This document shows positions 1 through 64,000 of a stretch of DNA of 64,000 nucleotides, one piece after another. Positions within the stretch are counted from its first letter, which is position 1, and each line of letters begins with the position of its first letter. The stretch is from Synergistaceae bacterium (GTDB lineage: Bacteria; Synergistota; Synergistia; Synergistales; Aminobacteriaceae). The position numbers and the translations under genes are program-made. The notes beneath the pieces were generated by a model. The model saw only the letters and a list, made by a program, of their open reading frames with translations, made no database searches and was not told the origin of the DNA. The stretch is taken from the NCBI GenBank assembly GCA_018436725.1, contig JAHDKT010000026.1:94842-158841 (forward strand), given 5' to 3'.

Positions 1-17
1 GCCCCCCCCGCCGTTCC

Positions 18-893
18 CTATCGTTTCCCCCCGAACGCCCGCAACAGCAGGTACGCGCAGACCACCGTGACCGCCGCCTGGCTCGGAATCAGAAAGATCA
101 CGGGGACGACGTTCTGCCCGAGGAAGGCCATGGCGAGCACCTTGGCCGTGAGCGCCGTCATCAGGAACGAGAGGAAGACGAGATAGACCGCCCCGAGCAG
201 CAGGCCGAACGGAACACGCCTGATGAGCTGCACCCCCGCCACCAGCGAAAGCGGCAGCAGAAAGGCCAGGTCGAACCCCTGTACGATCAGGGTGGTGTAG
301 TGCTCCACGGCCTTCGGAATCACCGATCCGTCGAGAAGCGGCGGGACGATCACGCCGAGCCAGAGCGCGATGACTGAGCAGGAGGAGAACAGGAGGAAAA
401 CGCCGCTCACCTTGTGGATTTTCTCCCCAGCGTACGCCGTGCGTACCTCGTCGAAGGAGAGGTCGGCGAGCGCGAGTCCGAAGGCGAAGGCGCTCGTTCC
501 GGCGAGCAGGACGTAGACCGGGAAAAGCGCGCTGTACGTTCCCATGGCGAGGTAAAACGTGTAGGTCACCAGAAAGTAGAGCAGCGTTCCGGCGAGAAAG
601 AGCTTGCGTCCCGCCGAACCGTCGCCCGCCCTCAGGTACGCCCGAAGAAGCAGCGGAACGGCGATGAAGAACGTCACGACGTCCTGGGCGATCCCCTGAG
701 GAGCGACGTCCTCCGACATGTGTTGGTACACGCCGCGCCCGAAAATCCGCACGGTCTCGCCGCGGACCGAAACGTGCTCCCACGGCCCCGGGCCGCCCGA
801 ACCGAACATGCCTACCCCCGCCGCAACCGCGGCGAACACGGCGATCACGAGGACGAGACACCCCGTCGTTCTCCGAAATGAAATCCTTCGCAT
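18..893 (-). CDS. Multi-pass membrane protein of unknown function
   Basis: I do not recognise this 291-residue protein. It has an N-terminal hydrophobic segment (about residues 9-29), then a hydrophilic loop of about 45 residues. Roughly seven further hydrophobic stretches follow, at about 70-90, 100-120, 125-148, 165-190, 205-222, 228-255 and 262-285. The basic residues before the first segment suggest a cytoplasmic N-terminus. It lies downstream of the DinB-like gene on the same strand, separated by a hairpin. Nothing in the motifs points to a substrate or enzymatic role. The call as a real gene rests on its coherent membrane topology and continuous frame. Confidence 0.7.
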   Translation of the reverse strand: MRRISFRRTTGCLVLVIAVFAAVAAGVGMFGSGGPGPWEHVSVRGETVRIFGRGVYQHMSEDVAPQGIAQDVVTFFIAVPLLLRAYLRAGDGSAGRKLFLAGTLLYFLVTYTFYLAMGTYSALFPVYVLLAGTSAFAFGLALADLSFDEVRTAYAGEKIHKVSGVFLLFSSCSVIALWLGVIVPPLLDGSVIPKAVEHYTTLIVQGFDLAFLLPLSLVAGVQLIRRVPFGLLLGAVYLVFLSFLMTALTAKVLAMAFLGQNVVPVIFLIPSQAAVTVVCAYLLLRAFGGKR

Positions 894-923
894 CCGTAGT
901 TCACTCCCGAATCAAGAAGATGA

Positions 924-960
924 CGCGGAGGACGAAGCCGGGAAGGCTCGGTCCTCCGCG
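924..960 (-). terminator. Hairpin between the DinB-like gene and the membrane protein
   Basis: The arms 924-933 and 951-960 are perfect 10-bp complements, and an inner AGCC/GGCT pairing extends the stem. No clear T-run follows on the minus strand, so it may be a weak terminator or an mRNA 3'-end stabiliser for the gene ending at 1015. Confidence 0.4.
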
Positions 961-1014
961 CGGAAAAAAGTCCGCCTCGCAACGGCCGACGCCGCGACTT
1001 TCCGCGCCGCCCTC

Positions 1015-1491
1015 TTAATAGACGCCCTTCAGTCCGTTCTCCCGAAGCACCGAGTCGAGACAGCCGACGTGGTACATGTTGTGGCCGCACAACGAGGTCA
1101 GGACACCCGCATTGGTCACCTCGGTCTTCCGCCGCTCGGACATGCCGTCGTGCCTGTCGCCGAGCGCGCCGTCGTCGAGCGCGGCGATCCATGCGTCCGC
1201 CTTCGCCTTCATCGCCTTGCCGTACTCCCTTATTTCGTCCTTCGACGGAACGGTATCGAGCGTCTCGCTGAACATCGCTACCGCCCTGCCGTACGGCTTT
1301 TCCGGAAGTTCTCCTCCGGCAGGGGCCAGAAAGTAGTCGATACAGAAGAAGGCATGGTATATCTGCTGCCAATAGAAGAAGCCGCCGCCCTTCTTCCCCC
1401 AGAGTTCATCGGGACACTCGTCGATCAAGCGGAAGAGAAAGCCCATTCCCCGCTCGTAGTAGGCCTCCATGGAGGCAACCGCGTTTCTCAT
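1015..1491 (-). CDS. DinB-like four-helix-bundle protein
   Basis: This 158-residue soluble protein resembles the DinB/DUF664-type helical bundle family. Its histidines lie in a Tyr-His-Ala-Phe motif near residue 47 and a Gly-His-Asn-Met-Tyr-His motif near residue 140, as in the metal-binding sites of that family. Some members are thiol transferases, and the substrate here cannot be told. Two upstream in-frame ATGs (1506, 1497) exist, but the first lies in the purine-rich Shine-Dalgarno GGGAGGA itself. The ATG at 1491 sits 6 bases after it and is chosen. A TATAAT-type -10 (1555-1560) is visible on this strand, but no good -35. Confidence 0.7.
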   Translation of the reverse strand: MRNAVASMEAYYERGMGFLFRLIDECPDELWGKKGGGFFYWQQIYHAFFCIDYFLAPAGGELPEKPYGRAVAMFSETLDTVPSKDEIREYGKAMKAKADAWIAALDDGALGDRHDGMSERRKTEVTNAGVLTSLCGHNMYHVGCLDSVLRENGLKGVY

Positions 1492-1598
1492 TTCCATTCC
1501 TCCCATGCGCCGCCGTAGCCGGCGGCCGCTTCAAGATGTATGTTCCCCGAAGGAATTATAAACCATCGGAACGAGGACGAGAGTGAAAAAATGATACA

Positions 1599-1610
1599 AT
1601 ACATATGTAT
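1599..1610. promoter_or_regulatory. 12-bp perfect palindrome in a divergent promoter region
   Basis: ATACATATGTAT is a perfect palindrome overlapping a TACAAT -10-like box (1595-1600), between the divergent DinB-like and HD-GYP genes. It could be an operator, but a short AT-rich palindrome can arise by chance. Confidence 0.3.
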
Positions 1611-1677
1611 CTTCTCTGTGGCGGAATAGAGGATGTTCCACAGGGTTCGCAGACTCTCCGCAAGGATGGTGAAGAAT

Positions 1678-4227
1678 ATGCCGCGCCCTTCCATCATATC
1701 GAGTACACTGCGGCCTTCCGTCCGGGTAGCGCTTCTTCTTGTCGCGGCGTTTCTGCTCTCCACGGCGTTCTTCCCCCCCTCCGCCGCCATCGCCTCCGCG
1801 AACAGAAAAGTGTTGTTGCTTCACTCGTATCACCAGGGGTACGAGTGGGGCGACTCCGTCCACGCCGGTATCGTCGACGAACTCGACGCCTCGGGACGGG
1901 ACGACGTCGATCTGTACGTCGAATATCTGGACACAACGAGAAATCCGGGAAAACGCCACTCCGAAACGATGCGCGAGCTGCTCCGGCTGCGTTATACGGA
2001 GAAGGGGATCGTCTTCGACGTCGTTATCTGCACGGACGACAACGCGTTCCGTTTTTTCCTCGACGAAGGGCCGGCACTTTTCGGCGACGTTCCGACGGTC
2101 TTTTGCGGCATCAACGACTTCACCTCCGAACAGATCGCCGGACGAAGCGACATCACCGGCGTCAACGAGAGCATCTCGCTGCGGGAGACGCTTGACATCG
2201 CCCTGAAACTGCGCCCGTCCGCGAAGCATGTCGCCGTGGTCTCCGATTCTACGATGACCGGTCGTCGCAATCTGGAGCTGCTACGGAGCGTCGAGTCACG
2301 CTTCGCCGGCGAAGCGGAGTTCCTCCATTTCAACGAGATGGAGCCGGAGGAGCTTTCGGACCGTCTAAAGCAACTGACCGCCGACGATATCGTCCTCTAC
2401 CTGTCGTATCTGCTCACCCCGGAGAGAAGGGTTTTTTCCGTGAAGGAGAGCGTGCGCTTCGTTACGGCCGCGACCGCGGCCCCGGTCTTCGGATGCTGGG
2501 ACTTTCTGCTCGCCCACGGCATCGTCGGGGGCAAGGTGGTCCACGGCTACTCGCAGGGGCAGGAGGCCGCGGCGCTCGCGCTGAAGATTCTCGGCGGAGC
2601 GAAGGCGGACGATCTCCCCATACTCATCGAAAGCCCCAATCGCTACGTCTTCAACGCTTCGCAGCTTGAACGCTTCGGCATCTCCGAATCGCCGCTCCCC
2701 CCGCGGTCGCTGCTCGTCAACCGGAAGCTCCCTCCGCTCCCCGAGGAGTGGAAGGGCATCGCCGAAAGCAGCTTCTTCGGGTACGAACTCTTCATGGCGC
2801 ACAGCGCCCCGATGCTGCTTGTGGACCCCGAGACCGGCGTCGTGCTCGACGGCAATCCGGCGGCCCACAGTTTCTACGGCTACGGCGCGCTGCGCGGAAT
2901 GCACCTCCAACGGATAGAAGCGGCGATGTCTCCCGACGAACTGAGAACGCAGCTTCGACGAGCGGGAACGATGCACTCCAATCACTTCTCCACCCGCAAC
3001 CGCACGGCGGACGGTACGCTTCGAGACGTCGAAGTCTACACTTACCCGGTTTCCATCGAAGGGAGAGATATCTTCTTCTCCATGATCATCGACACGACGG
3101 ACAGAATACGCGCCGAAGAAGAGGTACACCGGAGGAACCGCATCATCGCGGCCGGACTTGCCGTCGCGCTCCTCCTTCAGTCGGGCGCTTTCTATCTGCT
3201 GACTCGGAGCGAGAAGCGCTTCCGCGCATTTTTCGAACAGCACAGCGTGGGGTTCGCCATACTGGAGCAGCCGAGCGGCCGGGTGAAGGTCAACGAGCAT
3301 CTGTGCGAACTCTTCGGCTACAGCCGCGAGGAGCTTGAGAAGATCTCCTGGAGGAATCTCGTCCATCCCGACGCTGCGGACGAGGTGACGACGTATCTGA
3401 AGAACAAGGCGGACGAGAAGGCCGACGAACACTCCTTCGAGACGAAGTGCGTCCGGAAGGACGGCGCCCCCGTCGACGTTTCCGTCTCGACGAAGCTGCT
3501 CAATATCTCCGGCGGAGAAATCAGCCGGGCGTTCTTCATCAGCGACATTTCGGAACGAATCCGCTCGACGGCCCTGCTCGCGGAGAAGGCCCGCGAGCTT
3601 GAACGGCATCAGGAGGCCATCATCATCAGCATGGCCGTTCTCGCGGAGTTCCGCGACGGCGGCACGGGAGAGCATATAGAGCGGACGAAATCCTACGTTC
3701 GCCTTCTCCTGGAGCGTTCGGAGGCCGAGAAACACTACCCGCAGGAGCAATTCGGGCTGATCGCCCGCTCGGCGGTGCTCCACGACATCGGAAAGGTCGG
3801 CATACCGGACAGAATCCTCCTGAAGCCAGGCCCGCTGACCCCGGAGGAGTTCGACACCGTGCGGACGCACCCGATCATCGGCGCCTACGCGATAGGAAAG
3901 GCGGAGAAGACGATCGGAGAGGCCCCGTTCCTCAAGTACGCGCGGGAGATCATCCAGTACCACCACGAAAAGTGGGACGGTTCCGGGTACCCGTACGGCT
4001 TGAAGGGAGAGGAGATCCCCTACGCGGGGCGGATCATGGCCGTCGCCGACGTCTACGACGCCCTCGTCTCGGAGCGCCCCTACAAGAAGGCGTTCCCGCA
4101 CGGTAAGGCTATGGAGATCATCGTCTCGGAGTCGGGGCGTCACTTCGATCCGGAGCTTGTGGAGGTTCTGCTCGGATGCGAGGAGGAGTTCCGGGCGATC
4201 TCCGAGGGAAAAGGAGGATGTTCATGA
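1678..4227 (+). CDS. Membrane sensor: ABC-type substrate-binding domain, PAS, TM, PAS, HD-GYP phosphodiesterase
   Basis: A predicted inner-membrane c-di-GMP phosphodiesterase of about 849 residues. A signal/anchor segment (about 12-35) is followed by a periplasmic ABC_sub_bind-type domain (about 43-350, beginning KVLLLHSYHQGYEW). Next come a PAS-like domain (about 368-478) that should still be periplasmic, a second membrane segment (about 487-508), a cytoplasmic PAS domain, and an HD-GYP domain. That domain has the His-Asp pair near residue 702 (HDIGKVGIPD) and the GYP-type motif WDGSGYPYGLKG near 765. The architecture implies that a periplasmic ligand controls c-di-GMP hydrolysis. In-frame ATGs also occur at 1633 and 1666; 1678 gives the best signal peptide and follows GGTGA. 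It overlaps the next gene by ATGA. Confidence 0.88.
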   Translation: MPRPSIISSTLRPSVRVALLLVAAFLLSTAFFPPSAAIASANRKVLLLHSYHQGYEWGDSVHAGIVDELDASGRDDVDLYVEYLDTTRNPGKRHSETMRELLRLRYTEKGIVFDVVICTDDNAFRFFLDEGPALFGDVPTVFCGINDFTSEQIAGRSDITGVNESISLRETLDIALKLRPSAKHVAVVSDSTMTGRRNLELLRSVESRFAGEAEFLHFNEMEPEELSDRLKQLTADDIVLYLSYLLTPERRVFSVKESVRFVTAATAAPVFGCWDFLLAHGIVGGKVVHGYSQGQEAAALALKILGGAKADDLPILIESPNRYVFNASQLERFGISESPLPPRSLLVNRKLPPLPEEWKGIAESSFFGYELFMAHSAPMLLVDPETGVVLDGNPAAHSFYGYGALRGMHLQRIEAAMSPDELRTQLRRAGTMHSNHFSTRNRTADGTLRDVEVYTYPVSIEGRDIFFSMIIDTTDRIRAEEEVHRRNRIIAAGLAVALLLQSGAFYLLTRSEKRFRAFFEQHSVGFAILEQPSGRVKVNEHLCELFGYSREELEKISWRNLVHPDAADEVTTYLKNKADEKADEHSFETKCVRKDGAPVDVSVSTKLLNISGGEISRAFFISDISERIRSTALLAEKARELERHQEAIIISMAVLAEFRDGGTGEHIERTKSYVRLLLERSEAEKHYPQEQFGLIARSAVLHDIGKVGIPDRILLKPGPLTPEEFDTVRTHPIIGAYAIGKAEKTIGEAPFLKYAREIIQYHHEKWDGSGYPYGLKGEEIPYAGRIMAVADVYDALVSERPYKKAFPHGKAMEIIVSESGRHFDPELVEVLLGCEEEFRAISEGKGGCS

Positions 4228-5024
4228 TCGCCGATATGTTCGACGTTTTTTTCTTCGACCTCGACGGAGTGATCTACATCGGCGGAGAGACGACGCCCGG
4301 AGCGGCGACGGTGCTCGACGCCCTGCGGAGCATGGGGAAGACGATCCGCTTCCTGACCAACAACCCCACCACGAGGGTGCGCATCGCCGACCGGCTGCGA
4401 GGGCACGGCATCGCGGCCGAGATGGACGAGATCGTCACCGCCGGGTCGGCCACCGCGAAGTACCTCGCCGGGGAGGGTATCGAGCGGGCGTGGGTCATCG
4501 GCGAACAGGGGCTCCATAAGGAAGTGGAACTTGCCGGGATCCTTTCCGCGAACGAGGCCGACTGCGAGGCGGTCGTCGTCGGCTGGGACGACGCGGCTAC
4601 CCTCTCGACGATTCGCAGGGCGGCGTCCGCCATCAGAAAGGGAGCCCGCTTCGTCGCGACGAACATCGACAGCACATTCCCCTCTCCCGACGGGCCCGTG
4701 ATGGCCGTCGGGGCGCTCGTCGAGGCGCTTCGCGTGGGCTCCGGGCAGGAACCCGCAGTGGTGGGCAAGCCGTTCGCGCCGATGTTCCGCGAGGCGCTGC
4801 ACTCGGTGGACGCTCCCCCGCAGCGCGTGGTGATGACGGGCGACACGCCGGAGGTCGACATACTCGGAGCGCATCGGGCGGGCGTCACCGCCATCCTGAT
4901 GGGCGACGCCCCCGTCCCGGGAGAAGGCGACTTCCGCCGTCCGGACGGGCGGATCATCTCGCTCCCCGATCTCCTCGATCCGTCGAAAAGCGTCGTCCGA
5001 TGGACGCCGCCCCCGACGGAGTAG
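4224..5024 (+). CDS. HAD-superfamily class IIA phosphatase (NagD-like)
   Basis: This 266-residue cytoplasmic hydrolase has the HAD nucleophile motif FFFDLDGVIYIGG at the N-terminus and the class IIA LTNNPTTR motif. It also has the lysine motif VGKPFAPMF and the acidic motif GDTPEVDILGAHRAG. The family dephosphorylates nucleotides, sugar phosphates or phosphoglycolate; the substrate here is unknown. The ATG at 4224 lies 6 bases after GGAGG and overlaps the upstream stop as ATGA, so translation is coupled to the HD-GYP sensor. Longer in-frame starts would overlap that gene by up to 50 bases. Confidence 0.88.
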   Translation: MIADMFDVFFFDLDGVIYIGGETTPGAATVLDALRSMGKTIRFLTNNPTTRVRIADRLRGHGIAAEMDEIVTAGSATAKYLAGEGIERAWVIGEQGLHKEVELAGILSANEADCEAVVVGWDDAATLSTIRRAASAIRKGARFVATNIDSTFPSPDGPVMAVGALVEALRVGSGQEPAVVGKPFAPMFREALHSVDAPPQRVVMTGDTPEVDILGAHRAGVTAILMGDAPVPGEGDFRRPDGRIISLPDLLDPSKSVVRWTPPPTE

Positions 5025-5038
5025 CCGAAAAGAGTTCG

Positions 5039-5944
5039 TTACGAAACAGGGCCGCTTTCGGCGGCGGAGAGGAATTCTTTCTTCACGCCGCCGAAGGTGA
5101 AGAGCGCGACTCCGGACAGGATGACCGCTCCCCCGATCAGCGTCGGCGCGTCCGGCAGTTCGTTGGTGAGAAGAAAACCCAGCAGCGTCGTCAGGAACGG
5201 CGTGACGAACATGTAGTTGCTGACGTACGATGTTCGCTCCGCTTTCGAGAACGCCTTGGCCCACGAAACATACGCGAGCGCGCTCGAAAAAACGCCGAGC
5301 ATCAGAACATAGGAAAGGTGCGCCGCCGGCGCGTTTTTCACCTCCACGACCGAAACCGGCAAAAACACCGCGAGCATCAGCGTTCCGGCGAAGATTCCGT
5401 ACATGGATGACTGGAGCGCCGAGTAAGTCTTCGTAAGCTTTCGCTGCAACAGATTGTACGCGCTGAGCGAAAGGGCCGCGAGGAGAAGCCAGAGCACGCC
5501 GCTGTTCACTGTGAACGTGCCCCCCATCAGTGTAAGGACGAGGATCCCCGCGAATTCGACCGCAATGGCCGCCCACTGGAGCGCGTACAACCGTTCCCCG
5601 TAGAAGAGCCGGGCGAAGAGCGCCGTCATCACCGGAACGGTTGCGATCACGACGCTGCTGGTAGAAGCGCTCACTGTTCTGCACCCCGAGTTGAACGACA
5701 CCATGTACAGGAAGAAACCGGTCGTTCCGGCAGCGACGAACCATTTCAGGTCTCCGCGTTTCGGCGGCTTGATTCCGGCGGCGATCCCCATCGGCAGCAA
5801 GGCGCATGAAGCCGTGAAATAGCGCAAAAACCCGAGAGAAAACACGGAAAAATGACGAAGCGCCAGACGCGTGAGCACATAGGCCAAAGACCAGAAAAAA
5901 ATCGTCGCCATCGCGTAAGGGTGGAACGAATCCTTGAATTTCAT
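5039..5944 (-). CDS. EamA/DMT-family transporter
   Basis: This 301-residue protein has about ten hydrophobic segments arranged as two EamA repeats. The first repeat begins at residue 10 (FFWSLAYVLTRLAL) and the second near residue 150 (GVLWLLLAALSLSAYNLL). The family exports amino acids, metabolites or drugs across the inner membrane. The gene is divergent from a MocR/PdxR-type regulator with 131 bases between them, a common pairing in which the PLP-binding regulator controls the exporter. A Shine-Dalgarno AGGGAGG lies 11 bases before the ATG. The substrate cannot be read from the sequence. Confidence 0.85.
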   Translation of the reverse strand: MKFKDSFHPYAMATIFFWSLAYVLTRLALRHFSVFSLGFLRYFTASCALLPMGIAAGIKPPKRGDLKWFVAAGTTGFFLYMVSFNSGCRTVSASTSSVVIATVPVMTALFARLFYGERLYALQWAAIAVEFAGILVLTLMGGTFTVNSGVLWLLLAALSLSAYNLLQRKLTKTYSALQSSMYGIFAGTLMLAVFLPVSVVEVKNAPAAHLSYVLMLGVFSSALAYVSWAKAFSKAERTSYVSNYMFVTPFLTTLLGFLLTNELPDAPTLIGGAVILSGVALFTFGGVKKEFLSAAESGPVS

Positions 5945-6002
5945 GGAACGCCATACCTCCCTTTTTTTCTATGCTCGATACAGGTATACTAAAGCACAAA
6001 AA

Positions 6003-6048
6003 ACCGGTTCATTAAAGATCCACTTTTTTTCTTTTTCATTGAGCCGGT
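6003..6048. promoter_or_regulatory. Candidate MocR operator: imperfect inverted repeat
   Basis: ACCGGTTCA (6003-6011) and TGAGCCGGT (6040-6048) form an inverted repeat with one mismatch, in the shared control region between the EamA exporter and the MocR gene. A TATACT box lies nearby at about 5984. The operator role is inferred from position only. Confidence 0.4.
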
Positions 6049-6075
6049 ATGCGCGATAAGGAGGGTGGACGGACA

Positions 6076-7482
6076 ATGCGCTTCCTTGAGATTCAAAAGG
6101 ACCGAAAAGGTTCCCTTGCACAGCAGATTTTTGAACAGTTCCGGGTGAAGATTCTGGATGGCGAGATGGCGGCGGACGAAAAGCTTCCCTCGACGCGGGA
6201 ACTGTCGCACATGCTGAACGTCTCAAGGAACACCGTGCTCGCCGCGTACGAAATGCTGGCTTCCGAGGGGTGCGTTACAAACGTCCCCGCATCGGGGGTG
6301 TATGTGAAGGAGGGAGCGGCGCGGACGGAACTCTCCGAAGAAACGGCGGGCGCCGCGCGGATGAGAGACGACGAGGAAGAAAGCGGCGCTCTCGAAGGCG
6401 TCGTCAGCTTCGACAGCGGCGTCCCGGCTCTTGATCTCATCCCCCGCAACGGCTGGCTCCGGGCGGCGAACACGGCTTTTCGGGAGGCGCCGCTTGAAGC
6501 GTTCGGGTACGACGATCCCCGGGGAAGACGCGAGTTGCGCGCGCTCCTTGCGAGCTATCTGCAACGAACGCGCGGAATTCGCTGTCACCCGGACCGGGTG
6601 CTTGTCACTTCGGGGACGAAACAGGGGTTGACGCTGCTCGCGAAAACCTTCCTCTCCCCGGGGAGCGAAGTGTTCATCGAGGATCCTTCGAACGACAACG
6701 TCCGGCGGATTTTTTCGTACCACTCGCAGCACATCGTTCCCATCCCGGTCGACTGCGAAGGCATCCGAACCGATCTGCTTCCGGAGGACAAGCGTCCGTC
6801 GTGTATTTTCGTCACTCCGTCGCATCAGTTTCCTTTAGGGGGTTCGCTTTCCATACAGCGAAGAGTTGCGCTGGTCCAGTACGCGCAGCAACGGGATTCC
6901 TACATCGTCGAAGACGACTACGACAGCGAATTCGTGTACTCCGGCCATCCGGTACGTTCGCTGCACGAGCTGGACCGCGAGAGAGTCGTCTATGTCGGGA
7001 CCTTCAGTAAAATCCTCTTTCCCTCGGTCAGGCTCGGCTACCTCGTGCTGCCATACTCGCTGGTCGATCGGTGCCGGGAGTGGAAACGGCTCGGAGACCA
7101 CCACTCGAACTCCCTCTACCAGCTCGCGCTGGCGCGCTTTATCGAAAGCGGCGAGCTGGAACGGCATATACTTCGGATGAAAAAGATCTATCGAAAACGG
7201 CGCGATCTGCTGATCGATCTCTTGAAACGCGCTTTCGCCGGTTCCGTCCGTATCTTCGGCGAAACCGCCGGAATGCATCTCGTCGCGGAGTTCGAGGAGG
7301 TCGTCTTTTCCCCGGAGACATTGGAACGGCTTCGAAGAGCCCGCGTCGCCGTCGTTCCGGTCGAGGAACATGCGATTATCAAAGGGAAGCACCTTGGCCG
7401 CGCCATTCTGGGGTATGCGCACCTTCCTCCCGAACTGCTGCACGAAGGAGTCGCCAGACTACGGAGAGCCCTGGAACGCTAA
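6076..7482 (+). CDS. MocR/PdxR-type regulator (GntR HTH fused to an aminotransferase-like domain)
   Basis: This 468-residue transcription factor joins an N-terminal winged helix of the GntR family to a fold-type I aminotransferase-like domain (about 95-468). The helix-turn-helix reads LPSTRELSHMLNVSRNTVLAAYEML. The probable PLP lysine is in GTFSKILFPSVRLGY near residue 311. Such proteins usually bind PLP and act as regulators rather than enzymes. The ATG at 6076 follows AAGGAGGG by about 10 bases; the in-frame ATG at 6049 precedes that site and is rejected. Its divergent neighbour, the EamA transporter, is the likely target. Confidence 0.9.
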   Translation: MRFLEIQKDRKGSLAQQIFEQFRVKILDGEMAADEKLPSTRELSHMLNVSRNTVLAAYEMLASEGCVTNVPASGVYVKEGAARTELSEETAGAARMRDDEEESGALEGVVSFDSGVPALDLIPRNGWLRAANTAFREAPLEAFGYDDPRGRRELRALLASYLQRTRGIRCHPDRVLVTSGTKQGLTLLAKTFLSPGSEVFIEDPSNDNVRRIFSYHSQHIVPIPVDCEGIRTDLLPEDKRPSCIFVTPSHQFPLGGSLSIQRRVALVQYAQQRDSYIVEDDYDSEFVYSGHPVRSLHELDRERVVYVGTFSKILFPSVRLGYLVLPYSLVDRCREWKRLGDHHSNSLYQLALARFIESGELERHILRMKKIYRKRRDLLIDLLKRAFAGSVRIFGETAGMHLVAEFEEVVFSPETLERLRRARVAVVPVEEHAIIKGKHLGRAILGYAHLPPELLHEGVARLRRALER

Positions 7483-7604
7483 GCGCTCGACTTCTCGGGC
7501 TTCGAGAATCGGATTCCAGCAACGACGCGCTTTTCGCGCTTTGCAAGAGCGCTACGCACGGCGAACCTGTACGCAGCCTTGACCTTGCTTCGAACCGCCG
7601 TCCG

Positions 7605-10600
7605 TTATCGCAGCGCGTCGCGCAGCGTCTTCAGCGCGTCCGCGAAGTCGTAATCCCGGATTTGCTCCTCCATGAGCTTCGCCGATTCTCCAAGCAGCTC
7701 GTACAGACAGCCTCGTTCCGACTCCCAAAGTTCCGCCGCCAATGCGTCGTTCTTCTCGAGCAGAGACGCCAGACGATCCGCGACCGCCGCCGCGCGGACC
7801 GGGTCGGCTTCCTCTTCCGAAGCGTCTATCGGAGATCGCCGCGCGGAGGAGGCGCGCCGTACCTCGTCCGCGAAGGCATGCAACTCCGGAGCCAGTTCTT
7901 CCAGGCCGCGGCGCAACGAATCGGCGGAGGCTCCTTCGAACGCCCCGCTCTCCAGCGCCGCGGCCAGTTTCCGGATCCGAAAAGCGCCCAACACCCCCGC
8001 AACTCCTTTGAGGGAGTGCGCCGTATGCTTGACCGCGTCGAAGGCTCCCGACGCGAGATACCCGGCAATACTGTCCGCGTCCTCTCCGTGCTTTCGAACG
8101 AACTGATCGAGCAGGCGAAGGTAGCGCGCCACGTCTCCTTGCACCATACGGATTCCGGCGCCGACGTCCAGTCCCTCGACGGCGCGGACCGCGTCGAGCG
8201 CCGCAAAATCCTCCTCGCTCGCCGCTTCGGGGTCGAGGGGTACGAAAATTTCCTCATCAGCTCCTCCGGTCGGACGTTCCGGAAGCCATTGTACAAGGGC
8301 TTTAAAAAGCTGTTCCGGCTCCACGGGCTTCGGAACATGACCATCCATTCCCGCCTCCATACATCGCCGACGGTCTTCCTCGAAGGCGTTGGCGGTCATC
8401 GCCAGAATCGGGAGAGCCGCCCGCTCCGGAAGCCCGCGAATCGCAAGCGTCGCCTGCAGTCCGTCCATCACCGGCATCTGTACATCCATGAGGATGAGGT
8501 CGAACGTTTGCTCCCGAACCATATCCACGGCTTTTCGACCGTTTTCGGCGACGCTCGTCAGCATTCCTACGGATTCCACCAGTCGACAGGTGACATCCTG
8601 GTTGATCTCGTTATCCTCCACGACGAGGATATGCGCCCCCCGGCGTTTTTTCAACGCCTCCGCGAGATCTCCTTCGTCGGCCGCGGCATCCTCTCCTCCC
8701 GGCGAACATTGATCGGCAAGCGCGTCGTGAAGGGTGGAAGGCGTCACCGGTTTGGTCAGAATCCGAACATTCCCCAGGCGCTCCATCTCCTCCCGGGGGA
8801 GAAGATGCCCGTACGCAGTGACCATCAGCACGCAAGGCAACTTCCTCAACTTAAGCGATTGAACCAATAGAATCGCGTCGACGCCGTCCATATCCGGCAA
8901 TTTGAAGTCGACGAACAGGAGTTCGTACGGATCGTCCGCCCGATCCGCCCTTGAGAGCATTTCCAGAGCGTCCGCTGCGGATGGGGCGGAATCGGGGCGA
9001 AGCCCGAACTCCGACAACATGTCCGACAATATCTCCCGGTCCGCCGGCAAGTCGTCGATGATCAAGGCGCGCTTCCCCATAAACGAAAGAACATGTTCGG
9101 CGTTTTTAGGAAGCGTTGCGGATATCTCGAAGGGAATTTCCAACCAGAACAGACTTCCACGATGCATCTCGCTCTCGACGCCGATGCGCCCTCCCAGCAG
9201 TTCGGTCAGGCGCTTGCTGATGGCCAGTCCCAGGCCGGTCCCGCCGAAACGTCGCGTCATGGAGACGTCGCCCTGCATGAAATCCGAGAAGAGGCGCTTC
9301 ACCTGCTCTTCCGTCATTCCGATGCCGGTATCGCGCACTTCGAACCGCAGGAGCGCCTGATTCTCTTTCTGTTCGAGGGTTCGAGCGGAGATAAGCACCT
9401 CTCCCCGTTCGCAGAACTTGACGGCGTTCCCGACGAGATTCAGCAAGATCTGTCCGAGCCTGACTCCGTCGCCTCGGAGCACCAACGGAGCATGGTCCAG
9501 ATGCACGCGCAAAGCCAATTTTTTCGCTGCGGCGGAGCTTGCGACGATATTGCATACATGGTCGACCACTCGGGCCAATTCGAAGTCCTGATTCTCAAGC
9601 TCTATTCTGTTCGCTTCGATCTTTGAGAAATCCAGGATATCGTTGATGATGTTCAACAGGTGGCGCGCCGAATCCGTTAATTTTTCCAGCTGATCGAGCT
9701 GCCGCGACGTCAGAGGATCCCGCCGTATAAGGTGCGCATAGCCGATGATCGCGTTCAGCGGGGTCCGAATTTCGTGGCTCATATTGGACAAAAACGCGCT
9801 CTTCGCCTGATTCGCGCTCTCGGCCTGGGCCTTGGCGGCGTTCAGCGCCGCCGTTCGCGATTCCACCATTTCCTCCAGATGCATACGGTAGCGATCCAGC
9901 TCCCGCACTGCATACACCTGTTCGGTGATATCCCTGACGACGCCGAGTCCGGCCAAGGGAACCCCCTTTTCATCGACTTCGAACTCCGCCCGCACCTCGA
10001 CCCAACGAACTTCCTCTCCGGCCAGGATACGATGTCTGAGAGCGAAAGGCGTCCCTTCGAGCGCGGCCGCCCAGGCGTCTTCGACCTCTTCGCGGTCTTC
10101 GGGGTGAAGACGGTCGAGAAACATCTCCAGCGTAAGGGGCGTTCCCGGCTCTATGGCGAATATACGGTAGGTCTCGTCGGACCATACGAGTTCCGTTCCG
10201 CGGATATCCATATACCAATGGCCCGTTTTCGAAACCTCCTGGGCGCGCTTCAGAATGCTCTCGCTTCGGCGCAGCGCCCGGAGAGCCTCCAGCCGATCCC
10301 GGTTGAGAAAGACCATGCCGAATCTGTCCGCGACCTGGCAGCAGAAAACGATCTCGTCGCGCTCCCAGTTATGCGGGCGCCCCGTATGTTCGAAGCACAT
10401 GATCCCGAGACATCGGCCCCCGAAACTGATGACGCAGTCGAGCATGGAGACGATCCCCAGAGGCTTCAGATACCCTTCGACGTACCCTTTCGTCCGGGGA
10501 TCGTTTACCGCGTCGTTCGCATCCACGTATCGATTGTTCTTCACATGCTGGAATTCGTCACGAAACAGTCTCTCTTCGAGCGTCGCCCCTTTGGAATGGC

Positions 10601-12737
10601 GCCCGAACTCCCGCTCGTAAAGATCGACGCACTCGAGAAGGCATCCATCGTCGCTGAAAATCCATACGGAGACCCGCGCGATATCCAGGCTTTCCCCCAG
10701 CAGTTCGGTAATCTCCTTGGAGAAGAGGGCGACTTCTCCGTCGTACCCGGATTCCAAAGTTTCAATCCTGTTGAGCAGTCCGGCGTGCAGATGCAGTCGA
10801 TCATTGACTCTCCGTTGCTCCCGCTCTCTGATTTTCTGCTCCGTGACGTCGCGCCAGATGACGCAAATAAAGCGGGCGCCTCCGTAATCCAAAAGAGAGG
10901 CTTTGACGACCGAATCACGAACGTCTCCGTTCCTGCACCGATGCCGGACTTCGAACTCGGTCAGGGTCCCCGCCAGAATGCGTTCGAGATTGCGCTCCAC
11001 ATCGCCGCGGCTCTGATCGTATTGAACGTCGAACACGGACAGCCGGGAGAATTCCTCCCGCGAATACCCCAAACGTTCGTAAGCGACGGTGTTGAAGTAG
11101 ACGAAAGCGCCGCCGGCAGGCTCCAAAAGAACGATCGAATCCGTAATCCGCGCGAACATGAGTTGCAGCAGCTCCTCCTGTTCACGCAGCACTTCCGCGT
11201 TTTTCCGACGGTTCACGACATCCGTCAGACGATGCACGATCGACTTCGCAAGCACGCGTTCTTCCTGAAGAAACGGGTCTTCCCCGTCCATAGGCGGTTC
11301 CACCGCGTACGCCACCGTCAGACGGACGACGCCGCTTCGTTCCGTGACTCCTTCCGTCGTCAACATCCACGGCGTCTCGACGAACGTGGGCGCGCTGTAC
11401 TCTCTCCCTGAAAACTCGATCCGGACCCAGGTGATTTCGGGGTACTGAAAACCGTCGCGCACGATAAGCGCGATGCGCTGCATCAACTCGTCGAGAGATG
11501 TATCGATATCGTCCGAAATACGAAAAATCTCGTTCATGCACTGCCATTCTTTGACTCGCTCGCGGAGCGATCGTCGCTCCTGCCGCAACGCCGCCTCGGC
11601 TTTCTTAAGCGGCGAAATATCGTTTGCGGCGATCATGACGGCCGGTTCGCCTTCGAACTCCACCATTCTCCCCGACAAGAGGACATCATAGTCGACGCCG
11701 TTCCAACCGACTATCTTCATCTCTCGGTCATGGACGACGCCTTCCTCGATCAAAAGATCCCGTATGCGCTTCCATTCGACCTCGTACTGGTACAAGCTCT
11801 TCTCGGAAACGCCACCGTCCCGCTCGGCCACGACGCCGAACAGGGCTATCGCCCGTTGATTGACGTAGCGCAACAGCCCGTCGCCGGCTCCTGTGACGAC
11901 GATCGGGAAAGGGGCGTTTTCCAGAAGGTTGCGAAATCGTCTCTCGCCGGCGGCAAGCGCCTCCAAGGCGCGTTTTTCCTCCGTGATATCCCGGATGAGA
12001 GCGATGCACTTCGTTCCCACCTTGGTCGGACTAAGACGGCATTCGTAGCACCTTTGCCCGTCGGGAAACGGAAGACGGTACTCGAAGCAGCTCAACGCTC
12101 CCGTTTCAATGCTGCTTCGCATATTGCGAAGAAACATATCGGCGACGTCGGACGGAAGCACTTCGAGGACGCGCTTATTTAAAAAGACTTCCGGAGGCAC
12201 ATACAGGGAGGAGGATCGCATCGCTCGAAAATCCAGTATCGTTCCCTTGTCGTCGAAGAGAAAAAAAAGGTCCGGTATAGCCTGAAAGAGCGATTCGAAG
12301 AGGTCGTCCCGCTCCTCGCCGCGAACCATCGCTCCCCGAAGATCGGCGATATCCTGAATCGCCCCCTCGATTCGAACGACGCGTCCGTTCTCCGTTACGG
12401 GAAACCCCGCGGTCCTGAGCCACTTCGAAGCACCGCGCGCCGTGATGATCTCGCATTCCACCGCGAAAGGGCGGGCGTCCTCGACAGCCGTCCGGAAGGC
12501 CTCCTCCATTTTCTTTCGGCATTCTCCTTGGTAAAACGCCGCATAGTCGTCCGCGGATACTTCGCGATTCGGCTCCATATCCCAAATGTTCGCGGCTTCC
12601 TCGCTCAATTCGATCCGCCCCGTCCCGACATCGGCGCGCCACCACCCCGTCTTGGCGAGACGGCACGCCATGGCGAGCATGTTGTTCCGCCGCTCAAGTT
12701 GCGAGAAAAGATCGGCCCTTTCGTCCACGGCGCTCAT
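7605..12737 (-). CDS. Hybrid sensor histidine kinase with five PAS, GAF, HisKA, HATPase, two receivers and HPt
   Basis: A very large soluble sensor of 1710 residues with no clear membrane segment. Three PAS domains come first, then a degenerate sensor region, a fourth PAS, a GAF domain and a fifth PAS before a linker helix. The HisKA phospho-acceptor is in MSHEIRTPLNAIIGY near residue 988. The ATPase has an N box and the GGTGLGL glycine-rich lid. Two receivers follow, with Asp in FVDFKLPDMDG (about 1275) and LILMDVQMPVMDG (about 1415). The HPt histidine is in AHSLKGVAGVLGA near 1572. All phosphorelay steps are therefore present in one chain, as in BarA/ArcB-type kinases. The start at 12737 lies just after the response-regulator stop with CCGGAG before it; a start at 12821 would overlap that gene. 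Confidence 0.92.
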   Translation of the reverse strand: MSAVDERADLFSQLERRNNMLAMACRLAKTGWWRADVGTGRIELSEEAANIWDMEPNREVSADDYAAFYQGECRKKMEEAFRTAVEDARPFAVECEIITARGASKWLRTAGFPVTENGRVVRIEGAIQDIADLRGAMVRGEERDDLFESLFQAIPDLFFLFDDKGTILDFRAMRSSSLYVPPEVFLNKRVLEVLPSDVADMFLRNMRSSIETGALSCFEYRLPFPDGQRCYECRLSPTKVGTKCIALIRDITEEKRALEALAAGERRFRNLLENAPFPIVVTGAGDGLLRYVNQRAIALFGVVAERDGGVSEKSLYQYEVEWKRIRDLLIEEGVVHDREMKIVGWNGVDYDVLLSGRMVEFEGEPAVMIAANDISPLKKAEAALRQERRSLRERVKEWQCMNEIFRISDDIDTSLDELMQRIALIVRDGFQYPEITWVRIEFSGREYSAPTFVETPWMLTTEGVTERSGVVRLTVAYAVEPPMDGEDPFLQEERVLAKSIVHRLTDVVNRRKNAEVLREQEELLQLMFARITDSIVLLEPAGGAFVYFNTVAYERLGYSREEFSRLSVFDVQYDQSRGDVERNLERILAGTLTEFEVRHRCRNGDVRDSVVKASLLDYGGARFICVIWRDVTEQKIREREQRRVNDRLHLHAGLLNRIETLESGYDGEVALFSKEITELLGESLDIARVSVWIFSDDGCLLECVDLYEREFGRHSKGATLEERLFRDEFQHVKNNRYVDANDAVNDPRTKGYVEGYLKPLGIVSMLDCVISFGGRCLGIMCFEHTGRPHNWERDEIVFCCQVADRFGMVFLNRDRLEALRALRRSESILKRAQEVSKTGHWYMDIRGTELVWSDETYRIFAIEPGTPLTLEMFLDRLHPEDREEVEDAWAAALEGTPFALRHRILAGEEVRWVEVRAEFEVDEKGVPLAGLGVVRDITEQVYAVRELDRYRMHLEEMVESRTAALNAAKAQAESANQAKSAFLSNMSHEIRTPLNAIIGYAHLIRRDPLTSRQLDQLEKLTDSARHLLNIINDILDFSKIEANRIELENQDFELARVVDHVCNIVASSAAAKKLALRVHLDHAPLVLRGDGVRLGQILLNLVGNAVKFCERGEVLISARTLEQKENQALLRFEVRDTGIGMTEEQVKRLFSDFMQGDVSMTRRFGGTGLGLAISKRLTELLGGRIGVESEMHRGSLFWLEIPFEISATLPKNAEHVLSFMGKRALIIDDLPADREILSDMLSEFGLRPDSAPSAADALEMLSRADRADDPYELLFVDFKLPDMDGVDAILLVQSLKLRKLPCVLMVTAYGHLLPREEMERLGNVRILTKPVTPSTLHDALADQCSPGGEDAAADEGDLAEALKKRRGAHILVVEDNEINQDVTCRLVESVGMLTSVAENGRKAVDMVREQTFDLILMDVQMPVMDGLQATLAIRGLPERAALPILAMTANAFEEDRRRCMEAGMDGHVPKPVEPEQLFKALVQWLPERPTGGADEEIFVPLDPEAASEEDFAALDAVRAVEGLDVGAGIRMVQGDVARYLRLLDQFVRKHGEDADSIAGYLASGAFDAVKHTAHSLKGVAGVLGAFRIRKLAAALESGAFEGASADSLRRGLEELAPELHAFADEVRRASSARRSPIDASEEEADPVRAAAVADRLASLLEKNDALAAELWESERGCLYELLGESAKLMEEQIRDYDFADALKTLRDALR

Positions 12738-12750
12738 TCTACGGCTCCGG

Positions 12751-13932
12751 TCAGTCGTCCGCCAGGGCTCGATGTATCTCGGCGAATTCTCCAAGCTCCG
12801 ATTCGAACGCGTCGACCACATCCGGATCGAACTGCGATCCCCGCTGTTCCATGATGTACGCGTTCGCCTCGACCGCGCTCCAGGCCGATTTATACGGACG
12901 ATCGCTGGTCAGCGCGTCGAAAACGTCCGCCAACGCCATGATTCGGGCCGACAGGGGGATCTCCTCCCCTTTCAGACCATCCGGGTATCCCGTTCCGTCC
13001 CATCGTTCATGGTGGAACCGGGCTATCGTTTCCGCCTCTTCAAGAATGCGGAGCGACATCGGTTTCACATCGGAAAACCCTCCGCTCCGGGCAAGCAGAG
13101 CTTTGTCGATCGCGTTGCGAATGGCGTTTCCACCGATATCCGTATGTGTTTTCATGATCTCGAACTCCTCGGGCGTCAAAGACCCCGGCTTGAGGAGAAT
13201 CGAATCCGGGATTCCTATCTTTCCTATATCATGCAACGGAGAAGCCTTTACGAGAACATCGATCCCGTCTTTCGTTCCGTCCGGAAACCGCTCCGCGGAC
13301 ATCAGCCTGCGCGCCAGCAACTCGACATAGGATCGAGTGCGAACGATATGATTGGCCGTTTCCGTATCTCTGGTTTCCACCAGTTGAGCAATCACGATGA
13401 GGCTGATGTCTTGAATAAGCTGGTTTTCCCTCAATCGGCGATCGACCTCGGCTTCGAGCCACTCGTTTTGATTTTTCAGAAGCTCGCGCGCCTCTTTGAA
13501 CTCCAACTGCGCCCGAACCCTGGCCAGCACGACGATCGGTTTGAACGGTTTCGTTATATAATCGACCGCGCCCAGAAGCAGGCCTTTTTCTTCGTCGACG
13601 TCGCTGTTCAAGGAAGAGAGAAAGACGACGGGAATATCCCGCGTATCCCGGTTCTCCCGCATTTTAGAGAGAACCTCGTACCCGTCCATGCCGGGCATCA
13701 TAATATCCAGGAGGACCAAATCCGGATACGGAGCGATACTGGCGTTCCGCAGCGCGTCTTCTCCGCTCTTGCAGACTCTCACAACGAAAAACGGCGTCAG
13801 CACTTTCGAGAGGATCGAGAGATTGACGGGTTCGTCGTCGACAATCAGAATCTCTCGTTTACGCCTGTCATCACCGATTGCATATTTTGAAAAAAAACGT
13901 TCATAACGCGGCATTTCCGTCGACATGTCCAT
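12751..13932 (-). CDS. Response regulator: receiver plus HD-GYP c-di-GMP phosphodiesterase
   Basis: This 393-residue cytoplasmic protein has a receiver domain (about 18-135, phospho-acceptor Asp in VLLDIMMPGMDG near residue 77). A helical linker leads to an HD-GYP domain with HDIGKIGIPD near residue 231 and WDGTGYPDGLKGEEIP near 314. Phosphorylation should tune hydrolysis of c-di-GMP. The gene is directly upstream of, and 13 bases from, the giant hybrid kinase, making that kinase its probable partner. The ATG at 13932 follows AGGGGGG by 5 bases; an upstream in-frame TTG (13953) precedes that site and is rejected. Confidence 0.92.
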   Translation of the reverse strand: MDMSTEMPRYERFFSKYAIGDDRRKREILIVDDEPVNLSILSKVLTPFFVVRVCKSGEDALRNASIAPYPDLVLLDIMMPGMDGYEVLSKMRENRDTRDIPVVFLSSLNSDVDEEKGLLLGAVDYITKPFKPIVVLARVRAQLEFKEARELLKNQNEWLEAEVDRRLRENQLIQDISLIVIAQLVETRDTETANHIVRTRSYVELLARRLMSAERFPDGTKDGIDVLVKASPLHDIGKIGIPDSILLKPGSLTPEEFEIMKTHTDIGGNAIRNAIDKALLARSGGFSDVKPMSLRILEEAETIARFHHERWDGTGYPDGLKGEEIPLSARIMALADVFDALTSDRPYKSAWSAVEANAYIMEQRGSQFDPDVVDAFESELGEFAEIHRALADD

Positions 13933-14014
13933 TCGATTCCCCCCTCTACACAACTTCGGGAACTCGATGAAAACTTTCTCAAGCCTCTATGGAGTTCCTC
14001 TTCTGTTTCGGCCA

Positions 14015-14953
14015 TCAGCTCATCGAAGCGAGGAGATACCCTGTGACGATGGAGGCGGCCCAAAGCAGCGCGCCGAAGAGCATCCCCTGCGCGCCCACCT
14101 TCTTCAGGACGTCTCGGTGGAGGCCGAAGCCGACTATGTAAAGCGCGACCGCCATCAGCACCTTCCCGGCGGATGCAAGCGACTTGAAGAGCGGAGCGAA
14201 GGGGAGGACCGACGCCGTCATCGATGCCAGCAAAAAGAGGACGATGAAGAGCGGTACCGAGAGTTTCCCCTTCTCCCCCTGGCGCAGCGAGATCAGGAAG
14301 ACGATCGGCGTGATCCAGAGTGTACGGGTGAGCTTCATGATGGTCGCCGTGCGCAGCGAGGCGTCTCCAAGCACCGCGGCCGCACCCACGACCGAGCTGG
14401 TGTCGTGGATGCTCAGCGCGCACCAGACGCCGTACTGTTCGGGGGAGAGCGGCAGCAGGGACGAGAGCAGCGGAAAGGCGACGAGCGCCACGGCGTTCAG
14501 CAGAAAGACGACGCCCATGGCGACGCCGATGTCCTCGTCGCGGACCTTCATCACCGACGAGACCGCTGCGATGGCGCTCCCTCCGCAGATGGAGGTACCG
14601 AAGGTGATCAGCTTGAGCGTAGCCGCCTCCGCCCGGAAGCAGCGGAGCAAAAAGTAGCCGAGCGAGATGATGACTACGAGGCTTACGGCGGTCTGCCAGA
14701 AGCCCTGCCCCCCCACCGCGACGACATGCCGGATGTTCAGTCCGAAGCCGAAGAGAACTACCGCTGTATTCAGCGCGAGTTTCCGCATCTTCCCGAGCCC
14801 CGGAGGCGCCGCGTCGGGGGCGAGATTGCTCACGACCGCCCCGAGGACGAGCGCCGTCCCCACGGCGTACGGAGCTGTCTCGGGGATCAGCGCTGGGATA
14901 AGGGCGAGTCCGAGACACAGAAAAAAGAGTTTATAGGTACGAAGAGTCTCCAC
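14015..14953 (-). CDS. YeiH/UPF0324-family putative sulfate exporter
   Basis: This 312-residue inner-membrane protein has about ten hydrophobic segments. It contains the family signature GTSICGGSAIAA near residue 120 and the conserved SIHDTSSVVGAAA near 180. Members are annotated as putative sulfate or sulfonate exporters, largely by association; direct transport evidence is limited. It lies downstream of the chemotaxis transducer on the same strand, with a 10-bp inverted repeat upstream. No sulfur-metabolism gene is adjacent, so the substrate remains open. Confidence 0.85.
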   Translation of the reverse strand: METLRTYKLFFLCLGLALIPALIPETAPYAVGTALVLGAVVSNLAPDAAPPGLGKMRKLALNTAVVLFGFGLNIRHVVAVGGQGFWQTAVSLVVIISLGYFLLRCFRAEAATLKLITFGTSICGGSAIAAVSSVMKVRDEDIGVAMGVVFLLNAVALVAFPLLSSLLPLSPEQYGVWCALSIHDTSSVVGAAAVLGDASLRTATIMKLTRTLWITPIVFLISLRQGEKGKLSVPLFIVLFLLASMTASVLPFAPLFKSLASAGKVLMAVALYIVGFGLHRDVLKKVGAQGMLFGALLWAASIVTGYLLASMS

Positions 14954-14979
14954 ACGTATTCCTCCCTGGAAGGAGTTCG

Positions 14980-15009
14980 CTTTCCGGAAGAGTCGCTTTT
15001 TCCGGAAAG
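14980..15009. repeat. 10-bp inverted repeat upstream of the YeiH-family gene
   Basis: CTTTCCGGAA (14980-14989) and TTCCGGAAAG (15000-15009) are perfect complements separated by 10 bases. There is no T-run on the minus strand after the repeat, so an operator or mRNA hairpin is as likely as a terminator. Confidence 0.45.
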
Positions 15010-15056
15010 GGCGTTACCAAACGGCACGACTCGTTTTCAGCGGCACGCAAAAGTGT

Positions 15057-15956
15057 TCAGCCCCCCTGAACGAATCCGGAGGAGAGCTTCTCCAGCATCG
15101 CGGAGACGGACGCCATCTCCTCGCTTGACGCGGCGATGCTCTCGATGATCCTGGACTGCTCCTTGATGATCTTCAGCAGCGTGTCGGTACTGTCGTCGAT
15201 CTCGATCGTCGAGTTCTTGAAGTACTCCAGAATCTCCTTGATCCGCCCCGCCGATTCGGAAGAACGAACCGCGAGCTTCCGCACCTCCTGCGCCACCACG
15301 CCGAATCCCTTGCCCTGGTCTCCGAGGCGCGAGGCCTCGATGGAGGCGTTGAGGCCGAGCATATTCGTCTGCTTCGCCACGCCCTCGATGACGCCGAACA
15401 CCTGCTCGGTGCTCTCCACCTTGCTCACGGCCCGTGCGGTGATCGCGTTCAGCGTCTCGCCGGCGGCGCGCATCTCCTCCATCTGACCGGTCATCGTTTG
15501 GAGCGAGTCCGCGATCTGGCCGGTGGAGGCCCGCAGCAGTTCCGCCGTCTCCCTCATCGTCTCCTGCCTCGTGGTGTTCTCCGCCGTGATGACGCAGCCG
15601 ACGGCCTTTCCGGAAGCGTCGAAGATCGGGACGGAGGTCGCGACGTACGGGAAGCCGAACGGCGACTCCTCCTTCTTGAACTCCTTCGCGATCTTGCGTT
15701 TTTCCATCATGCACCGGTGGCCAGCCGATCCTTCGGTGAGCTTGTCGCCGGGCTTCTTTTTGATGTCGATCGTCTTTCCCGGCATATAGACGAGGTACTC
15801 GTCGCCTTCGACGACGGCGAAGCTCATATCCCCCGGGAAGATCTCCCGGATCAGGTGCGCGATGCAGGCGAGCGCGTGCAACGCCTCCCGGCCGCTCATC
15901 GCGCCGCACACGTACGACTCTCCCGCGGGCAAACTCTCTCGTTGAGGTGCTGCCAT
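15057..15956 (-). CDS. Soluble methyl-accepting chemotaxis-type transducer
   Basis: This 299-residue protein lacks membrane segments and a HAMP domain. The N-terminal half (about 25-150) is a small ligand-binding or PAS-like domain containing FPYVATSVPIFDASGKAVGC. The C-terminal part is the MCP signalling hairpin, with a tip sequence KQTNMLGLNASIEASRLGDQ and an EVRKLAVRSSESAGRI helix, but it is much shorter than in classical receptors. It may sense a cytoplasmic signal and feed CheA/CheW, none of which is in the window. The ATG at 15956 follows GGAGGG by about 8 bases; longer in-frame starts lack a good site. Confidence 0.85.
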   Translation of the reverse strand: MAAPQRESLPAGESYVCGAMSGREALHALACIAHLIREIFPGDMSFAVVEGDEYLVYMPGKTIDIKKKPGDKLTEGSAGHRCMMEKRKIAKEFKKEESPFGFPYVATSVPIFDASGKAVGCVITAENTTRQETMRETAELLRASTGQIADSLQTMTGQMEEMRAAGETLNAITARAVSKVESTEQVFGVIEGVAKQTNMLGLNASIEASRLGDQGKGFGVVAQEVRKLAVRSSESAGRIKEILEYFKNSTIEIDDSTDTLLKIIKEQSRIIESIAASSEEMASVSAMLEKLSSGFVQGG

Positions 15957-16086
15957 TGTCCATCCCTCCATAATCGATAGATCCTCGCCGAAAAGAATAC
16001 CACAAAGCGGGAAAGAGCGGCGCATCTTCCTCTCCTTTACGACATTCCGTACAAGAAGCGATGGGAAGAGCCTATAATGAAAAAAG

Positions 16087-16120
16087 CCGTGTCGTAGTAT
16101 AAAATTATGATGCGACACGG
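16087..16120. promoter_or_regulatory. Inverted repeat flanking a TATAAA box between divergent signalling genes
   Basis: CCGTGTCG (16087-16094) and CGACACGG (16113-16120) are perfect 8-bp complements around an AT-rich core holding TATAAA. The element lies between the divergent chemotaxis transducer and the GGDEF cyclase. An operator over a promoter is the favoured reading. A TATAAT box also occurs at 16073-16078 but lacks a good -35. Confidence 0.45.
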
Positions 16121-16174
16121 AGTCCGAGAGATGACATTAACAGACAAGAGCGGAGCGACGAGAGGATGGTCCTT

Positions 16175-17998
16175 ATGAGAAAACACCGTCGTGGAATCCC
16201 CCTGAAAACTTTCCTGACAGCGGTACTCGTGCTCGTTATTCTGACGAGTACGGGGCTCGTCGGGTATATCGCTCAACGGCACAGCCATAAAACGGTGTAC
16301 GAGATGGGGCGCTTGCTGTTGCAGGAGATCTCCGCACGCATCGTCGAGCATATTCGCGCTTACTTGGATACGCCGCACCGAATCAACGAACTGAACGCGA
16401 CGGCGATGGAAGAGGGGCGCTTCTCCCCCGACGATCCGGGGCCTCTGGAACGCCGCTTCTGGCGCCAGATCGGGATCTACACAACCGTTTCGAGCATCTA
16501 TTTCGGCAATTCCTCCGGAGGCATCGTAAACAGCGGGAGAGAAGCCGAAGGAGACTCGCTCTACGTCATTTTCACCGAAGGGAACAAAGCGGGCCCTTTC
16601 TTCAAGTACCGAGTCGACGAAGAGGGCCGAAAAACGACGATGACGAACACCATCCCCTCGTTCGACGCCCGCGCCCGAAGCTGGTACTCGCGCGCCGCAG
16701 AGAAGGGCGGAAGCGTCTGGAGCGATATCTATATCCTCTTTACGGGGCAGGACATGGCCCTCGCGGCGAGCCGTCCCGTCTACGGAGAGGACGGCGGTTT
16801 GCTGGGCGTGGTCTCCGTGGACATCTTTCTCTCCAGGATCGAGCAGTTTCTGCGGAGTCTGAGCATAGCCGAAACGGGGATCGCTTTCGTCATGGAGCGC
16901 TCCGGTTTGCTGGTCGCCGCATCGACGGGGACCCCGGCGCTTCGTCCGCCCGAGGGAGAGGCCGCGGCGAGGCGCCTCGGCATACAGGAGAGCGAGCACC
17001 CCCTTATCGGACTTGCCGGAGAACAGTTCGCCGTACTGCACGGAAACGGCGAAACTTTCCAAAAGCCGTTGCACACCACTTTCTCCAAGAACGGGGAGAA
17101 CTACCTTTTCCAGATAAGCCCGCTTCGGGATTCGTACGGCATCGACTGGCTGGCGGCGGTCATCGTACCGCAGAGCGACTTTACCGGGATGCTGGAGGAT
17201 GGCAACAGGATAACGAACTTCTTCATCCTGCTGGTTCTGTCGGCCTCGGTACTGCTGGCGACGTTCGCGGCCCGGTGGCTTACAAAGCCTATTCTGCGGT
17301 TGAACGAGGCCACGGGAGCCCTTGCGAAGGGGAAGCTACCGGTCGGAATCGAAGTGGACAGCATGATCATGGAGGTGCGGGAACTCGCGAACGCCTTTAA
17401 TCACATGGCCGCACGGCTGCACGGGACGATCGAGGGGCTGCATACCGAGGTCGAGCAGCGACGCCGAATCGAGAACGCACTCAGGGAGAGCGAGGAGAAA
17501 CTTCGAGTGCAGGCGGCCAGAGATCACCTTACCGGCCTGCCGAACAGGCGGGCCTTCATCGATCGTTTGGAGAACGAACTGGCGAGAGTCCGGCGCTTCC
17601 GCACAAAATGCGCGCTGATGATGATCGACATCGATCACTTCAAGCTGGTGAACGATCGCAACGGACACGCCGCAGGCGACAGGGTACTGAAAGCATTTGC
17701 GAACGTCCTCGGGGCAACGCTCCGACAGGCCGATTTCGCCGGGCGCCTCGGAGGAGAGGAGTTCGGGCTGCTTCTCCCGGAGACCACTCCTTCGGCGGCG
17801 CTCGTGCTCGCCGAACGCCTTCGAAGAAAGTTCGAGGAGCTGCACGTGGAAACCTCGTCGGGAACGATCAGGTTCACCGCGAGCGTCGGTGTCGCGGCGG
17901 TTCTTCCGGAGGATGAAAGCATCGACGCACCCCTTGCCCGCGCGGACGAAGCGCTCTACCGCGCGAAAAGCAAGGGGCGCAACCGGGTGGAGGATTAG
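16175..17998 (+). CDS. Membrane diguanylate cyclase with Cache-type sensor, HAMP and GGDEF
   Basis: This 607-residue protein should synthesise c-di-GMP. A first membrane segment (about 10-32) is followed by a periplasmic sensor of the double-Cache type (about 35-340, with WSDIYILFTGQDMALAASRPVYG in its centre). A second membrane segment (about 343-368), a HAMP domain, a short coiled coil and a GGDEF domain come next. The active site is GGEEF near residue 525. An RQAD inhibitory site lies five residues before it, so product feedback is probably intact. ATG 16175 lies 9 bases after GAGAGG; the in-frame ATG at 16166 abuts that site. Confidence 0.9.
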   Translation: MRKHRRGIPLKTFLTAVLVLVILTSTGLVGYIAQRHSHKTVYEMGRLLLQEISARIVEHIRAYLDTPHRINELNATAMEEGRFSPDDPGPLERRFWRQIGIYTTVSSIYFGNSSGGIVNSGREAEGDSLYVIFTEGNKAGPFFKYRVDEEGRKTTMTNTIPSFDARARSWYSRAAEKGGSVWSDIYILFTGQDMALAASRPVYGEDGGLLGVVSVDIFLSRIEQFLRSLSIAETGIAFVMERSGLLVAASTGTPALRPPEGEAAARRLGIQESEHPLIGLAGEQFAVLHGNGETFQKPLHTTFSKNGENYLFQISPLRDSYGIDWLAAVIVPQSDFTGMLEDGNRITNFFILLVLSASVLLATFAARWLTKPILRLNEATGALAKGKLPVGIEVDSMIMEVRELANAFNHMAARLHGTIEGLHTEVEQRRRIENALRESEEKLRVQAARDHLTGLPNRRAFIDRLENELARVRRFRTKCALMMIDIDHFKLVNDRNGHAAGDRVLKAFANVLGATLRQADFAGRLGGEEFGLLLPETTPSAALVLAERLRRKFEELHVETSSGTIRFTASVGVAAVLPEDESIDAPLARADEALYRAKSKGRNRVED

Positions 17999-18120
17999 CG
18001 CGGGACTACTTGCCCACGCTCCGGCGAAACCTTTGCCGACGGATTTCGCACGTCCATCGGCGTACGCCTCCAAGCGCCCGGCAATCCGTTCTTCGCTCCA
18101 AGGTACCTTTTCATACTCTA

Positions 18121-18159
18121 CGACAAAGACACCTTCCAGAAAAGAAGGTGTCTTTGTCG
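18121..18159 (+). terminator. Perfect 16-bp hairpin downstream of the GGDEF gene
   Basis: The arms 18121-18136 and 18144-18159 are perfect complements with a 7-base loop, followed by only TTT. It lies about 120 bases after the GGDEF stop and just before the convergent OB-fold gene, so it may end transcription from both sides. The 17999-18190 interval shows nothing else. Confidence 0.6.
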
Positions 18160-18190
18160 TTTGGCTCCTCGCAGTCTTAGCGAAATCTAT

Positions 18191-18490
18191 CTATATCGCC
18201 GCGTTCTCAAGAGAGTCGGCAAGAATGAACATTTCGCCGCTCCCCGTCGACGAGCGAAGCGTCCCGGACACCCGGACGGTATCGCCGTGCCCCTTGGCCC
18301 TGAGCCACTCCTGAAGCGCCGTGTCGAAGACGCGCACCGGAAGGAAGCTGGGCCGCTCCACACCGTCATATCCGACGGTCATCTGCTTCACGGCGAATTT
18401 GAGGTAGGTTCCGTGCCGATTTCGCCCGACCATATCGCCTTTGGGCAGATGAATCGCTCCGGTAACCACAACGGAATTTTCACAGTTCAA
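18191..18490 (-). CDS. Small OB-fold-like (single-strand-binding-type) protein, copy 1
   Basis: This 99-residue protein looks like a beta-rich OB fold. It alternates strands (SVVVTGAIHL, GTYLKFAVKQ, LPVRVFDTALQ, DTVRVSGTLRS, GEMFILADSL), resembling SSB/PriB-type nucleic-acid binders, but the function is inferred. It aligns without gaps to the 98-residue protein at 24472-24768, with about 40% identity by eye and a shared RSSxGSGEM motif. The start is TTG at 18490, supported by that alignment and by AAGGAG upstream. A TTGCGA-17-TATCTT promoter lies 53-81 bases upstream. The TTG overlaps the TGA of a very short upstream frame. Confidence 0.72.
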   Translation of the reverse strand: MNCENSVVVTGAIHLPKGDMVGRNRHGTYLKFAVKQMTVGYDGVERPSFLPVRVFDTALQEWLRAKGHGDTVRVSGTLRSSTGSGEMFILADSLENAAI

Positions 18491-18542
18491 CTACAATTCA
18501 ACTCCTTAAGTACAATATCCCCACCCATTAGGGTAGATGATG

Positions 18543-18571
18543 AAGATACCACTTTTTACCTTTTTTCGCAA
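18543..18571 (-). promoter_or_regulatory. Candidate promoter for OB-fold gene copy 1
   Basis: On the minus strand, TTGCGA and TATCTT are separated by 17 bases, between the ABC substrate-binding gene and the OB-fold gene. This suggests the small gene is transcribed on its own as well as by read-through. Confidence 0.45.
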
Positions 18572-18580
18572 ATTTTTTTT

Positions 18581-19486
18581 CTACTTGACCAGCCCTTTTT
18601 CGCGGAGGAACGCGCCCGCGATGTCCGCAGGGTCCTCCCCTTCGTCGAATGCCAGGTTCATCGAGGCCATCGCCTGCTCGTCGATCCGTCCGCTCAGCTT
18701 TTCAACGACACCGACAAGGCCGGGGTACTTCTCCGCAAGAGCAAGAGGCAGCACGAACGCGGCGCTGTAGTCCGGGAAGAACTCCTTGTCGTCCTCAAGA
18801 AGCACGAGGTTGAATTTCCCTATCCGCGAGTCGGTCGAGTAGGCTGCGATGACCTCGACTTCTCCTTGCATCAGCGCCATGTACATCATGGCGTACTGCA
18901 TCGGCAGGACGTCACGGAAGGTGATGCCGTACCGTTCCGACCAGCCGGGATAGGCGTCGAGTCTGGTGTCGAAGTTCTCGTCTCCGCCGAGCTTCCAGCC
19001 GGGCGCGTGAGCGGCCAGGTCGGACGCTTTCTTCAGAGTGTATTTCTCCGCCGTCTCGGGACGCACCGCCATGATGTACGTGTTGTTGAATCCCACCGGG
19101 CGCGTCCAGGTCATGCCGAAGTGCTTCTCGAAACCCTCCTTTACCATCCTGAACGTCTCGTCGGAGGGTTTCGATTCCCCTTCGTAGCGCAGGATGCCTG
19201 TGAGCTGCGTCCCCGTCCATGACGGATAGAGATCGATTTCCCCGGCGGCCATCGCTTGATGGAGGACGGCAGACCCGGCGAATTCCGTGTTCAGCGTCGT
19301 GCGCAGGCCGGTGTGCTCCTCGACGAGGAGTTTCGCCATCCAGGCGAGGATGATCGTCTCGTTGACGTTCTGCGAGGCGATACGCAGCCGCCCCTCATAC
19401 TTCATCGGATCGTCGGCGGACGCTGCGGGAACAAGCAGCCCTGTCGTCAGAGCGAGCGAGAGAACGAATGCGAGTATTTTCTTCAT
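18581..19486 (-). CDS. ABC substrate-binding protein, OpuC/ProX (glycine betaine/choline) type
   Basis: This 301-residue secreted protein has a signal peptide (KKILAFVLSLALTTGLLVPAASA). It then has an OpuAC-type fold beginning RLRIASQNVNETIILAWMAK. The family motif EFAGSAVLHQAMAAGEIDLYPSWTGT, which sits in the ligand cleft of quaternary-amine binders, is present. It should deliver a quaternary ammonium or related compound to the adjacent permease. The ATG at 19486 follows AAGGAGAG by about 8 bases; the 18-residue upstream extension is not secretory-like. It is the last ABC gene of the operon. Confidence 0.9.
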   Translation of the reverse strand: MKKILAFVLSLALTTGLLVPAASADDPMKYEGRLRIASQNVNETIILAWMAKLLVEEHTGLRTTLNTEFAGSAVLHQAMAAGEIDLYPSWTGTQLTGILRYEGESKPSDETFRMVKEGFEKHFGMTWTRPVGFNNTYIMAVRPETAEKYTLKKASDLAAHAPGWKLGGDENFDTRLDAYPGWSERYGITFRDVLPMQYAMMYMALMQGEVEVIAAYSTDSRIGKFNLVLLEDDKEFFPDYSAAFVLPLALAEKYPGLVGVVEKLSGRIDEQAMASMNLAFDEGEDPADIAGAFLREKGLVK

Positions 19487-19573
19487 GAGAGCACTCTCCT
19501 TATAATATAGAATGTATGATGCATTTTGCGGGGCGGGCATGAAGCCTCACACCGCGGAGTTGGATCCGGTTTC

Positions 19574-20266
19574 TCAGGGACGGGCTGGTTCACCGTGTCG
19601 TCTCGCCAGCCGCTTCGCCCGCGCGGAGGGGTTGAAGTATTCCTGCGCGCGCTTCAGCAGCCAGTCCGCGGCGAGGGCGAGCAGCGTCGCGGGGATGGCC
19701 CCGGCGAGGATGATCTCGTTCCGTATGGAAGAGAGACCGGAGAAGATGAGCCGTCCGAGTCCGCCGCCGCCGATGGCGGAGGCAAGCGTCGCCGTCCCGA
19801 TGGTCCAGACCATGGCCACCCGGACGCCGGCGACGAGGACCGGAAGAGCGAGCGGAAGCTGTACCTTGACGAGGATCTGGTAGTCGGTCATTTCCATTCC
19901 GCGCGCCGCCTGCACGTACGACTTCGGAACGCTCCGGATGCCGGTGTAGGTGTTCTGAAGCACGGGGAGCATGGCGTAGAGGAAGAGCGCGCAGATCGCG
20001 TTGTCGTTCCCTATGCCGAAGACGAAGATCAGAAAACCCAGCAGCGCGAGGCTCGGCACCGTCTGAAAGACGTTCGCCAGACCGATGACGTACGGGGCGG
20101 CGCGTTCGTTCCGCGTGAGGTAGATCCCCAGAGGAACGCAGACGGCCACTGTGATACCCACGGCGATCAGAGAGATCAGCAGGTGTTCCCCGGTCAGCCG
20201 GAGTATCCGTTGCCAGTTCCTTCCGACGAAGGTAATGAACAGGTCGATCAAGCTCCTCTGATTCAT
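19574..20266 (-). CDS. ABC permease, OpuCB/ProW type
   Basis: This 230-residue inner-membrane permease has five to six hydrophobic segments. The EAA-like loop is in SYVQAARGMEMTDYQILVKVQLPLALPVLVAGVRVA, the site that docks to the ATPase. Its ATG overlaps the stop of the ATPase gene as ATGA. It forms an importer with the ATPase upstream and the binding protein 87 bases downstream. Only one permease gene is present, so it probably acts as a homodimer. Confidence 0.92.
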   Translation of the reverse strand: MNQRSLIDLFITFVGRNWQRILRLTGEHLLISLIAVGITVAVCVPLGIYLTRNERAAPYVIGLANVFQTVPSLALLGFLIFVFGIGNDNAICALFLYAMLPVLQNTYTGIRSVPKSYVQAARGMEMTDYQILVKVQLPLALPVLVAGVRVAMVWTIGTATLASAIGGGGLGRLIFSGLSSIRNEIILAGAIPATLLALAADWLLKRAQEYFNPSARAKRLARRHGEPARP

Positions 20267-21453
20267 CGCGCTCCCTCCTTCTTTTCTTCGACCGCGCGGA
20301 CCTGCCGGTTTCCTCGGAGGCGGTTCATCGCAAGGCGGGAGAGCCCCGCAGAGGTGACGACGCCCAGCAGGCGGTCGTTCGCGTCGAGCACGGGGATGGA
20401 GATATCCTTGTCGGCGAGCATCTCCGCTACGTCGCGGAGCACCGCGTCGTCGAGGTAGAGCTTCCTGTCGCGGGAGAGACTTTCGACGACGCCCTTACCC
20501 GCCACCGCAGCGCGCCGCACTCGCCCGAGCAAGGCCGCGCCGAGCCATACGCCGCTCTTCGGTTCGACAACGTGTATAAACTCGCGGTCGTTCTCCTCCA
20601 TCCGTTCGAGAACCGACGCGGCGCTCTCGGAGGGGAGCGCTCTGGCCCACGGCTCCTCCAGCAGCACGCCGACCGGATCGTCGGGCGACATCTGGGAGAG
20701 TCTGTCCTCGCCGATGAAGTTTCGGATGAAGTCGTTCTTCGGCGAGGTCTGAATCTCCTCGGGCGTTCCTATCTGCTCCACCCTGCCGTTCCTCAGAATG
20801 GCGACGCGGTCGGAAATACGGATGGCCTCGTCCATGTCGTGCGTGACGAAGACGATGGTCTTTCGGAGATTTTTCTGCAGCGAGACGAGTTCGTTCTGCA
20901 ACGTTTCCCGGCTGATCGGATCGAGCGCGCCGAACGGCTCGTCCATCAGGATGACCTGCGGGTCCGCCGCAAGTGCTCGGAGAACGCCGATACGCTGTTT
21001 CTGCCCGCCGCTGAGCTGCTCGGGGAGGCGGTAGCGATAACGTACGGGGGAGAGCCCCGCCATGTCGAGCAGTTCGTCCGCCCGCGACCGCATCTTCGCT
21101 GCGGACCACCCGAGCAGCGCCGGGACGACGTTGATGTTCTCCGCGACGGTGAGGTGCGGGAAGAGTGCGATCTCCTGGACCACGTAGCCGATACGGCGCC
21201 GCAGCGCGACGGGATCGCACACTCCGATGTCCTCTCCGCCGACGAGAATGTCCCCGGATGTGGGCTCTTCGAGGCGGTTGATCATCTTGAGCGTGGTCGT
21301 CTTGCCGCACCCCGACGGACCGATGAGGCTGATCAGCTCTCCCCGGCGGATATCGAGGTTCAAAGCGTCCACCGCTTTCGTTCCGTCGGGGTAGATTTTG
21401 CTCACCTCCGTGAAGACGACGCCGTCTCCCGAGGCGATTCGATCCGCGTTCAT
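20263..21453 (-). CDS. ABC ATPase with CBS domains, OpuCA/ProV type
   Basis: This 396-residue ATPase has a Walker A GPSGCGKTT near residue 42, signature LSGGQKQRIGVLRAL, Walker B VILMDEPFGALDP and switch His in VTHDMDEAI. The C-terminal third carries a CBS pair, including YLDDAVLRDVAEMLADKDISIPVLD, which in OpuA-type importers senses ionic strength or nucleotides. The ATG at 21453 follows GGGGAGGG. It overlaps the aminotransferase stop as ATGA, so translation of enzyme and transporter genes is coupled. Confidence 0.93.
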   Translation of the reverse strand: MNADRIASGDGVVFTEVSKIYPDGTKAVDALNLDIRRGELISLIGPSGCGKTTTLKMINRLEEPTSGDILVGGEDIGVCDPVALRRRIGYVVQEIALFPHLTVAENINVVPALLGWSAAKMRSRADELLDMAGLSPVRYRYRLPEQLSGGQKQRIGVLRALAADPQVILMDEPFGALDPISRETLQNELVSLQKNLRKTIVFVTHDMDEAIRISDRVAILRNGRVEQIGTPEEIQTSPKNDFIRNFIGEDRLSQMSPDDPVGVLLEEPWARALPSESAASVLERMEENDREFIHVVEPKSGVWLGAALLGRVRRAAVAGKGVVESLSRDRKLYLDDAVLRDVAEMLADKDISIPVLDANDRLLGVVTSAGLSRLAMNRLRGNRQVRAVEEKKEGAR

Positions 21454-22565
21454 GCTTCGCCCTCCCCGTATCCCGAAAGGACGCCGCGCAGCGCCGCCAG
21501 GAAAAAGTCGTTCTGCTCCGGCGTACCGACGGTCACTCTGAGCGAAGAGCCGAACCCCCAGCCGCCGCAGGGCCGTACGATGACGCCTCTTCGGAGCAGC
21601 TTTCCGAAAACTTCGTCCGCGTCGGCCTGGAATGTAACGAAGATGAAGTTGGCGTGCGACTGAAGCGCCTTGCCCCCCATTCCGAGAAGGGCCTTCGTCA
21701 CACGCTCCCGCTCCCGCACCGTCGCCGCGATCGCCTCGTTGAACGGCGCCTCGTCCCCCTTCAGAGATGCCGACGCCCCCGCGATGGCGACTCTGTTGGC
21801 GTTGAACGGCTCGCTCACCGTATCGATGGTTCGCACCATCTCCGGACGGGCCAGAGCATACCCGATGCGCGCACCCGCAAGCCCCCACGCCTTCGAGAAG
21901 GTCCGCACGACGATCAGGTTGCATTCCGCCTCCAGAAGCTTCGCGACCGACGGCAGCTCTTCCGGCGAAGCAAACTCGGCGTACGCCTCGTCGAGCACGA
22001 GCCAGACCCCGCGCGGCAGGCGCTTTATCAGAGTCTCCACGCTCTTTTTGGGAAGCAGCAGGCCTGTGGGGTTGTTCGGGTTGGCAAGCCAGATCAGCTT
22101 GGTTCTCCCGGTGAGGGCGCGCTCCATCTCGCGGAGGTTGACGGAGAGATCCTCCTTGAGCATGATCTCCTTCGGCGTCGCCCCCATGACGAGCGAAATC
22201 TCCCTGTAGAGCCCGTAGGTGGCGCGGGAGAGCACGACCTCGTCGCCCGGATCGAGGAAGACCTTGCCCAGCGTCTGGAGCATTCCCTCGGCGCCGTGGG
22301 AGATGGCCACCCACTCCGGGCCGAGCCCGAATCGCTCGCCGATGAGCCCCTTGATCTCCCTGAAGGAGACGTCCGGGTAGGCGTTGAGCTTTCCTATCTC
22401 CTCCGTCATCGCCCTGCGTGCGGCGGGGAAGGGACCGTACGGGTTCTCGTTCGAGCCGAGCTTCACGATCTTTTCGAGCCCCAGCTCCCGCCGCACTTCC
22501 TCGACGGTCTTCCCGGGAACATAGGGAGTCGCCGTCGCGACTGCCTTGCGAACTCCCGCGATCAT
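21450..22565 (-). CDS. PLP aminotransferase of the histidinol-phosphate aminotransferase (HisC) type
   Basis: This 371-residue class I/II aminotransferase has the HisC-type N-terminus KLGSNENPYGPFP. It has a LANPNNPTG motif, and the PLP lysine is in RTFSKAWGLAGARIGY. No other histidine biosynthesis gene is nearby. It is wedged, with ATGA overlaps on both sides, between a ThDP-dependent decarboxylase-like enzyme and an OpuC-type ABC importer. A catabolic role on an imported amino acid is therefore as plausible as histidine synthesis. HisC-like enzymes often accept aromatic, arginine-like or phosphonate substrates; which applies here is not decided by sequence. Confidence 0.85.
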   Translation of the reverse strand: MIAGVRKAVATATPYVPGKTVEEVRRELGLEKIVKLGSNENPYGPFPAARRAMTEEIGKLNAYPDVSFREIKGLIGERFGLGPEWVAISHGAEGMLQTLGKVFLDPGDEVVLSRATYGLYREISLVMGATPKEIMLKEDLSVNLREMERALTGRTKLIWLANPNNPTGLLLPKKSVETLIKRLPRGVWLVLDEAYAEFASPEELPSVAKLLEAECNLIVVRTFSKAWGLAGARIGYALARPEMVRTIDTVSEPFNANRVAIAGASASLKGDEAPFNEAIAATVRERERVTKALLGMGGKALQSHANFIFVTFQADADEVFGKLLRRGVIVRPCGGWGFGSSLRVTVGTPEQNDFFLAALRGVLSGYGEGEA

Positions 22566-24160
22566 CTGTGGAACTCCTTTCCGTTGCGGACTTCGATCAA
22601 CGACGGGACGGGCTCGGCGAAGGCCTCTTCGAGAGCATCTTCGAGAGCGCCCCGGCCGGGGGCGAAGTACGGAATTCCGTAGGAAGCCGCCAGCGCGCGG
22701 AAGTCGGGGTTCCAGTGATCCACCGCGATCCGCGGCCCTCCCTTCGCATGCTGGCAGCGCCGGATTTCACCGAACCCTCCGTCGTTCCACAACACCACGG
22801 GAAGCGGGATGCGCTCCTGGACGCCCACGGCGAGTTCGGGAAGCGTGAACTGGAACCCCCCGTCGCCTGCGAGCGCCGCCACCCGACGTTCCGGAAAAGC
22901 GCATTTCGTGGCAAGCGCGGCGGGCAGCGCCGCGCCGAGCGTGCCGAAGCCCACCGGGTGGAGAAAGCGGCGGGGGAGCGCGGCGGGGTACTCGCTGATC
23001 GCATAGTAGGAGGGCGTCGTCATATCCGCCCAGAGCGTTCCATCGTCCCCCAACGCCTTCCGCAGCGCCTTCGTCGTCTCGCGGAGCAGAGGCAACTCAT
23101 CGGCGAGACCAAGAACCATGCCGAGATCCGCAGCGCACCGGGCATGAATTTCGTCCTTCCCGGTCCGCTGCGGTGCGCTTCTCTTGCGAACCCCCGCCAG
23201 CAGGAGCGGAAGCACCGCTTCGCACGTTCCGTGCAGAAAGACGCCCTTGCGCGAGGAGCGATGCGCCTCGTCCACATCCGCGGAGATCACCGTTCCGCAG
23301 AACTCGAACTCCTCCAGCCAGAGATCCGTCGGGGAGATTTCGGTTCCGAGGGCGAGAAGGCAATCCGCCCTCGCGAGAAGCTCTCTGGCGGCGGGGAAGT
23401 GAAGACGGGCGCCGAGACAGAGCGGATGCTCTTCGGAGAGAACGCCTTTCCCGGCGCAGGTGAGCAGAACGGGAGCATTCAACGCCTCGGCCGTTCCGCG
23501 GACCGCATCGCCGCAGTCCGACGCGCCGCCGCCCGCGAGAATGACGGGAAACTCGGCCCCGTCGAGCGCGCGGATCGCCTCGGCGACGTGCTCGCCCGAG
23601 ATGGGGGGCGGACGATCGCCGCGGAGCGCCGGTTCCGGCAGGGGACACGGTTGGGAGAGGTAGTCGAGCGGAATTTCCACGTGGACCGGCCCCGGTCTGC
23701 CCGCCGAGGCCAGCCGGTACGCATGGTCGAGAAGCGGCGCGATCTCCGAGGGGGAGGACGCCCTGAAGCTTCCCTTCGTCACCGAGGACGACATCGTTGT
23801 GGAATCCCTGAGTTCGTGAAGATACCCTGAACGGGCGGAGAGGTAGCGCGAGGGGATCTGCGTGGAGATGACCACCATCGGGACGGAGTCGTGGAACGCC
23901 TGTCCCATGGGGGTGAGAATGTTCGTCAGCCCCGGCCCCGTGATGACGAGGGCCGTTCCGGGGTCGCCGGTGGCCTTTCCCCATCCGTAGGCCATGAATC
24001 CGGCCCCCTGTTCGTGCCGCGTGGCGATATGCCGGATGGAGCTGTGCGCGAGACCGTCGTAGACGGCCAAGTTATGAATGCCCGGTATGCCGAAGAGAAC
24101 GGAAATGTTCAAACGCTCCAGGACCCGGACGGTAGTCATCCCGCCGGTATTCCCTACCAT
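22562..24160 (-). CDS. ThDP-dependent acetolactate synthase-like enzyme (resembles 5-guanidino-2-oxopentanoate decarboxylase)
   Basis: This 532-residue enzyme has the three-domain ThDP fold. It has a catalytic Glu in TRHEQGAGFMAYGWGKATG, a central DHS-like domain and the ThDP motif GDGGFQFTLPEL...WND. Its N-terminal half, with FGIPGIHNLAVYDGL and VITGPGLTNILTPMGQA, reads more like AruI-type 2-oxoacid decarboxylases than like the IlvB in this same window. Coupled by ATGA to an aminotransferase, it could decarboxylate the 2-oxoacid that enzyme makes, as AruH/AruI do for arginine. This assignment is an inference. AGGAGG lies 10 bases before the ATG at 24160. Confidence 0.8.
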   Translation of the reverse strand: MVGNTGGMTTVRVLERLNISVLFGIPGIHNLAVYDGLAHSSIRHIATRHEQGAGFMAYGWGKATGDPGTALVITGPGLTNILTPMGQAFHDSVPMVVISTQIPSRYLSARSGYLHELRDSTTMSSSVTKGSFRASSPSEIAPLLDHAYRLASAGRPGPVHVEIPLDYLSQPCPLPEPALRGDRPPPISGEHVAEAIRALDGAEFPVILAGGGASDCGDAVRGTAEALNAPVLLTCAGKGVLSEEHPLCLGARLHFPAARELLARADCLLALGTEISPTDLWLEEFEFCGTVISADVDEAHRSSRKGVFLHGTCEAVLPLLLAGVRKRSAPQRTGKDEIHARCAADLGMVLGLADELPLLRETTKALRKALGDDGTLWADMTTPSYYAISEYPAALPRRFLHPVGFGTLGAALPAALATKCAFPERRVAALAGDGGFQFTLPELAVGVQERIPLPVVLWNDGGFGEIRRCQHAKGGPRIAVDHWNPDFRALAASYGIPYFAPGRGALEDALEEAFAEPVPSLIEVRNGKEFHR

Positions 24161-24195
24161 TGAATCGACCTCCTGTGATGTAGAATGAAATGGAC

Positions 24196-24214
24196 AAAAA
24201 CCCCCTTGCGGGGG
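24196..24214 (-). terminator. Small GC hairpin plus T5 just upstream of the ThDP-enzyme operon
   Basis: On the minus strand CCCCC-GCAA-GGGGG is followed by TTTTT, 25 bases before the Shine-Dalgarno of the first gene. An upstream GGGG-TAT-CCCCC could pair with either arm, which would permit two exclusive folds. It is either an attenuator or the terminator of upstream transcription. Confidence 0.45.
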
Positions 24215-24422
24215 TGAACGCTTCGATGAGGGGGATACCCCTGCATATTCGACAAAAGGCGAGGCGCCAAAGCGTGCGGGCTTGGAAAACGAGGACAATA
24301 TAACACGGAGCGGTTCCGCGCGATGAACGAAAAGTGAGGAAAACCGCCGTGTTCGGCACAAAAGCAATAAAAGGTATCGACGGTCGAAGAATCGACACCA
24401 AGCCCTGAAACAATACGTGAAA

Positions 24423-24450
24423 GAGGCGTCCCCGGTAGGGGAACGTCCTC
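24423..24450 (-). terminator. Hairpin downstream of OB-fold gene copy 2
   Basis: A stem with two single-base bulges (GAGG/CCTC, CG/CG, TCCCC/GGGGA) and a TACC loop begins 21 bases after the stop codon. It is followed by only TTT on the minus strand. Confidence 0.45.
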
Positions 24451-24471
24451 GTTCACTCCGGAAGAGCAGCT

Positions 24472-24768
24472 TTACGCCAGCTTTTCAATCTCCTGAACGT
24501 TTATATACATCTCGCCGCTTCCGAGAGAGGAACGCACATCTCCGCGAATCCGCACCTTCGCGCCCTCCTCCAGCTCCCTGAAGGAATCCTGAAGCTTCGG
24601 GTCGTACACTCTGGCGAGAAGAAAATCCTTCCGGACGCTCCCGTCCGTCCCCGGCGTCTCCTGGCGGACCGAAAAATGCAGGTATTTTTTCGGTTTGCCG
24701 GCGTTCGATGCGCCGCCATGGATCAGATGGAGCGTCCCTGAAACCGTCACGGCGTTTTCCGTCGTCAT
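24472..24768 (-). CDS. Small OB-fold-like (single-strand-binding-type) protein, copy 2
   Basis: This 98-residue paralogue of the protein at 18191-18490 aligns ungapped over almost the whole length. Shared positions include ENxVxVxGxxHL at the start and RSSxGSGEM near the C-terminus. The predicted strands KKYLHFSVRQE and AKVRIRGDVRS suggest an OB fold able to bind single-stranded nucleic acid or a peptide; that function is inferred. The ATG overlaps as ATGA the stop of a 27-codon frame with a strong ribosome-binding site, so translation may be coupled. It follows the aldehyde:ferredoxin oxidoreductase gene on the same strand. Confidence 0.75.
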   Translation of the reverse strand: MTTENAVTVSGTLHLIHGGASNAGKPKKYLHFSVRQETPGTDGSVRKDFLLARVYDPKLQDSFRELEEGAKVRIRGDVRSSLGSGEMYINVQEIEKLA

Positions 24769-24848
24769 TGGACATCAACTCCCGTTCTCGGAATATGTGG
24801 GGTCTCTTCGGAGAGCCCTTCCTTCAATTTGTTACCATATTGTACCAT
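24765..24848 (-). CDS. Candidate 27-residue small ORF coupled to OB-fold copy 2
   Basis: The ATG at 24848 is preceded by AAGGAGGAG at optimal distance. The frame encodes MVQYGNKLKEGLSEETPHIP plus seven residues and ends in TGA overlapping the ATG of the OB-fold gene (ATGA). The arrangement suggests either a real microprotein or a translational-coupling leader. No homologue is recognised. Confidence 0.45.
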   Translation of the reverse strand: MVQYGNKLKEGLSEETPHIPRTGVDVQ

Positions 24849-24920
24849 CTTTGCTCCTCCTTGTCGCCTCGTTCCCGGAGGGGAATATACGATGTACAAT
24901 GCATTTCGAAGGAGAGGCCG

Positions 24921-26789
24921 CTACGCAAGTCCGAGGCGAACGAGCGTCTCCTCCTTCGGCGCGCCGCTCGTTCCGTTCCACCCCCGAGCGTCGTAATAGT
25001 CGTCGAGCATCCCTTCGTAGTCCCGCACGGCGCACTCCGGGCTTTCCGCATAGGCGCCGGAGACGGGAAGCGACCGGACCCGTTCGGGGAGCATGTCGTC
25101 CTCTCTGGAGAACCCCTCGCGGCAGTTGAAGAGGCGCTGAAGGTTCGTCGTCCGCTCCGCGGCTTCCATCAGCTCCTCGCCGGAAATCTCCCGGCCCAGA
25201 AGCGGCGAGAGCATTGCCGCGTACTCGCGTGGCGTGATGCCGACGTACATGTAGAACTTGCATGTTCCGAGAATCTCCGGGAGCGTTCCCGCGTCTTGCA
25301 GGATCCGCAGCGCCTCCCCTTTCCCCCGCTCTTCCCAACGGTGGAACCCCTCCGGATCCGGAAGGCCGAACGAACGCAGCCCGAAATCGAACTTCGAGGC
25401 GTCGTACGCTACGGTCTCGAGCGGGTGGATATGACACATACCCCGGTTTCCTGTCCCGTAGCTCACTGCGAGCGTTTTTCCCGCCCTCGGATCGTGGCAC
25501 GGTCCTTCGAGCCCCTTGACGTGGACGGCGAAGGCCTCCGAACCTCCTCCGATACGCTCCGCGGCGCGGCGGACTCCGTCGGCGAGGATGTCCCCGACCC
25601 CTTCCCGGAGCGCGATCATCCGCACGAGTCGTGGAAGCACCGAGGCGTTCCCCCAGGAAAGATCGAGCCCCCGTGTCGTCTCTTCGGAGAGCAGCCCCTT
25701 CTCGGCGCACTCCATCAGGAAGCCGATGACGCCTCCCGTCGAGATCGTGTCGATTCCGAATTCGTTGCACAGATAGCCGCAGTGGACGGCGCAGTCGACA
25801 TCCTCGTTGAGCATGTACGCGGTGAACGAGCCGATGGTTTCGTACTCGCCCCCGTCATGTTCGGGCGTCTTCCACTCTCCCCCCTTCACATGCACTTTTC
25901 TGCCGCACTTCATCGGACACCCCTTGTAGCACCCCTTTCCCCCGGTGAAGTTCTCCTCCACGAAGTGCGCGGCGATCCGCTCTCCCTTCCCCCACGAGTT
26001 CGACTGCCAGTTCTTCGTAGGGAGGTCGCCCATCGCGTCGCTGCTCTCGTACCCCCCCATCGTGCCGAGCGCGGTGAAGCCGAAGGTGTTGGGATGTTCC
26101 TTGACGATGCGGTGCGCCTCGCGGACGGCCTTCATATACCCGTCGGGGTCGGCGGGAAGCACCTTCCCGCTCCCCTTCACGGAGACCGCGAACAGGTTCT
26201 TGGATCCGAGGACGGCGCCGCACCCGATACGCCCGGCGGCTCTGTGCCCCACCATCACCGAGGCGAAAAGGACGAGCCGCTCCCCCGCAGGGCCGACGAC
26301 AAGCGTATCGTACTCCGCAAAACCGTCCTCTTTCAGCAGCGCGTCCTTCTCCAGCACCGTCCTCCCCCGGAGATGCTGCGCGTCGCGCAGTTCCGCCGCG
26401 CCGTCGGTGATCACCAGATGCACCGGGCGCTCCGCCCTTCCCGAGAGGACTACGAAGTCGTATCCCGCCTTTTTCAAGGTTCCTCCCATGTCGCATCCTA
26501 CCCTGGCCTCGCCCCACGCGCCGGTGAGGGGCGACTTGCAGCAGACGGAGAGACTTCCTCCGCCCGGAACGAGATTGTCCGTCAGAGGCCCCGTCGCCAG
26601 CACGAAAAGAGCGTCCGGACCGAGCGGATCCGTCCCCGCCGCCATTTCGCCGTACAGAATACGAGCTGCGTACCCCGTTCCCCCGATGAAAGGGCGTATC
26701 CATTTTTCATTCAGCCGCTCCGTCGAGATCGCTCCCGCGGAGAGATCGACGCGAAGCACCGAACCCGCATAACCGGCAAGCGCTTTCAT
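24921..26789 (-). CDS. Aldehyde:ferredoxin oxidoreductase family tungsten/molybdenum enzyme
   Basis: This 622-residue cytoplasmic enzyme is expected to oxidise an aldehyde to its acid with ferredoxin. It has the AOR N-terminal domain (residues 1-205), the ID-TISTGG segment near 346 and the bis-pterin motif DPRAGKTLAVSYGTGNRG near 433. Cluster ligands appear to be Cys287, Cys291, Cys295 and Cys510. The first spacing is C-x3-C, where the Pyrococcus enzyme has C-x2-C. The length is normal. No cofactor or tungstate-uptake genes are adjacent. It could clean up aldehydes from 2-oxoacid metabolism such as that suggested by the downstream decarboxylase. Confidence 0.92.
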   Translation of the reverse strand: MKALAGYAGSVLRVDLSAGAISTERLNEKWIRPFIGGTGYAARILYGEMAAGTDPLGPDALFVLATGPLTDNLVPGGGSLSVCCKSPLTGAWGEARVGCDMGGTLKKAGYDFVVLSGRAERPVHLVITDGAAELRDAQHLRGRTVLEKDALLKEDGFAEYDTLVVGPAGERLVLFASVMVGHRAAGRIGCGAVLGSKNLFAVSVKGSGKVLPADPDGYMKAVREAHRIVKEHPNTFGFTALGTMGGYESSDAMGDLPTKNWQSNSWGKGERIAAHFVEENFTGGKGCYKGCPMKCGRKVHVKGGEWKTPEHDGGEYETIGSFTAYMLNEDVDCAVHCGYLCNEFGIDTISTGGVIGFLMECAEKGLLSEETTRGLDLSWGNASVLPRLVRMIALREGVGDILADGVRRAAERIGGGSEAFAVHVKGLEGPCHDPRAGKTLAVSYGTGNRGMCHIHPLETVAYDASKFDFGLRSFGLPDPEGFHRWEERGKGEALRILQDAGTLPEILGTCKFYMYVGITPREYAAMLSPLLGREISGEELMEAAERTTNLQRLFNCREGFSREDDMLPERVRSLPVSGAYAESPECAVRDYEGMLDDYYDARGWNGTSGAPKEETLVRLGLA

Positions 26790-26834
26790 TCCATCCTCCC
26801 CCTTCTTCTCCGTATTCTCCTCCCTACAATACCA

Positions 26835-26875
26835 CGCTACGGGCGGAGGGGCATCTTCTCCCCCCGCCCGTAGCG
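26835..26875. terminator. Strong hairpin between the stress-protein and AOR genes
   Basis: CGCTACGGGCGG and CCGCCCGTAGCG are perfect 12-bp arms (26835-26846, 26864-26875), with extra GGGG/CCCC pairing inside. It lies after the universal stress gene and before the AOR start on the minus strand. The T-run is poor on both strands. Confidence 0.6.
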
Positions 26876-26946
26876 TTATTCTCTCCGCGCCGGTACGTCA
26901 GCGATCCGCTCCGGCTCGCCTGTCACCGCGCATCTTTTCCTGCTCC

Positions 26947-27405
26947 TTACACCTCGCTCCGCCGCTCCTTCGGGCGATGGACATAGACGCTGCACGGCGC
27001 CTGCGCCACCACCTTGGCGGCTACGCTCCCGAGGAAGAAGCGCTGCATCGGACTCAACCCTCTGTGACCGATCATGATCATATCCGCGTCCTGTTCCTCG
27101 GCAAAACGCACGATCCGATCATAGACCTTACCCGAGCGCACCGAGACGGACATCCTCGGGATCCGCTTTCCCACCGCTTCCATCCGATCTTCGATGAATT
27201 TCGTAAATTCCGCCGTAACCTTTTCGTCCGACGGAGGGAGCACAACCTCTCCTTCGCCGTAGAAAACGGGTTCGTGTTCCAGGACGGTGATCACATGAAG
27301 AAAGAGCATGTCCGCTTCCTGCTCTCTGTTCGCGTAGTAGATGGCGTAATCCACGACACCCTTGCTGGTCTCGCTTCCGTCGATGGGTACAACCACTTTT
27401 TTCAT
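26947..27405 (-). CDS. Universal stress protein (UspA family)
   Basis: This 152-residue soluble protein starts with KKVVVPIDGSETSKGVVDYA. It ends with the ATP-binding motif GHRGLSPMQRFFLGSVA, which fits G-x2-G-x9-G-S, so it belongs to the nucleotide-binding subgroup. It probably acts as a dimer in stress or energy sensing; the partner is unknown. The ATG at 27405 lies 6 bases after AAGGAGGGG; the in-frame ATG at 27423 precedes this site. A TTGACT-18-TATACT promoter lies upstream, back to back with the aro operon promoter. Confidence 0.92.
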   Translation of the reverse strand: MKKVVVPIDGSETSKGVVDYAIYYANREQEADMLFLHVITVLEHEPVFYGEGEVVLPPSDEKVTAEFTKFIEDRMEAVGKRIPRMSVSVRSGKVYDRIVRFAEEQDADMIMIGHRGLSPMQRFFLGSVAAKVVAQAPCSVYVHRPKERRSEV

Positions 27406-27480
27406 CTCCAACCCCTCCTTCACGCCCTTTTTCGGGCATCCGCATCCTTGGTCCAGTCAGCGCCGGAAGGTCCTGATTAG

Positions 27481-27510
27481 AGTATAGCATAAGACAGTCT
27501 ATTCAGTCAA
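27481..27510 (-). promoter_or_regulatory. Sigma-70-type promoter for the universal stress gene
   Basis: On the minus strand TTGACT (27510-27505) and TATACT (27486-27481) are 18 bases apart, about 75 bases before the stress gene start. Confidence 0.65.
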
Positions 27511-27635
27511 TTACCCCGACATTTTTCCTTGAGTTCGACGGCGGCGTCCTCACCCTCCGCGGAAGAAGCTCTCCTCGCGCTTCTCCTCGGAAGCCTCGGC
27601 GAAGTGCGATTTTTTTTCCCCACCTCATTTGCCCC

Positions 27636-27663
27636 TTGACAAATCACGATGCATCCCTAAAAT
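27636..27663 (+). promoter_or_regulatory. Sigma-70-type promoter for the aro leader and operon
   Basis: TTGACA (27636-27641) and TAAAAT (27658-27663) are 16 bases apart, about 50 bases upstream of the leader peptide start. This is one of the best promoter matches in the window. Confidence 0.72.
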
Positions 27664-27716
27664 AGTTCATCAATACCGCTCTGCGGAAAAATCTTCGAAG
27701 AAAGGAGACGGTCGCC

Positions 27717-27881
27717 ATGACGAAGAGAACGGCACGCCTGAATACCCTCGGCGCGGACGGAGTGTTCGCGTTCGCGTTTACCAGCGGCCTGTGGCTTTAT
27801 TACGCCACCGGCCGGTCTTCGCGTAGAGATCCGTCTTCGGCTTCTTCATATCCGGCCTCTCCGGGAGCAGCGCACCGATAG
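27717..27881 (+). CDS. Aromatic amino acid leader peptide (attenuation)
   Basis: A 54-codon frame begins with ATG 9 bases after AAAGGAG. It encodes a peptide with Phe at 17, 19 and 21, Trp at 26 and Tyr at 28 and 29; the core reads VFAFAFTSGLWLYYATG. It lies between a good promoter and a perfect terminator hairpin upstream of DAHP synthase. This is the classical layout of ribosome-mediated attenuation, where stalling at scarce Phe, Trp or Tyr codons prevents the terminator. The Trp and Tyr codons (27792-27803) are followed at once by GC-rich GCCACCGGCCGG, a plausible first stem arm. The C-terminal 20 residues are low-complexity. Confidence 0.75.
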   Translation: MTKRTARLNTLGADGVFAFAFTSGLWLYYATGRSSRRDPSSASSYPASPGAAHR

Positions 27882-27908
27882 GACGAGACGGATACAGAGA
27901 AAGGGACA

Positions 27909-27952
27909 AACGCCGGAACCGGGTTTCTACACCCGGTTCCGGCGTTTTTTTT
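27909..27952 (+). terminator. Attenuator terminator of the aro operon
   Basis: A perfect 16-bp stem (27909-27924 with 27931-27946) and a 6-base loop is followed by a T-run (27945-27952). It lies after the leader peptide and 36 bases before the DAHP synthase start. Confidence 0.9.
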
Positions 27953-27987
27953 CAAGGGTGCATTCATCCGAAAAGGGGGAAGAAATC

Positions 27988-29034
27988 ATGATGGTGGTCG
28001 AAATGACCGAGAGCAGTTCGCGGCGGGATCTCGACAGGGTATGCGAATCGCTGGCGCGCGGTGGACGGAGCTTCCGGATTACTCCGGGGAGGGGGCGCTC
28101 CTTTGTCATGTCGTCCGACATCGCCCGCAGGGAGGACTCTTCCGACTACCGGGCGCTTCCCGGTGTTCGCAGCGTGAATGTGACGACGTGCTGCCACCCC
28201 CTCGCCAGCAGGGAGATAGGCGGGGAGGCGCGCCCTATGGAGCTGGTCCCCGGTCTCCGGATCGGCGATGGCGAACCGCTGGTCATGGCGGGCCCCTGCG
28301 CGGTGGAGAACAGGGAGCAGCTCATGACGACCGCCATAGGCGTGGGACGGGCGGGGGCGCATGTTCTCCGGGGCGGAGCGTTCAAGCCGCGCTCTCACCC
28401 CTACGCCTTCCAGGGGTTGGGGAGCGAGGGAATCGCCCTGCTGAAGGAGGCTCGCGCATCCAGCGGGCTGCCCGTTGTCACCGAGGTAATGTCCCCGGAG
28501 GAGGCGGAGTGGGTGGCGCCGCACATCGACATTCTCCAGGTGGGCGCCCGGAACATGCAGAACTTCGCCCTGCTCAGGACGCTCGGCGGCATCGACAGGC
28601 CGGTGCTGCTGAAACGCGGGATGTGCGCCACCGTCGAGGAGTGGCTTCAGGCTGCGGAGTACATCCTCGCCGGAGGGAACGAGCGCGTGATCCTCTGCGA
28701 GCGCGGAATCCGCAGCTTCGACAAGAACACGCGCAACACACTCGACCTGAGCGTCATCCCGCTGCTCAAGTCCATGACGCACCTGCCCGTCGTCGTGGAC
28801 CCGAGCCACGCTACGGGAAGGCGCGACCTGGTGGCGCCGATGAGCCTCGCAGCGCTCGCCGCCGGCGCCGACGGACTCGTCGTCGAGGTGCACTGCGCCC
28901 CTGAAGAGGCGTTGTGCGACGGGCCGCAGTCGCTGACCCTGGACGACTTCGCGCACCTGATGACAAGAGCGTCGAAAGTGCTCCGCGCGCTCCGGGAGGA
29001 GGAACCGTCATGGCGCATGCCGATCGCCAGATGA
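27988..29034 (+). CDS. aroF: 3-deoxy-7-phosphoheptulonate (DAHP) synthase, AroA-Ibeta/AroF type
   Basis: This enzyme condenses phosphoenolpyruvate and erythrose-4-phosphate, the first step of the shikimate pathway. The 348-residue protein has an N-terminal ferredoxin-like regulatory domain (about 1-85), as in Thermotoga-type enzymes with tyrosine feedback. The barrel follows: [39 protein letters not shown], and [14 protein letters not shown] near the C-terminus. No chorismate mutase domain is attached. It overlaps aroB by 25 bases. Attenuation by the leader peptide is the likely control. ATG 27988 follows GGGGGA; 27991 is also possible. Confidence 0.93.
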
Positions 29035-30119
29035 CGCTCCCTTCCGCGGAGGATGCGCCCGAATCGCTCCTCATTCGGCGGGGAGAGTATCCGACGAACG
29101 TGGTGGTCGGCGAGGGACTGCTTTCTCGCGTGACCCGCTTTACAGGAGTCGAAGAGCGCCCGTTCGTCGTGGCCGACGAGATCACCGGGCCGCTCTTCGG
29201 GGAGTTTCTGGAGGGGAAACGCGCTCTTTTCACGCTCCCGCGCGGCGAGGAGGGGAAAAGTATGGAAAACCTCTCGAAGATCTACGCCGCGCTCGCCGCA
29301 GCAGGCGTCGACCGATCCGGCACGCTGCTCGCTCTCGGAGGAGGCGTGGTGGGCGATACGGCGGGGTTCGCCGCCGCCACATGGATGCGCGGCGTCCGTC
29401 TGATCCACTGCCCCACAACCCTGCTCGCCCAGGTTGACAGCGCCATCGGCGGGAAGACCGGAGTGAACCTGCAGGAGGGGAAAAACCTCGTCGGCGCATT
29501 TCACCCCGCCGAGTGGGTATTCTCCGACGTGGAGTGTCTCCGGTCGCAGAGCGACGATGATTTCCGACAGGGCGCGGCGGAAGCGGTGAAGTACGGCGCG
29601 GGGGAGGAGTGGGCGTTCTTCGGATGGCTCGAGGAGAATGCGCGCGCCGTTCTTCGGCGATCGCTCCCCGTCCTGAGGACGCTTGTCGCCGAGTGCTCGC
29701 GGATGAAGCTCGACGTGGTCGCGGAGGACGAACACGAGCACACCGGAGCGCGGGCGCGGCTGAACCTGGGGCATACCGTCGGGCACGCGCTTGAAGCGGC
29801 GTCCGGATACCGGTGGCGGCACGGCGACGGCGTCGGCGCGGGGATGATGGTTGTCGGGAGGCTGGCTCTCCGCCTCGGGGAACTGAGGGAGGAGGAGTTC
29901 GAACGTTTGGGGAGACTGCTCGACGGGTTTAAAATTCCGCGCCGCCCCGACATGCCGTGGGACGAGATCGCCCCTTTCCTCGCACGGGACAAGAAGTTCT
30001 CCGGAGGCGCTCCCCGCCTTGTGGTCCCGAGATCCGGCGGGCGCTGCCGTCTCAGGAGCGACATCCCTCTCGCCGCGCTCCGGGAGGCATACGAAGAGGA
30101 GCTTTCCGGAGCGCGCTGA
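29010..30119 (+). CDS. aroB: 3-dehydroquinate synthase
   Basis: This enzyme converts DAHP to 3-dehydroquinate, the second shikimate step. The 369-residue protein has the NAD-binding [22 protein letters not shown] segment, the [18 protein letters not shown] signature, and the metal-site segments [14 protein letters not shown] and HGDGVGAGM. The start at 29010 lies 7 bases after GGGAGGAGG and inside the end of the DAHP synthase gene, so the two are translationally coupled. An ATGA overlap at 29031 offers an alternative start without a ribosome-binding site. Confidence 0.95.
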
Positions 30120-30162
30120 CCCGGCCCGGGAAGCTCCTCGCATGCGGCGCTGTCACGCGTGG

Positions 30163-31209
30163 CTACTGCTTCTCCTCGAACTCCTTCTGGTAGACTTTTC
30201 CGGAGCCCATCATGACGCTGATCACGTTGAGCATCGGGAAGTTCTCGCAGACGATCTTGATGATGGCCGCGATGATCACCGAGATGAGCGCGCCCACCAC
30301 TCCCCAGATGAGTCCCCAGAAGAGCAGCGAGATCAGCACCACCACGGGGCTGAGGTTGAGCCGGTCTCCCATGACCTTCGGCGTGATGAAGTTGCCGATG
30401 ACCACCTGGATGGTGAGCAGCGTGAGCGCGGTGATCAGAGGCGCGGTCAGACCCGGGTAAAACTGAACCACCGCCACCAGAATCGGGGGGATGGACGCGA
30501 CGATGGAGCCGATCGTGGGGATGAAGTTGAGGATGAACGCGAGCACCCCCCACGTCACCGCGAAGTCCACCTGCAGGTATTCGAGAGCCATCCAGACGAC
30601 GAAGCCCGTCACCGCGCTGATGAGCGACAACGCGCTCAGGTAGCGCCCTATCTGCCACGAGATGGTGCTCAGTATTTTTCGCGCCCGCTCGGCGCCGTGC
30701 TGCGTGACGAAGGCTTTTTTGACTTTGTATTCGAAATACGGGGAACCGAGAAGCATGAAGACGAGGAAGACGATGACCATGACGAGTTTCGAGATGATGG
30801 TGACGAAAGAACCGGAGAGGTCGAGAAGATACCCTCTGATGGTGAACCCCCAGTTGATCGACGTCCAGAAGTCCGGGGGAAGATCGAGATTCGTCGTGAG
30901 CGATTTGCCTATCTCCATCAGCCGCGAATAGTACTTGGGGAAGGCTGCCGCGAAAGAGGCGATCCGGGTGTTCAAAAAGAGCGCGCCGAGAAAGCAGAGG
31001 CCGAAAAAGATGGCAAGAACGAAAACCACCGCAAGCCCGACGGGGACGCGGCGTTTCGCGAGAAACCGGACGACCGGACCGAAAATATACGAAAGAAGCC
31101 ATGCGATGATAAGAGGGATGAATACATCCTGTGCGAAGTTAAGCACGAAACCGACCGCGACGAGGGCGATAACCCCTACGAGGCCGGCCATGACCTGAAA
31201 CTTTTCCAC
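30163..31209 (-). CDS. AI-2E (PerM) family transporter
   Basis: This 348-residue inner-membrane protein has about eight hydrophobic segments. It carries the AI-2E family features PLIIAWLLSYIFGPVVRFL near residue 35, the long central amphipathic region and LAFILNFIPTIGSIVASIPP near 230. The family includes autoinducer-2 exporters and Na+/H+ antiporters; the substrate cannot be set here. The start is GTG at 31209, six bases after GGAAGG. An in-frame ATG at 31191 is the alternative. It is convergent with aroB (43-base gap). Confidence 0.88.
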   Translation of the reverse strand: MEKFQVMAGLVGVIALVAVGFVLNFAQDVFIPLIIAWLLSYIFGPVVRFLAKRRVPVGLAVVFVLAIFFGLCFLGALFLNTRIASFAAAFPKYYSRLMEIGKSLTTNLDLPPDFWTSINWGFTIRGYLLDLSGSFVTIISKLVMVIVFLVFMLLGSPYFEYKVKKAFVTQHGAERARKILSTISWQIGRYLSALSLISAVTGFVVWMALEYLQVDFAVTWGVLAFILNFIPTIGSIVASIPPILVAVVQFYPGLTAPLITALTLLTIQVVIGNFITPKVMGDRLNLSPVVVLISLLFWGLIWGVVGALISVIIAAIIKIVCENFPMLNVISVMMGSGKVYQKEFEEKQ

Positions 31210-31240
31210 ACTATCCCTTCCCTTCCTTGATATCGGAGCA

Positions 31241-31276
31241 GAGGTCCTCCGACGACTATTGTACACGGAGGACCTC
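31241..31276. promoter_or_regulatory. 11-bp inverted repeat around a TACAAT box upstream of the AI-2E gene
   Basis: GAGGTCCTCCG (31241-31251) and CGGAGGACCTC (31266-31276) are perfect complements. On the minus strand the 14-base spacer holds TACAAT, consistent with an operator over the -10 region. On the plus strand the repeat is followed by GTTTTT, so it would also work as a terminator in that direction. Confidence 0.45.
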
Positions 31277-31370
31277 GTTTTTGGAGAAGGGGGAAAAAAG
31301 TATTTTATTTCACTCTCCCCGAAGGGGCGACGCGGAGCACGCCTCTCCCGTGTGTTGAAACGTTGCCGCG

Positions 31371-32561
31371 CTACAGGCGTCTATCCGCTTCCAAGACGGT
31401 TCTGGCAAGCGCTTCCGCTCCGCGTACAAGATCGTCCGGCGCGGTCTTCTCTCCCTTCGCGTGGCTGATGCCGCCCATGCTGGGAACGAAGAGCATCCCG
31501 GTCGGCGTGATGCGGGCCATCGGGTTGGCGTCGTGCGACGCGCCGCTCGGCATGCGCACGCAGGAGGCGCCCATCTCTCCGCAGGCCTTCTCGGCCGCGT
31601 CCTGGAGCATCGGCGAAAGATCCACCGCGCCCTTCCATACGAGAGGCTCCATCGAGACCGCCGCGCGCGTTCTCTTCCCCAGAAAGGCCCGGAAGACGCC
31701 CGCAGCCTCGTCCATAACGGAATCCTTCAGCGAACGGATCTCCAACGTGAACTCCGCCCGGTCCGGCACGATCGCCGCAGCTCCCGGACGGAGCGAGAAC
31801 ACTCCGACATTGCAGACAAGATCATCTCTCGAGTCCGTCCAGGCGAACCATTCGCTCAGCAGCTCCGCCGCTTCGCGCATCGCGTCCCTGCGCTCCTTCA
31901 TCGGGGTGGTCCCGGCGTGGTTCGCCTCGCCCGCGAGGCGCACGGAATACCGGCTGATCCCGACGATACCCGTCGGAATGCCTATGGAGATTCCACGGCG
32001 CTCAAGGAACGGCCCCTGCTCGATGTGCAGCTCCAGGTAGCAGGCGATCTTCGATGGGTTCGCCCTCGACGAACGGACCATTTCGGGGGTAAGCCCGATG
32101 GCAGCCAGCTTTTCCTCCGGCAGCGGCTCTTCGAGCAGCCCGGCAAGCGCACGGCTTCCGAAAGTCCCCCCCATTTCGCCGCCCTCCTCGGCGGTAAAAC
32201 CGACCACTTCGAAGGGGTGGCGCAGCGGGATGCCCCGCTCCGCGACGGAGCGAGCCGTTTCCAGCGCCGCCATCACCCCGAGAGGCCCGTCGTACTTCCC
32301 GCCTCCGGGCACCGCGTCGAGATGGGAACCGGACATGATCGCCGGCAGCGAAGGATCGCTCCCCTCCAGCCTGCCGAAGAGGTTCCCCACGCCGTCCACC
32401 CTGACTGCGAGCCCGGCCTCCTTCATCTTCGCCTCGACGAAACTCCGCGCCTCGTCGTAGGAAGGAGAATAGGCGGGACGACGCATCCCCTCCCCCTCGA
32501 CCCACCCTATGCGCCCGAGCGCTTCGAGGTCGGCGAGAAAACGCTCTCCGGAGACGATCAT
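31371..32561 (-). CDS. M20-family N-carbamoyl-L-amino acid hydrolase / allantoate amidohydrolase type
   Basis: This 396-residue zinc-dependent amidohydrolase belongs to the carbamoylase branch of M20. Metal and catalytic motifs are SGSHLDAVPGGGKYDGPLGV near residue 80, FTAEEGGEMGGTFGSRAL near 127 and HIEQGPFLE near 190. ASHDANPMA lies near the C-terminus. The expected reaction releases CO2 and ammonia from an N-carbamoyl amino acid or ureidoacid, the last step of hydantoin breakdown. The operon context with two hydantoinase-like enzymes and a racemase supports this over a peptidase. It begins 4 bases after the aldolase stop, with no good ribosome-binding site, so coupling is likely. Confidence 0.88.
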   Translation of the reverse strand: MIVSGERFLADLEALGRIGWVEGEGMRRPAYSPSYDEARSFVEAKMKEAGLAVRVDGVGNLFGRLEGSDPSLPAIMSGSHLDAVPGGGKYDGPLGVMAALETARSVAERGIPLRHPFEVVGFTAEEGGEMGGTFGSRALAGLLEEPLPEEKLAAIGLTPEMVRSSRANPSKIACYLELHIEQGPFLERRGISIGIPTGIVGISRYSVRLAGEANHAGTTPMKERRDAMREAAELLSEWFAWTDSRDDLVCNVGVFSLRPGAAAIVPDRAEFTLEIRSLKDSVMDEAAGVFRAFLGKRTRAAVSMEPLVWKGAVDLSPMLQDAAEKACGEMGASCVRMPSGASHDANPMARITPTGMLFVPSMGGISHAKGEKTAPDDLVRGAEALARTVLEADRRL

Positions 32562-32565
32562 GACG

Positions 32566-33459
32566 CTACGCCGCGGGAACGCCCAGCTCCTTCAGTATCC
32601 GGGCGATCTCCTTCTTCGTCTCTTCGCTCGCGGGGAGGATCGGCAGGCGCGGCAGTCCGCCCTTGTACCCGACCATGTCCATCGCGGCCTTCATTCCTCC
32701 GATGGCGAACCTGCTGGTGACGGCGGCGTTCAGCGGCAGCAGAGCGAGCTGCATCTTCCTCGCTCCCTCGAGGTCGCCCTTCTCGAAGCGTTCCTGGATC
32801 TCGGCGCAGTAGTCGGGAACGACGTTGGCCACGGCGAGCGTGCCCCCGACGCCGCCGAGCACGAGCGTCGCCAGAAGATAGCTCCCCGAACCGGCGAAGA
32901 CCGAGAAGTCCGCAGGCGCCTTGGCCAGCACCTCGGATATCTGCACGATGTTGCCGCCGCTGTCCTTGATGCCGGTGATGTTCGGATGGGCGGAGAGCTT
33001 CAGCGTCAGCGCCGAGGGGACGTTCACGCCGGAGTTGCCGGGCATGTTGTAGATCATGACGGGGATCGGAGAGGCGTCGGCGAGCATCGTGTAGAACTTC
33101 TCCAGAGCCGCATCGTTCATGTCCTTTTTATAGTAGTTCGGGGTGACGACCAGCGCCACCTCCGCGCCGGCGGCCGCGCATCGCTTCGTCAGCTCGACGG
33201 TCTCCTTCAGCGACTCGCACCCGGTACCGGCGATGATCTTCTTGCCCGAGGGGAGGTGCTTTCGGGCCGTCTCCACCAGCTTCACCTTCTCATCGTGCGC
33301 AAGCAGCGTAAACTCGCCGTTGCTCCCCAGAACCACGAGCCCCGCAAGCTTCGTCGCGCCGAAAGCGCGCACGTTCTCCGCGAAGATGTCGTAGTTCACT
33401 TCTCCCGACGCGTCGAACGCCGTGGCTATGGGGGCGAAAATTCCTCGTACCGTATTCAT
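32566..33459 (-). CDS. DapA-family class I aldolase/synthase
   Basis: This 297-residue barrel belongs to the dihydrodipicolinate synthase/N-acetylneuraminate lyase family. It has the conserved Tyr in TPNYYKK near 135 and the Schiff-base Lys in NITGIKDSGGN near 165. The N-terminal motif is VVLGSNGEFTLL instead of the GTTGE typical of lysine-pathway DapA. Members of this type often cleave or form 4-hydroxy-2-oxoacids in catabolism. Its place in the hydantoin operon suggests it acts on a carbon skeleton from the imported substrate. A strong AAAGGAGAG precedes the ATG. Confidence 0.85.
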   Translation of the reverse strand: MNTVRGIFAPIATAFDASGEVNYDIFAENVRAFGATKLAGLVVLGSNGEFTLLAHDEKVKLVETARKHLPSGKKIIAGTGCESLKETVELTKRCAAAGAEVALVVTPNYYKKDMNDAALEKFYTMLADASPIPVMIYNMPGNSGVNVPSALTLKLSAHPNITGIKDSGGNIVQISEVLAKAPADFSVFAGSGSYLLATLVLGGVGGTLAVANVVPDYCAEIQERFEKGDLEGARKMQLALLPLNAAVTSRFAIGGMKAAMDMVGYKGGLPRLPILPASEETKKEIARILKELGVPAA

Positions 33460-33550
33460 ACCCGATCTCTCCTTTAGAATGCATGATATTTCTTATATGG
33501 TACTTCAAAAAGCCGTTTCCGTGAAGAACCCTGCCGCACCGTCCGCGCCC

Positions 33551-34834
33551 TTATCTCAAAAAGTGCAGCGGCCAGAGGGACAGCATCGGCACGTAGGTGA
33601 TCAGCAACACAGCGGCCAGGTTCCAGAGGACAAACGGCAGCGACCCCCTCAGGACTTTTTCGAAAGGCGTCTTGCAGATGTTCGACGCGACGAAAAGATC
33701 GACGCCCATGGGGGGCGTGGCCATTCCGAGGGCGAGATTAGCCACGACGAAGGTTCCGAAATGGATCGGATCGACTCCGATCTTCAGCGCCAGAGGAAGG
33801 AAAATCGGACAGAAGATAAGAATATTGGAGAGCGTGTCGATGAACATTCCCCCGATCAGGAAAACGACGTTGAACAGCAGCAGGATCAGGTACTTGTCCG
33901 TCGTCAGCGAAAAAATCAGAGTCGAGATGAGGTTGGGAACATCCTTCATATGGAGAAGGCGTGCGAACGCGCTCGCCGCGCCCATAAGGAAGATGCACGA
34001 TCCCGTGATGACCGCCGCCTCGATCATCGCTGTGCAGAGTCCTTTAAAAGAAAGCCCGCCCGTGGCAAAGCCAAGCACTATGGCGTAGGCGACCGCGACG
34101 ATACCGGCCTCGGTCGGCGTAAAAATTCCAGTGTAAATTCCGCCGAGGATAATCATGGGCATCAGCAGAGCGGACTTCGCGTGCCATATCCGTCCGAGTA
34201 TCCAGCTCGCTCCCCCGGCCCGAGGCATCCCTGCGTACCCTCGTTTTCTGGAGATGTAAACAACCGGGATCATAAGGAATATACCGACAAGAATTCCCGG
34301 AAACAGCCCGGCGATGAAAAGATCCGTGATGGAGACGCCGCTGTTCACTCCGTAGACGATCATAGGAACGCTCGGGGGGATAAGCACGCCGATGCCTCCG
34401 GCACAGGCGAGGAGTCCGCCCGAAAAACCTACGCCGTAACCTCTGGATATCATCGCGGGAAGAATCAGCGTTCCTATCGCGGCGACGGTCGCCGGTCCCG
34501 AACCGGAAACGGCGCCGAAGAAGACGCAGGCAACTATGGCCGCGATCCCCAGACCTCCGGGAAAGTCGCCCGCGATTGCCTCGGCGAGATCGGTCAGTTT
34601 TTTCGCGATTCCTCCATGCGACATGAGCGTGCCCGCCAGAATGAAGAATGGCAGGGCGAGCAGCGTGAACGAGTCCGCCGTCACCACCATTCTCTGACCG
34701 ACGAAAAACATGACCCGATCAAGCCCGCCTGGTATCCAGGGAACGAAGGCAAGGCAGCTGAAACCGATGGACGCAGCTATAGGAATACTCAGAAGAAGCG
34801 CCAGGAACATTCCGCCGAACACGGCGATCAACAT
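33551..34834 (-). CDS. TRAP transporter large membrane subunit (DctM type)
   Basis: This 427-residue protein has about twelve hydrophobic segments and the DctM pattern. It includes RMVVTADSFTLLALPFFILAG near 50, AVSGSGPATVAAIGTLILPAM near 110 and FTPTEAGIVAVAYA near 240. It forms the sodium-coupled import channel with DctQ, fed by the periplasmic DctP protein. It lies 13 bases after the small subunit gene. From the operon, the probable substrate is a hydantoin, ureide or N-carbamoyl acid, but this is inference. Confidence 0.93.
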   Translation of the reverse strand: MLIAVFGGMFLALLLSIPIAASIGFSCLAFVPWIPGGLDRVMFFVGQRMVVTADSFTLLALPFFILAGTLMSHGGIAKKLTDLAEAIAGDFPGGLGIAAIVACVFFGAVSGSGPATVAAIGTLILPAMISRGYGVGFSGGLLACAGGIGVLIPPSVPMIVYGVNSGVSITDLFIAGLFPGILVGIFLMIPVVYISRKRGYAGMPRAGGASWILGRIWHAKSALLMPMIILGGIYTGIFTPTEAGIVAVAYAIVLGFATGGLSFKGLCTAMIEAAVITGSCIFLMGAASAFARLLHMKDVPNLISTLIFSLTTDKYLILLLFNVVFLIGGMFIDTLSNILIFCPIFLPLALKIGVDPIHFGTFVVANLALGMATPPMGVDLFVASNICKTPFEKVLRGSLPFVLWNLAAVLLITYVPMLSLWPLHFLR

Positions 34835-34847
34835 AGCGCCACCACCT

Positions 34848-35348
34848 TCATAATAGATTTTCCCCTTCAGGCGCGTTCTTACCTAGCAATAGCGGAAGCA
34901 GTTCCTTCTGGACGACGCGGAAAGCCATCAGGAGAAAGATCGCCGGCCCCAAGGCGAAATACGTCCATGTCGGCATCCCCATCGCCGCAGTTGTCTGCGC
35001 GCTCTCGAACTGAAGGCGCGTAATATCGAAAGAGTATTTGACGACGAGCAGAATGAATGCCAAAAAGGCTGCGGCGGCGAAAAAGGAGAGAACTCTTCTC
35101 AATCCGGAAGGAAGAAGGGCGTGAAGCGCCTCGACCTTGACATGCTGACGCCGTTTCGCGCATAAAGAGAAGCTGACGAGGCTGAGAGCCACGAAAAGAA
35201 TGCGCATCATCTCCTCGGACCAAGAATGGACGGAGCGGAGGATGTAGCGTGAGAATACCTGCTCCATACCTATCAGGAGAATCGCGGAGAAAAGGAGGAT
35301 GACGAGCGCTTCCTCGAAATAACGGTCCACAATACGCACAATGCTCAC
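34848..35348 (-). CDS. TRAP transporter small membrane subunit (DctQ type)
   Basis: This 166-residue protein has four hydrophobic segments and the DctQ-like motif VFSRYILRSVHSWSEEMMRILFV near residue 35. It pairs with the DctM subunit immediately downstream. The start is a GTG at 35348, about 9 bases after GGAGG; an upstream in-frame start at 35399 would run through the intercistronic hairpin and is rejected. Confidence 0.88.
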   Translation of the reverse strand: MSIVRIVDRYFEEALVILLFSAILLIGMEQVFSRYILRSVHSWSEEMMRILFVALSLVSFSLCAKRRQHVKVEALHALLPSGLRRVLSFFAAAAFLAFILLVVKYSFDITRLQFESAQTTAAMGMPTWTYFALGPAIFLLMAFRVVQKELLPLLLGKNAPEGENLL

Positions 35349-35369
35349 GACAACGCACCTCCGTACCAG

Positions 35370-35397
35370 GCCGGGAGGGAGAACGCCCCCTCCCGGC
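35370..35397 (-). other. Intercistronic hairpin between dctP and dctQ of the first TRAP operon
   Basis: GCCGGGAGGG (35370-35379) and CCCTCCCGGC (35388-35397) are perfect 10-bp arms with an 8-base loop. The hairpin begins 10 bases after the dctP stop. With no T-run it is more likely an mRNA stabiliser or partial terminator that raises the binding protein over the membrane subunits. Confidence 0.6.
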
Positions 35398-35407
35398 AAA
35401 GATGTTC

Positions 35408-36424
35408 TTAACTGTTGGGAGCCTCTTCCGGATACGCCTCCTGGAACTTCATGATGCGCTCGTACATCGCCATGTCGATGTCGGCTTTGTGATCTTCAAG
35501 AACAGACTTCGTGGCCTCGCGGAAACCCTTTCTCTGTTCGGCGGTGAGTTCGATTATCTCGGGAGCGCCGGCGGCCTTGAATTCGTCGAGTATCTTCTTG
35601 TTGTTGGCGAGCACGTTGTCCTGCTCCCAGCGACAGGTTTCGTCGACAGCCTTTAGGAGAACAGCCTTTTCATCGGCCGAAAGAGCATCCCACGATTTCT
35701 TGGACATGACTATGAGCATCGGGTCGAGAATATGTCCGTCCGTGGTGATGTATTTCTGTACTGTATGGAACCCCTGCGATTTGATGTTCTCGAATGTGTT
35801 TTCGCCCGCGTCGATCACACCCTGCTGCAACGAGGTGAAGACTTCGCCGAAGTCCATCGGGATGGGATTGGCTCCCATGGCCTTGAATATAGCCATACGG
35901 ATAGGAGCGGGTTCGGTTCGGATTTTAACGCCCTTCAGATCTTCGGGGGAACGGATGGCGATATTGCTGTGCGTGTGGCGCCACCCCATGATGAAGAACC
36001 CAAGAGGCTGTATCCCCTTTTCTTCGAGAGGTTTGACCACTTCCATCGCGAGTTCGCTGTTGACGAAATCGAGCCCGGCTTTTTCGCTCTTGAAGAGGTA
36101 CGGGATGTCGAACACCGTAACGGCTTTCGTGAAGGGTGCGAGAAGTCCAGTCGATATGATCCAGAAATCGGTGACCCCCTGCTGGATCTGCTCTATGCCT
36201 TCACGGTTGTTTCCGAGGGCTCCGGCCCCCATGACCTGAACCTTCATCGTTCCGTTCGAATGCTTTTCCAGGAACTCCGCAAACTTTTCTCCAGCCTGCG
36301 CGAAGGTCACCAGAGGCTGTCCGGTATGCCCCATTACGAACTCCCTTGCGAAAGCCGCCTCGGAAAACAAAACGCACAATGCTGCAAGAAAGATGGAAAC
36401 CCGCAAAAATCGCATCTTTTTCAT
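35408..36424 (-). CDS. TRAP transporter substrate-binding protein (DctP type)
   Basis: This 338-residue periplasmic protein has a signal peptide (MKKMRFLRVSIFLAALCVLF, cleavage after AFA). The DctP fold has GVKIRTEPAPIRMAIFKAMGANP near residue 165 and FGEVFTSLQQGVIDAGENT near 190. The Arg in the first motif normally binds a ligand carboxylate. The protein should capture an organic acid for the DctQM subunits encoded next. It follows the racemase gene on the same strand. Confidence 0.93.
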   Translation of the reverse strand: MKKMRFLRVSIFLAALCVLFSEAAFAREFVMGHTGQPLVTFAQAGEKFAEFLEKHSNGTMKVQVMGAGALGNNREGIEQIQQGVTDFWIISTGLLAPFTKAVTVFDIPYLFKSEKAGLDFVNSELAMEVVKPLEEKGIQPLGFFIMGWRHTHSNIAIRSPEDLKGVKIRTEPAPIRMAIFKAMGANPIPMDFGEVFTSLQQGVIDAGENTFENIKSQGFHTVQKYITTDGHILDPMLIVMSKKSWDALSADEKAVLLKAVDETCRWEQDNVLANNKKILDEFKAAGAPEIIELTAEQRKGFREATKSVLEDHKADIDMAMYERIMKFQEAYPEEAPNS

Positions 36425-36520
36425 ATCTATGTCGCCTCCTTTTTGATTGCGGTACGTTGCCGAACACCTGAAAGATCTCGAATTTTCCCTACATCGCCCT
36501 CCCTTCGCGCGCCACGTGCG

Positions 36521-37210
36521 TTATCTTTTTCCGAACGTATCGTCGTACCGTCTCCTTTTGCTTATCGAGACGCCGTACTTCACCAGCCCCGAGGCGATGA
36601 TCAACGCGCAAATCACTCCATCCAGGACCGGGACGCCCAGCTCGCGCTCCATACGCTTGTCGAGCCCCGCGAAACCGGCGCATCCAAGTACCAGGACCTC
36701 CGCCATGTCATCCTCCACGGCCCGCCTCCCCGCAGCGATCAGCCTGCCCGCTTCGTCCGGCTCCTTTTCGATGCTCGCAGGTCGAACGGAGGCCATGTCT
36801 CTGGAGAGACCGTACTTGTCTATCAACGCCTTCTTGTTGGGCACTGTGCGCTCGACGGGAGCGATCACGGAGAAGCTGTGTCCCAGCATGGTTGCCATCT
36901 TCATCGAAGCCTCGGCTATGCCGACGACGGGCTTCGTCGTGATCTCCTTCATCAGGTCGATGTTGGGATCTCCGTGACAGGCGATGACAAACGCGTCGAA
37001 AGCATCCTGGTTTTCGCGGAGCAGCGCGATCATCCCGGGCGCGGCAAGCGCATGATCCTCGTAGGTGGCGATGAACGGCGACGTCCCCGGCGTCGGGACG
37101 GTGACGATGTCCATATCGCCGCCCGCGAAAGCGCACGCGTTCCTGTGAATCGCTTCCGTCATTTCCAGGCTGCTGTTCGGATTGATCACCAGTATTCGTG
37201 GTTTCGCCAT
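36521..37210 (-). CDS. Asp/Glu/hydantoin racemase family protein
   Basis: This 229-residue member of the cofactor-independent racemase family carries the two catalytic cysteine sites, FVIACHGDPNID near residue 78 and EVLVLGCAGFAGLDKR near 188. NPNSSLEMTEAI at the N-terminus is typical of hydantoin racemases. Set between a cyclic amidohydrolase (7-base gap) and a TRAP transporter, it probably epimerises a 5-substituted hydantoin or a related intermediate. This lets a stereospecific hydrolase use both enantiomers. Confidence 0.88.
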   Translation of the reverse strand: MAKPRILVINPNSSLEMTEAIHRNACAFAGGDMDIVTVPTPGTSPFIATYEDHALAAPGMIALLRENQDAFDAFVIACHGDPNIDLMKEITTKPVVGIAEASMKMATMLGHSFSVIAPVERTVPNKKALIDKYGLSRDMASVRPASIEKEPDEAGRLIAAGRRAVEDDMAEVLVLGCAGFAGLDKRMERELGVPVLDGVICALIIASGLVKYGVSISKRRRYDDTFGKR

Positions 37211-37217
37211 AACGCGC

Positions 37218-38606
37218 CTACTTCCACTCGGGGCGCATCACCTTGCCCCACCCCTCGGCCGAATCGTCGATCTTCCGGTCCCTCATGACGATCCTGCCGC
37301 GAACGATCGTGTGGACGGGTCTGCCAACCAGCCGGAATCCGTTGTACATGGGGGAGGTGTCCCGTGAATGCGTGACGAACTCCTTGTTGTTCACCGTGTA
37401 CTCGTTCTCCATGTCGACGATGACGAAGTCGGCGTCTCCGCCCGTGCGGATCGCGCCTTTGCGCGGCCACAGGCCGAAGATCCTCGCCGGATTCTCGCAG
37501 AGAAGCTGGACCATGCGCCGCATGGAGAGCTTCCCGTCGCGCACCGCGGTGAGCATCAGCGGAAGCGTCATCTCGATGCACGCGGGCCCCGCCGCGGCGG
37601 TGAAGATATCCTTCATTCCCTTCTCCTTCTCGGAGACCAGGAAGGGACCGTGGTCGCTGCCGATGAAATCGACCGAGCCGTCCACGACGTACTTCCAGAG
37701 TTTTTCCATGGACTCCCGACTGCGAAGCGGGGGATTCCCCTTGGCGTACGGGCCGTATTTGTCGATGGCTTCTTCCGTGAGAAAGAGGTAGTGCGGGCAG
37801 GTCTCGAGATAGACGTCCATCCCGTCGAGTTTCGCCCTCTTCACCAGCTCCGCGGCCTCGGGGGTGGAGATATGCGCGAAGCTCACCCGCGTTCCGGTCT
37901 CCTTCGCGAAGAGGATGAGCTTCGCCACGGTCTCGATCTCGGTGATCGGGGGACGGGATTTGTAGTGATACTCGAAGCTCGTCTTCCCCTCGGCCCTGAA
38001 CTGCCGTATCAACCGCTGAATGATGTCGTTGTTTTCCGCGTGGACGGTGAGAATAAGCCCGGTTCTGGCGACCGCGCGGAAACCGTCCAGCATCTCGCCG
38101 TCGTTTGCCATCGTGAGCCCACGGAACTCCTCGTCCCGCCCCTCCGGAGGCTCGTGGAGGAATGTTTTGAACGCGACGATCCCCTCCTTGGCAACCTTTT
38201 CCACTTCTTCGGGGAACTCGGCGCCGGCGGCCCCGAAAAACGCATAGTCGACAAGCGCCTGCGGTTCGGCCACCTTCACCCGGTTCCTCAGAATCTCGGG
38301 GGAATAGGGAGGGGGAGATGAGATAGGATGCTCCAGGAAGCACGTCACGCCTCCCGCCGCAGCGGCCTTCGTCTCGGTGACGAAAGTGCCGCGTTCCCTG
38401 TGCCCGGGGTCGCGGACATGCACGTGCGTATCCACGACGCCCGGAAGCACAGGCTTCCCTCCCGCGTCGAGCACGTTTTCCGCTTCGGGAAGGTACTCGT
38501 CGCTGCAAACGGCGACCGTTTTACCGTCATGAACCGCTACCCCGCCGTGAAAAAACTCTCCGTCGACGTACACCTGTCCGTTTCGAATCACAAGATCAGC
38601 TTTCAC
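37218..38606 (-). CDS. Cyclic amidohydrolase (hydantoinase/allantoinase/dihydroorotase family), copy 2 of a tandem pair
   Basis: This 462-residue metal-dependent hydrolase opens a cyclic amide ring. The full metal set is present: His61 and His63 in DTHVHVRDPG, carbamylated Lys147 in GIVAFKTFLHEPP, His189, His245 and Asp318 in FIGSDHGPF. The sequence is closest to allantoinase/dihydroorotase-like members. With racemase and carbamoylase in the operon, a hydantoinase role is likely. The start is GTG at 38606, 9 bases after GGAGG. It is paralogous to the gene upstream, with the metal ligands at nearly identical residue numbers. Confidence 0.88.
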   Translation of the reverse strand: MKADLVIRNGQVYVDGEFFHGGVAVHDGKTVAVCSDEYLPEAENVLDAGGKPVLPGVVDTHVHVRDPGHRERGTFVTETKAAAAGGVTCFLEHPISSPPPYSPEILRNRVKVAEPQALVDYAFFGAAGAEFPEEVEKVAKEGIVAFKTFLHEPPEGRDEEFRGLTMANDGEMLDGFRAVARTGLILTVHAENNDIIQRLIRQFRAEGKTSFEYHYKSRPPITEIETVAKLILFAKETGTRVSFAHISTPEAAELVKRAKLDGMDVYLETCPHYLFLTEEAIDKYGPYAKGNPPLRSRESMEKLWKYVVDGSVDFIGSDHGPFLVSEKEKGMKDIFTAAAGPACIEMTLPLMLTAVRDGKLSMRRMVQLLCENPARIFGLWPRKGAIRTGGDADFVIVDMENEYTVNNKEFVTHSRDTSPMYNGFRLVGRPVHTIVRGRIVMRDRKIDDSAEGWGKVMRPEWK

Positions 38607-38745
38607 CGCAAAAAACCTCCTTCGACTGAATACACCTCGTTCTGAACGCTCCTGCGCGATCTCTCCCAAAAAACGCTCAAGTTCCTTCTTCGCTCCTCCG
38701 TCCGCGCTGGAAAAACGCCCATCCGCTCGCAAACGACACAACCGA

Positions 38746-40125
38746 TCAAGAAAACACGTTTTCCCCCCACCCGAAGCGAGGAACGGGTTCGCTCCTTCGG
38801 GAATACACGATACGTCCCCTTACCAGCGTCATCTCCGCCCTTCCGAAAAGCCTCCGCCCCTCGTAAAGACGCGCGATTTCTCTGCCGGCAGTCTTCATAC
38901 AGCTGCGCTCGACCTGGAAAGATGCATCCGGGTCGAGCGCGACAAGATCGGCATCCGCCCCGATCGCGAGCGCTCCTTTTTTCGGATGGATACCAAAAAT
39001 CCTGGCTGCGTTCAGCGAGTGCAGCTCCACCATTCTCTCCAGAGAGAGCATCCCCTCCCTGACGGCGGTGATCAGCAGCGGAAGGCGTTCCTCGAAGCCG
39101 ACGGATCCTGCGGGAGCGGTAAAAATATCCTGCACGCCGGGCTCTTTTTCGGAGATCAGAAACGGCCCGTGGTCGCTTCCGATAAAGTCGACCGTTCCAT
39201 CCCTGACGAAATCCCAGAGACGTTCTTTGGTTTCCCTGTTTCTGATGGGGGGATTGAACTTGGCGAAAGGACCGAGAGGAGCGACGCTCTCCTCGTCGCA
39301 GAAGAGATACTGGGGGCAGGTTTCGGCGAAAACGGGATACCCCTCCCTCTTCGCGCTTCGTATGCGCTCCATGGCCTCCGGCGTGGAAACATGACAGACG
39401 CTTATTCGGGCGCCTGTCGAACGGGCGTACAAAATGACCTTTTCCACGGCTGCAACCTCGGAGACGGGAGGACGCGACGCTCCGTGCGAAAGGAAATCCA
39501 CAGCGCCGTCGGCTCGCAGCCTCTTCGTCAGCATCTGAACGATGGAGTCGTTCTCGGCGTGCACGGCGCATATCTTCCCGGTGCGCGCAATCGCGGCGAG
39601 GCCCTCCAGGAGATTGCCGTCGTCCTCCATGCACGTGCCGATGAACTCCTCCTCCCGGCCTCGGGGAGGCTTGAAAAGAAATGTCTTGAAGGCGACGATG
39701 CCGGCATCGGCCAGCGAGGGGATCTGGTCGAGCCTGTTCCCTGCGGCGCCGTAGAAGGCGAAATCGACGACGGACTGCGCGGAAGCGCAGCGCACTCGAT
39801 CGCGCACTATCTCCGCCGAATACTGCGGCGGGCTTGAGATAGGCATCTCGAAAATCGTAGTGATTCCTCCTGCGGCGGCGGCAAGCGTCTCGCTCGCGAA
39901 CGTTCCCCGATCGCGCCTGCCGGGGTCGCGAACGTGCACATGCGTGTCGACGCCTCCAGGAAGCAGGGTCAGGCCGTTGAGGTCGATCTCTTCCGCTCCG
40001 TCCGGAAGATACGCATTGCCCCCCAAACAGACGATACGCCCGTCCCGGATCGCCACACCTCCGTCCGAGAGACATCCGGAGGAGAAAAAACGCCCGTTGC
40101 GCAGGACTGTATCGGCTCGACTCAT
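38746..40125 (-). CDS. Cyclic amidohydrolase (hydantoinase/allantoinase/dihydroorotase family), copy 1 of a tandem pair
   Basis: This 459-residue paralogue of the downstream gene has a complete metal centre: His62, His64, Lys147, His189, His245 and Asp318. It differs in ring-proximal segments, such as TTIFEMPISSPPQYSAE where the other copy has TCFLEHPISSPPPYSPE. The two may therefore open different rings. Its ATG overlaps the IclR regulator stop as ATGA. The 139 bases after it hold no obvious element. Gene duplication followed by specialisation is the simplest explanation. Confidence 0.88.
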   Translation of the reverse strand: MSRADTVLRNGRFFSSGCLSDGGVAIRDGRIVCLGGNAYLPDGAEEIDLNGLTLLPGGVDTHVHVRDPGRRDRGTFASETLAAAAGGITTIFEMPISSPPQYSAEIVRDRVRCASAQSVVDFAFYGAAGNRLDQIPSLADAGIVAFKTFLFKPPRGREEEFIGTCMEDDGNLLEGLAAIARTGKICAVHAENDSIVQMLTKRLRADGAVDFLSHGASRPPVSEVAAVEKVILYARSTGARISVCHVSTPEAMERIRSAKREGYPVFAETCPQYLFCDEESVAPLGPFAKFNPPIRNRETKERLWDFVRDGTVDFIGSDHGPFLISEKEPGVQDIFTAPAGSVGFEERLPLLITAVREGMLSLERMVELHSLNAARIFGIHPKKGALAIGADADLVALDPDASFQVERSCMKTAGREIARLYEGRRLFGRAEMTLVRGRIVYSRRSEPVPRFGWGENVFS

Positions 40126-40913
40126 ACCGATTCACCGCTTTGTCGGTCCATAAAACCAATCTTTTTTCTCATGCTCTCAGCAGTTTCAAGAACGGCCTGT
40201 ATCATCCGCGCAAGCTCTTCTCCCTTCGCCCGGTGTTCGGGCATCGCAATTCCCACGCTCCCGTAGGAGTTTTCATTCGGGAAGAAGAGAGGCGCCGCGA
40301 TCCCGGTGACTCCGGGGTCGACTGCGCCGGTGGACACGACGTACCCTTTTCTGCGCAGAAAAAAATATCTTTCAAGGATTTTCTCCGGATCGGTTTCCGT
40401 TGCCGTGGTAAACGGCTGAAGAGGGTTTTTTGCGATGAAGGCGCGGACGCTTTCCTCGGGCATACCGATGAGCACGGCGAAACCTGTGGCGCCTGCGTAG
40501 AGCGGAAAGTGCTGCCCTATCTCGGAGGAGATTTTCAAACGCTGCGACGACTCGATCTTATCCACGCAGACCGCGGCGATATCGTCGGACATGGAGAGAA
40601 TGGCCGTCTCTCCCGTTCTTTGCGCCAGTTCTTCAAGCAACGGACGAAGCGCGGCGCACGACGAAAGCTCCTGGTCGGCAATACGGCCGAGCGTCAAGAC
40701 CTTGATGCCAAGAGTATACTTCTCGGTTCCTGGGAGCTTTCGGAGCCAACCGGCGCTCTCAAGAGTAACAACCAGACGATGCACGGTACTTCGATGAAGC
40801 CCCACTCTTCGAGCTATTTCGGGAATAGCCAGCGCAGGACGCGCTTCGGCGAAAGCCTCCAATATTCCGAGAGAGCGCAGAATCGATTGATTCAAATACC
40901 TTGAAGGGTCCAT
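40122..40913 (-). CDS. IclR-family transcription regulator
   Basis: This 263-residue regulator has an N-terminal winged helix (about 8-70, LAIPEIARRVGLHRSTVHRLVVTLESAGW). The C-terminal IclR effector domain includes YAGATGFAVLIGMPEE and the GAVDPGVTGIAAPLF loop. It is the first gene of the hydantoin operon and is ATGA-coupled to the first amidohydrolase, so it probably regulates that operon and itself. AGGAGG precedes the ATG. A strong promoter and a small palindrome lie upstream. Confidence 0.9.
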   Translation of the reverse strand: MDPSRYLNQSILRSLGILEAFAEARPALAIPEIARRVGLHRSTVHRLVVTLESAGWLRKLPGTEKYTLGIKVLTLGRIADQELSSCAALRPLLEELAQRTGETAILSMSDDIAAVCVDKIESSQRLKISSEIGQHFPLYAGATGFAVLIGMPEESVRAFIAKNPLQPFTTATETDPEKILERYFFLRRKGYVVSTGAVDPGVTGIAAPLFFPNENSYGSVGIAMPEHRAKGEELARMIQAVLETAESMRKKIGFMDRQSGESV

Positions 40914-40937
40914 GACTGCCTCCTGTCTTACTTAGTG

Positions 40938-40948
40938 AGACGATGTCT
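40938..40948. promoter_or_regulatory. Small palindrome at the IclR transcription start
   Basis: AGAC-GAT-GTCT is an inverted repeat located about 14 bases after the -10 box of the operon promoter. It is a candidate autoregulatory operator, but its shortness limits confidence. Confidence 0.3.
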
Positions 40949-40961
40949 GATTATATAAGAT

Positions 40962-40990
40962 ATTATAGCTTTTCCCCTGCTATCGGTCAA
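40962..40990 (-). promoter_or_regulatory. Sigma-70-type promoter of the hydantoin operon
   Basis: On the minus strand TTGACC and TATAAT are exactly 17 bases apart, about 50 bases before the IclR start. It is a near-consensus match and probably drives all nine genes to 31371. Confidence 0.7.
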
Positions 40991-41131
40991 CGATTTTCCA
41001 CCGTGCATTTTTCGATTATGCATCCTCCTTTTCCAGGGAGTGTATCTTTGGATGCGAACCGCGAATCTCTCCCCTCGATTTTGTGCGGGCCGATGCGTTA
41101 CAATGTTGTTGAAACGAAAGGGGGAAGCGGT

Positions 41132-41544
41132 ATGACGGACTTTTTTACAACTCTTTCTCCGGCGGAGAAAGGTACAGGGCGCTCGCTCCCCGAAAAGACG
41201 GTCCGGTTGATAGCGGAGCGTTGTGGATGCGACGAGCGCGTCGGTCTATCTGCTCGGTAGCACCGCTCGGGGGACGATGAGCCCCGACAGCGATGTCGAC
41301 ATCGGCGTTCTTCCCGCCCCGGGAGAGGTCTTCCCTTGAACTCGCGGAATTCACCGCGGAACCGTCGTTCGAAACGGGGTACGTTATCGACGCCGGGCTC
41401 GTCGACGGAATGGACCTTGTCTACGCGAACGAAGCGCTGGGCGGGATGCGTCTTTTCGTCCGGGAAGGGAAGACGACGGCACTGCGCCCCATGTACCTTC
41501 GCTTTTGCGAGGACAGAAAGGAGGTCGTCGATGCCTACGGTTGA
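41132..41544 (+). pseudogene. Broken MntA-type nucleotidyltransferase antitoxin
   Basis: The ATG at 41132 has a good AAGGGGG site, but the frame is broken twice. Frame one (MTDFFTTLSPAEKGTG...) ends at 41260. The core motif, VYLLGSTARGTMSPDSDVDI, is in the next frame, which stops at 41339. The C-terminal part (ELAEFTAEPSFETGYV to VVDAYG) continues in the third frame to 41544. The GSxARG...SDxD motif is that of MNT-domain antitoxins, which AMPylate HEPN toxins. Two frameshifts within about 110 bases mark decay; sequencing error is the alternative. Confidence 0.75.
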
Positions 41545-41737
41545 CGATGTGTGCAGGAACAAGGCCTCCATCATCGAGCGGACGCTGCGCCGGATGAAGG
41601 AAGAATATACCGCCGACCCGGAGCTGAAGAGCTTCACGCACATCGACGCCATCACGCTGAACATCGAACGAGCTTGCCGGACCGCTATCGACGCGGCGTG
41701 CGCCTTTCGTCTTTACGTAGCTTTATTATGTCAATAA
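41531..41737 (+). pseudogene. Truncated HepT-type (HEPN, DUF86) toxin
   Basis: The 68-residue frame starts at ATG 41531, six bases after AAAGGAGG, and overlaps the end of the MNT remnant as intact mntA-hepT pairs often do. Residues MPTVDDVCRNKASIIERTLRRM and DAITLNIERACRTAIDAA match the first helices of HepT. The usual length is about 140 residues, and the Rx4-6H RNase motif near the C-terminus is missing. It is therefore a non-functional remnant. Confidence 0.65.
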
Positions 41738-41776
41738 ACAGAAAAATGTCATCCTAAAAGATTCATTACAGCGCTC

Positions 41777-41805
41777 TTGACAATCCCGAAATGGCCCTGT
41801 AAGAT
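41777..41805 (+). promoter_or_regulatory. Sigma-70-type promoter for the ilv leader and operon
   Basis: TTGACA (41777-41782) and TAAGAT (41800-41805) are 17 bases apart, about 47 bases before the leader peptide start. Confidence 0.72.
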
Positions 41806-41851
41806 TACCGCCAATTTACACACACGACGCGAAAGCAAAGGAGGGATTCCC

Positions 41852-41950
41852 GTGAAGAAGGCAGCCGAAGTGTTGCGTACCGTTCTTGTTCTTGTAGTAG
41901 TACTTCTCGGTCGCTGCGGGGATTCTCCCGGAGTGCTTCTCGTCGTATAG
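41852..41950 (+). CDS. Branched-chain amino acid leader peptide (attenuation)
   Basis: This 32-codon frame starts with GTG, 6 bases after AAGGAGGG. Residues 11-19 are V-L-V-L-V-V-V-L-L and the last five are V-L-L-V-V, giving 16 Val or Leu in 32 with no Ile. It sits between a promoter and a terminator ahead of ilvC-ilvB. Ribosome stalling at Val or Leu codons would free an antiterminator that begins within the peptide's own coding sequence. This closely matches the logic of enterobacterial ilv leaders, although the peptide itself is not a recognised homologue. Confidence 0.82.
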   Translation: MKKAAEVLRTVLVLVVVLLGRCGDSPGVLLVV

Positions 41951-41985
41951 ACCGACGAAGAGTCCTCGACCGGGATCCCCGCAGC
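41913..41985 (+). promoter_or_regulatory. Antiterminator pairing of the ilv attenuator
   Basis: GCTGCGGGGAT (41913-41923) is an exact complement of 41975-41985. CCCGG (41927-41931) complements CCGGG (41970-41974), giving 16 pairs with one 3-base bulge. This pairing uses the 5' arm of the terminator at 41969-42000, so the two folds exclude each other. Confidence 0.8.
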
Positions 41986-42006
41986 AGCGGGGGTCCCGGT
42001 TTTTTT
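41969..42006 (+). terminator. Attenuator terminator of the ilv operon
   Basis: A 14-pair stem (41969-41982 with 41987-42000, one G-U pair) with an AGCA loop is followed by TTTTTT. It lies 19 bases after the leader stop and 88 bases before ilvC. Confidence 0.92.
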
Positions 42007-42093
42007 ATGCGCGGTCGAGGCCCACGAACGGCGGAAAGAGGCCGCAAGGCCCTTGAGGCATAGACTATATTCTGAAAAAGGGGTTGGAACGAA

Positions 42094-43104
<1,011 letters not shown>

Positions 43105-43131
43105 ACCGGCACGGAGAAGGGAGCGGGAACG

Positions 43132-44811
43132 ATGAAGATGACTGGCGCGCAGATGGCTGTGGAAGCTCTTGCACTGGAGGGAGTCCGGTGCGTGTTCGGA
43201 ATACCGGGAGGAGCGGTACTTCCGCTGTACGACGCGCTCCGCGAAGCTCCCTTCTCCCATATCCTGGTACGTCACGAGCAGGCCGCCGCGCACGCCGCCG
43301 ACGGCTATGCGCGGGCGAGCGGCGAACCGGGCGTGTGCATCTGCACCTCCGGCCCCGGATTCACCAATATCCTCACCGGACTGGCCACGGCGCATTTCGA
43401 CTCCGTACCCATGGTGGCGATCACCGGGCAGGTGGCGACCGCGCTTCTGGGCACGGATGCGTTCCAGGAGGCCGACACGTTCGGCGACAGCCTGTCGCAC
43501 GTGAAGCACTGCTTCCTGGTCCGCTCGCCGGACGACATCCCATCCGTCATACGGAGCGCCTTTGAAATAGCGGCGTCGGGACGCCCCGGGCCGGTCGTCG
43601 TAGAGCTTCCCGTCGATATTCAGCGAAGCGGGGGGGAGTACATCCGGCCCGAGAGAGTGCTCTTCGCGCGTCATCGAGCGCGCAACGAGGAGAACGGCTC
43701 ACGGATGGCCAAGGCCGCCCGTCTGCTCGAAACCGCCGAGCGGCCGGTCATCCTCGCTGGAGGCGGCGTCATCGCAGGAGGCGCGGCGCAGCAGCTCCTT
43801 CGCCTGGCCGAAAGACTTCAGAGCCCCGTCGCGACCACGCTGATGGGCAAGGGCGCGTTCCCGGAGTCGCATGCGCTCTCCCTCGGCATGGCGGGGATGC
43901 ACGGAACCCCCGCCGCCAATCTCGCGCTCTCCGAAGCCGACGTGATTCTGGGCGTCGGCACGCGCTTCAGCGACAGAACCACCGGCAAGGCGGCCGAGTT
44001 CGCGAAGAACGCCGCCGTCATCCACATCGACATCGACGACGCCGAGATCGACAAGATCGTGCGGTGCGCCGTACCGCTCGTCGGGGAAGCGGGGGCGATC
44101 CTTGCGGGTCTTGCGGAAACGCTGACGGAAAGGGAGACGAGCGAATGGGCTGCGGCAACGCAAAAAATGAAGGGTGACTACCCCCTTGCGGACCCCGACG
44201 AGACGGACTTTCTTCCCTCCGCTATCTTCGGAACGCTTCAGCAAAGGCTCGGCAATCACTGGACCGCCGCGGTGGACGTGGGGCAGCATCAGATGTGGGC
44301 CGCCCTCTTCTGGAAGGCGCACTACCCGAGGACGTTTCTGACCACGGGCGGACTGGGAACGATGGGGTACGCGCTTCCGGCGGCGATGGGCGCCTCCCTC
44401 GCGCACGGCAAAACGCCCGTGCTCTGCTTCGCGGGCGACGGCGGCTTCATGATGAACGTCCAGGAACTCGAGACTTGCGCACGATACCAAATCCCGGTGA
44501 AGATCTTCATTTTAAACAACGACAGCCTGGGCATGGTGCGGCAGCTTCAGGATTTTTACTGCAACGGACGTTACTTCGCGGTCAACCCCTCGTCCACATG
44601 CCACTTCCCAACCATCGCCAGAGGATTCGGCGTCCATGCGCGCACCTGCTCCGCCCTCGACGAGCTGGACGACGCGCTCGACAACCTGCTGCACACGCCG
44701 GGTCCCGGCCTTCTGGACTGCCGCATTCCGAAGGAGGAGCTGGTCCTTCCGATGGTACCGGCGGGAGCGGCGCTGAAAGACTTCGTCTATAGAGTGAAAG
44801 AGCGGGTCTGA
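43132..44811 (+). CDS. ilvB: Acetolactate synthase large (catalytic) subunit
   Basis: This 559-residue ThDP enzyme makes acetolactate or acetohydroxybutyrate. It has the catalytic Glu in RHEQAAAHAADGYARASGE near residue 46. The FAD-domain motif VGTRFSDRTTGK is near 283, and the ThDP motif GDGGFMMNVQELETCARYQ is near 433. No regulatory small subunit (ilvN/ilvH) follows; the next gene is convergent. Feedback inhibition by valine would need a small subunit encoded elsewhere. The operon control is the Val/Leu attenuator. Confidence 0.94.
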   Translation: MKMTGAQMAVEALALEGVRCVFGIPGGAVLPLYDALREAPFSHILVRHEQAAAHAADGYARASGEPGVCICTSGPGFTNILTGLATAHFDSVPMVAITGQVATALLGTDAFQEADTFGDSLSHVKHCFLVRSPDDIPSVIRSAFEIAASGRPGPVVVELPVDIQRSGGEYIRPERVLFARHRARNEENGSRMAKAARLLETAERPVILAGGGVIAGGAAQQLLRLAERLQSPVATTLMGKGAFPESHALSLGMAGMHGTPAANLALSEADVILGVGTRFSDRTTGKAAEFAKNAAVIHIDIDDAEIDKIVRCAVPLVGEAGAILAGLAETLTERETSEWAAATQKMKGDYPLADPDETDFLPSAIFGTLQQRLGNHWTAAVDVGQHQMWAALFWKAHYPRTFLTTGGLGTMGYALPAAMGASLAHGKTPVLCFAGDGGFMMNVQELETCARYQIPVKIFILNNDSLGMVRQLQDFYCNGRYFAVNPSSTCHFPTIARGFGVHARTCSALDELDDALDNLLHTPGPGLLDCRIPKEELVLPMVPAGAALKDFVYRVKERV

Positions 44812-44824
44812 TCAGCGCCCGTCG

Positions 44825-44879
44825 AAAAACGGAGGGGACGGCGCGAACACTGTTCGCCGCTCCCTCCGTCGCCGTTTTT
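44825..44879. terminator. Bidirectional terminator between ilvB and the VOC-family gene
   Basis: An imperfect long stem runs from AAAAACGG (44825) to CCGTTTTT (44879), with an inner GCGAAC/GTTCGC hairpin. A-runs and T-runs on the two sides let it act for both convergent genes. Confidence 0.75.
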
Positions 44880-44956
44880 GCCTCCCGAGACGCCACGCTT
44901 CCCGCAGACGCGACCGAAGGGGCTCGCGCTCCCCGATCGCTTGCCCCGTCGCGGGA

Positions 44957-45328
44957 CTACTTCTTCCGCTCGAAAAACTGCACGTTCAATCCGTTGGGAT
45001 CCTTGATGCAGAAAAACTTGAAAGCGGGCGTCTCGAACGGCCCCGTATGCACAGGGATGTCCTTCTCCTTCACCCTCCCCAGCATCGCGTCGGCGGACTC
45101 GACGGCAAAGCCGACGGAGATATGCTCGCCGAAAGCGACGTCCTTCCTGTCCGCATCCGACAGAAGCTCGACCATCGTTTCGTTCTCCGCGCCGTTGCCC
45201 AGAAACGCTATTTCCACCCCCGGCCCCGCAGGAAAGCGGCGCAGCATCTTCAGCTCCGCAAGGTCCGAGTAAAAGGCGATCGACTCGTCCAAATCCTTCA
45301 CATACACTGTCGTCCACAAAAATTGCAT
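44957..45328 (-). CDS. VOC-superfamily (glyoxalase-like) protein
   Basis: This 123-residue protein of two beta-alpha-beta-beta-beta modules begins FLWTTVYVKDLDESIAFYSD and ends FFCIKDPNGLNVQFFERKK. These are the hallmarks of glyoxalase/bleomycin-resistance/dioxygenase folds. It may be a lyase, isomerase or binding protein; the ligand is unknown. The ATG at 45328 lies 8 bases after GGAGGGG, while the in-frame ATG at 45334 is too close. It is divergent from an XRE-family regulator. Confidence 0.85.
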   Translation of the reverse strand: MQFLWTTVYVKDLDESIAFYSDLAELKMLRRFPAGPGVEIAFLGNGAENETMVELLSDADRKDVAFGEHISVGFAVESADAMLGRVKEKDIPVHTGPFETPAFKFFCIKDPNGLNVQFFERKK

Positions 45329-45419
45329 CTGCATTCCCCTCCATGACTTTCTTCTTGTAGCGTGATTTCCTGTGTGGCATTATGGTACCGCGCAGTGTAT
45401 CATGTGAACAGGAGCCGGA

Positions 45420-45433
45420 TTATACTGGTATAA
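45420..45433. promoter_or_regulatory. Candidate operator of the XRE-family regulator
   Basis: TTATAC-TG-GTATAA is a perfect palindrome, 28 bases before the regulator's GTG. It includes TATACT and TATAAA boxes, so it could be an autoregulatory operator over the promoter. Confidence 0.45.
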
Positions 45434-45460
45434 ATTCCAACAGGCAGGGAGGGCCCCCGT

Positions 45461-46294
45461 GTGAATACCGAGGAACACCGCTACCAAGAACTCTCCGACT
45501 TTCTGAAGACGCGGAGGGCGCGTCTCATGCCGTCTCAGGCCGGACTTCCGGCGGGGCAGCGCCGCCGCACCCCGGGGCTGCGGCGAGAAGAGGTCGCCCA
45601 GCTTGCGGGCATCGGCCTCACCTGGTACACATGGCTCGAACAGGGGCGCCCCATCCGCGTTTCGGCCCAGGTGCTGGAGAGCCTGTCCAGGGTCCTCCTG
45701 CTCGACAGGCAGGAACGCCTCCACCTCTACCATCTGGCGAATCAGGCCGTCCCGACGGACATGCCGGAATACGCCGGGTCTGTGAGCCCGGCGCTGCAAC
45801 ATGTTCTGGACAGCCTGCGCCTCTGCCCTTCGCTCGTCGTCGACCAGTGCTGGAACGTCCTCGCCTGGAACAAGGAGGCGTGCGCCCTCTTCGGCGACTT
45901 CGCCAGAATGAACGCCCGAATGCGCAACGTCGTCTGGGCGGTGTTTACGGAACCTCTGTACAAGAAGCTGCTCGTCGACTGGGAAGCGAACGCCAAGGCG
46001 TTGCTGGGCAGATTTCGCGCAACCTGCGGAAAGCTCGTCGACGACCCGTGGCTTGTCCGGTTCGTCGGCGAGCTGAAAGAACAGAGCGAGGAGTTCGCCC
46101 TGTGGTGGCCGCTGCACGAAATTCAAGGAGACGCCGAAATGCTGAAAAGATTGGACCATCCCGCTGCGGGATTTCTGGATTTCGAGGTAAGCCTCTTCGA
46201 CGTCGCGGACGGTTCGGGACTGAAGCTGATTGCCCATACGCCCCTGCCCGGGACCGAGACCGCCGAAAAGATGCATTCTCTTCTGAACGCGTAA
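45461..46294 (+). CDS. XRE-family regulator with MmyB-like ligand domain
   Basis: This 277-residue regulator has an N-terminal helix-turn-helix (RRTPGLRREEVAQLAGIGLTWYTWLEQGR, about 35-65). A C-terminal MmyB/PAS-like domain (about 105-270, CWNVLAWNKEACALFGDF) in this family binds fatty acids or similar ligands. The start is GTG, 8 bases after GGGAGG. It may control the divergent VOC gene and itself. The 236 bases after it, up to the FadR-type gene, hold a promoter and operator for that gene. Confidence 0.87.
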   Translation: MNTEEHRYQELSDFLKTRRARLMPSQAGLPAGQRRRTPGLRREEVAQLAGIGLTWYTWLEQGRPIRVSAQVLESLSRVLLLDRQERLHLYHLANQAVPTDMPEYAGSVSPALQHVLDSLRLCPSLVVDQCWNVLAWNKEACALFGDFARMNARMRNVVWAVFTEPLYKKLLVDWEANAKALLGRFRATCGKLVDDPWLVRFVGELKEQSEEFALWWPLHEIQGDAEMLKRLDHPAAGFLDFEVSLFDVADGSGLKLIAHTPLPGTETAEKMHSLLNA

Positions 46295-46432
46295 AAAAAC
46301 TCTCGCGCACCCCTCCACGAACGCTCCTTCGCCGCGAGGAACGCCGGCGAACGCCTCTCTCGACGCACGACGCGGAAAAAAGACCCGCCCGGAAATCCTT
46401 CATCATCCTCTTTTGTGAAAAAGAGAATAAGT

Positions 46433-46461
46433 TTGACGCTGCCATCTTCTTGTGCTAACGT
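46433..46461 (+). promoter_or_regulatory. Candidate promoter of the FadR-led catabolic operon
   Basis: TTGACG and TAACGT are 17 bases apart, about 70 bases before the GTG of the regulator gene. The -10 is weak, as often found for regulated promoters. Confidence 0.5.
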
Positions 46462-46472
46462 TGTCAGACAAC
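46460..46472. promoter_or_regulatory. FadR-type operator palindrome
   Basis: GTTGTC-A-GACAAC is a perfect palindrome that fits the FadR-subfamily consensus TnGTnnnACnA. It overlaps the 3' end of the -10 box, placing it to repress the operon that begins with its own FadR-type gene. Confidence 0.6.
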
Positions 46473-46530
46473 AGACATAGGATAAAGAACACGTCCGTGA
46501 AGACAATTTTTTCAAGGAGAGTGCTCCCCT

Positions 46531-47457
46531 GTGGAACCTATTACGCCGTTCCAACGGAAGAACCGTAGCGACATGATCCATGAAAAGCTCCACGAACTGA
46601 TCCGGGAGGGACACTGGAAGCCGGGCGACAAATTCCCCACGGAGATGGAGCTTGCCTCGCTCTTCAACGCCGGGCGCTCCACCGTACGAGAGGCGCTCAA
46701 CCTGCTGAAGGCCTCGAATCTCCTGAAGGTGATCCCGGGGCACGGCACGGTGGTCGCCAGCCCCTCCGAACTCGAATACAACGTCCTCTCGAGGCACATC
46801 CCCGACAGCCGCACCGCCCGCGAGCTGTTCAACATCGTCGAATTCCGCATCTGCCTCGAACCGTCCACAACCTATCTCGCCGCCGAACGCATCGCCCCCG
46901 CGCAGTCGGACACGCTCCTCGAACTCGCAGGAGCCGTCAACGACGACACGCTCACCCCCTCGGGATTCGCCGAGACGGACATCGCCTTCCACGCCTTCCT
47001 CGCGGAGATCGCCGGCAACCCCCTCTGCATCGAGACGATGCGCTCGCTCCACAACTTCTTCTATAAACAACAGATCGTCACCTCGCTCATCTCCACCCGA
47101 AAAAAACCGGTCGCCCAAAGCCACATCGCCATCGCGAAGGCCGTGATCGACCACAACGCGAAGCTCGCGGAGAAAGAGATGCGGGCGCACCTGTACAATA
47201 CCCGCCAGTATCTCGAAAGCATCGTCCGGGAGACGCATCTTCAAGGCTTTTCTCCTCCGGCAAACGGAGACGGAGCCGAACAACAGAGCAATAAAAAACG
47301 CCGAGAAGACGATATCATTCCGATCCGTTCGCAACAGGAAAAGAGATTGAATACCAATAATCTACCGGGAGGGGTACCCTTGCACACGACGAAATTCGAT
47401 AACCCAGGGAGCAACGAAACCGCTCTCCTGTCTGCGAAAAGAGCGATAAAGAGATGA
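46531..47457 (+). CDS. GntR-family regulator, FadR subfamily
   Basis: This 308-residue regulator has a winged helix (KFPTEMELASLFNAGRSTVREALNLL, about 35-65) and an FCD effector domain (about 95-230). The metal-site residues are in FAETDIAFHAFLAEIAGNPL and SHIAIAKAVIDHNAKLAEKEM. The last 65-70 residues are hydrophilic, low-complexity and unusual for the family, possibly extra sequence read through from a former spacer. The start is GTG. It overlaps the first dehydrogenase by ATGA, so it probably controls the catabolic operon from within it. Confidence 0.87.
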   Translation: MEPITPFQRKNRSDMIHEKLHELIREGHWKPGDKFPTEMELASLFNAGRSTVREALNLLKASNLLKVIPGHGTVVASPSELEYNVLSRHIPDSRTARELFNIVEFRICLEPSTTYLAAERIAPAQSDTLLELAGAVNDDTLTPSGFAETDIAFHAFLAEIAGNPLCIETMRSLHNFFYKQQIVTSLISTRKKPVAQSHIAIAKAVIDHNAKLAEKEMRAHLYNTRQYLESIVRETHLQGFSPPANGDGAEQQSNKKRREDDIIPIRSQQEKRLNTNNLPGGVPLHTTKFDNPGSNETALLSAKRAIKR

Positions 47458-48479
47458 AAGGCCTGGTCTATCACGGCCCCAAGGAGCTGCTCTGGGAAGA
47501 CGCTGAGGATGCGATTCTTGGGCGAAAAGACGTGAGAATCGCGGTCAAGGCAGTGGGGATCTGCGGGTCCGACGTCCACGGCTACCTCGGACTGACCGGG
47601 CGACGCACACCTCCGATGATCATGGGGCATGAATTTTCGGGAGTTGTGGACCAGGTCGGCGAAGAAGCGACCCGCTGGCAAGTCGGCGACAGAGTCACGG
47701 TGCAACCCGCGCAGTTCTGCGGAACCTGCGAATTCTGCAAGGAGGGCCTGACGAACCTGTGCGGCAACAAGCGCTTCTACGGCGCGATGGACTGCAACGG
47801 AGCCATGGCCGAATACATCGTCGTTCCGGAGCACCTGGTCTATCGCCTCCCCGACTCGGTTGACTTCTCCTCGGGCGCCATGATCGAAGCGGCTGCCGTC
47901 GCCTACCGAGGTGTGAAGAACGCGGGGGATCTTTCCGGGAAGCACGTCCTGGTCATCGGAGCGGGCACAATAGGGCAGCTTGTAACCGCGATAGTTCGCC
48001 TGAAAGGGGCGAAGCGCGTCTACGTCTCCGATCTCAGCGACGCGCGCCTTGAAGTCGCTAAAAAAATGGGCGCGGATGTCGTGCTTAATCCCAAGTCCAT
48101 GGACATTCGCAGGATCGTGATGGATTCGACGGACAACAAGGGAGTCGACGTCGCAATCGAAGCGGTCGGCGTGACGCCGAGCGCGAAGCAGAGCATCGAG
48201 CTGCTGCGCACCGGCGGAACCGCCGTCTGGATCGGGAACTCGGCGAAGTTCGTCGAAGTGCCCATGCAGGAGATCGTCACCAGGGAGCTGCATATTCGCG
48301 GCACTTATATCTACTCTCATGAAGAGTTCGGAGAGGTTCTTGAAATGGTGGGCGACGGTGGAATTTCCTTCGATCCGATCATCAGCCTGCATGCGAAGAT
48401 GTCGGAAGGGGCGCGGTGGTTTGCGCAACTCGCAGATTCTCCGGGGGATCTGATCAAGGTGATTCTCATCCCGGAATAA
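47454..48479 (+). CDS. Zinc-dependent medium-chain alcohol dehydrogenase (polyol dehydrogenase type), copy 1
   Basis: This 341-residue NAD(P)-dependent dehydrogenase has the catalytic zinc motif VGICGSDVHGYLG near residue 36 and GHEFSGVVDQVG near 60. The structural zinc cysteines are in CGTCEFCKEGLTNLC, and the nucleotide loop is VIGAGTIGQL near 165. It resembles sorbitol or threonine dehydrogenases and probably oxidises a secondary alcohol of the imported substrate. It has no strong ribosome-binding site and begins within the regulator's stop (ATGA). Confidence 0.9.
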   Translation: MKGLVYHGPKELLWEDAEDAILGRKDVRIAVKAVGICGSDVHGYLGLTGRRTPPMIMGHEFSGVVDQVGEEATRWQVGDRVTVQPAQFCGTCEFCKEGLTNLCGNKRFYGAMDCNGAMAEYIVVPEHLVYRLPDSVDFSSGAMIEAAAVAYRGVKNAGDLSGKHVLVIGAGTIGQLVTAIVRLKGAKRVYVSDLSDARLEVAKKMGADVVLNPKSMDIRRIVMDSTDNKGVDVAIEAVGVTPSAKQSIELLRTGGTAVWIGNSAKFVEVPMQEIVTRELHIRGTYIYSHEEFGEVLEMVGDGGISFDPIISLHAKMSEGARWFAQLADSPGDLIKVILIPE

Positions 48480-48499
48480 AAACAAGAGGAGGTAAAAAA

Positions 48500-49618
48500 A
48501 TGAACGTACGGAGAAAGAAGTTGGCAAAAGCGGCGGCACTGTTGTCCATCCTTTTTATTGCGACCATGGTTTTCACCCTCTGCCGGACGGCGGAACGGGC
48601 CTCGGCGCAGGACGACGTGAAACTGGAAGCCGAGAAGAAGAAGAATGCGGAATTCGTGCTCAAGCTCGCCTACACCGACGCGGCGAACTGGCCCGCGAGC
48701 GGCATCAAGCCCCTGGGAGAACACGCGTTCGCGCTCATCTTCAAGAGCATCGTGGAATCGCGCTCCAACGGCGCCATGTATGTCGAACTCTTCCCCGCTA
48801 CATCGATGGGACAGAGCAAGGAAGTCATCGAGATGGTCCAGACCGGAACCCTCGAAATGGGAATTCAGACCGGCGCCTTGGCGGGAGTCTATCCGCCCGT
48901 GCAGGTCATCAACCTTCCCTACGCCTTCCAGTCGGATGAAATAGCATGGTGGATTTTCGACAACAGCGACTTCTGGAAGAAGATGACCGCCGAGATCGAA
49001 GAAAAAACCGGCATCAAGGTGCTCGCAATGGGACAGAACGGCACAAGGCATTTCACCAACTCGAAACGCCCCATCCGCGAACCCAAGGATATGGTCGGAC
49101 TGAAATTCCGCGTCATGCCCTCCCCGATCTACGTGAAAACGCTCGAGGCGATGGGAGCGAGCGCGACGCCGCTTGCCCACGGCGAAATTTACACCGCTTG
49201 TCAGACCAAGGTCGTGGACGGACAGGAGAACCCTATCTGGAACATCGCGGCGAACAAATGGTACGAGGTACAGCAGTATATGACGCTCGACGGCCACACG
49301 TGGAGCGAGGACATGCTGATCATCAACGCCGACTTCTTCAACAACCTTCCGAAGGCATACCAGCAGATAATCCGCGCTGCCGCCTACCAGGGGCAAACGG
49401 CGGGGAGAGCGTCGGAATCGCTGGGATCTCTGGTGACCGATTTCGCTATTCTTGAAAAGCACATGGAGATTTACTCTCCGACTCCCGAGGAGATGGCCAA
49501 GTTCAAGGCCGCTGTCGTTCCTGTGGCCGACTGGCTGAAAGCCGAGATCGGCGCGTCGTATGTAGAGAACTTCTACAAAGCTGTCGAAGAGGCTGAAGCC
49601 GCCCTGGGATACAGATAG
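48500..49618 (+). CDS. TRAP transporter substrate-binding protein (DctP type), second system
   Basis: This 372-residue exported protein has a signal peptide (about 1-37, ending ASA). A DctP-type fold has GLKFRVMPSPIYVKTLEAMGASATP near residue 205 and GEIYTACQTKVVDGQENP near 235. The Arg at the first motif normally binds the ligand's carboxylate, pointing to a carboxylated substrate such as a sugar acid. AGAGGAGG precedes the ATG. It is separated from dctQ by a strong hairpin. Confidence 0.93.
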   Translation: MNVRRKKLAKAAALLSILFIATMVFTLCRTAERASAQDDVKLEAEKKKNAEFVLKLAYTDAANWPASGIKPLGEHAFALIFKSIVESRSNGAMYVELFPATSMGQSKEVIEMVQTGTLEMGIQTGALAGVYPPVQVINLPYAFQSDEIAWWIFDNSDFWKKMTAEIEEKTGIKVLAMGQNGTRHFTNSKRPIREPKDMVGLKFRVMPSPIYVKTLEAMGASATPLAHGEIYTACQTKVVDGQENPIWNIAANKWYEVQQYMTLDGHTWSEDMLIINADFFNNLPKAYQQIIRAAAYQGQTAGRASESLGSLVTDFAILEKHMEIYSPTPEEMAKFKAAVVPVADWLKAEIGASYVENFYKAVEEAEAALGYR

Positions 49619-49638
49619 ACATATTCGACGAAGTTCGC

Positions 49639-49667
49639 GTGCAGGCTTCCTCGAAGGAAGCCTGCAC
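49639..49667 (+). other. Intercistronic hairpin between dctP and dctQ of the second TRAP system
   Basis: The arms 49639-49651 and 49655-49667 are perfect 13-bp complements with a CGA loop and no T-run. It begins 21 bases after the dctP stop. As in the first TRAP operon, it may protect the dctP message and lower expression of the membrane subunits. Confidence 0.65.
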
Positions 49668-49693
49668 TTCGATCGGACACTGTGGAGGGGAAA

Positions 49694-50212
49694 ATGAGTG
49701 TATTGGATACGCCATTCAAGCTTGCCGGGAAGATAAGCGACGTTGTCGAACAAGCGAGCATATACATTACTGTTTTGTATATCGCCGCAGTTTTTTGCGT
49801 CGTCTTCCTCGGAGTGATCATGAGGGTCATCGGCTCTACGTTTTCCTGGAGCGAGGAGATCTCGAGATGGCTCCTGGTGGGAATCACCTATATCGGAGCG
49901 AGCCTCGCACTGAAGCGTCAACAGCATGTCGGCGTCGCTCTGGTCATTCGCGCCGTCCCGAGAACATGGTGCAGAATAGCCGTCATTCTCATCGATATCG
50001 CGATCATGGTCTTCATTTATTACGGTTTCAGGACAAGTCTTGCAACGGCGCTCCAATCGGCGAAACAGTACGGCGATATCATCAAACTGCCTATGATGTA
50101 CGTAAAGCTGAATCTTCCGGTCGGTTTTCTGTTCATGTTCATTCATATGGTCTATTTTCTTCTCGGTGCATTCAAGGCCGAGGATCCTCAGGATTTCATC
50201 CTGAGCAGCTGA
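49694..50212 (+). CDS. TRAP transporter small membrane subunit (DctQ type), second system
   Basis: This 172-residue protein has four hydrophobic segments and the DctQ pattern FLGVIMRVIGSTFSWSEEISRWLLVG near residue 40. It partners the DctM subunit encoded 28 bases downstream. The ATG at 49694 follows GGAGGGG by 4-5 bases; an in-frame GTG at 49682 contains that site. Confidence 0.9.
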   Translation: MSVLDTPFKLAGKISDVVEQASIYITVLYIAAVFCVVFLGVIMRVIGSTFSWSEEISRWLLVGITYIGASLALKRQQHVGVALVIRAVPRTWCRIAVILIDIAIMVFIYYGFRTSLATALQSAKQYGDIIKLPMMYVKLNLPVGFLFMFIHMVYFLLGAFKAEDPQDFILSS

Positions 50213-50240
50213 GGGTCAACCCTGGAACGGGAGTGATGCA

Positions 50241-51524
50241 ATGACTACACTGATCCTGATCTTCATCGGCAGCATAGCCATCGGTGTCCCGATCGCCTTC
50301 GTCCTGGGTTTGACGGCGCTGTACTACTTTTTATTCGTCGGCAGCGTGCCGATCATGATCCTTGGGCAACGACTTTATTCAGGTGTCGACAACTTCGTAC
50401 TGCTGGCCATTCCGTTTTTCGTCTTCGCGGGCGAACTCATGAACAGGACGAAAATTACGGAGGACCTGGTGAACTTCGCCAAGATGCTCGTCGGCTGGAT
50501 TCCGGGGGCGCTGGCGCAGGTCAATATCGTTACAAGCGTCTTCTTCGCCGGGCTTACAGGAGCGGCGGTCGCCGATACCGCAGCGATCGGCTCCATCCTG
50601 ATTCCGGCGATGAAAGAAGAAGGCTACACGTCCGAGTATGCGGCCGCGGTCACCGTCACATCCTCGATTATCGGGCCGATTATTCCCCCGAGCATCAACA
50701 TGGTCGTCTACAGCACCGTGACAATGGAATCGGTCGGGGCGCTCTTTATGGCGGGCTTCGCCCCCGGCATCTCTATCGCCTTGGGCCTTATGATCATAGC
50801 GCTCTTCTTCGCGTTCAGGGATCATCACCCTCGGAGAAAGGAGCGTCTGGCGAAAGGAGAAGCCTGGCGCACCACGAAGAAGTCTCTGCTCGCGCTGCTT
50901 GCGCCCGTCATCCTCGTGGGCGGAATTTTCAGCGGCCAGTTCACTCCTACCGAGGCCGCCGCAGTCGCCTGCGCGTACGCCCTCTTCGTCGGGGTGTTCA
51001 TCTTCAAGACGCTCGGCTGGAAGGAGATCTTCGAAAGCCTCAAGGCCTCGGCCATCACATCCTCGGTGATTCTGTTCATCATCTCCGTCGCAACGGTCTT
51101 CGCGACGATGCTGACGCTCGAGAGGATTCCCGCGCACATCGCCCACTCCATCCTCTCCCTGACGGAAAACAAGTACGTCTTTCTGCTGCTTGTCAATCTG
51201 CTTTTGCTGTTCGTCGGCATGATCATGGAAACGGGCGTCAGCGTCATTCTGCTTGCTCCGATTCTGCTCCCCGTAGCGACCAGACTTGGCGTTCATCCGC
51301 TGCACTTCGCCCTGGTCATGCTGGTCAACCTGAATATAGGTCTTAATACGCCTCCGCTGGGCGTCTGCCTCTATACCGCCGCTCCCATAGCGAAGGTACG
51401 GTTCGAAAAGATCGCACGTGCGGCGGTCCCGTTCGTCGCCATGCAGATCGTTGTCTTGATGATCATCACCTATATCCCGGAGATTATCCTTTTCCTTCCG
51501 AGAGTATTCGGCTACATTTCATAA
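50241..51524 (+). CDS. TRAP transporter large membrane subunit (DctM type), second system
   Basis: This 427-residue protein has about twelve hydrophobic segments. It includes DNFVLLAIPFFVFAGELMNRTKI near residue 52, AGLTGAAVADTAAIGSILIPAM near 100 and GQFTPTEAAAVACAYALFVG near 240. It completes the sodium-coupled importer. The 204 bases that follow, up to the transketolase genes, show no clear promoter or terminator, so transcription probably continues. Confidence 0.95.
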   Translation: MTTLILIFIGSIAIGVPIAFVLGLTALYYFLFVGSVPIMILGQRLYSGVDNFVLLAIPFFVFAGELMNRTKITEDLVNFAKMLVGWIPGALAQVNIVTSVFFAGLTGAAVADTAAIGSILIPAMKEEGYTSEYAAAVTVTSSIIGPIIPPSINMVVYSTVTMESVGALFMAGFAPGISIALGLMIIALFFAFRDHHPRRKERLAKGEAWRTTKKSLLALLAPVILVGGIFSGQFTPTEAAAVACAYALFVGVFIFKTLGWKEIFESLKASAITSSVILFIISVATVFATMLTLERIPAHIAHSILSLTENKYVFLLLVNLLLLFVGMIMETGVSVILLAPILLPVATRLGVHPLHFALVMLVNLNIGLNTPPLGVCLYTAAPIAKVRFEKIARAAVPFVAMQIVVLMIITYIPEIILFLPRVFGYIS

Positions 51525-51728
51525 ACGAACAGGGAGCTTCTGGAAGCCGAAATGCGGCGAGGTCTGCGATAGCTCTGAAAAGAAAGTTCCATCGGTTCTT
51601 TAAATGTTCTTCGTCAGGACGCTTCATCGTCGGGTTCATGGCGAAAAATGCTGTGAAGATCACCTTGGAGCTTGAATCCACACAACGATACCCCAATGAA
51701 CAGTTTTTAAATTACCCGGAGGTGAATC

Positions 51729-52550
51729 ATGAATCAGGAGATTGTATCGGCAATGAAAGAAAAGGCGCGCGCCGTCCGTCTGGGCGTCGTCGACGCGCTC
51801 GGCGTGGACAAGCGCGGGCATCTCGGCGGCTCCATGTCGTGCGCCGACATCGTCGCGGCGCTTTACTTCCACAAGATGCGGCACGACCCGAAGAACCGCT
51901 TCATGCCGGACCGCGACCGTTTCATCATGAGCAAGGGGCACTCGGTCCTCGCTCAGTACGCGGCGCTCGCGGAGGCGGGATACTTCCCGAAGGAGACCCT
52001 GCTGAAGACGAAGACCCTCGGCTGCATCCTCCAGGGACACCCCGAGCGCGAGACCCCCGGCGTGGAGGCGAACACCGGCTCGCTCGGACAGGGGCTCTCC
52101 ATAGGCGTGGGCATGGCGCTCGCCGGAAGACTCGACAAACTGAACTACCGTACATGGGTCGTCCTCGGAGACGGAGAACTCGCCGAGGGGCAGGTCTGGG
52201 AGGCGGCGACCGCGGCCTCGGCGTTCAAGCTGGACAACCTGACGGCCATCGTCGACATGAACGGAATCCAGGCGGTGGGGCGCACGTGCGACCGCTACAA
52301 CCTGGGCAACATCCGCGGCAAGTTCGACGCCTTCGGATGGAAGACCTTCGAGATCGACGGACACGACATGGCGCAGATTCTCCAGGCGCTCGACGACGCG
52401 TCCGAGGTCGGAGGAACACCGTCCGCCATCATCGCAAGGACGGTCAAGGGAAAGGGCGTCTCCTTCGCCGAGAACACGCCCGCCTACCACAACAACCTGC
52501 TGACGAAAGAACAGCAGGAAGCCGCCCGCCGCGAGATCATGGCGATGTGA
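51729..52550 (+). CDS. Transketolase, N-terminal (ThDP-binding) half
   Basis: This 273-residue subunit carries the ThDP/metal site: RGHLGGSMSCADIVAALYFHKM near residue 29, the loop ANTGSLGQGLSIGVGMA near 118, and GDGELAEGQVWEAA...DMNGIQ near 148. It matches the N-terminal third to half of full transketolases and must pair with the next gene product. Split transketolases of this kind are common in catabolic clusters, where they transfer two-carbon units from specialised ketoses. AGGTGAATC precedes the ATG. Confidence 0.93.
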   Translation: MNQEIVSAMKEKARAVRLGVVDALGVDKRGHLGGSMSCADIVAALYFHKMRHDPKNRFMPDRDRFIMSKGHSVLAQYAALAEAGYFPKETLLKTKTLGCILQGHPERETPGVEANTGSLGQGLSIGVGMALAGRLDKLNYRTWVVLGDGELAEGQVWEAATAASAFKLDNLTAIVDMNGIQAVGRTCDRYNLGNIRGKFDAFGWKTFEIDGHDMAQILQALDDASEVGGTPSAIIARTVKGKGVSFAENTPAYHNNLLTKEQQEAARREIMAM

Positions 52551-52563
52551 GGGGGAGAAGAGC

Positions 52564-53493
52564 ATGTTGATGAATCTACGCACAGCCTACGGTGAAGCGC
52601 TGCTCGCTCTCGCGGGAGAGAATAAAAACGTCGTCGCGCTCGACGCGGACCTCTGCGGCTCCACGCAGTCGGTCGTCATCGAAAAGAATCACCCGGAGCG
52701 CTACTTCGAGATGGGGATCGGCGAACAGAACATGATCTCCGTGGCCGCGGGGCTGGCGCTCAGCGGAAAGATACCCTTCGCGCACTCCTTCTCCGTCTTC
52801 GCCACAGGGCGCCCGTTCGACCAGATACGCCAGAGCGTCTGCCTGCCGAACCTCAACGTGAAGATCGTCGGTTCGAGCTGCGGTCTCTCGGACTTCGGCG
52901 ACGGCGCGACGCACCAGTCGTTCGAGGACCTCGCCACGATGCGCGTCCTTCCGCACATGACGGTCCTCTGCCCCGCGGACGGCATCGAGACCAAGTGGGC
53001 CGTGCGCGCCGCGGCGGCCGTCGACGGTCCGGTCTACATCCGCCTGAACCGCAACGACCTGCCGGTGCTCTTCGACGATCAGACGCCCTTCGAGATCGGC
53101 AAACCGATCGTGGTCAAAGAGGGGAACGACGTCGCCCTCGTCGGCACGGGGACGATGACTTCCATAGCCCTCGACGCGGCGGCGCTCCTCGAACAGCAGG
53201 GAATCTCGGCCCGCGTCGTCCATCTCGGAACGATCAAGCCCCTCTGCGGGAAGTCGCTGCGGGAAGCTCTCGGAAACGTCCGGGGGATCGTCTCCTGCGA
53301 GGAGCACACCATCTACGGCGGACTGGGATCGGCGGTTGCGGAGGCCCTCTGCGAGACGCCCCTGCCGATGAAGATGGTGGGCATCCAGGACCGGTACGGC
53401 CAGTCGGCCGTCTGCTACGAAGAGCTGCTCGAGTGCTACGGACTGACCAAAGAGGCCGTCGCGAAGGCGGCGGAAACGCTGCTTCAAAAGTAA
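52564..53493 (+). CDS. Transketolase, C-terminal (pyrimidine-binding) half
   Basis: This 309-residue partner has the catalytic Glu in RYFEMGIGEQNMISVAAGLAL near residue 55 and the transketolase segment DFGDGATHQSFEDLATMRVLP near 115. A C-terminal domain (about 185-305) ends at EECYGLTKEA-like sequence. It is 13 bases after the N-half, with GGGGGAGAAG before the ATG. Together they should form an alpha2-beta2 enzyme; the donor ketose probably derives from dehydrogenase action on the imported compound. Confidence 0.93.
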   Translation: MLMNLRTAYGEALLALAGENKNVVALDADLCGSTQSVVIEKNHPERYFEMGIGEQNMISVAAGLALSGKIPFAHSFSVFATGRPFDQIRQSVCLPNLNVKIVGSSCGLSDFGDGATHQSFEDLATMRVLPHMTVLCPADGIETKWAVRAAAAVDGPVYIRLNRNDLPVLFDDQTPFEIGKPIVVKEGNDVALVGTGTMTSIALDAAALLEQQGISARVVHLGTIKPLCGKSLREALGNVRGIVSCEEHTIYGGLGSAVAEALCETPLPMKMVGIQDRYGQSAVCYEELLECYGLTKEAVAKAAETLLQK

Positions 53494-53520
53494 ACGATAT
53501 TCATACAGGGAGGCGATCGT

Positions 53521-54405
53521 ATGAGCACAATCGGATTCATCGGGCTCGGCATCATGGGGAAGCCCATGGCGAAAAATCTTCTGGCCGGAGGGCTGTCGCT
53601 CGTCGTCTACGACGTGGTCTCCGCCGCGGTGGATGAAGTCGTCGCGGCCGGCGCGACGAAGGGAACGTCCCCGAAGGACGTCGCGGAAAAGTCGGACATC
53701 GTCGTCACCATGCTGCCGAACTCCCCGCACGTCCGCGAGGTCGTCTGCGGCAAGAACGGCATTCTGGAAGGAACGAAGAGGGGGCAGATCGTCGTCGACA
53801 TGAGCTCCATCGCCCCGCTGGCGAGCCGCGAACTGGGAGCGATGCTCGCCGAAAAGGGCGCGGAGATGCTCGACGCTCCAGTCAGCGGAGGGCAGGAGAA
53901 GGCCGAGAAGGGAACCCTGGCCATCATGGTGGGCGGCTCCGAGGCCTCTTACGAGAAGGTGAAGGATATCCTCGCCCTGATGGGCAAGAGCACGCTCGTC
54001 GGCGAACTCGGCGCGGGACAGACGACGAAACTCGTCAACCAGACCATCGTGGCGATCAACATCGCGGCGGTGGCCGAGGGCATGGCCTTCGCGAAGAAGG
54101 CGGGAGTGGACCCGGAGAAGGTCTTCCAGGCCATCCGCGGCGGCCTCGCCGGCAGCCAGTGCATGGAGGACAAGGCGCCCCGGATGTTCGAAGGGCGCTA
54201 CAATCCGGGCTTCCGCATCAACCTGCACATCAAGGACCTCACCAACGTCCTGGAGACCAGCCGTTCGCTGCACATGTCGATGCCGCTCGCGGCCCAGCTT
54301 ATGGAGATGTTCCAAAACCTCGCCGGAGAGGGGCACGAGACGCTGGACCACGGTGCGCTCGGTCTCTTCTACGAGAAACTGAACAGCCTCTCGCTGAAAA
54401 AATAA
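53521..54405 (+). CDS. Beta-hydroxyacid dehydrogenase, tartronate semialdehyde reductase (GarR)-like
   Basis: This 294-residue NAD(P)-dependent enzyme has the Rossmann motif IGFIGLGIMGKPMAKNL and the substrate motif DAPVSGGQEKAEKGTLAIMVGG near residue 120. The catalytic Lys is in GAGQTTKLVNQTIVAINI near 170. Its C-terminal part, NPGFRINLHIKDLTNVLETS, reads like GarR. It probably reduces 2-hydroxy-3-oxopropionate to glycerate or acts on a related 3-hydroxyacid. It sits between the transketolase and TctC genes. Confidence 0.9.
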   Translation: MSTIGFIGLGIMGKPMAKNLLAGGLSLVVYDVVSAAVDEVVAAGATKGTSPKDVAEKSDIVVTMLPNSPHVREVVCGKNGILEGTKRGQIVVDMSSIAPLASRELGAMLAEKGAEMLDAPVSGGQEKAEKGTLAIMVGGSEASYEKVKDILALMGKSTLVGELGAGQTTKLVNQTIVAINIAAVAEGMAFAKKAGVDPEKVFQAIRGGLAGSQCMEDKAPRMFEGRYNPGFRINLHIKDLTNVLETSRSLHMSMPLAAQLMEMFQNLAGEGHETLDHGALGLFYEKLNSLSLKK

Positions 54406-54538
54406 GCCGCCCGCGCACGCGGACGGACCGGTCAAGGGGGGATGCGGAGGGAAAACCGTGACAAGCCAGTCGCGCACCGTTCGAAAAGCTTCCGGAACAC
54501 GAGCAGTACAGCCTTGCATATCAAAAGGAGTGGTCGTT

Positions 54539-55594
54539 GTGAAGAAGTTCGTTTCAATGGTTGCAATCGCACTTGTCATCGTCTTCGTCGTCGCGGGCGG
54601 CGCTGTCGCCTCGGGGAAAGTATGGGAAAAGGGAACGCCTACGGTCATCGTCGGCTTCGGCGCGGGCGGCGGAACGGACACCTCCGTTCGTCCCGTGGTC
54701 GCGCTTATGTCCAAATATCTGAACGAAACGATCAACGTCGCCAACATGCCCGGCGCGGCGAGCGCGGTCGCGGCGGAGCACGTCCTCGGCCTTCCCGCCG
54801 ACGGCTACACGATGTTCGCCACCGGTTCGGGCTGCTTCGGCGGTTTCAAGGTGAAAGAGACCTCCAACTCCGGGTGGGAGGAGTGGACCTCCTGGCATCC
54901 GTTCCAGGGCCCCGCGGCCATCCTCGTTTCCGCGAACGGCGAGCTGAAGACCTTCCAGGACGTCATCGACGCGCTGAAGGCCGGAAAGATCAACATGGGC
55001 GCTTCCGGCTTCGGCAACGGCCCCCACGTGATCATGCAGGCGATCGCTGAAGTTGCGGGCATCAAAGAGATCAACTACGTCACCTTCGACGGCGACCGGA
55101 GTATCGCCACCGCGGTCCTCGCAGGCGAGATCGAGGCGGGCATCGTGACCTTCTCCTCCGCCATCGACATGGCGCAGGCCGGAACCATCAAGGCGGTCGT
55201 CGTGATGACGAAAGAGCCGATGAAGATCACCGACACGATCACCATCGACCCGATCGTCAAGGTGCTCCCCGGCAGCGAAAAGATCCCCGACCTCGGCGAG
55301 ACATGGCCCATCTGCATGCGCCGCGACGCCCCGCAGGAGATCAAGGACAAGATCACCGAGGCCTTCCTCTGGGCGATCAAGCAGCCCGAGATCGAGGAGT
55401 ACACGAAGAAGAAGGGGCTCAACATCGTCGGCCTCACCGGCGAAGACGCGGACCGTTTCATTTCGCTCCAGATCTCCGGATACGCCTGGGTGCTGCACAA
55501 TTCGGGAATGACCGAGAAGTCGCCCGAGGTCTTCGGCATTCCCAAGCTGGCCGACTGGAACTGGGAGACCGAGAAGAAGAAGCTGACGAAGTAG
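54539..55594 (+). CDS. tctC: Tripartite tricarboxylate transporter substrate-binding protein (TctC/Bug type)
   Basis: This 351-residue secreted protein has a signal peptide (KKFVSMVAIALVIVFVVAGG). The Bug-family start is VIVGFGAGGGTDTSVRPVVALM near residue 33, with NMPGAASAVAAEHVLGLPADGYTMFATG near 62. It captures a carboxylate in the periplasm for TctAB. The start is GTG at 54539, preceded by AAAAGGAG; an in-frame upstream start at 54458 would add 27 non-secretory residues. The 133-base gap before it holds no clear element. Confidence 0.92.
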   Translation: MKKFVSMVAIALVIVFVVAGGAVASGKVWEKGTPTVIVGFGAGGGTDTSVRPVVALMSKYLNETINVANMPGAASAVAAEHVLGLPADGYTMFATGSGCFGGFKVKETSNSGWEEWTSWHPFQGPAAILVSANGELKTFQDVIDALKAGKINMGASGFGNGPHVIMQAIAEVAGIKEINYVTFDGDRSIATAVLAGEIEAGIVTFSSAIDMAQAGTIKAVVVMTKEPMKITDTITIDPIVKVLPGSEKIPDLGETWPICMRRDAPQEIKDKITEAFLWAIKQPEIEEYTKKKGLNIVGLTGEDADRFISLQISGYAWVLHNSGMTEKSPEVFGIPKLADWNWETEKKKLTK

Positions 55595-55595
55595 C

Positions 55596-56084
55596 ATGTC
55601 GCGAAAAGTCTACAAGGGATCCGGGGCCGATTTCATCACGGCCGTTTGCCTGGCGCTCTTCGGGGCGGCGTTTTCCATCGCCGCCCTGAGGATGCGCGTG
55701 TTCAACAACTCCCTTCTCGTTTCACCCGGGCTCTTCCCTCTGATTCTCGGAGCGGTCTTCATCCTCCTCGGGCTTCTCCTTCTCCGCTCCGCCGCGAAAC
55801 GAGGAGGGTGGGAACAGGCCTCGCACGTCCTCGGAAGGGAGAACCTTCATGCGTTCGCGATGTCGCCGAGGGTCCGCAAAGCGATCGTTCTCCTTCTCTT
55901 CATCGTCGCGTACGTGACTGCGGTCGGCCATATCCCCTTTCTGTGGGCCACGGCGGGGTACCTTCTGGTCACCTTCATCTACCTCAAGGCGATGAAGCCG
56001 CACTGGATACTGCTGCTCTCTTTTCTGGCGGCCTACGTCATCACATTCGCATTTCGGGATCTCTTCCGGATCCCGATGCCGTAA
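55596..56084 (+). CDS. tctB: Tripartite tricarboxylate transporter small membrane subunit (TctB type)
   Basis: This 162-residue protein has four hydrophobic segments: about 12-30, 40-62, 92-110 and 118-155. It has the TctB-like SPGLFPLILGAVFILLGLLLL pattern near residue 43. It begins one base after the tctC stop and 15 bases before tctA. Confidence 0.88.
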   Translation: MSRKVYKGSGADFITAVCLALFGAAFSIAALRMRVFNNSLLVSPGLFPLILGAVFILLGLLLLRSAAKRGGWEQASHVLGRENLHAFAMSPRVRKAIVLLLFIVAYVTAVGHIPFLWATAGYLLVTFIYLKAMKPHWILLLSFLAAYVITFAFRDLFRIPMP

Positions 56085-56099
56085 AGGAGGGACGGACAG

Positions 56100-57647
56100 A
56101 TGGAAATACTGCATCTTCTGGCCGACGAGGCCGTCCAGGTGGGAGGCTCGCTGCTGGGGGCGCTCATCAACCCGACCATTCTCGCCCTCATCTTCGGCGG
56201 CAGCCTCTTGGGCCTTCTCGTGGGCGCAATCCCCGGCCTGACCGCGACAATGGCGCTTGCGCTGCTCATCAACCTCTCCTACGGCATGCCGCTGGAGAAC
56301 GCCGTCGCCTTCCTGCTGGCGGTCTACGTCGGCGCCGTCTCAGGAGGGCTGAACGCGGCGATCATGATCAACATCCCCGGAACGCCCTCGGCAGCGGCAA
56401 CGTGCCTCGACGGCTTCCCTCTGGCCAAGCGGGGAAAGGGGGGGCTCGCCATCGGAACGGGGCTCATCGCCTCGTTCGTCGGCACCATCTTCAGCATTCT
56501 AGTGATGATCTTCCTCTCGCCGCTCGTCTACAAGATCGCGCTCCGCTTCGGTCACTGGGAACTCTTCCTGCTGGCTCTCTTCGGCATCATGATCTGCGGC
56601 ACCCTCTCCGCCGGGAAGGACCCGCTCAAAGGGTGGATCGTCGGCTTTCTCGGCTTCGCCGCCGCCATGGTGGGGATGGAGCAGATCTTCGCCTACCCCC
56701 GGCTGACGTTCGACTTCCTCCAGCTCAAGGGCGGCATCCCGCTTATTCCGGCGCTCATCGGCGTCTTCGGCATCTCGGAGTTCCTCGCGGTGCTCCAGGA
56801 GAACGTGGCGTACAAGATCGACGGAAAGGTCGGGAAGATCATTCCGCCGCTGCGCGAATTTCTCCCCCTCATCCCCTCGGCCATCCGCTCCGGCGTCATC
56901 GGCGTCGTCATCGGCGCCATTCCCGGTGCGGGCGAGGATATCGGGAGCTGGCTCTCCTACGACGTCGGCAAGAGGCGCTCCAAACAGGGGCACAAATTCG
57001 GCACGGGAAGCTACGAGGGGCTGGTCTGCTCCGAAGTGGCGAACAACGCCGTCATCGGCGGCGCGATGATACCGCTGCTCACCCTCGCCGTTCCGGGAAG
57101 CCCCCCCTCGGCGATGTTCCTCGCGGCCGTCTGGCTTCACGGCGTCCGCCCCGGCCCCATGCTCAACTTCGAAAACCCCGGCTTTCTCCCCCTCGTGGCG
57201 GCCATGCTCATCCTCGGCTCGCTCGCCATGCTCTTCTGGGGGCTCGCGCTCGCCAAACCGATGGTGGCCATTCTGAAGATCAAGCGGGAGATTCTGCTCC
57301 CCATCGTCATCCCCCTGACCGTCATCGGCGCGTACGCGGGAGGCGTCCGCATCTTCGACGTCTACCTGATGCTCGCCTTCGGCGTCCTGGGGTACATCCT
57401 GCGGCAGATGGACTACCCTCTGGCCCCGCTCGTCCTGGGGCTGATCCTCGGCCCCCTGGCCGACACCAGCTTCCGCAGGGCGCTCCAGCAGAGCCGCGGC
57501 GCCATCATGCCGCTGCTCGAACGCCCCATCGGAATCATCCTGCTGCTCTGCATCGCGTGGCTCGTCTGGACGGGGATCAAACGCACCAAACAGTACTACG
57601 CCGAACAGGCGGCTCTTGAGGACGGAGAGAACATCTCCGCGGAATAG
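56100..57647 (+). CDS. tctA: Tripartite tricarboxylate transporter large membrane subunit (TctA type)
   Basis: This 515-residue protein has about twelve hydrophobic segments and the TctA signatures LGLLVGAIPGLTATMALALLI near residue 38 and GGLNAAIMINIPGTPSAAATCLDGFPLAKRG near 80. GAIPGAGEDIGSWLSYDVGKRRSK lies near 280. It forms the import channel with TctB. A TctCBA system beside a TRAP system in one operon suggests two carboxylates or two states of one pathway. Confidence 0.95.
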   Translation: MEILHLLADEAVQVGGSLLGALINPTILALIFGGSLLGLLVGAIPGLTATMALALLINLSYGMPLENAVAFLLAVYVGAVSGGLNAAIMINIPGTPSAAATCLDGFPLAKRGKGGLAIGTGLIASFVGTIFSILVMIFLSPLVYKIALRFGHWELFLLALFGIMICGTLSAGKDPLKGWIVGFLGFAAAMVGMEQIFAYPRLTFDFLQLKGGIPLIPALIGVFGISEFLAVLQENVAYKIDGKVGKIIPPLREFLPLIPSAIRSGVIGVVIGAIPGAGEDIGSWLSYDVGKRRSKQGHKFGTGSYEGLVCSEVANNAVIGGAMIPLLTLAVPGSPPSAMFLAAVWLHGVRPGPMLNFENPGFLPLVAAMLILGSLAMLFWGLALAKPMVAILKIKREILLPIVIPLTVIGAYAGGVRIFDVYLMLAFGVLGYILRQMDYPLAPLVLGLILGPLADTSFRRALQQSRGAIMPLLERPIGIILLLCIAWLVWTGIKRTKQYYAEQAALEDGENISAE

Positions 57648-57696
57648 ACGACGAAACGCCGCCGCTGTCACGGGCGGCGAGGAGGGAGAACGGACT

Positions 57697-58734
57697 ATGC
57701 GCGCAGTGGTGAAATACAAGAGAGAAGACGGCAACACGGAAGTACGGGACGTCCCGGTACCGGAGATCGAGGCGTCGGACGTGCTCGTGAAGGTCGCGTA
57801 CATCGGCATCTGCGGAAGCGACCCGCACATGTACCACAACCAGGTCTCCTACCCCATGGCGGTCCCCCTCATCCTCGGGCACGAGTTCTCGGGGACCATC
57901 GAAAAGGTAGGCGCGAACGTAACGAAATGGAAGGTCGGCGACCGAGTGACCTCGGAGACGCACGCCCGTTTCTGCGGCGAGTGCGTCCTCTGCAAGACGA
58001 ACAACTACCGCTTCTGCCGCGAGCGCAAAGGATACGGCTTCGGCGTGGACGGCGCGTTCGCGGAGTACGTCCGGGTACCGGAGCGGATACTGCACGCGGT
58101 CCCCGATTCGGTCTCGCTGCGCGACGCCTCCTGCACGGAGCCCGTGTGCGTGGCCTACAACGTGGTGATCGCGAAGACGGGCGTCAAGGCGGGCGACTCC
58201 GTCGCCGTTCTCGGCCCCGGACCGATAGGGCTGCTCTGCGCCCACATGGCGAAGCTCGCCGGCGCGAGCAACATCGCCGTCTTCGGCGCGCCGGGCGACG
58301 AAAAGCGCCTTGAAATAGCGAAGCAGTACGGCGCGACGGAGACGCACCTCCTCGACGGCTCCTCGGACCCCAAGAACGTGGCCGCGAAGTTCAACGGAGG
58401 GTACGGATTCGACTCCGTCATCGACGCGGCGGGCCCGACGGCGACGCTGAAGCTCTCGATGGAGCTGGTCATGCCCGCAGGCGTCATCAACAAGGTGGCA
58501 TGGGGCCCGAAGCCCGTGGACATCAGCCTCGACCCGCTGCTCTCGAAGGGCGTGACCCTCCAGGGGTCGTTCAGCCACTCATGGGACATCTGGGAGAAGG
58601 TCCTCGTGATCATGGGACAGGGGCAGATGCCGCTCGACGCCCTCATCACCCACAAACTCCCGCTCGAGGGGTGGAAAGAGGGATTCGACCTCATCGAAAG
58701 TCGCGAAGGGCTGAAGGTCGTTCTCAAGCCGTAG
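57697..58734 (+). CDS. Zinc-dependent medium-chain alcohol dehydrogenase, copy 2
   Basis: This 345-residue dehydrogenase has the catalytic zinc motif IGICGSDPHMYHNQ near residue 36 and LGHEFSGTIEKVG near 60. The structural zinc cysteines are in CGECVLCKTNNYRFC, and the nucleotide loop is VLGPGPIGLLCAHMAKL near 170. It is only distantly similar to copy 1, so it probably serves another step. It is the last gene of the operon; GGAGGGAG precedes the ATG and a 14-bp hairpin follows the stop. Confidence 0.9.
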   Translation: MRAVVKYKREDGNTEVRDVPVPEIEASDVLVKVAYIGICGSDPHMYHNQVSYPMAVPLILGHEFSGTIEKVGANVTKWKVGDRVTSETHARFCGECVLCKTNNYRFCRERKGYGFGVDGAFAEYVRVPERILHAVPDSVSLRDASCTEPVCVAYNVVIAKTGVKAGDSVAVLGPGPIGLLCAHMAKLAGASNIAVFGAPGDEKRLEIAKQYGATETHLLDGSSDPKNVAAKFNGGYGFDSVIDAAGPTATLKLSMELVMPAGVINKVAWGPKPVDISLDPLLSKGVTLQGSFSHSWDIWEKVLVIMGQGQMPLDALITHKLPLEGWKEGFDLIESREGLKVVLKP

Positions 58735-58757
58735 CGGCACGGAGAACCGGTATTTCA

Positions 58758-58789
58758 AAGAAGGAAGCCGCTCACGCGGCTTCCTTCTT
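58758..58789 (+). terminator. Terminator of the catabolic operon
   Basis: AAGAAGGAAGCCGC and GCGGCTTCCTTCTT are perfect 14-bp arms with a TCAC loop, 24 bases after the stop. The 3' side is T-rich but interrupted by C. The remaining 130 bases up to the convergent PfkB gene show nothing clear. Confidence 0.75.
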
Positions 58790-58919
58790 CATCGCGATTC
58801 ACGAGTTCCTCATTCACAGGACCGTACGTATATCATCTCCGCTGCATTCCTTCTCTCCGAAGAAAATCCGAGAGACGTTCACAATCGAACCAAGCACCGC
58901 CGATCCGCGGAACTCGCCC

Positions 58920-59855
58920 TCACTGTTCAGAGGTCATCGACCGATACAGCCTTTCGGCATCCTCTCTCCGGCACAGTTCGCTCCCCGGCGTCATGACGGC
59001 CGCAGTGCCCGCCGCAACCCCGAAGAGGCAGGATTCTTCAAGCGACATGCCCCGCGCAAGGCTCAGGACTATCCCGGCCACCATGCTGTCGCCGGCGCCC
59101 ACCTTGCTCGATATGGGCACTGTCGGCGGTACTATGTGCCTGCAAAACTCCTTCGAGACCATCAAGGCCCCCGCAGCGCCGAGAGAGATCGTCAACGCCT
59201 CGCACCGGCCGCTTTCGACAAGCCTCCGGGCCGCTTCCGCGATCTGCTGTTTCTCCTTGACATCCTCTCCGACCATCTCCCTGAACTCGCGGATATTCGG
59301 CTTGATCAGGAAAACTCCTTCTTTCAGCGCCTCTTCAAGCGCCTCCCCCGAGGTATCGACGATGGTCCTGGCGCCCCGCTCCTTTCCTATGCGCACCACT
59401 TCCGCATAGAAGCCGGCGGGCACGCCTGGAGGAAGGCTTCCGCTGGCTACCAGATAATCGGGAAAAGGTTCCATCCCGGAGAGCTCCCGAAGGAAGCCCT
59501 CCCACTCGTCTTGAGAGAGTTCGGGGCCGGGCATTCCGAAGCGGTACTGCTGCCCGGTGGCCTCCTCGAAGATTGCAAGACTCTCACGAACAGCCCCCTT
59601 TATCGGGAAGGGACGGTGGTGCAGCGCCTCTTCGTCCAGAAGCTCTCGAAGTCTGGTACCAGTCAGGCCTCCCGCCGGATAGAGGAGTACCGACTCCCCT
59701 CCGAGCTTCTTCACGGCTCTGGCGACGTTCACCCCGCCGCCCCCGGGCTCGAATCGGGGCCGGGCGCAGTAGAGCTTCCTTTCGGCGACGACGTGGGATA
59801 CGCTCGAACTCTTGTCGATCGCCGGATTCAACGTAAGCGCAACGATTCTTTTCAC
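58920..59855 (-). CDS. PfkB-family sugar (phosphate) kinase, 1-phosphofructokinase/6-phosphofructokinase-2 type
   Basis: This 311-residue ribokinase-family kinase begins KRIVALTLNPAIDKSSSV and has EPGGGGVNVARAVKKLGGES near residue 37, typical of FruK/PfkB/LacC. The catalytic Asp is in SSKVGAGDSMVAGIV near 248. It phosphorylates a hexose phosphate. The start is GTG at 59855, overlapping the GH65 stop as GTGA. In this operon it may feed glucose units released by the disaccharide enzyme into glycolysis; the exact substrate is uncertain. Confidence 0.88.
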   Translation of the reverse strand: MKRIVALTLNPAIDKSSSVSHVVAERKLYCARPRFEPGGGGVNVARAVKKLGGESVLLYPAGGLTGTRLRELLDEEALHHRPFPIKGAVRESLAIFEEATGQQYRFGMPGPELSQDEWEGFLRELSGMEPFPDYLVASGSLPPGVPAGFYAEVVRIGKERGARTIVDTSGEALEEALKEGVFLIKPNIREFREMVGEDVKEKQQIAEAARRLVESGRCEALTISLGAAGALMVSKEFCRHIVPPTVPISSKVGAGDSMVAGIVLSLARGMSLEESCLFGVAAGTAAVMTPGSELCRREDAERLYRSMTSEQ

Positions 59856-62272
59856 TTGGCATCGCCTCCTAAAGATTTCGCATGCAGAGTGAACATCAGC
59901 GTTTCCCCCGGTCGCAGCAGATGAACGTCGCCGCGGAACGAGATCCTTGCCGCGTCCGGCACGCACTGATCGCAGTGTACAGTCATGCGCTCCCCGGTCA
60001 GGGAAATATCGAACCAGTTTCCCATGTACTGTATCTTCATGGAGAGAGCGGGCAGATCGTCGGGGATCTTCGGATTCAGAAAGAGCATTCCGTCGCGGAA
60101 CTCCAGCCCCGTGTAGCAGCGCTGCAGGATGTCCACGGTCCCCGCCATGGCGCCGAGATGGATACCCTCGGCGGTCGAGCCCCCCTGAATGTCCGAGACG
60201 TCGCTCTCCAGGGCTTCCTGGAAGAGTTCCAGCGAGTGCGCGCGGTCGGATCGCGAGAGCACCCACGAGTGGATCACGTTGCTCAGCGTGGAGCCGTGAG
60301 AGCTTCTCTTCAGGTAGTACTCGACGTTGCGGGGAATGCTCGCCGGGTCGAAATCGTACCCCATCCCGCCGAGGAGTTCCTTCAGTTCCTCCGTCGAAAA
60401 GAGGTAGAAGAGCATCAGCACATCCGCCTGCTTGGAGAGTTTGTACTTGTTCGGAGTATCGCCTTCGGCTTCGAGTATTCTGTCCATCCGCTGGATGTTG
60501 TCGTACTTCTTCCTGTAGGCCTCCCAGTCCAGCTCTTCAAGGGAATCGTACCCCTCGAACTGGCTGATGATATCTCCGTCGTGGAAGACGACGCGCATTT
60601 TCCCGATGATGTCGTGCCACCGGTCGAGTTCCGCTTGCTCCAAGGCCAGGATATCCGAAAGTTCTCCTCTTCTTCGGGAGGAGAGAAGCTCCAGCGCCTT
60701 CAAAGCGATCCGAAGGACATAGACGGTCATCACGTTCGTGTACGCGTTGTTGTTCAGTCCGGGCTCTTCGGAATTCGGATAACCGTCGTGATACTCATCC
60801 GGCCCCATGACGCCCAGAATTTCGTAGCGTCCGAGTTCTTCGTTGAAGGTCGTGATACCCGCCAGAAAACGTGCGATCTCAAGGAGCATCTCCGCGCCGT
60901 AGCTGTTCAGAAACTGCATGTCGCCGCTCGCGTTGTAGTACTGCCAGACGTTATAGGCGATAGCCGCGTTCACGTGCCGCTGCAGATGGGTATTGTCGGG
61001 CAGCCAGCGCCCCGACTTCGGATTCAGATGCAGCTGCTGCGTCTCCTCGCGGCCGTTGCTGCTGCTCTGCCATGGATAGAGCGCCCCTTCGAACCCCTCG
61101 TTCAGGGCCGCCGCGCGCGCCTTGTCGAGCCTCCGGTAGCGGTACAGAAGCAGCGAGCGCGTGAGCACCGGTATTCGCGCATTGAGATAGGGGAAGATGA
61201 AAATCTCGTCCCAGAAGATATGTCCGCGGTAGGCTTCGCCGTGCCACCCACGCGCAGGAACACCGATGTCGAGATCGATCGAGTTCATCGACACCGTCTG
61301 CAGCAGATGGAAGATGTGCAGCCTCAGAATCATCTGGGACCGGTCGCTGTTTTCGAGGCGGATGTCGCACCGCCCCCACAGGTGTTTCCAGCGGAGCAGA
61401 TGGCTGTGCAGCAGCTCGTCGAAACCGGGTGCGTTTTTCACCTCCTGCCCGGCGTCGAGAGCCGGTTCCGAGATGGCGAAATCCTTGGAGGAGAAGAGAG
61501 AGACGATCTTTTCCACCCGTACCGGTTTTTTCTCCGAGACGTCGAGGAAGAATTCCTGCCCGATGTATCCCGGACGCCCGACCGTCGACCGTTCGACTTC
61601 GAGCGCTTCGTCCCCGGCGAAGACGCGGGTTCTGGCGGCCTCGGCGACGCGTATTTCCGACTGGTTGGTCTCGACGAGCAGAAGAACGGTCTCGTCGTCC
61701 AGACATTCGCTCCGGATGAACGAGAGGTGTTTGCCGTCGAGCTTTTTGTAGCGCTCGACTCCGGAGTTGATCACCGTTCCGTCGAGACTCGAAAGCACCT
61801 GAAGGCGGCCGCTCCAGTTCTCCGGAACAACGGTCGTCTCCAGTCCGGCGAGGTGCATCTTCCCCATATGAACGAAGCGCCGCTCTATCAGCGTAGTCGT
61901 CCTCCCCTCGACGTCCTTGAACGCGACCGTTCGGGAGAGGACTCCCTTTTCCATATCCAGCTCCTGCCGGTAGGCGAGCACCTCGGCGGTTTCCGGACTC
62001 AGCCATTCGCCGCCCTCGGGCCGAAAGCGGAGAACCATCCAGTTGGGCATGTTCACAAGGTCCTCGTTCTCCACCATACGGTCGGCGACCTTTGTTCGCA
62101 GGCGATTGTACCCCCCCGCGAGATAGGTCCCCGGAGAGTGCACGCCGTCCGCCTCGGCCTCCGGCGCCGCGCCCCGGGTCGCGAAATAGCCGTTCCCGAG
62201 AGTGCAGAGAGCTTCCCGCAGGCGCTCGCTCTCCGGATCGAATCCTTCGTAAACCAGCGCCCACGTACTCAT
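59852..62272 (-). CDS. Glycoside hydrolase family 65 phosphorylase-like enzyme
   Basis: This 806-residue GH65 enzyme has an N-terminal beta-sandwich (about 1-270) and an (alpha/alpha)6 barrel. The general acid Glu is in LGVMGPDEYHDGYPN near residue 493. The phosphate-binding KQADVL motif near 614 is that of inverting disaccharide phosphorylases such as trehalose, maltose or kojibiose phosphorylase. It is ATGA-coupled to a trehalose-phosphatase-like gene upstream and GTGA-coupled to a PfkB kinase downstream. Trehalose or a related alpha-glucoside is the likely substrate. AGGAGG precedes the ATG. Confidence 0.9.
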   Translation of the reverse strand: MSTWALVYEGFDPESERLREALCTLGNGYFATRGAAPEAEADGVHSPGTYLAGGYNRLRTKVADRMVENEDLVNMPNWMVLRFRPEGGEWLSPETAEVLAYRQELDMEKGVLSRTVAFKDVEGRTTTLIERRFVHMGKMHLAGLETTVVPENWSGRLQVLSSLDGTVINSGVERYKKLDGKHLSFIRSECLDDETVLLLVETNQSEIRVAEAARTRVFAGDEALEVERSTVGRPGYIGQEFFLDVSEKKPVRVEKIVSLFSSKDFAISEPALDAGQEVKNAPGFDELLHSHLLRWKHLWGRCDIRLENSDRSQMILRLHIFHLLQTVSMNSIDLDIGVPARGWHGEAYRGHIFWDEIFIFPYLNARIPVLTRSLLLYRYRRLDKARAAALNEGFEGALYPWQSSSNGREETQQLHLNPKSGRWLPDNTHLQRHVNAAIAYNVWQYYNASGDMQFLNSYGAEMLLEIARFLAGITTFNEELGRYEILGVMGPDEYHDGYPNSEEPGLNNNAYTNVMTVYVLRIALKALELLSSRRRGELSDILALEQAELDRWHDIIGKMRVVFHDGDIISQFEGYDSLEELDWEAYRKKYDNIQRMDRILEAEGDTPNKYKLSKQADVLMLFYLFSTEELKELLGGMGYDFDPASIPRNVEYYLKRSSHGSTLSNVIHSWVLSRSDRAHSLELFQEALESDVSDIQGGSTAEGIHLGAMAGTVDILQRCYTGLEFRDGMLFLNPKIPDDLPALSMKIQYMGNWFDISLTGERMTVHCDQCVPDAARISFRGDVHLLRPGETLMFTLHAKSLGGDAK

Positions 62273-63162
62273 GACGACCTCCTGCACAGCGGAATCACAC
62301 GAAGAAGGAACTCCCGGACTTCATCGGGATCCTTCAGGCTGAACGCAGCCGCGGTCTCGTAGGCTTCTTCCCGGACCACGATGCCGACGCCTCTTCCCTT
62401 CAGCGCGCGGAACGCGTCCTCGTCGGTCACGTCGTCTCCGATATAGACGGGGAGCACGTCTTCCCGGTCGAGTTCCAACGTGCGCATCAGGGAGAAGAGC
62501 GCCTTCCCCTTGTGCCAGTCCATCTTCGGCTGAAGCTCGAAAATCTTTTTGCCGTACGCTTTTCGAAGGTCGGGGTGATCCGAAGTCACTTCGTCGACGG
62601 CTGCCTCTATCCGCTCGATGTTCTCGGGAGCAACCCGCCGGTAGTGAATGGCGATGGCGAACTTTTTTCTCTCCAAAAGAAGCCCTTCAATGGCGCCGAT
62701 CTTCTCCGACAGAGCGTTCTCCGCGCTGTCGAGCGCAGGAAGGTATTCCTCCCCGACCGTATTCTCAAACTTCATTCCGTCGGGGACTGCGATGTCGAAG
62801 CCGTGGCTTCCGGCGTAGACGATGCCGTCGATCTTCACTTTGTCGCGCACATCTTCGAGATCACGGCCGCTGATGATCCCGAGCGGAGTGCATTCGGCGA
62901 GTTCGACGACCGCTTCCCGCATTTCCGTGCCCATAATCGCCTGCTCCGGAGTCTCCACGATGGGAGAGAGCGTGCCGTCGTAATCAAGGAAGATCGCAAT
63001 CCGCTTTCCCTCCGCCTTGCGGGCGATCGCGTCGAAACCGTCCAGAGCGGAGGGAAGCGGATCGCCGATTTGAAGGATCTCCTCGGCCGCGCACCTCTCT
63101 CCGTTCCCCGGTGGCGCGTTGAAACCAGCCCCCGCCGGGGAGTCGATTTTCTTTTTTTTCAT
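62269..63162 (-). CDS. Trehalose-6-phosphate phosphatase-like HAD hydrolase (OtsB type)
   Basis: This 297-residue HAD phosphatase has the nucleophile motif IAIFLDYDGTLSPIVETPEQA near residue 52, TPLGIISGRDLEDV near 88, and YAGSHGFDIAVPDG near 110. The C-terminal acidic motif is VYIGDDVTDEDAFRAL near 245. These match trehalose-phosphatases. No trehalose-6-phosphate synthase (OtsA) is in the window. The ATG at 63162 lies 7 bases after GGAGG. The 46 bases to the P-type ATPase show no terminator. Confidence 0.9.
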   Translation of the reverse strand: MKKKKIDSPAGAGFNAPPGNGERCAAEEILQIGDPLPSALDGFDAIARKAEGKRIAIFLDYDGTLSPIVETPEQAIMGTEMREAVVELAECTPLGIISGRDLEDVRDKVKIDGIVYAGSHGFDIAVPDGMKFENTVGEEYLPALDSAENALSEKIGAIEGLLLERKKFAIAIHYRRVAPENIERIEAAVDEVTSDHPDLRKAYGKKIFELQPKMDWHKGKALFSLMRTLELDREDVLPVYIGDDVTDEDAFRALKGRGVGIVVREEAYETAAAFSLKDPDEVREFLLRVIPLCRRSS

Positions 63163-63208
63163 TTCTATACCTCCGCTTCTTCGATATCTCTTCCAACCCC
63201 TGTTCAGG

Positions 63209-64000
63209 CTACACACCGCTCCGTCGTCCGTTCGCGGCGCGCGCACGGCGCGTTATGCTCTTTTCACCCTCGACGACAAGGAAGACCGCCGCGCCCAGAG
63301 AGAGGGGAATCAGCCAGTGGCGAAGCTCCAGCGGCGCCGAGCCGAACCAGAGCTGCATAAACGGCGCGTAGACGAAGACGAGCTGGAGTACGGCCAGCAC
63401 GCCGACCGCCATCCACGCGGCGCGGTTTGCGAAAATCCTGTCGGGCGCAAGACTCGACTCGTGAAGATACCGGCTGTTGAAAAGATAGAACGCCTGTCCG
63501 CAAACGAGCGTGTTGACCGCGAGCGTCCGCGCCGTCTCCAGAGGCATGCCGAGCCGCCGCTCCACAAGGAAGACGGCGATGGTCGCCCCGCCGATCAGCA
63601 CGGAGACGAACGCGATGCGCCACAGGAAGAGTCCGCCGAGAATCGGGGCGTCGGGCGAGCGCGGAGGCCGCTGCATCACTCCCGGCTCGGCCGGCTCGAA
63701 GGCAAGAGCGAGGGCGAGCGTGACGGCGGTCACCATGTTGACCCAGAGGATCTGCACGGGCGTCAGCGGAAGGGACAGCCCGAAGACCACGGCTGCAAGA
63801 ATGACCAGCGCTTCGGCGCCGTTCGTCGGCAGGATGAAGAGAATGGCCTTCCGCAGATTGTCGTAGATGGTGCGCCCCTCCTCCACCGCGCGCTCGATGG
63901 AGATGAAGTTGTCGTCCGCCAGCACGATGTCCGCCGCCTCCTTGGTCGCCTCCGTCCCTTTGATCCCCATGGCCACGCCGACGTCGGCCCGCTTGAGCGC
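63209..64000 (-). CDS. Cation-transporting P-type ATPase, C-terminal part (runs off the window)
   Basis: Only the last 263 residues are visible; the gene continues beyond 64000. The fragment starts in the hinge motif (ALKRADVGVAMG, following the usual GDGVND). It continues with ATKEAADIVLADDNFISIERAVEEGRTIYDNLRK and then six hydrophobic segments, including ILPTNGAEALVILAAVVFG and QILWVNMVTAVTLALALAFEPAEPG. These are typical of P-II calcium- or H+-type pumps. In place of the catalytic-domain residues, only membrane cation sites can be judged, so the ion is uncertain. Confidence 0.9.
   Translation of the reverse strand, partial: ALKRADVGVAMGIKGTEATKEAADIVLADDNFISIERAVEEGRTIYDNLRKAILFILPTNGAEALVILAAVVFGLSLPLTPVQILWVNMVTAVTLALALAFEPAEPGVMQRPPRSPDAPILGGLFLWRIAFVSVLIGGATIAVFLVERRLGMPLETARTLAVNTLVCGQAFYLFNSRYLHESSLAPDRIFANRAAWMAVGVLAVLQLVFVYAPFMQLWFGSAPLELRHWLIPLSLGAAVFLVVEGEKSITRRARAANGRRSGV

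Follow-up and report, generated by a model that had tools for sequence, protein, structure and literature searches.

A predicted Val/Leu leader-peptide attenuator upstream of a second ilvC-ilvB operon, and a candidate Synergistota family of attenuators with exchangeable control codons

Attenuators are usually viewed as one-off solutions, each built for its own operon. In Escherichia coli the leaders of the ilvGMEDA and ilvBN attenuators, named ilvL and ivbL, combine an open reading frame (ORF) rich in branched-chain codons with mutually exclusive antiterminator and terminator structures in front of ilv genes. T-box riboswitches place one RNA architecture before many operons and change a codon-like specifier for each amino acid; they bind tRNA directly and do not need translation. 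The leader attenuators of E. coli ilvGMEDA and ilvBN are attested in the portion of PMC1183508 that was available, and the accessible parts of PMC1262725, PMC11857589 and PMC10272879 report, for ilvBNC of Corynebacterium and Actinobacteria, a short leader ORF with an Ile/Val/Leu run that overlaps a terminator before the ilv genes. As regards the Synergistetes (Synergistota), no description of such attenuators was found in the accessible text of the literature searched, which consisted mostly of non-subscription papers and included PMC8632094 and PMC11109978. Within the sections at hand, PMC9413887 covers the Synergistetes for the HisR repressor only. In PMC6429828 the intergenic regions of Thermovirga lienii (Synergistetes) were scanned and 31 were left unnamed; the available part of its section on this organism does not describe the attenuator family discussed below, and two shikimate-linked uORFs containing Phe and Tyr appear in a legend of the extract, the organism being unspecified there.

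The window analyzed here, a 64,000-nucleotide stretch of DNA from a Synergistaceae bacterium, contains a leader upstream of ilvC and ilvB (Table 1) that resembles the E. coli ilvGMEDA and ilvBN leaders in its branched-chain-codon-rich ORF and its exclusive antiterminator and terminator before ilv genes. The short branched-chain-run ORF and terminator before ilv genes are also shared with the actinobacterial ilvBNC leader, as depicted in the accessible parts of the sources on the latter. Unlike the E. coli systems, the version in the window is devoid of Ile codons, and in the Synergistota the antiterminator arm is the coding sequence right after the control run, with the stop codon lying in the loop of a hairpin, P2. 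We consider it very probable that this leader is a ribosome-mediated attenuator, predicted to respond to scarce charged Val- or Leu-tRNA, and that it belongs to a phylum-wide family in which one chassis is used with swapped control codons.

Table 1. Coordinates of the leader and the operon that follows it in the window
Feature	Position	Strand	Basis
Putative sigma-70-like promoter, TTGACA-17-TAAGAT	41777..41805	+	consensus match only, 10/12 positions
Shine-Dalgarno (SD) GGAGG of leader	41840..41844	+	sequence
Leader peptide ORF, GTG start, 32 codons, stop TAG 41948-41950	41852..41950	+	translation; frame conserved in relatives
Main control codons 11-19, V-L-V-L-V-V-V-L-L	41882..41908	+	sequence; Ile run there in the ilvN-ilvC leader on contig C31
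Antiterminator arm within codons R-C-G-D-S-P-G; alternatively self-closing as hairpin P1	41913..41931	+	folding, covariation
Hairpin P2, 41935-41945 with 41953-41964, stop codon in loop; antiterminator core	41935..41964	+	folding, covariation
Intrinsic terminator, stem 15 bp 41968-42001, T7 42000-42006	41968..42006	+	pattern scan, folding
ilvC, ketol-acid reductoisomerase (second copy)	42094..43104	+	NCBIfam, Pfam, ilvC tree
ilvB, acetolactate synthase large subunit (second copy)	43132..44811	+	NCBIfam, Pfam

The leader peptide, MKKAAEVLRTVLVLVVVLLGRCGDSPGVLLVV (followed by the stop), has Val or Leu at 16 of its 32 residues and no Ile, which agrees with a preceding sequence-only reading that had described it as half Val or Leu. 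However, the option of counting all 16 as control codons was ruled out, because the final LLVV is common to Ile-type leaders and forms part of a hairpin. Codons 11 to 19 read GTT CTT GTT CTT GTA GTA GTA CTT CTC; all five Val codons among codons 11-17 are GTT or GTA, which together account for 18% of the Val codons in ten window ORFs, and codons this rare would fit a stall site of high sensitivity. The 16-base pairing that had been proposed between arm and terminator was recovered as 11+5 = 16 bp around a 3-nt bulge, with GCUGCGGGGAU-ucu-CCCGG (41913-41931) complementary to CCGGGAUCCCCGCAGC (41970-41985). Given that positions 41970-41982 are used by both, antiterminator and terminator are mutually exclusive, as had been claimed, and the terminator itself is present as a stem with a T-run, albeit of 15 bp and T7 and not of 14 bp and T6 as first reported, the two outer pairs being G-U and A-U. 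Several elements that typify ribosome-mediated transcription attenuators of the trp/his/leu/ilv type are found at this locus, namely a putative leader ORF with its SD, a control run, an intrinsic terminator and a mutually exclusive antiterminator with compensatory change. A pattern scan of 41400-42300 on both strands returned two promoter-like sites, against a shuffle mean of 0.4. We also observed that 41903-41913, inside the Val/Leu codons, is a near-copy of the P2 5' strand at 41936-41945 (CTTCTCGGTCG and CTTCTCGTCG) and could pair with the P2 3' strand, as it does in one predicted fold; the aligned Ile-type leaders mostly have ATT codons at this site.

The terminator piece folds with an energy of -32.8 kcal/mol (z = -5.2) and the antiterminator piece 41905-41990, which stops short of the complete terminator 3' arm and forms the long antiterminator, with -47.8 kcal/mol (z = -5.0), values that were reached by none of 200 shuffles in either case. 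The stretch 41852-41990, which includes the whole ORF, gave z = -2.8 (reached by 1 of 200 shuffles) and the whole leader z = -4.2 (0 of 200). A bare terminator pattern is unremarkable for this region (one found, shuffle mean 1.4), and it is the stability that is unusual. In an alignment of 61 leaders, whose rows are related and which was fitted to the tested structure, changes on both sides were detected at 22 of the 23 pairs of P1, P2 and the terminator, and 90.9% of the cells were paired, as against 73.4% upon shuffling and 39.2-59.2% upon sliding. Since the register between arm and terminator shifts by one column between groups, column-wise counting of their pairs was replaced by a permutation test. 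Across 29 non-redundant leaders, the arm paired with its own terminator arm at a mean of -18.1 kcal/mol compared to -16.2 kcal/mol with the terminators of other leaders, and this observed mean was reached by none of 20,000 permutations. The exact Watson-Crick run gave a weaker signal, being reached by 40 of the 20,000 permutations, and 17 of the 29 leaders beat 95% of the mononucleotide shuffles of their own terminator arm, a proportion that we count against the attenuator reading. The cores of arm and terminator co-vary, GGGTCC occurring with GGACCC, GGATCC with GGATCC, GGGACCCC with GGGGTCCC and GCGGGGAT with ATCCCCGC. The covariation check that the sequence-only reading had proposed thus shows a frame conserved in relatives and an arm and terminator that change together; its interpretation as attenuation is upheld by the recurrence of frame, SD, control run, antiterminator and terminator with compensatory changes and by control codons that match the pathway. 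Pairing of the SD with the arm as a third fold was also considered and set aside as too loose, CYTCC being present in 72 of the 128 arm regions.

In the proposed mechanism, scarcity of charged Val- or Leu-tRNA would hold the ribosome at Val/Leu codons 11-19 and leave the codons that follow (R-C-G-D-S-P-G...) free; these, along with P2 and the terminator 5' arm, would fold as one long antiterminator, and transcription would proceed into ilvC-ilvB. A ribosome that reaches the stop codon in the P2 loop would break the antiterminator hairpin, in which case the arm may self-fold as P1 and the terminator would form. We infer that such stalling takes place and affects termination in this manner, and that the operon answers Val and Leu, not Ile. 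We modeled the ribosome as a footprint from A-17 to A+12, with no pairing permitted to the RNA upstream of it and the transcript truncated four bases beyond the terminator 5' arm. In this model, the probability of the window antiterminator is 0.82 with the A site at codons 3-18, 0.69 at Leu-19, 0.40 at Gly-20 and 0.00 at the stop. Averaging 28 leaders gives a curve of the same shape, which runs at 0.71-0.76 over the positions 12 to 2 codons ahead of the arm and falls to 0.52 at the last codon, to 0.35 at the arm itself and to 0.00 once the stop is reached; thus, the end of the control run roughly coincides with the last position at which a stalled ribosome leaves the arm free. If the arm is allowed to pair across a ribosome at the stop, the folding model gives the antiterminator a mean of 0.54, and 0.80 for the window type, in which case timing or P1 would have to account for termination. 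Furthermore, P1 could form under stalling too, a point that we count against our best explanation.

The ilvC and ilvB genes of the window are ordinary biosynthetic enzymes as judged by NCBIfam and Pfam, and their operon lacks ilvN. There are three ilvC genes in this genome, that of the window on contig C55 (100%) and others on contigs C52 (92%) and C31 (90%). Contig C31 carries the arrangement leader-ilvN-ilvC and ends inside ilvB, and C52 starts just upstream of ilvC and extends into ilvB. The sequence-only reading had called the order ilvC-ilvB unusual, and this does not hold: a contiguous leader-ilvN-ilvC-ilvB is present in seven relatives (G001, G002, G003, G005, G011, G016 and G077), and therefore the order is the usual one of the clade, with ilvN missing in the window. 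In a further relative, G012, the leader likewise stands directly before ilvC with no ilvN between them, and gene order was accordingly rejected as a novelty. The ilvN product scored above the TIGR00119 cut-off in three relatives, and loss of this gene may remove valine feedback on the enzyme. Assembly mixing was ruled out as the source of the second copy, given that a congener, G014, has the same locus, with the same ilvC-ilvB start and the same leader. Its ilvC is 96.6% identical in bases to that of the window (3.4% differ), the two group with 100/99 support in the ilvC tree, and their leader ORFs differ in one codon. The assembly of the window's genome spans 4.78 Mb with 7.07% contamination, and C31 and C52 are partial canonical ilv loci at contig ends with ilvC 94% identical in bases; the difference between these two may reflect assembly mixing, possibly of two strains that were assembled together. 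Upstream of the ilv operon, on the minus strand (36521-40913), the window has two amidohydrolase-like ORFs and an Asp/Glu-racemase-like ORF, named by reading their translations, and an IclR-family regulator identified by Pfam.

A search of 81 genomes of the family that tolerated at most two mismatches placed the motif CGCTGCGGGGNNNCTCCCGG in the leader of the main ilv operon. On C31 this leader encodes MKNMSATTHFALTFVIAIAIIIIIRCGDSPGALLVV (again followed by the stop), and comparison with the leader of the window reveals a nearly identical tail preceded by an Ile run in the former and a Val/Leu run in the latter. An Ile-run leader precedes ilvN in the window's genome and in nine relatives, and an Ile/Val version precedes ilvC in G012. 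In a table of 48 ilvN/ilvC leaders only one, the G014 copy that represents the window type there, is free of Ile over the 12 codons preceding the arm. The Ile-less Val/Leu version was observed in just two genomes of one genus, which we count against our best explanation. Given its wide spread, the Ile version would be the older state, and by this sequence comparison the leader in the window looks like a retuned copy, the product of a natural Ile-to-Val/Leu retuning.

R1, a covariance model trained on 12 ilv leaders, had matches in 104 of 185 Synergistota genomes at E ≤ 0.01, and a second model built from 61 matches (R2) in 118 of the 185, from 52 of 62 genera, at E ≤ 0.001, both searches having been run with stricter filters at which weak matches are lost. 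The 67 genomes without an R2 match include the listed members of the large genus g10. Outside the Synergistota, R2 matched 1 of 50 genomes, marginally (E 3.1e-4); these 50 had been reached via ilvC relatives, and their record titles name other groups or, in two cases, just 'bacterium', and E. coli is not among them, which bounds the comparison with its ilv leaders. Some genomes have many matches at E ≤ 0.01 (15 in G119, 10 in G008, 9 in G104 and 7 in the window's genome). The leader of the window, itself part of the training set, matches R2 with 80.5 bits (E 4.4e-20), and its stop lies 45 bases into the match, within the range of 33-54 seen in 128 leaders. A leader ORF was assigned by script in 128 of 131 placed matches (3 without), and an SD of 4-5 matched bases precedes 117 of these 128 as against 9.2% with shuffled upstream DNA. 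Members share a chassis in which the control codons are followed by a C-G-x-P-P-G-like tail encoding the antiterminator arm, by a stop near the hairpin apex and by the terminator; the tail, often R/S-C-G-S-P-P-G, and the position of the stop are constant and the preceding run is variable. Rfam 15 produced no match in the window at the gathering cut-off, and below it, in 41770-42100, were sX12 (29.1 bits against 106), Scr6106 (23.2 against 52.5) and BjrC68 (19.2 against 39). These sequences are best read as a new family of ribosome-mediated attenuators, apparently specific to the phylum, in which a single chassis carries exchangeable control codons. In one genome, two leaders with the same peptide, L220 and L263 (G119:C8:513410-513515 and 513650-513755), stand in tandem 240 bases apart before ilvN, and a stretch near the end of the second copy reads N.

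The control runs of the family vary with the operon, being Ile/Val/Leu for ilv, Leu for leuA and leuC, Met for metX, metY and metN, Thr/Met for aspartate kinase and homoserine dehydrogenase, and Phe/Tyr for aryl-CoA ligases. Among the runs in the window's genome are Ile upstream of ilvN, Val/Leu upstream of ilvC (the window), Met upstream of both metX and metY, Leu upstream of leuA and Thr/Met upstream of aspartate kinase. In other genomes, homoserine dehydrogenase has a Thr run in front of it and a threonine dehydratase relative an Ile run, metN and metY have Met runs, leuA and leuC have Leu runs, and phenylacetate-CoA ligase relatives (under the cut-off of that family) have Phe/Tyr runs; an ABC substrate-binding protein is preceded by Phe, an aminotransferase by A-A-A-A and sodium symporters by Ile/Val/Leu. 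With cognate sets that were defined after the runs had been viewed, the match between run and gene class in 46 leaders, one per genus and gene, was reached by none of 20,000 label permutations. This set leaves out unassigned genes, codon windows of fewer than six codons, within-genus repeats, two met rows more than 500 bases away, the classes SNF, SSF, TRAP, ABC, panB, cysE, JAMM, aminotransferases, AddB-like and FAD protein, other unnamed genes, and L216, a PaaK-like gene behind a Met run. The outcome was likewise 0 of 20,000 when ilv was omitted (22 leaders), when the classes were limited to ilv, leu, met and thr (42) or to leu, met and thr (18), and when L216 and the distant met rows were restored (48). 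It should be noted that L216 contradicts the codon-gene rule, that the Leu runs before two leuC genes (L212, L223) are weak, that 17 of the 128 leaders have no script-assigned gene, although L229 among them has a TRAP solute-binding gene, and that for some leaders, among them those before AddB-like and FAD-protein genes, no link to the gene is evident. Two further runs were recorded. L289 in the window's genome (C11:124332-124433) has an LLVLVLVLLII run, the one downstream ORF tested being without a Pfam match, and a leader resembling it occurs in G004:C265. L213 (G119:C4:107909-108008) has a D-V-V-V-V-V-D-V run before panB; pantothenate requires the valine precursor and, via beta-alanine, aspartate.

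Several other explanations of these observations were weighed. The terminator might be constitutive, or the attenuator of this copy might have decayed, such that the leader lowers the expression of a spare operon and senses nothing. That the operon is a second copy without ilvN is in keeping with this, but we regard it as quite improbable, since the apparatus is intact, the single codon by which the leader ORFs of the window and G014 differ stands beside 3.4% divergence in ilvC, and the control run has been recoded, not scrambled. Alternatively, it could be the tail that matters: Pro-Pro-Gly is a known slow motif and is found in many members, and the tail is conserved across different control runs, as would be expected of a leader that senses a general slow-down of translation, or nascent-chain arrest at C-G-x-P-P-G, and not one amino acid. 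However, S-P-G stands at this point in the window and R-P-R or S-P-E in other members, the bases of the tail are the antiterminator arm and co-vary with the terminator, and the control codons fit gene function; we give this explanation hardly any credence.

The resemblance among members might also be due to convergence, with attenuators arising separately in each operon under shared pairing constraints, and repeated emergence of leader peptides is held plausible in Firmicutes in the accessible portion of PMC2965389. Against this, a single model built from ilv leaders (R1) retrieves leaders of the Met, Leu, Phe/Tyr and panB types in this phylum, R2 also finds Thr leaders, the sole R2 match among the 50 genomes from elsewhere is marginal, and similar tail codons and stop positions recur, making convergence unlikely in our view. 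On balance we favor descent from one ancestral attenuator, copied through the phylum and re-aimed by control-codon swaps, as the somewhat better-founded account. It would amount to a T-box-like set reading at least Ile, Val, Leu, Met, Thr and Phe/Tyr, and probably Ala, Cys and Asp, in which the window would represent a swap within one genome after operon duplication and the Met branch, stacked behind a SAM riboswitch, would act as a two-input gate. Like the T-boxes, the Synergistota family reuses one RNA architecture with changed codons for different amino acids, but unlike them it is predicted to act through a translated ORF. The single chassis also differs from the situation in Actinobacteria, where trp, leuS, leuA and cys have different structures according to the available sections of PMC1262725. 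A phylum-wide replacement of T-boxes was considered and dropped, as the window's genome has six T-box-like matches (contigs C39, C102, C13, C120, C6 and C82; 52-89 bits, cut-off 93). If common descent is correct, the common core with interchangeable codons would show a route to new amino-acid specificities, by copying the element and recoding the run, and the presence of Ile and Val/Leu leaders in one genome would make codon retuning directly testable. The family would also provide a regulatory map of amino-acid genes for the Synergistota, and its leaders could help in assigning functions, as for aryl-CoA ligases behind Phe/Tyr runs and transporters behind branched-chain runs.

In the Met branch, we noted an ordered stack consisting of a SAM riboswitch, a terminator-like hairpin with a T-run, a Met-run attenuator and a second terminator. 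It occurs before metX in L240 (3082-3430; contig C64 of the window's genome) and before metY in L292 (3479-3813; contig C23) and L306, and is predicted to work as a gate with SAM and Met-tRNA as its two inputs. The same stack was looked for and not found at L226, L207, L300, L277, L195, L280 and L307. PaaK-like aryl-CoA ligase genes are found behind Phe or Tyr runs in L286, L224, L215, L218, L295 and L276; these enzymes may serve aromatic amino acid synthesis from aryl acetates. The first two of these leaders belong to the same genome, G089, in which one aryl-CoA ligase leader has FFF and the other YYF.
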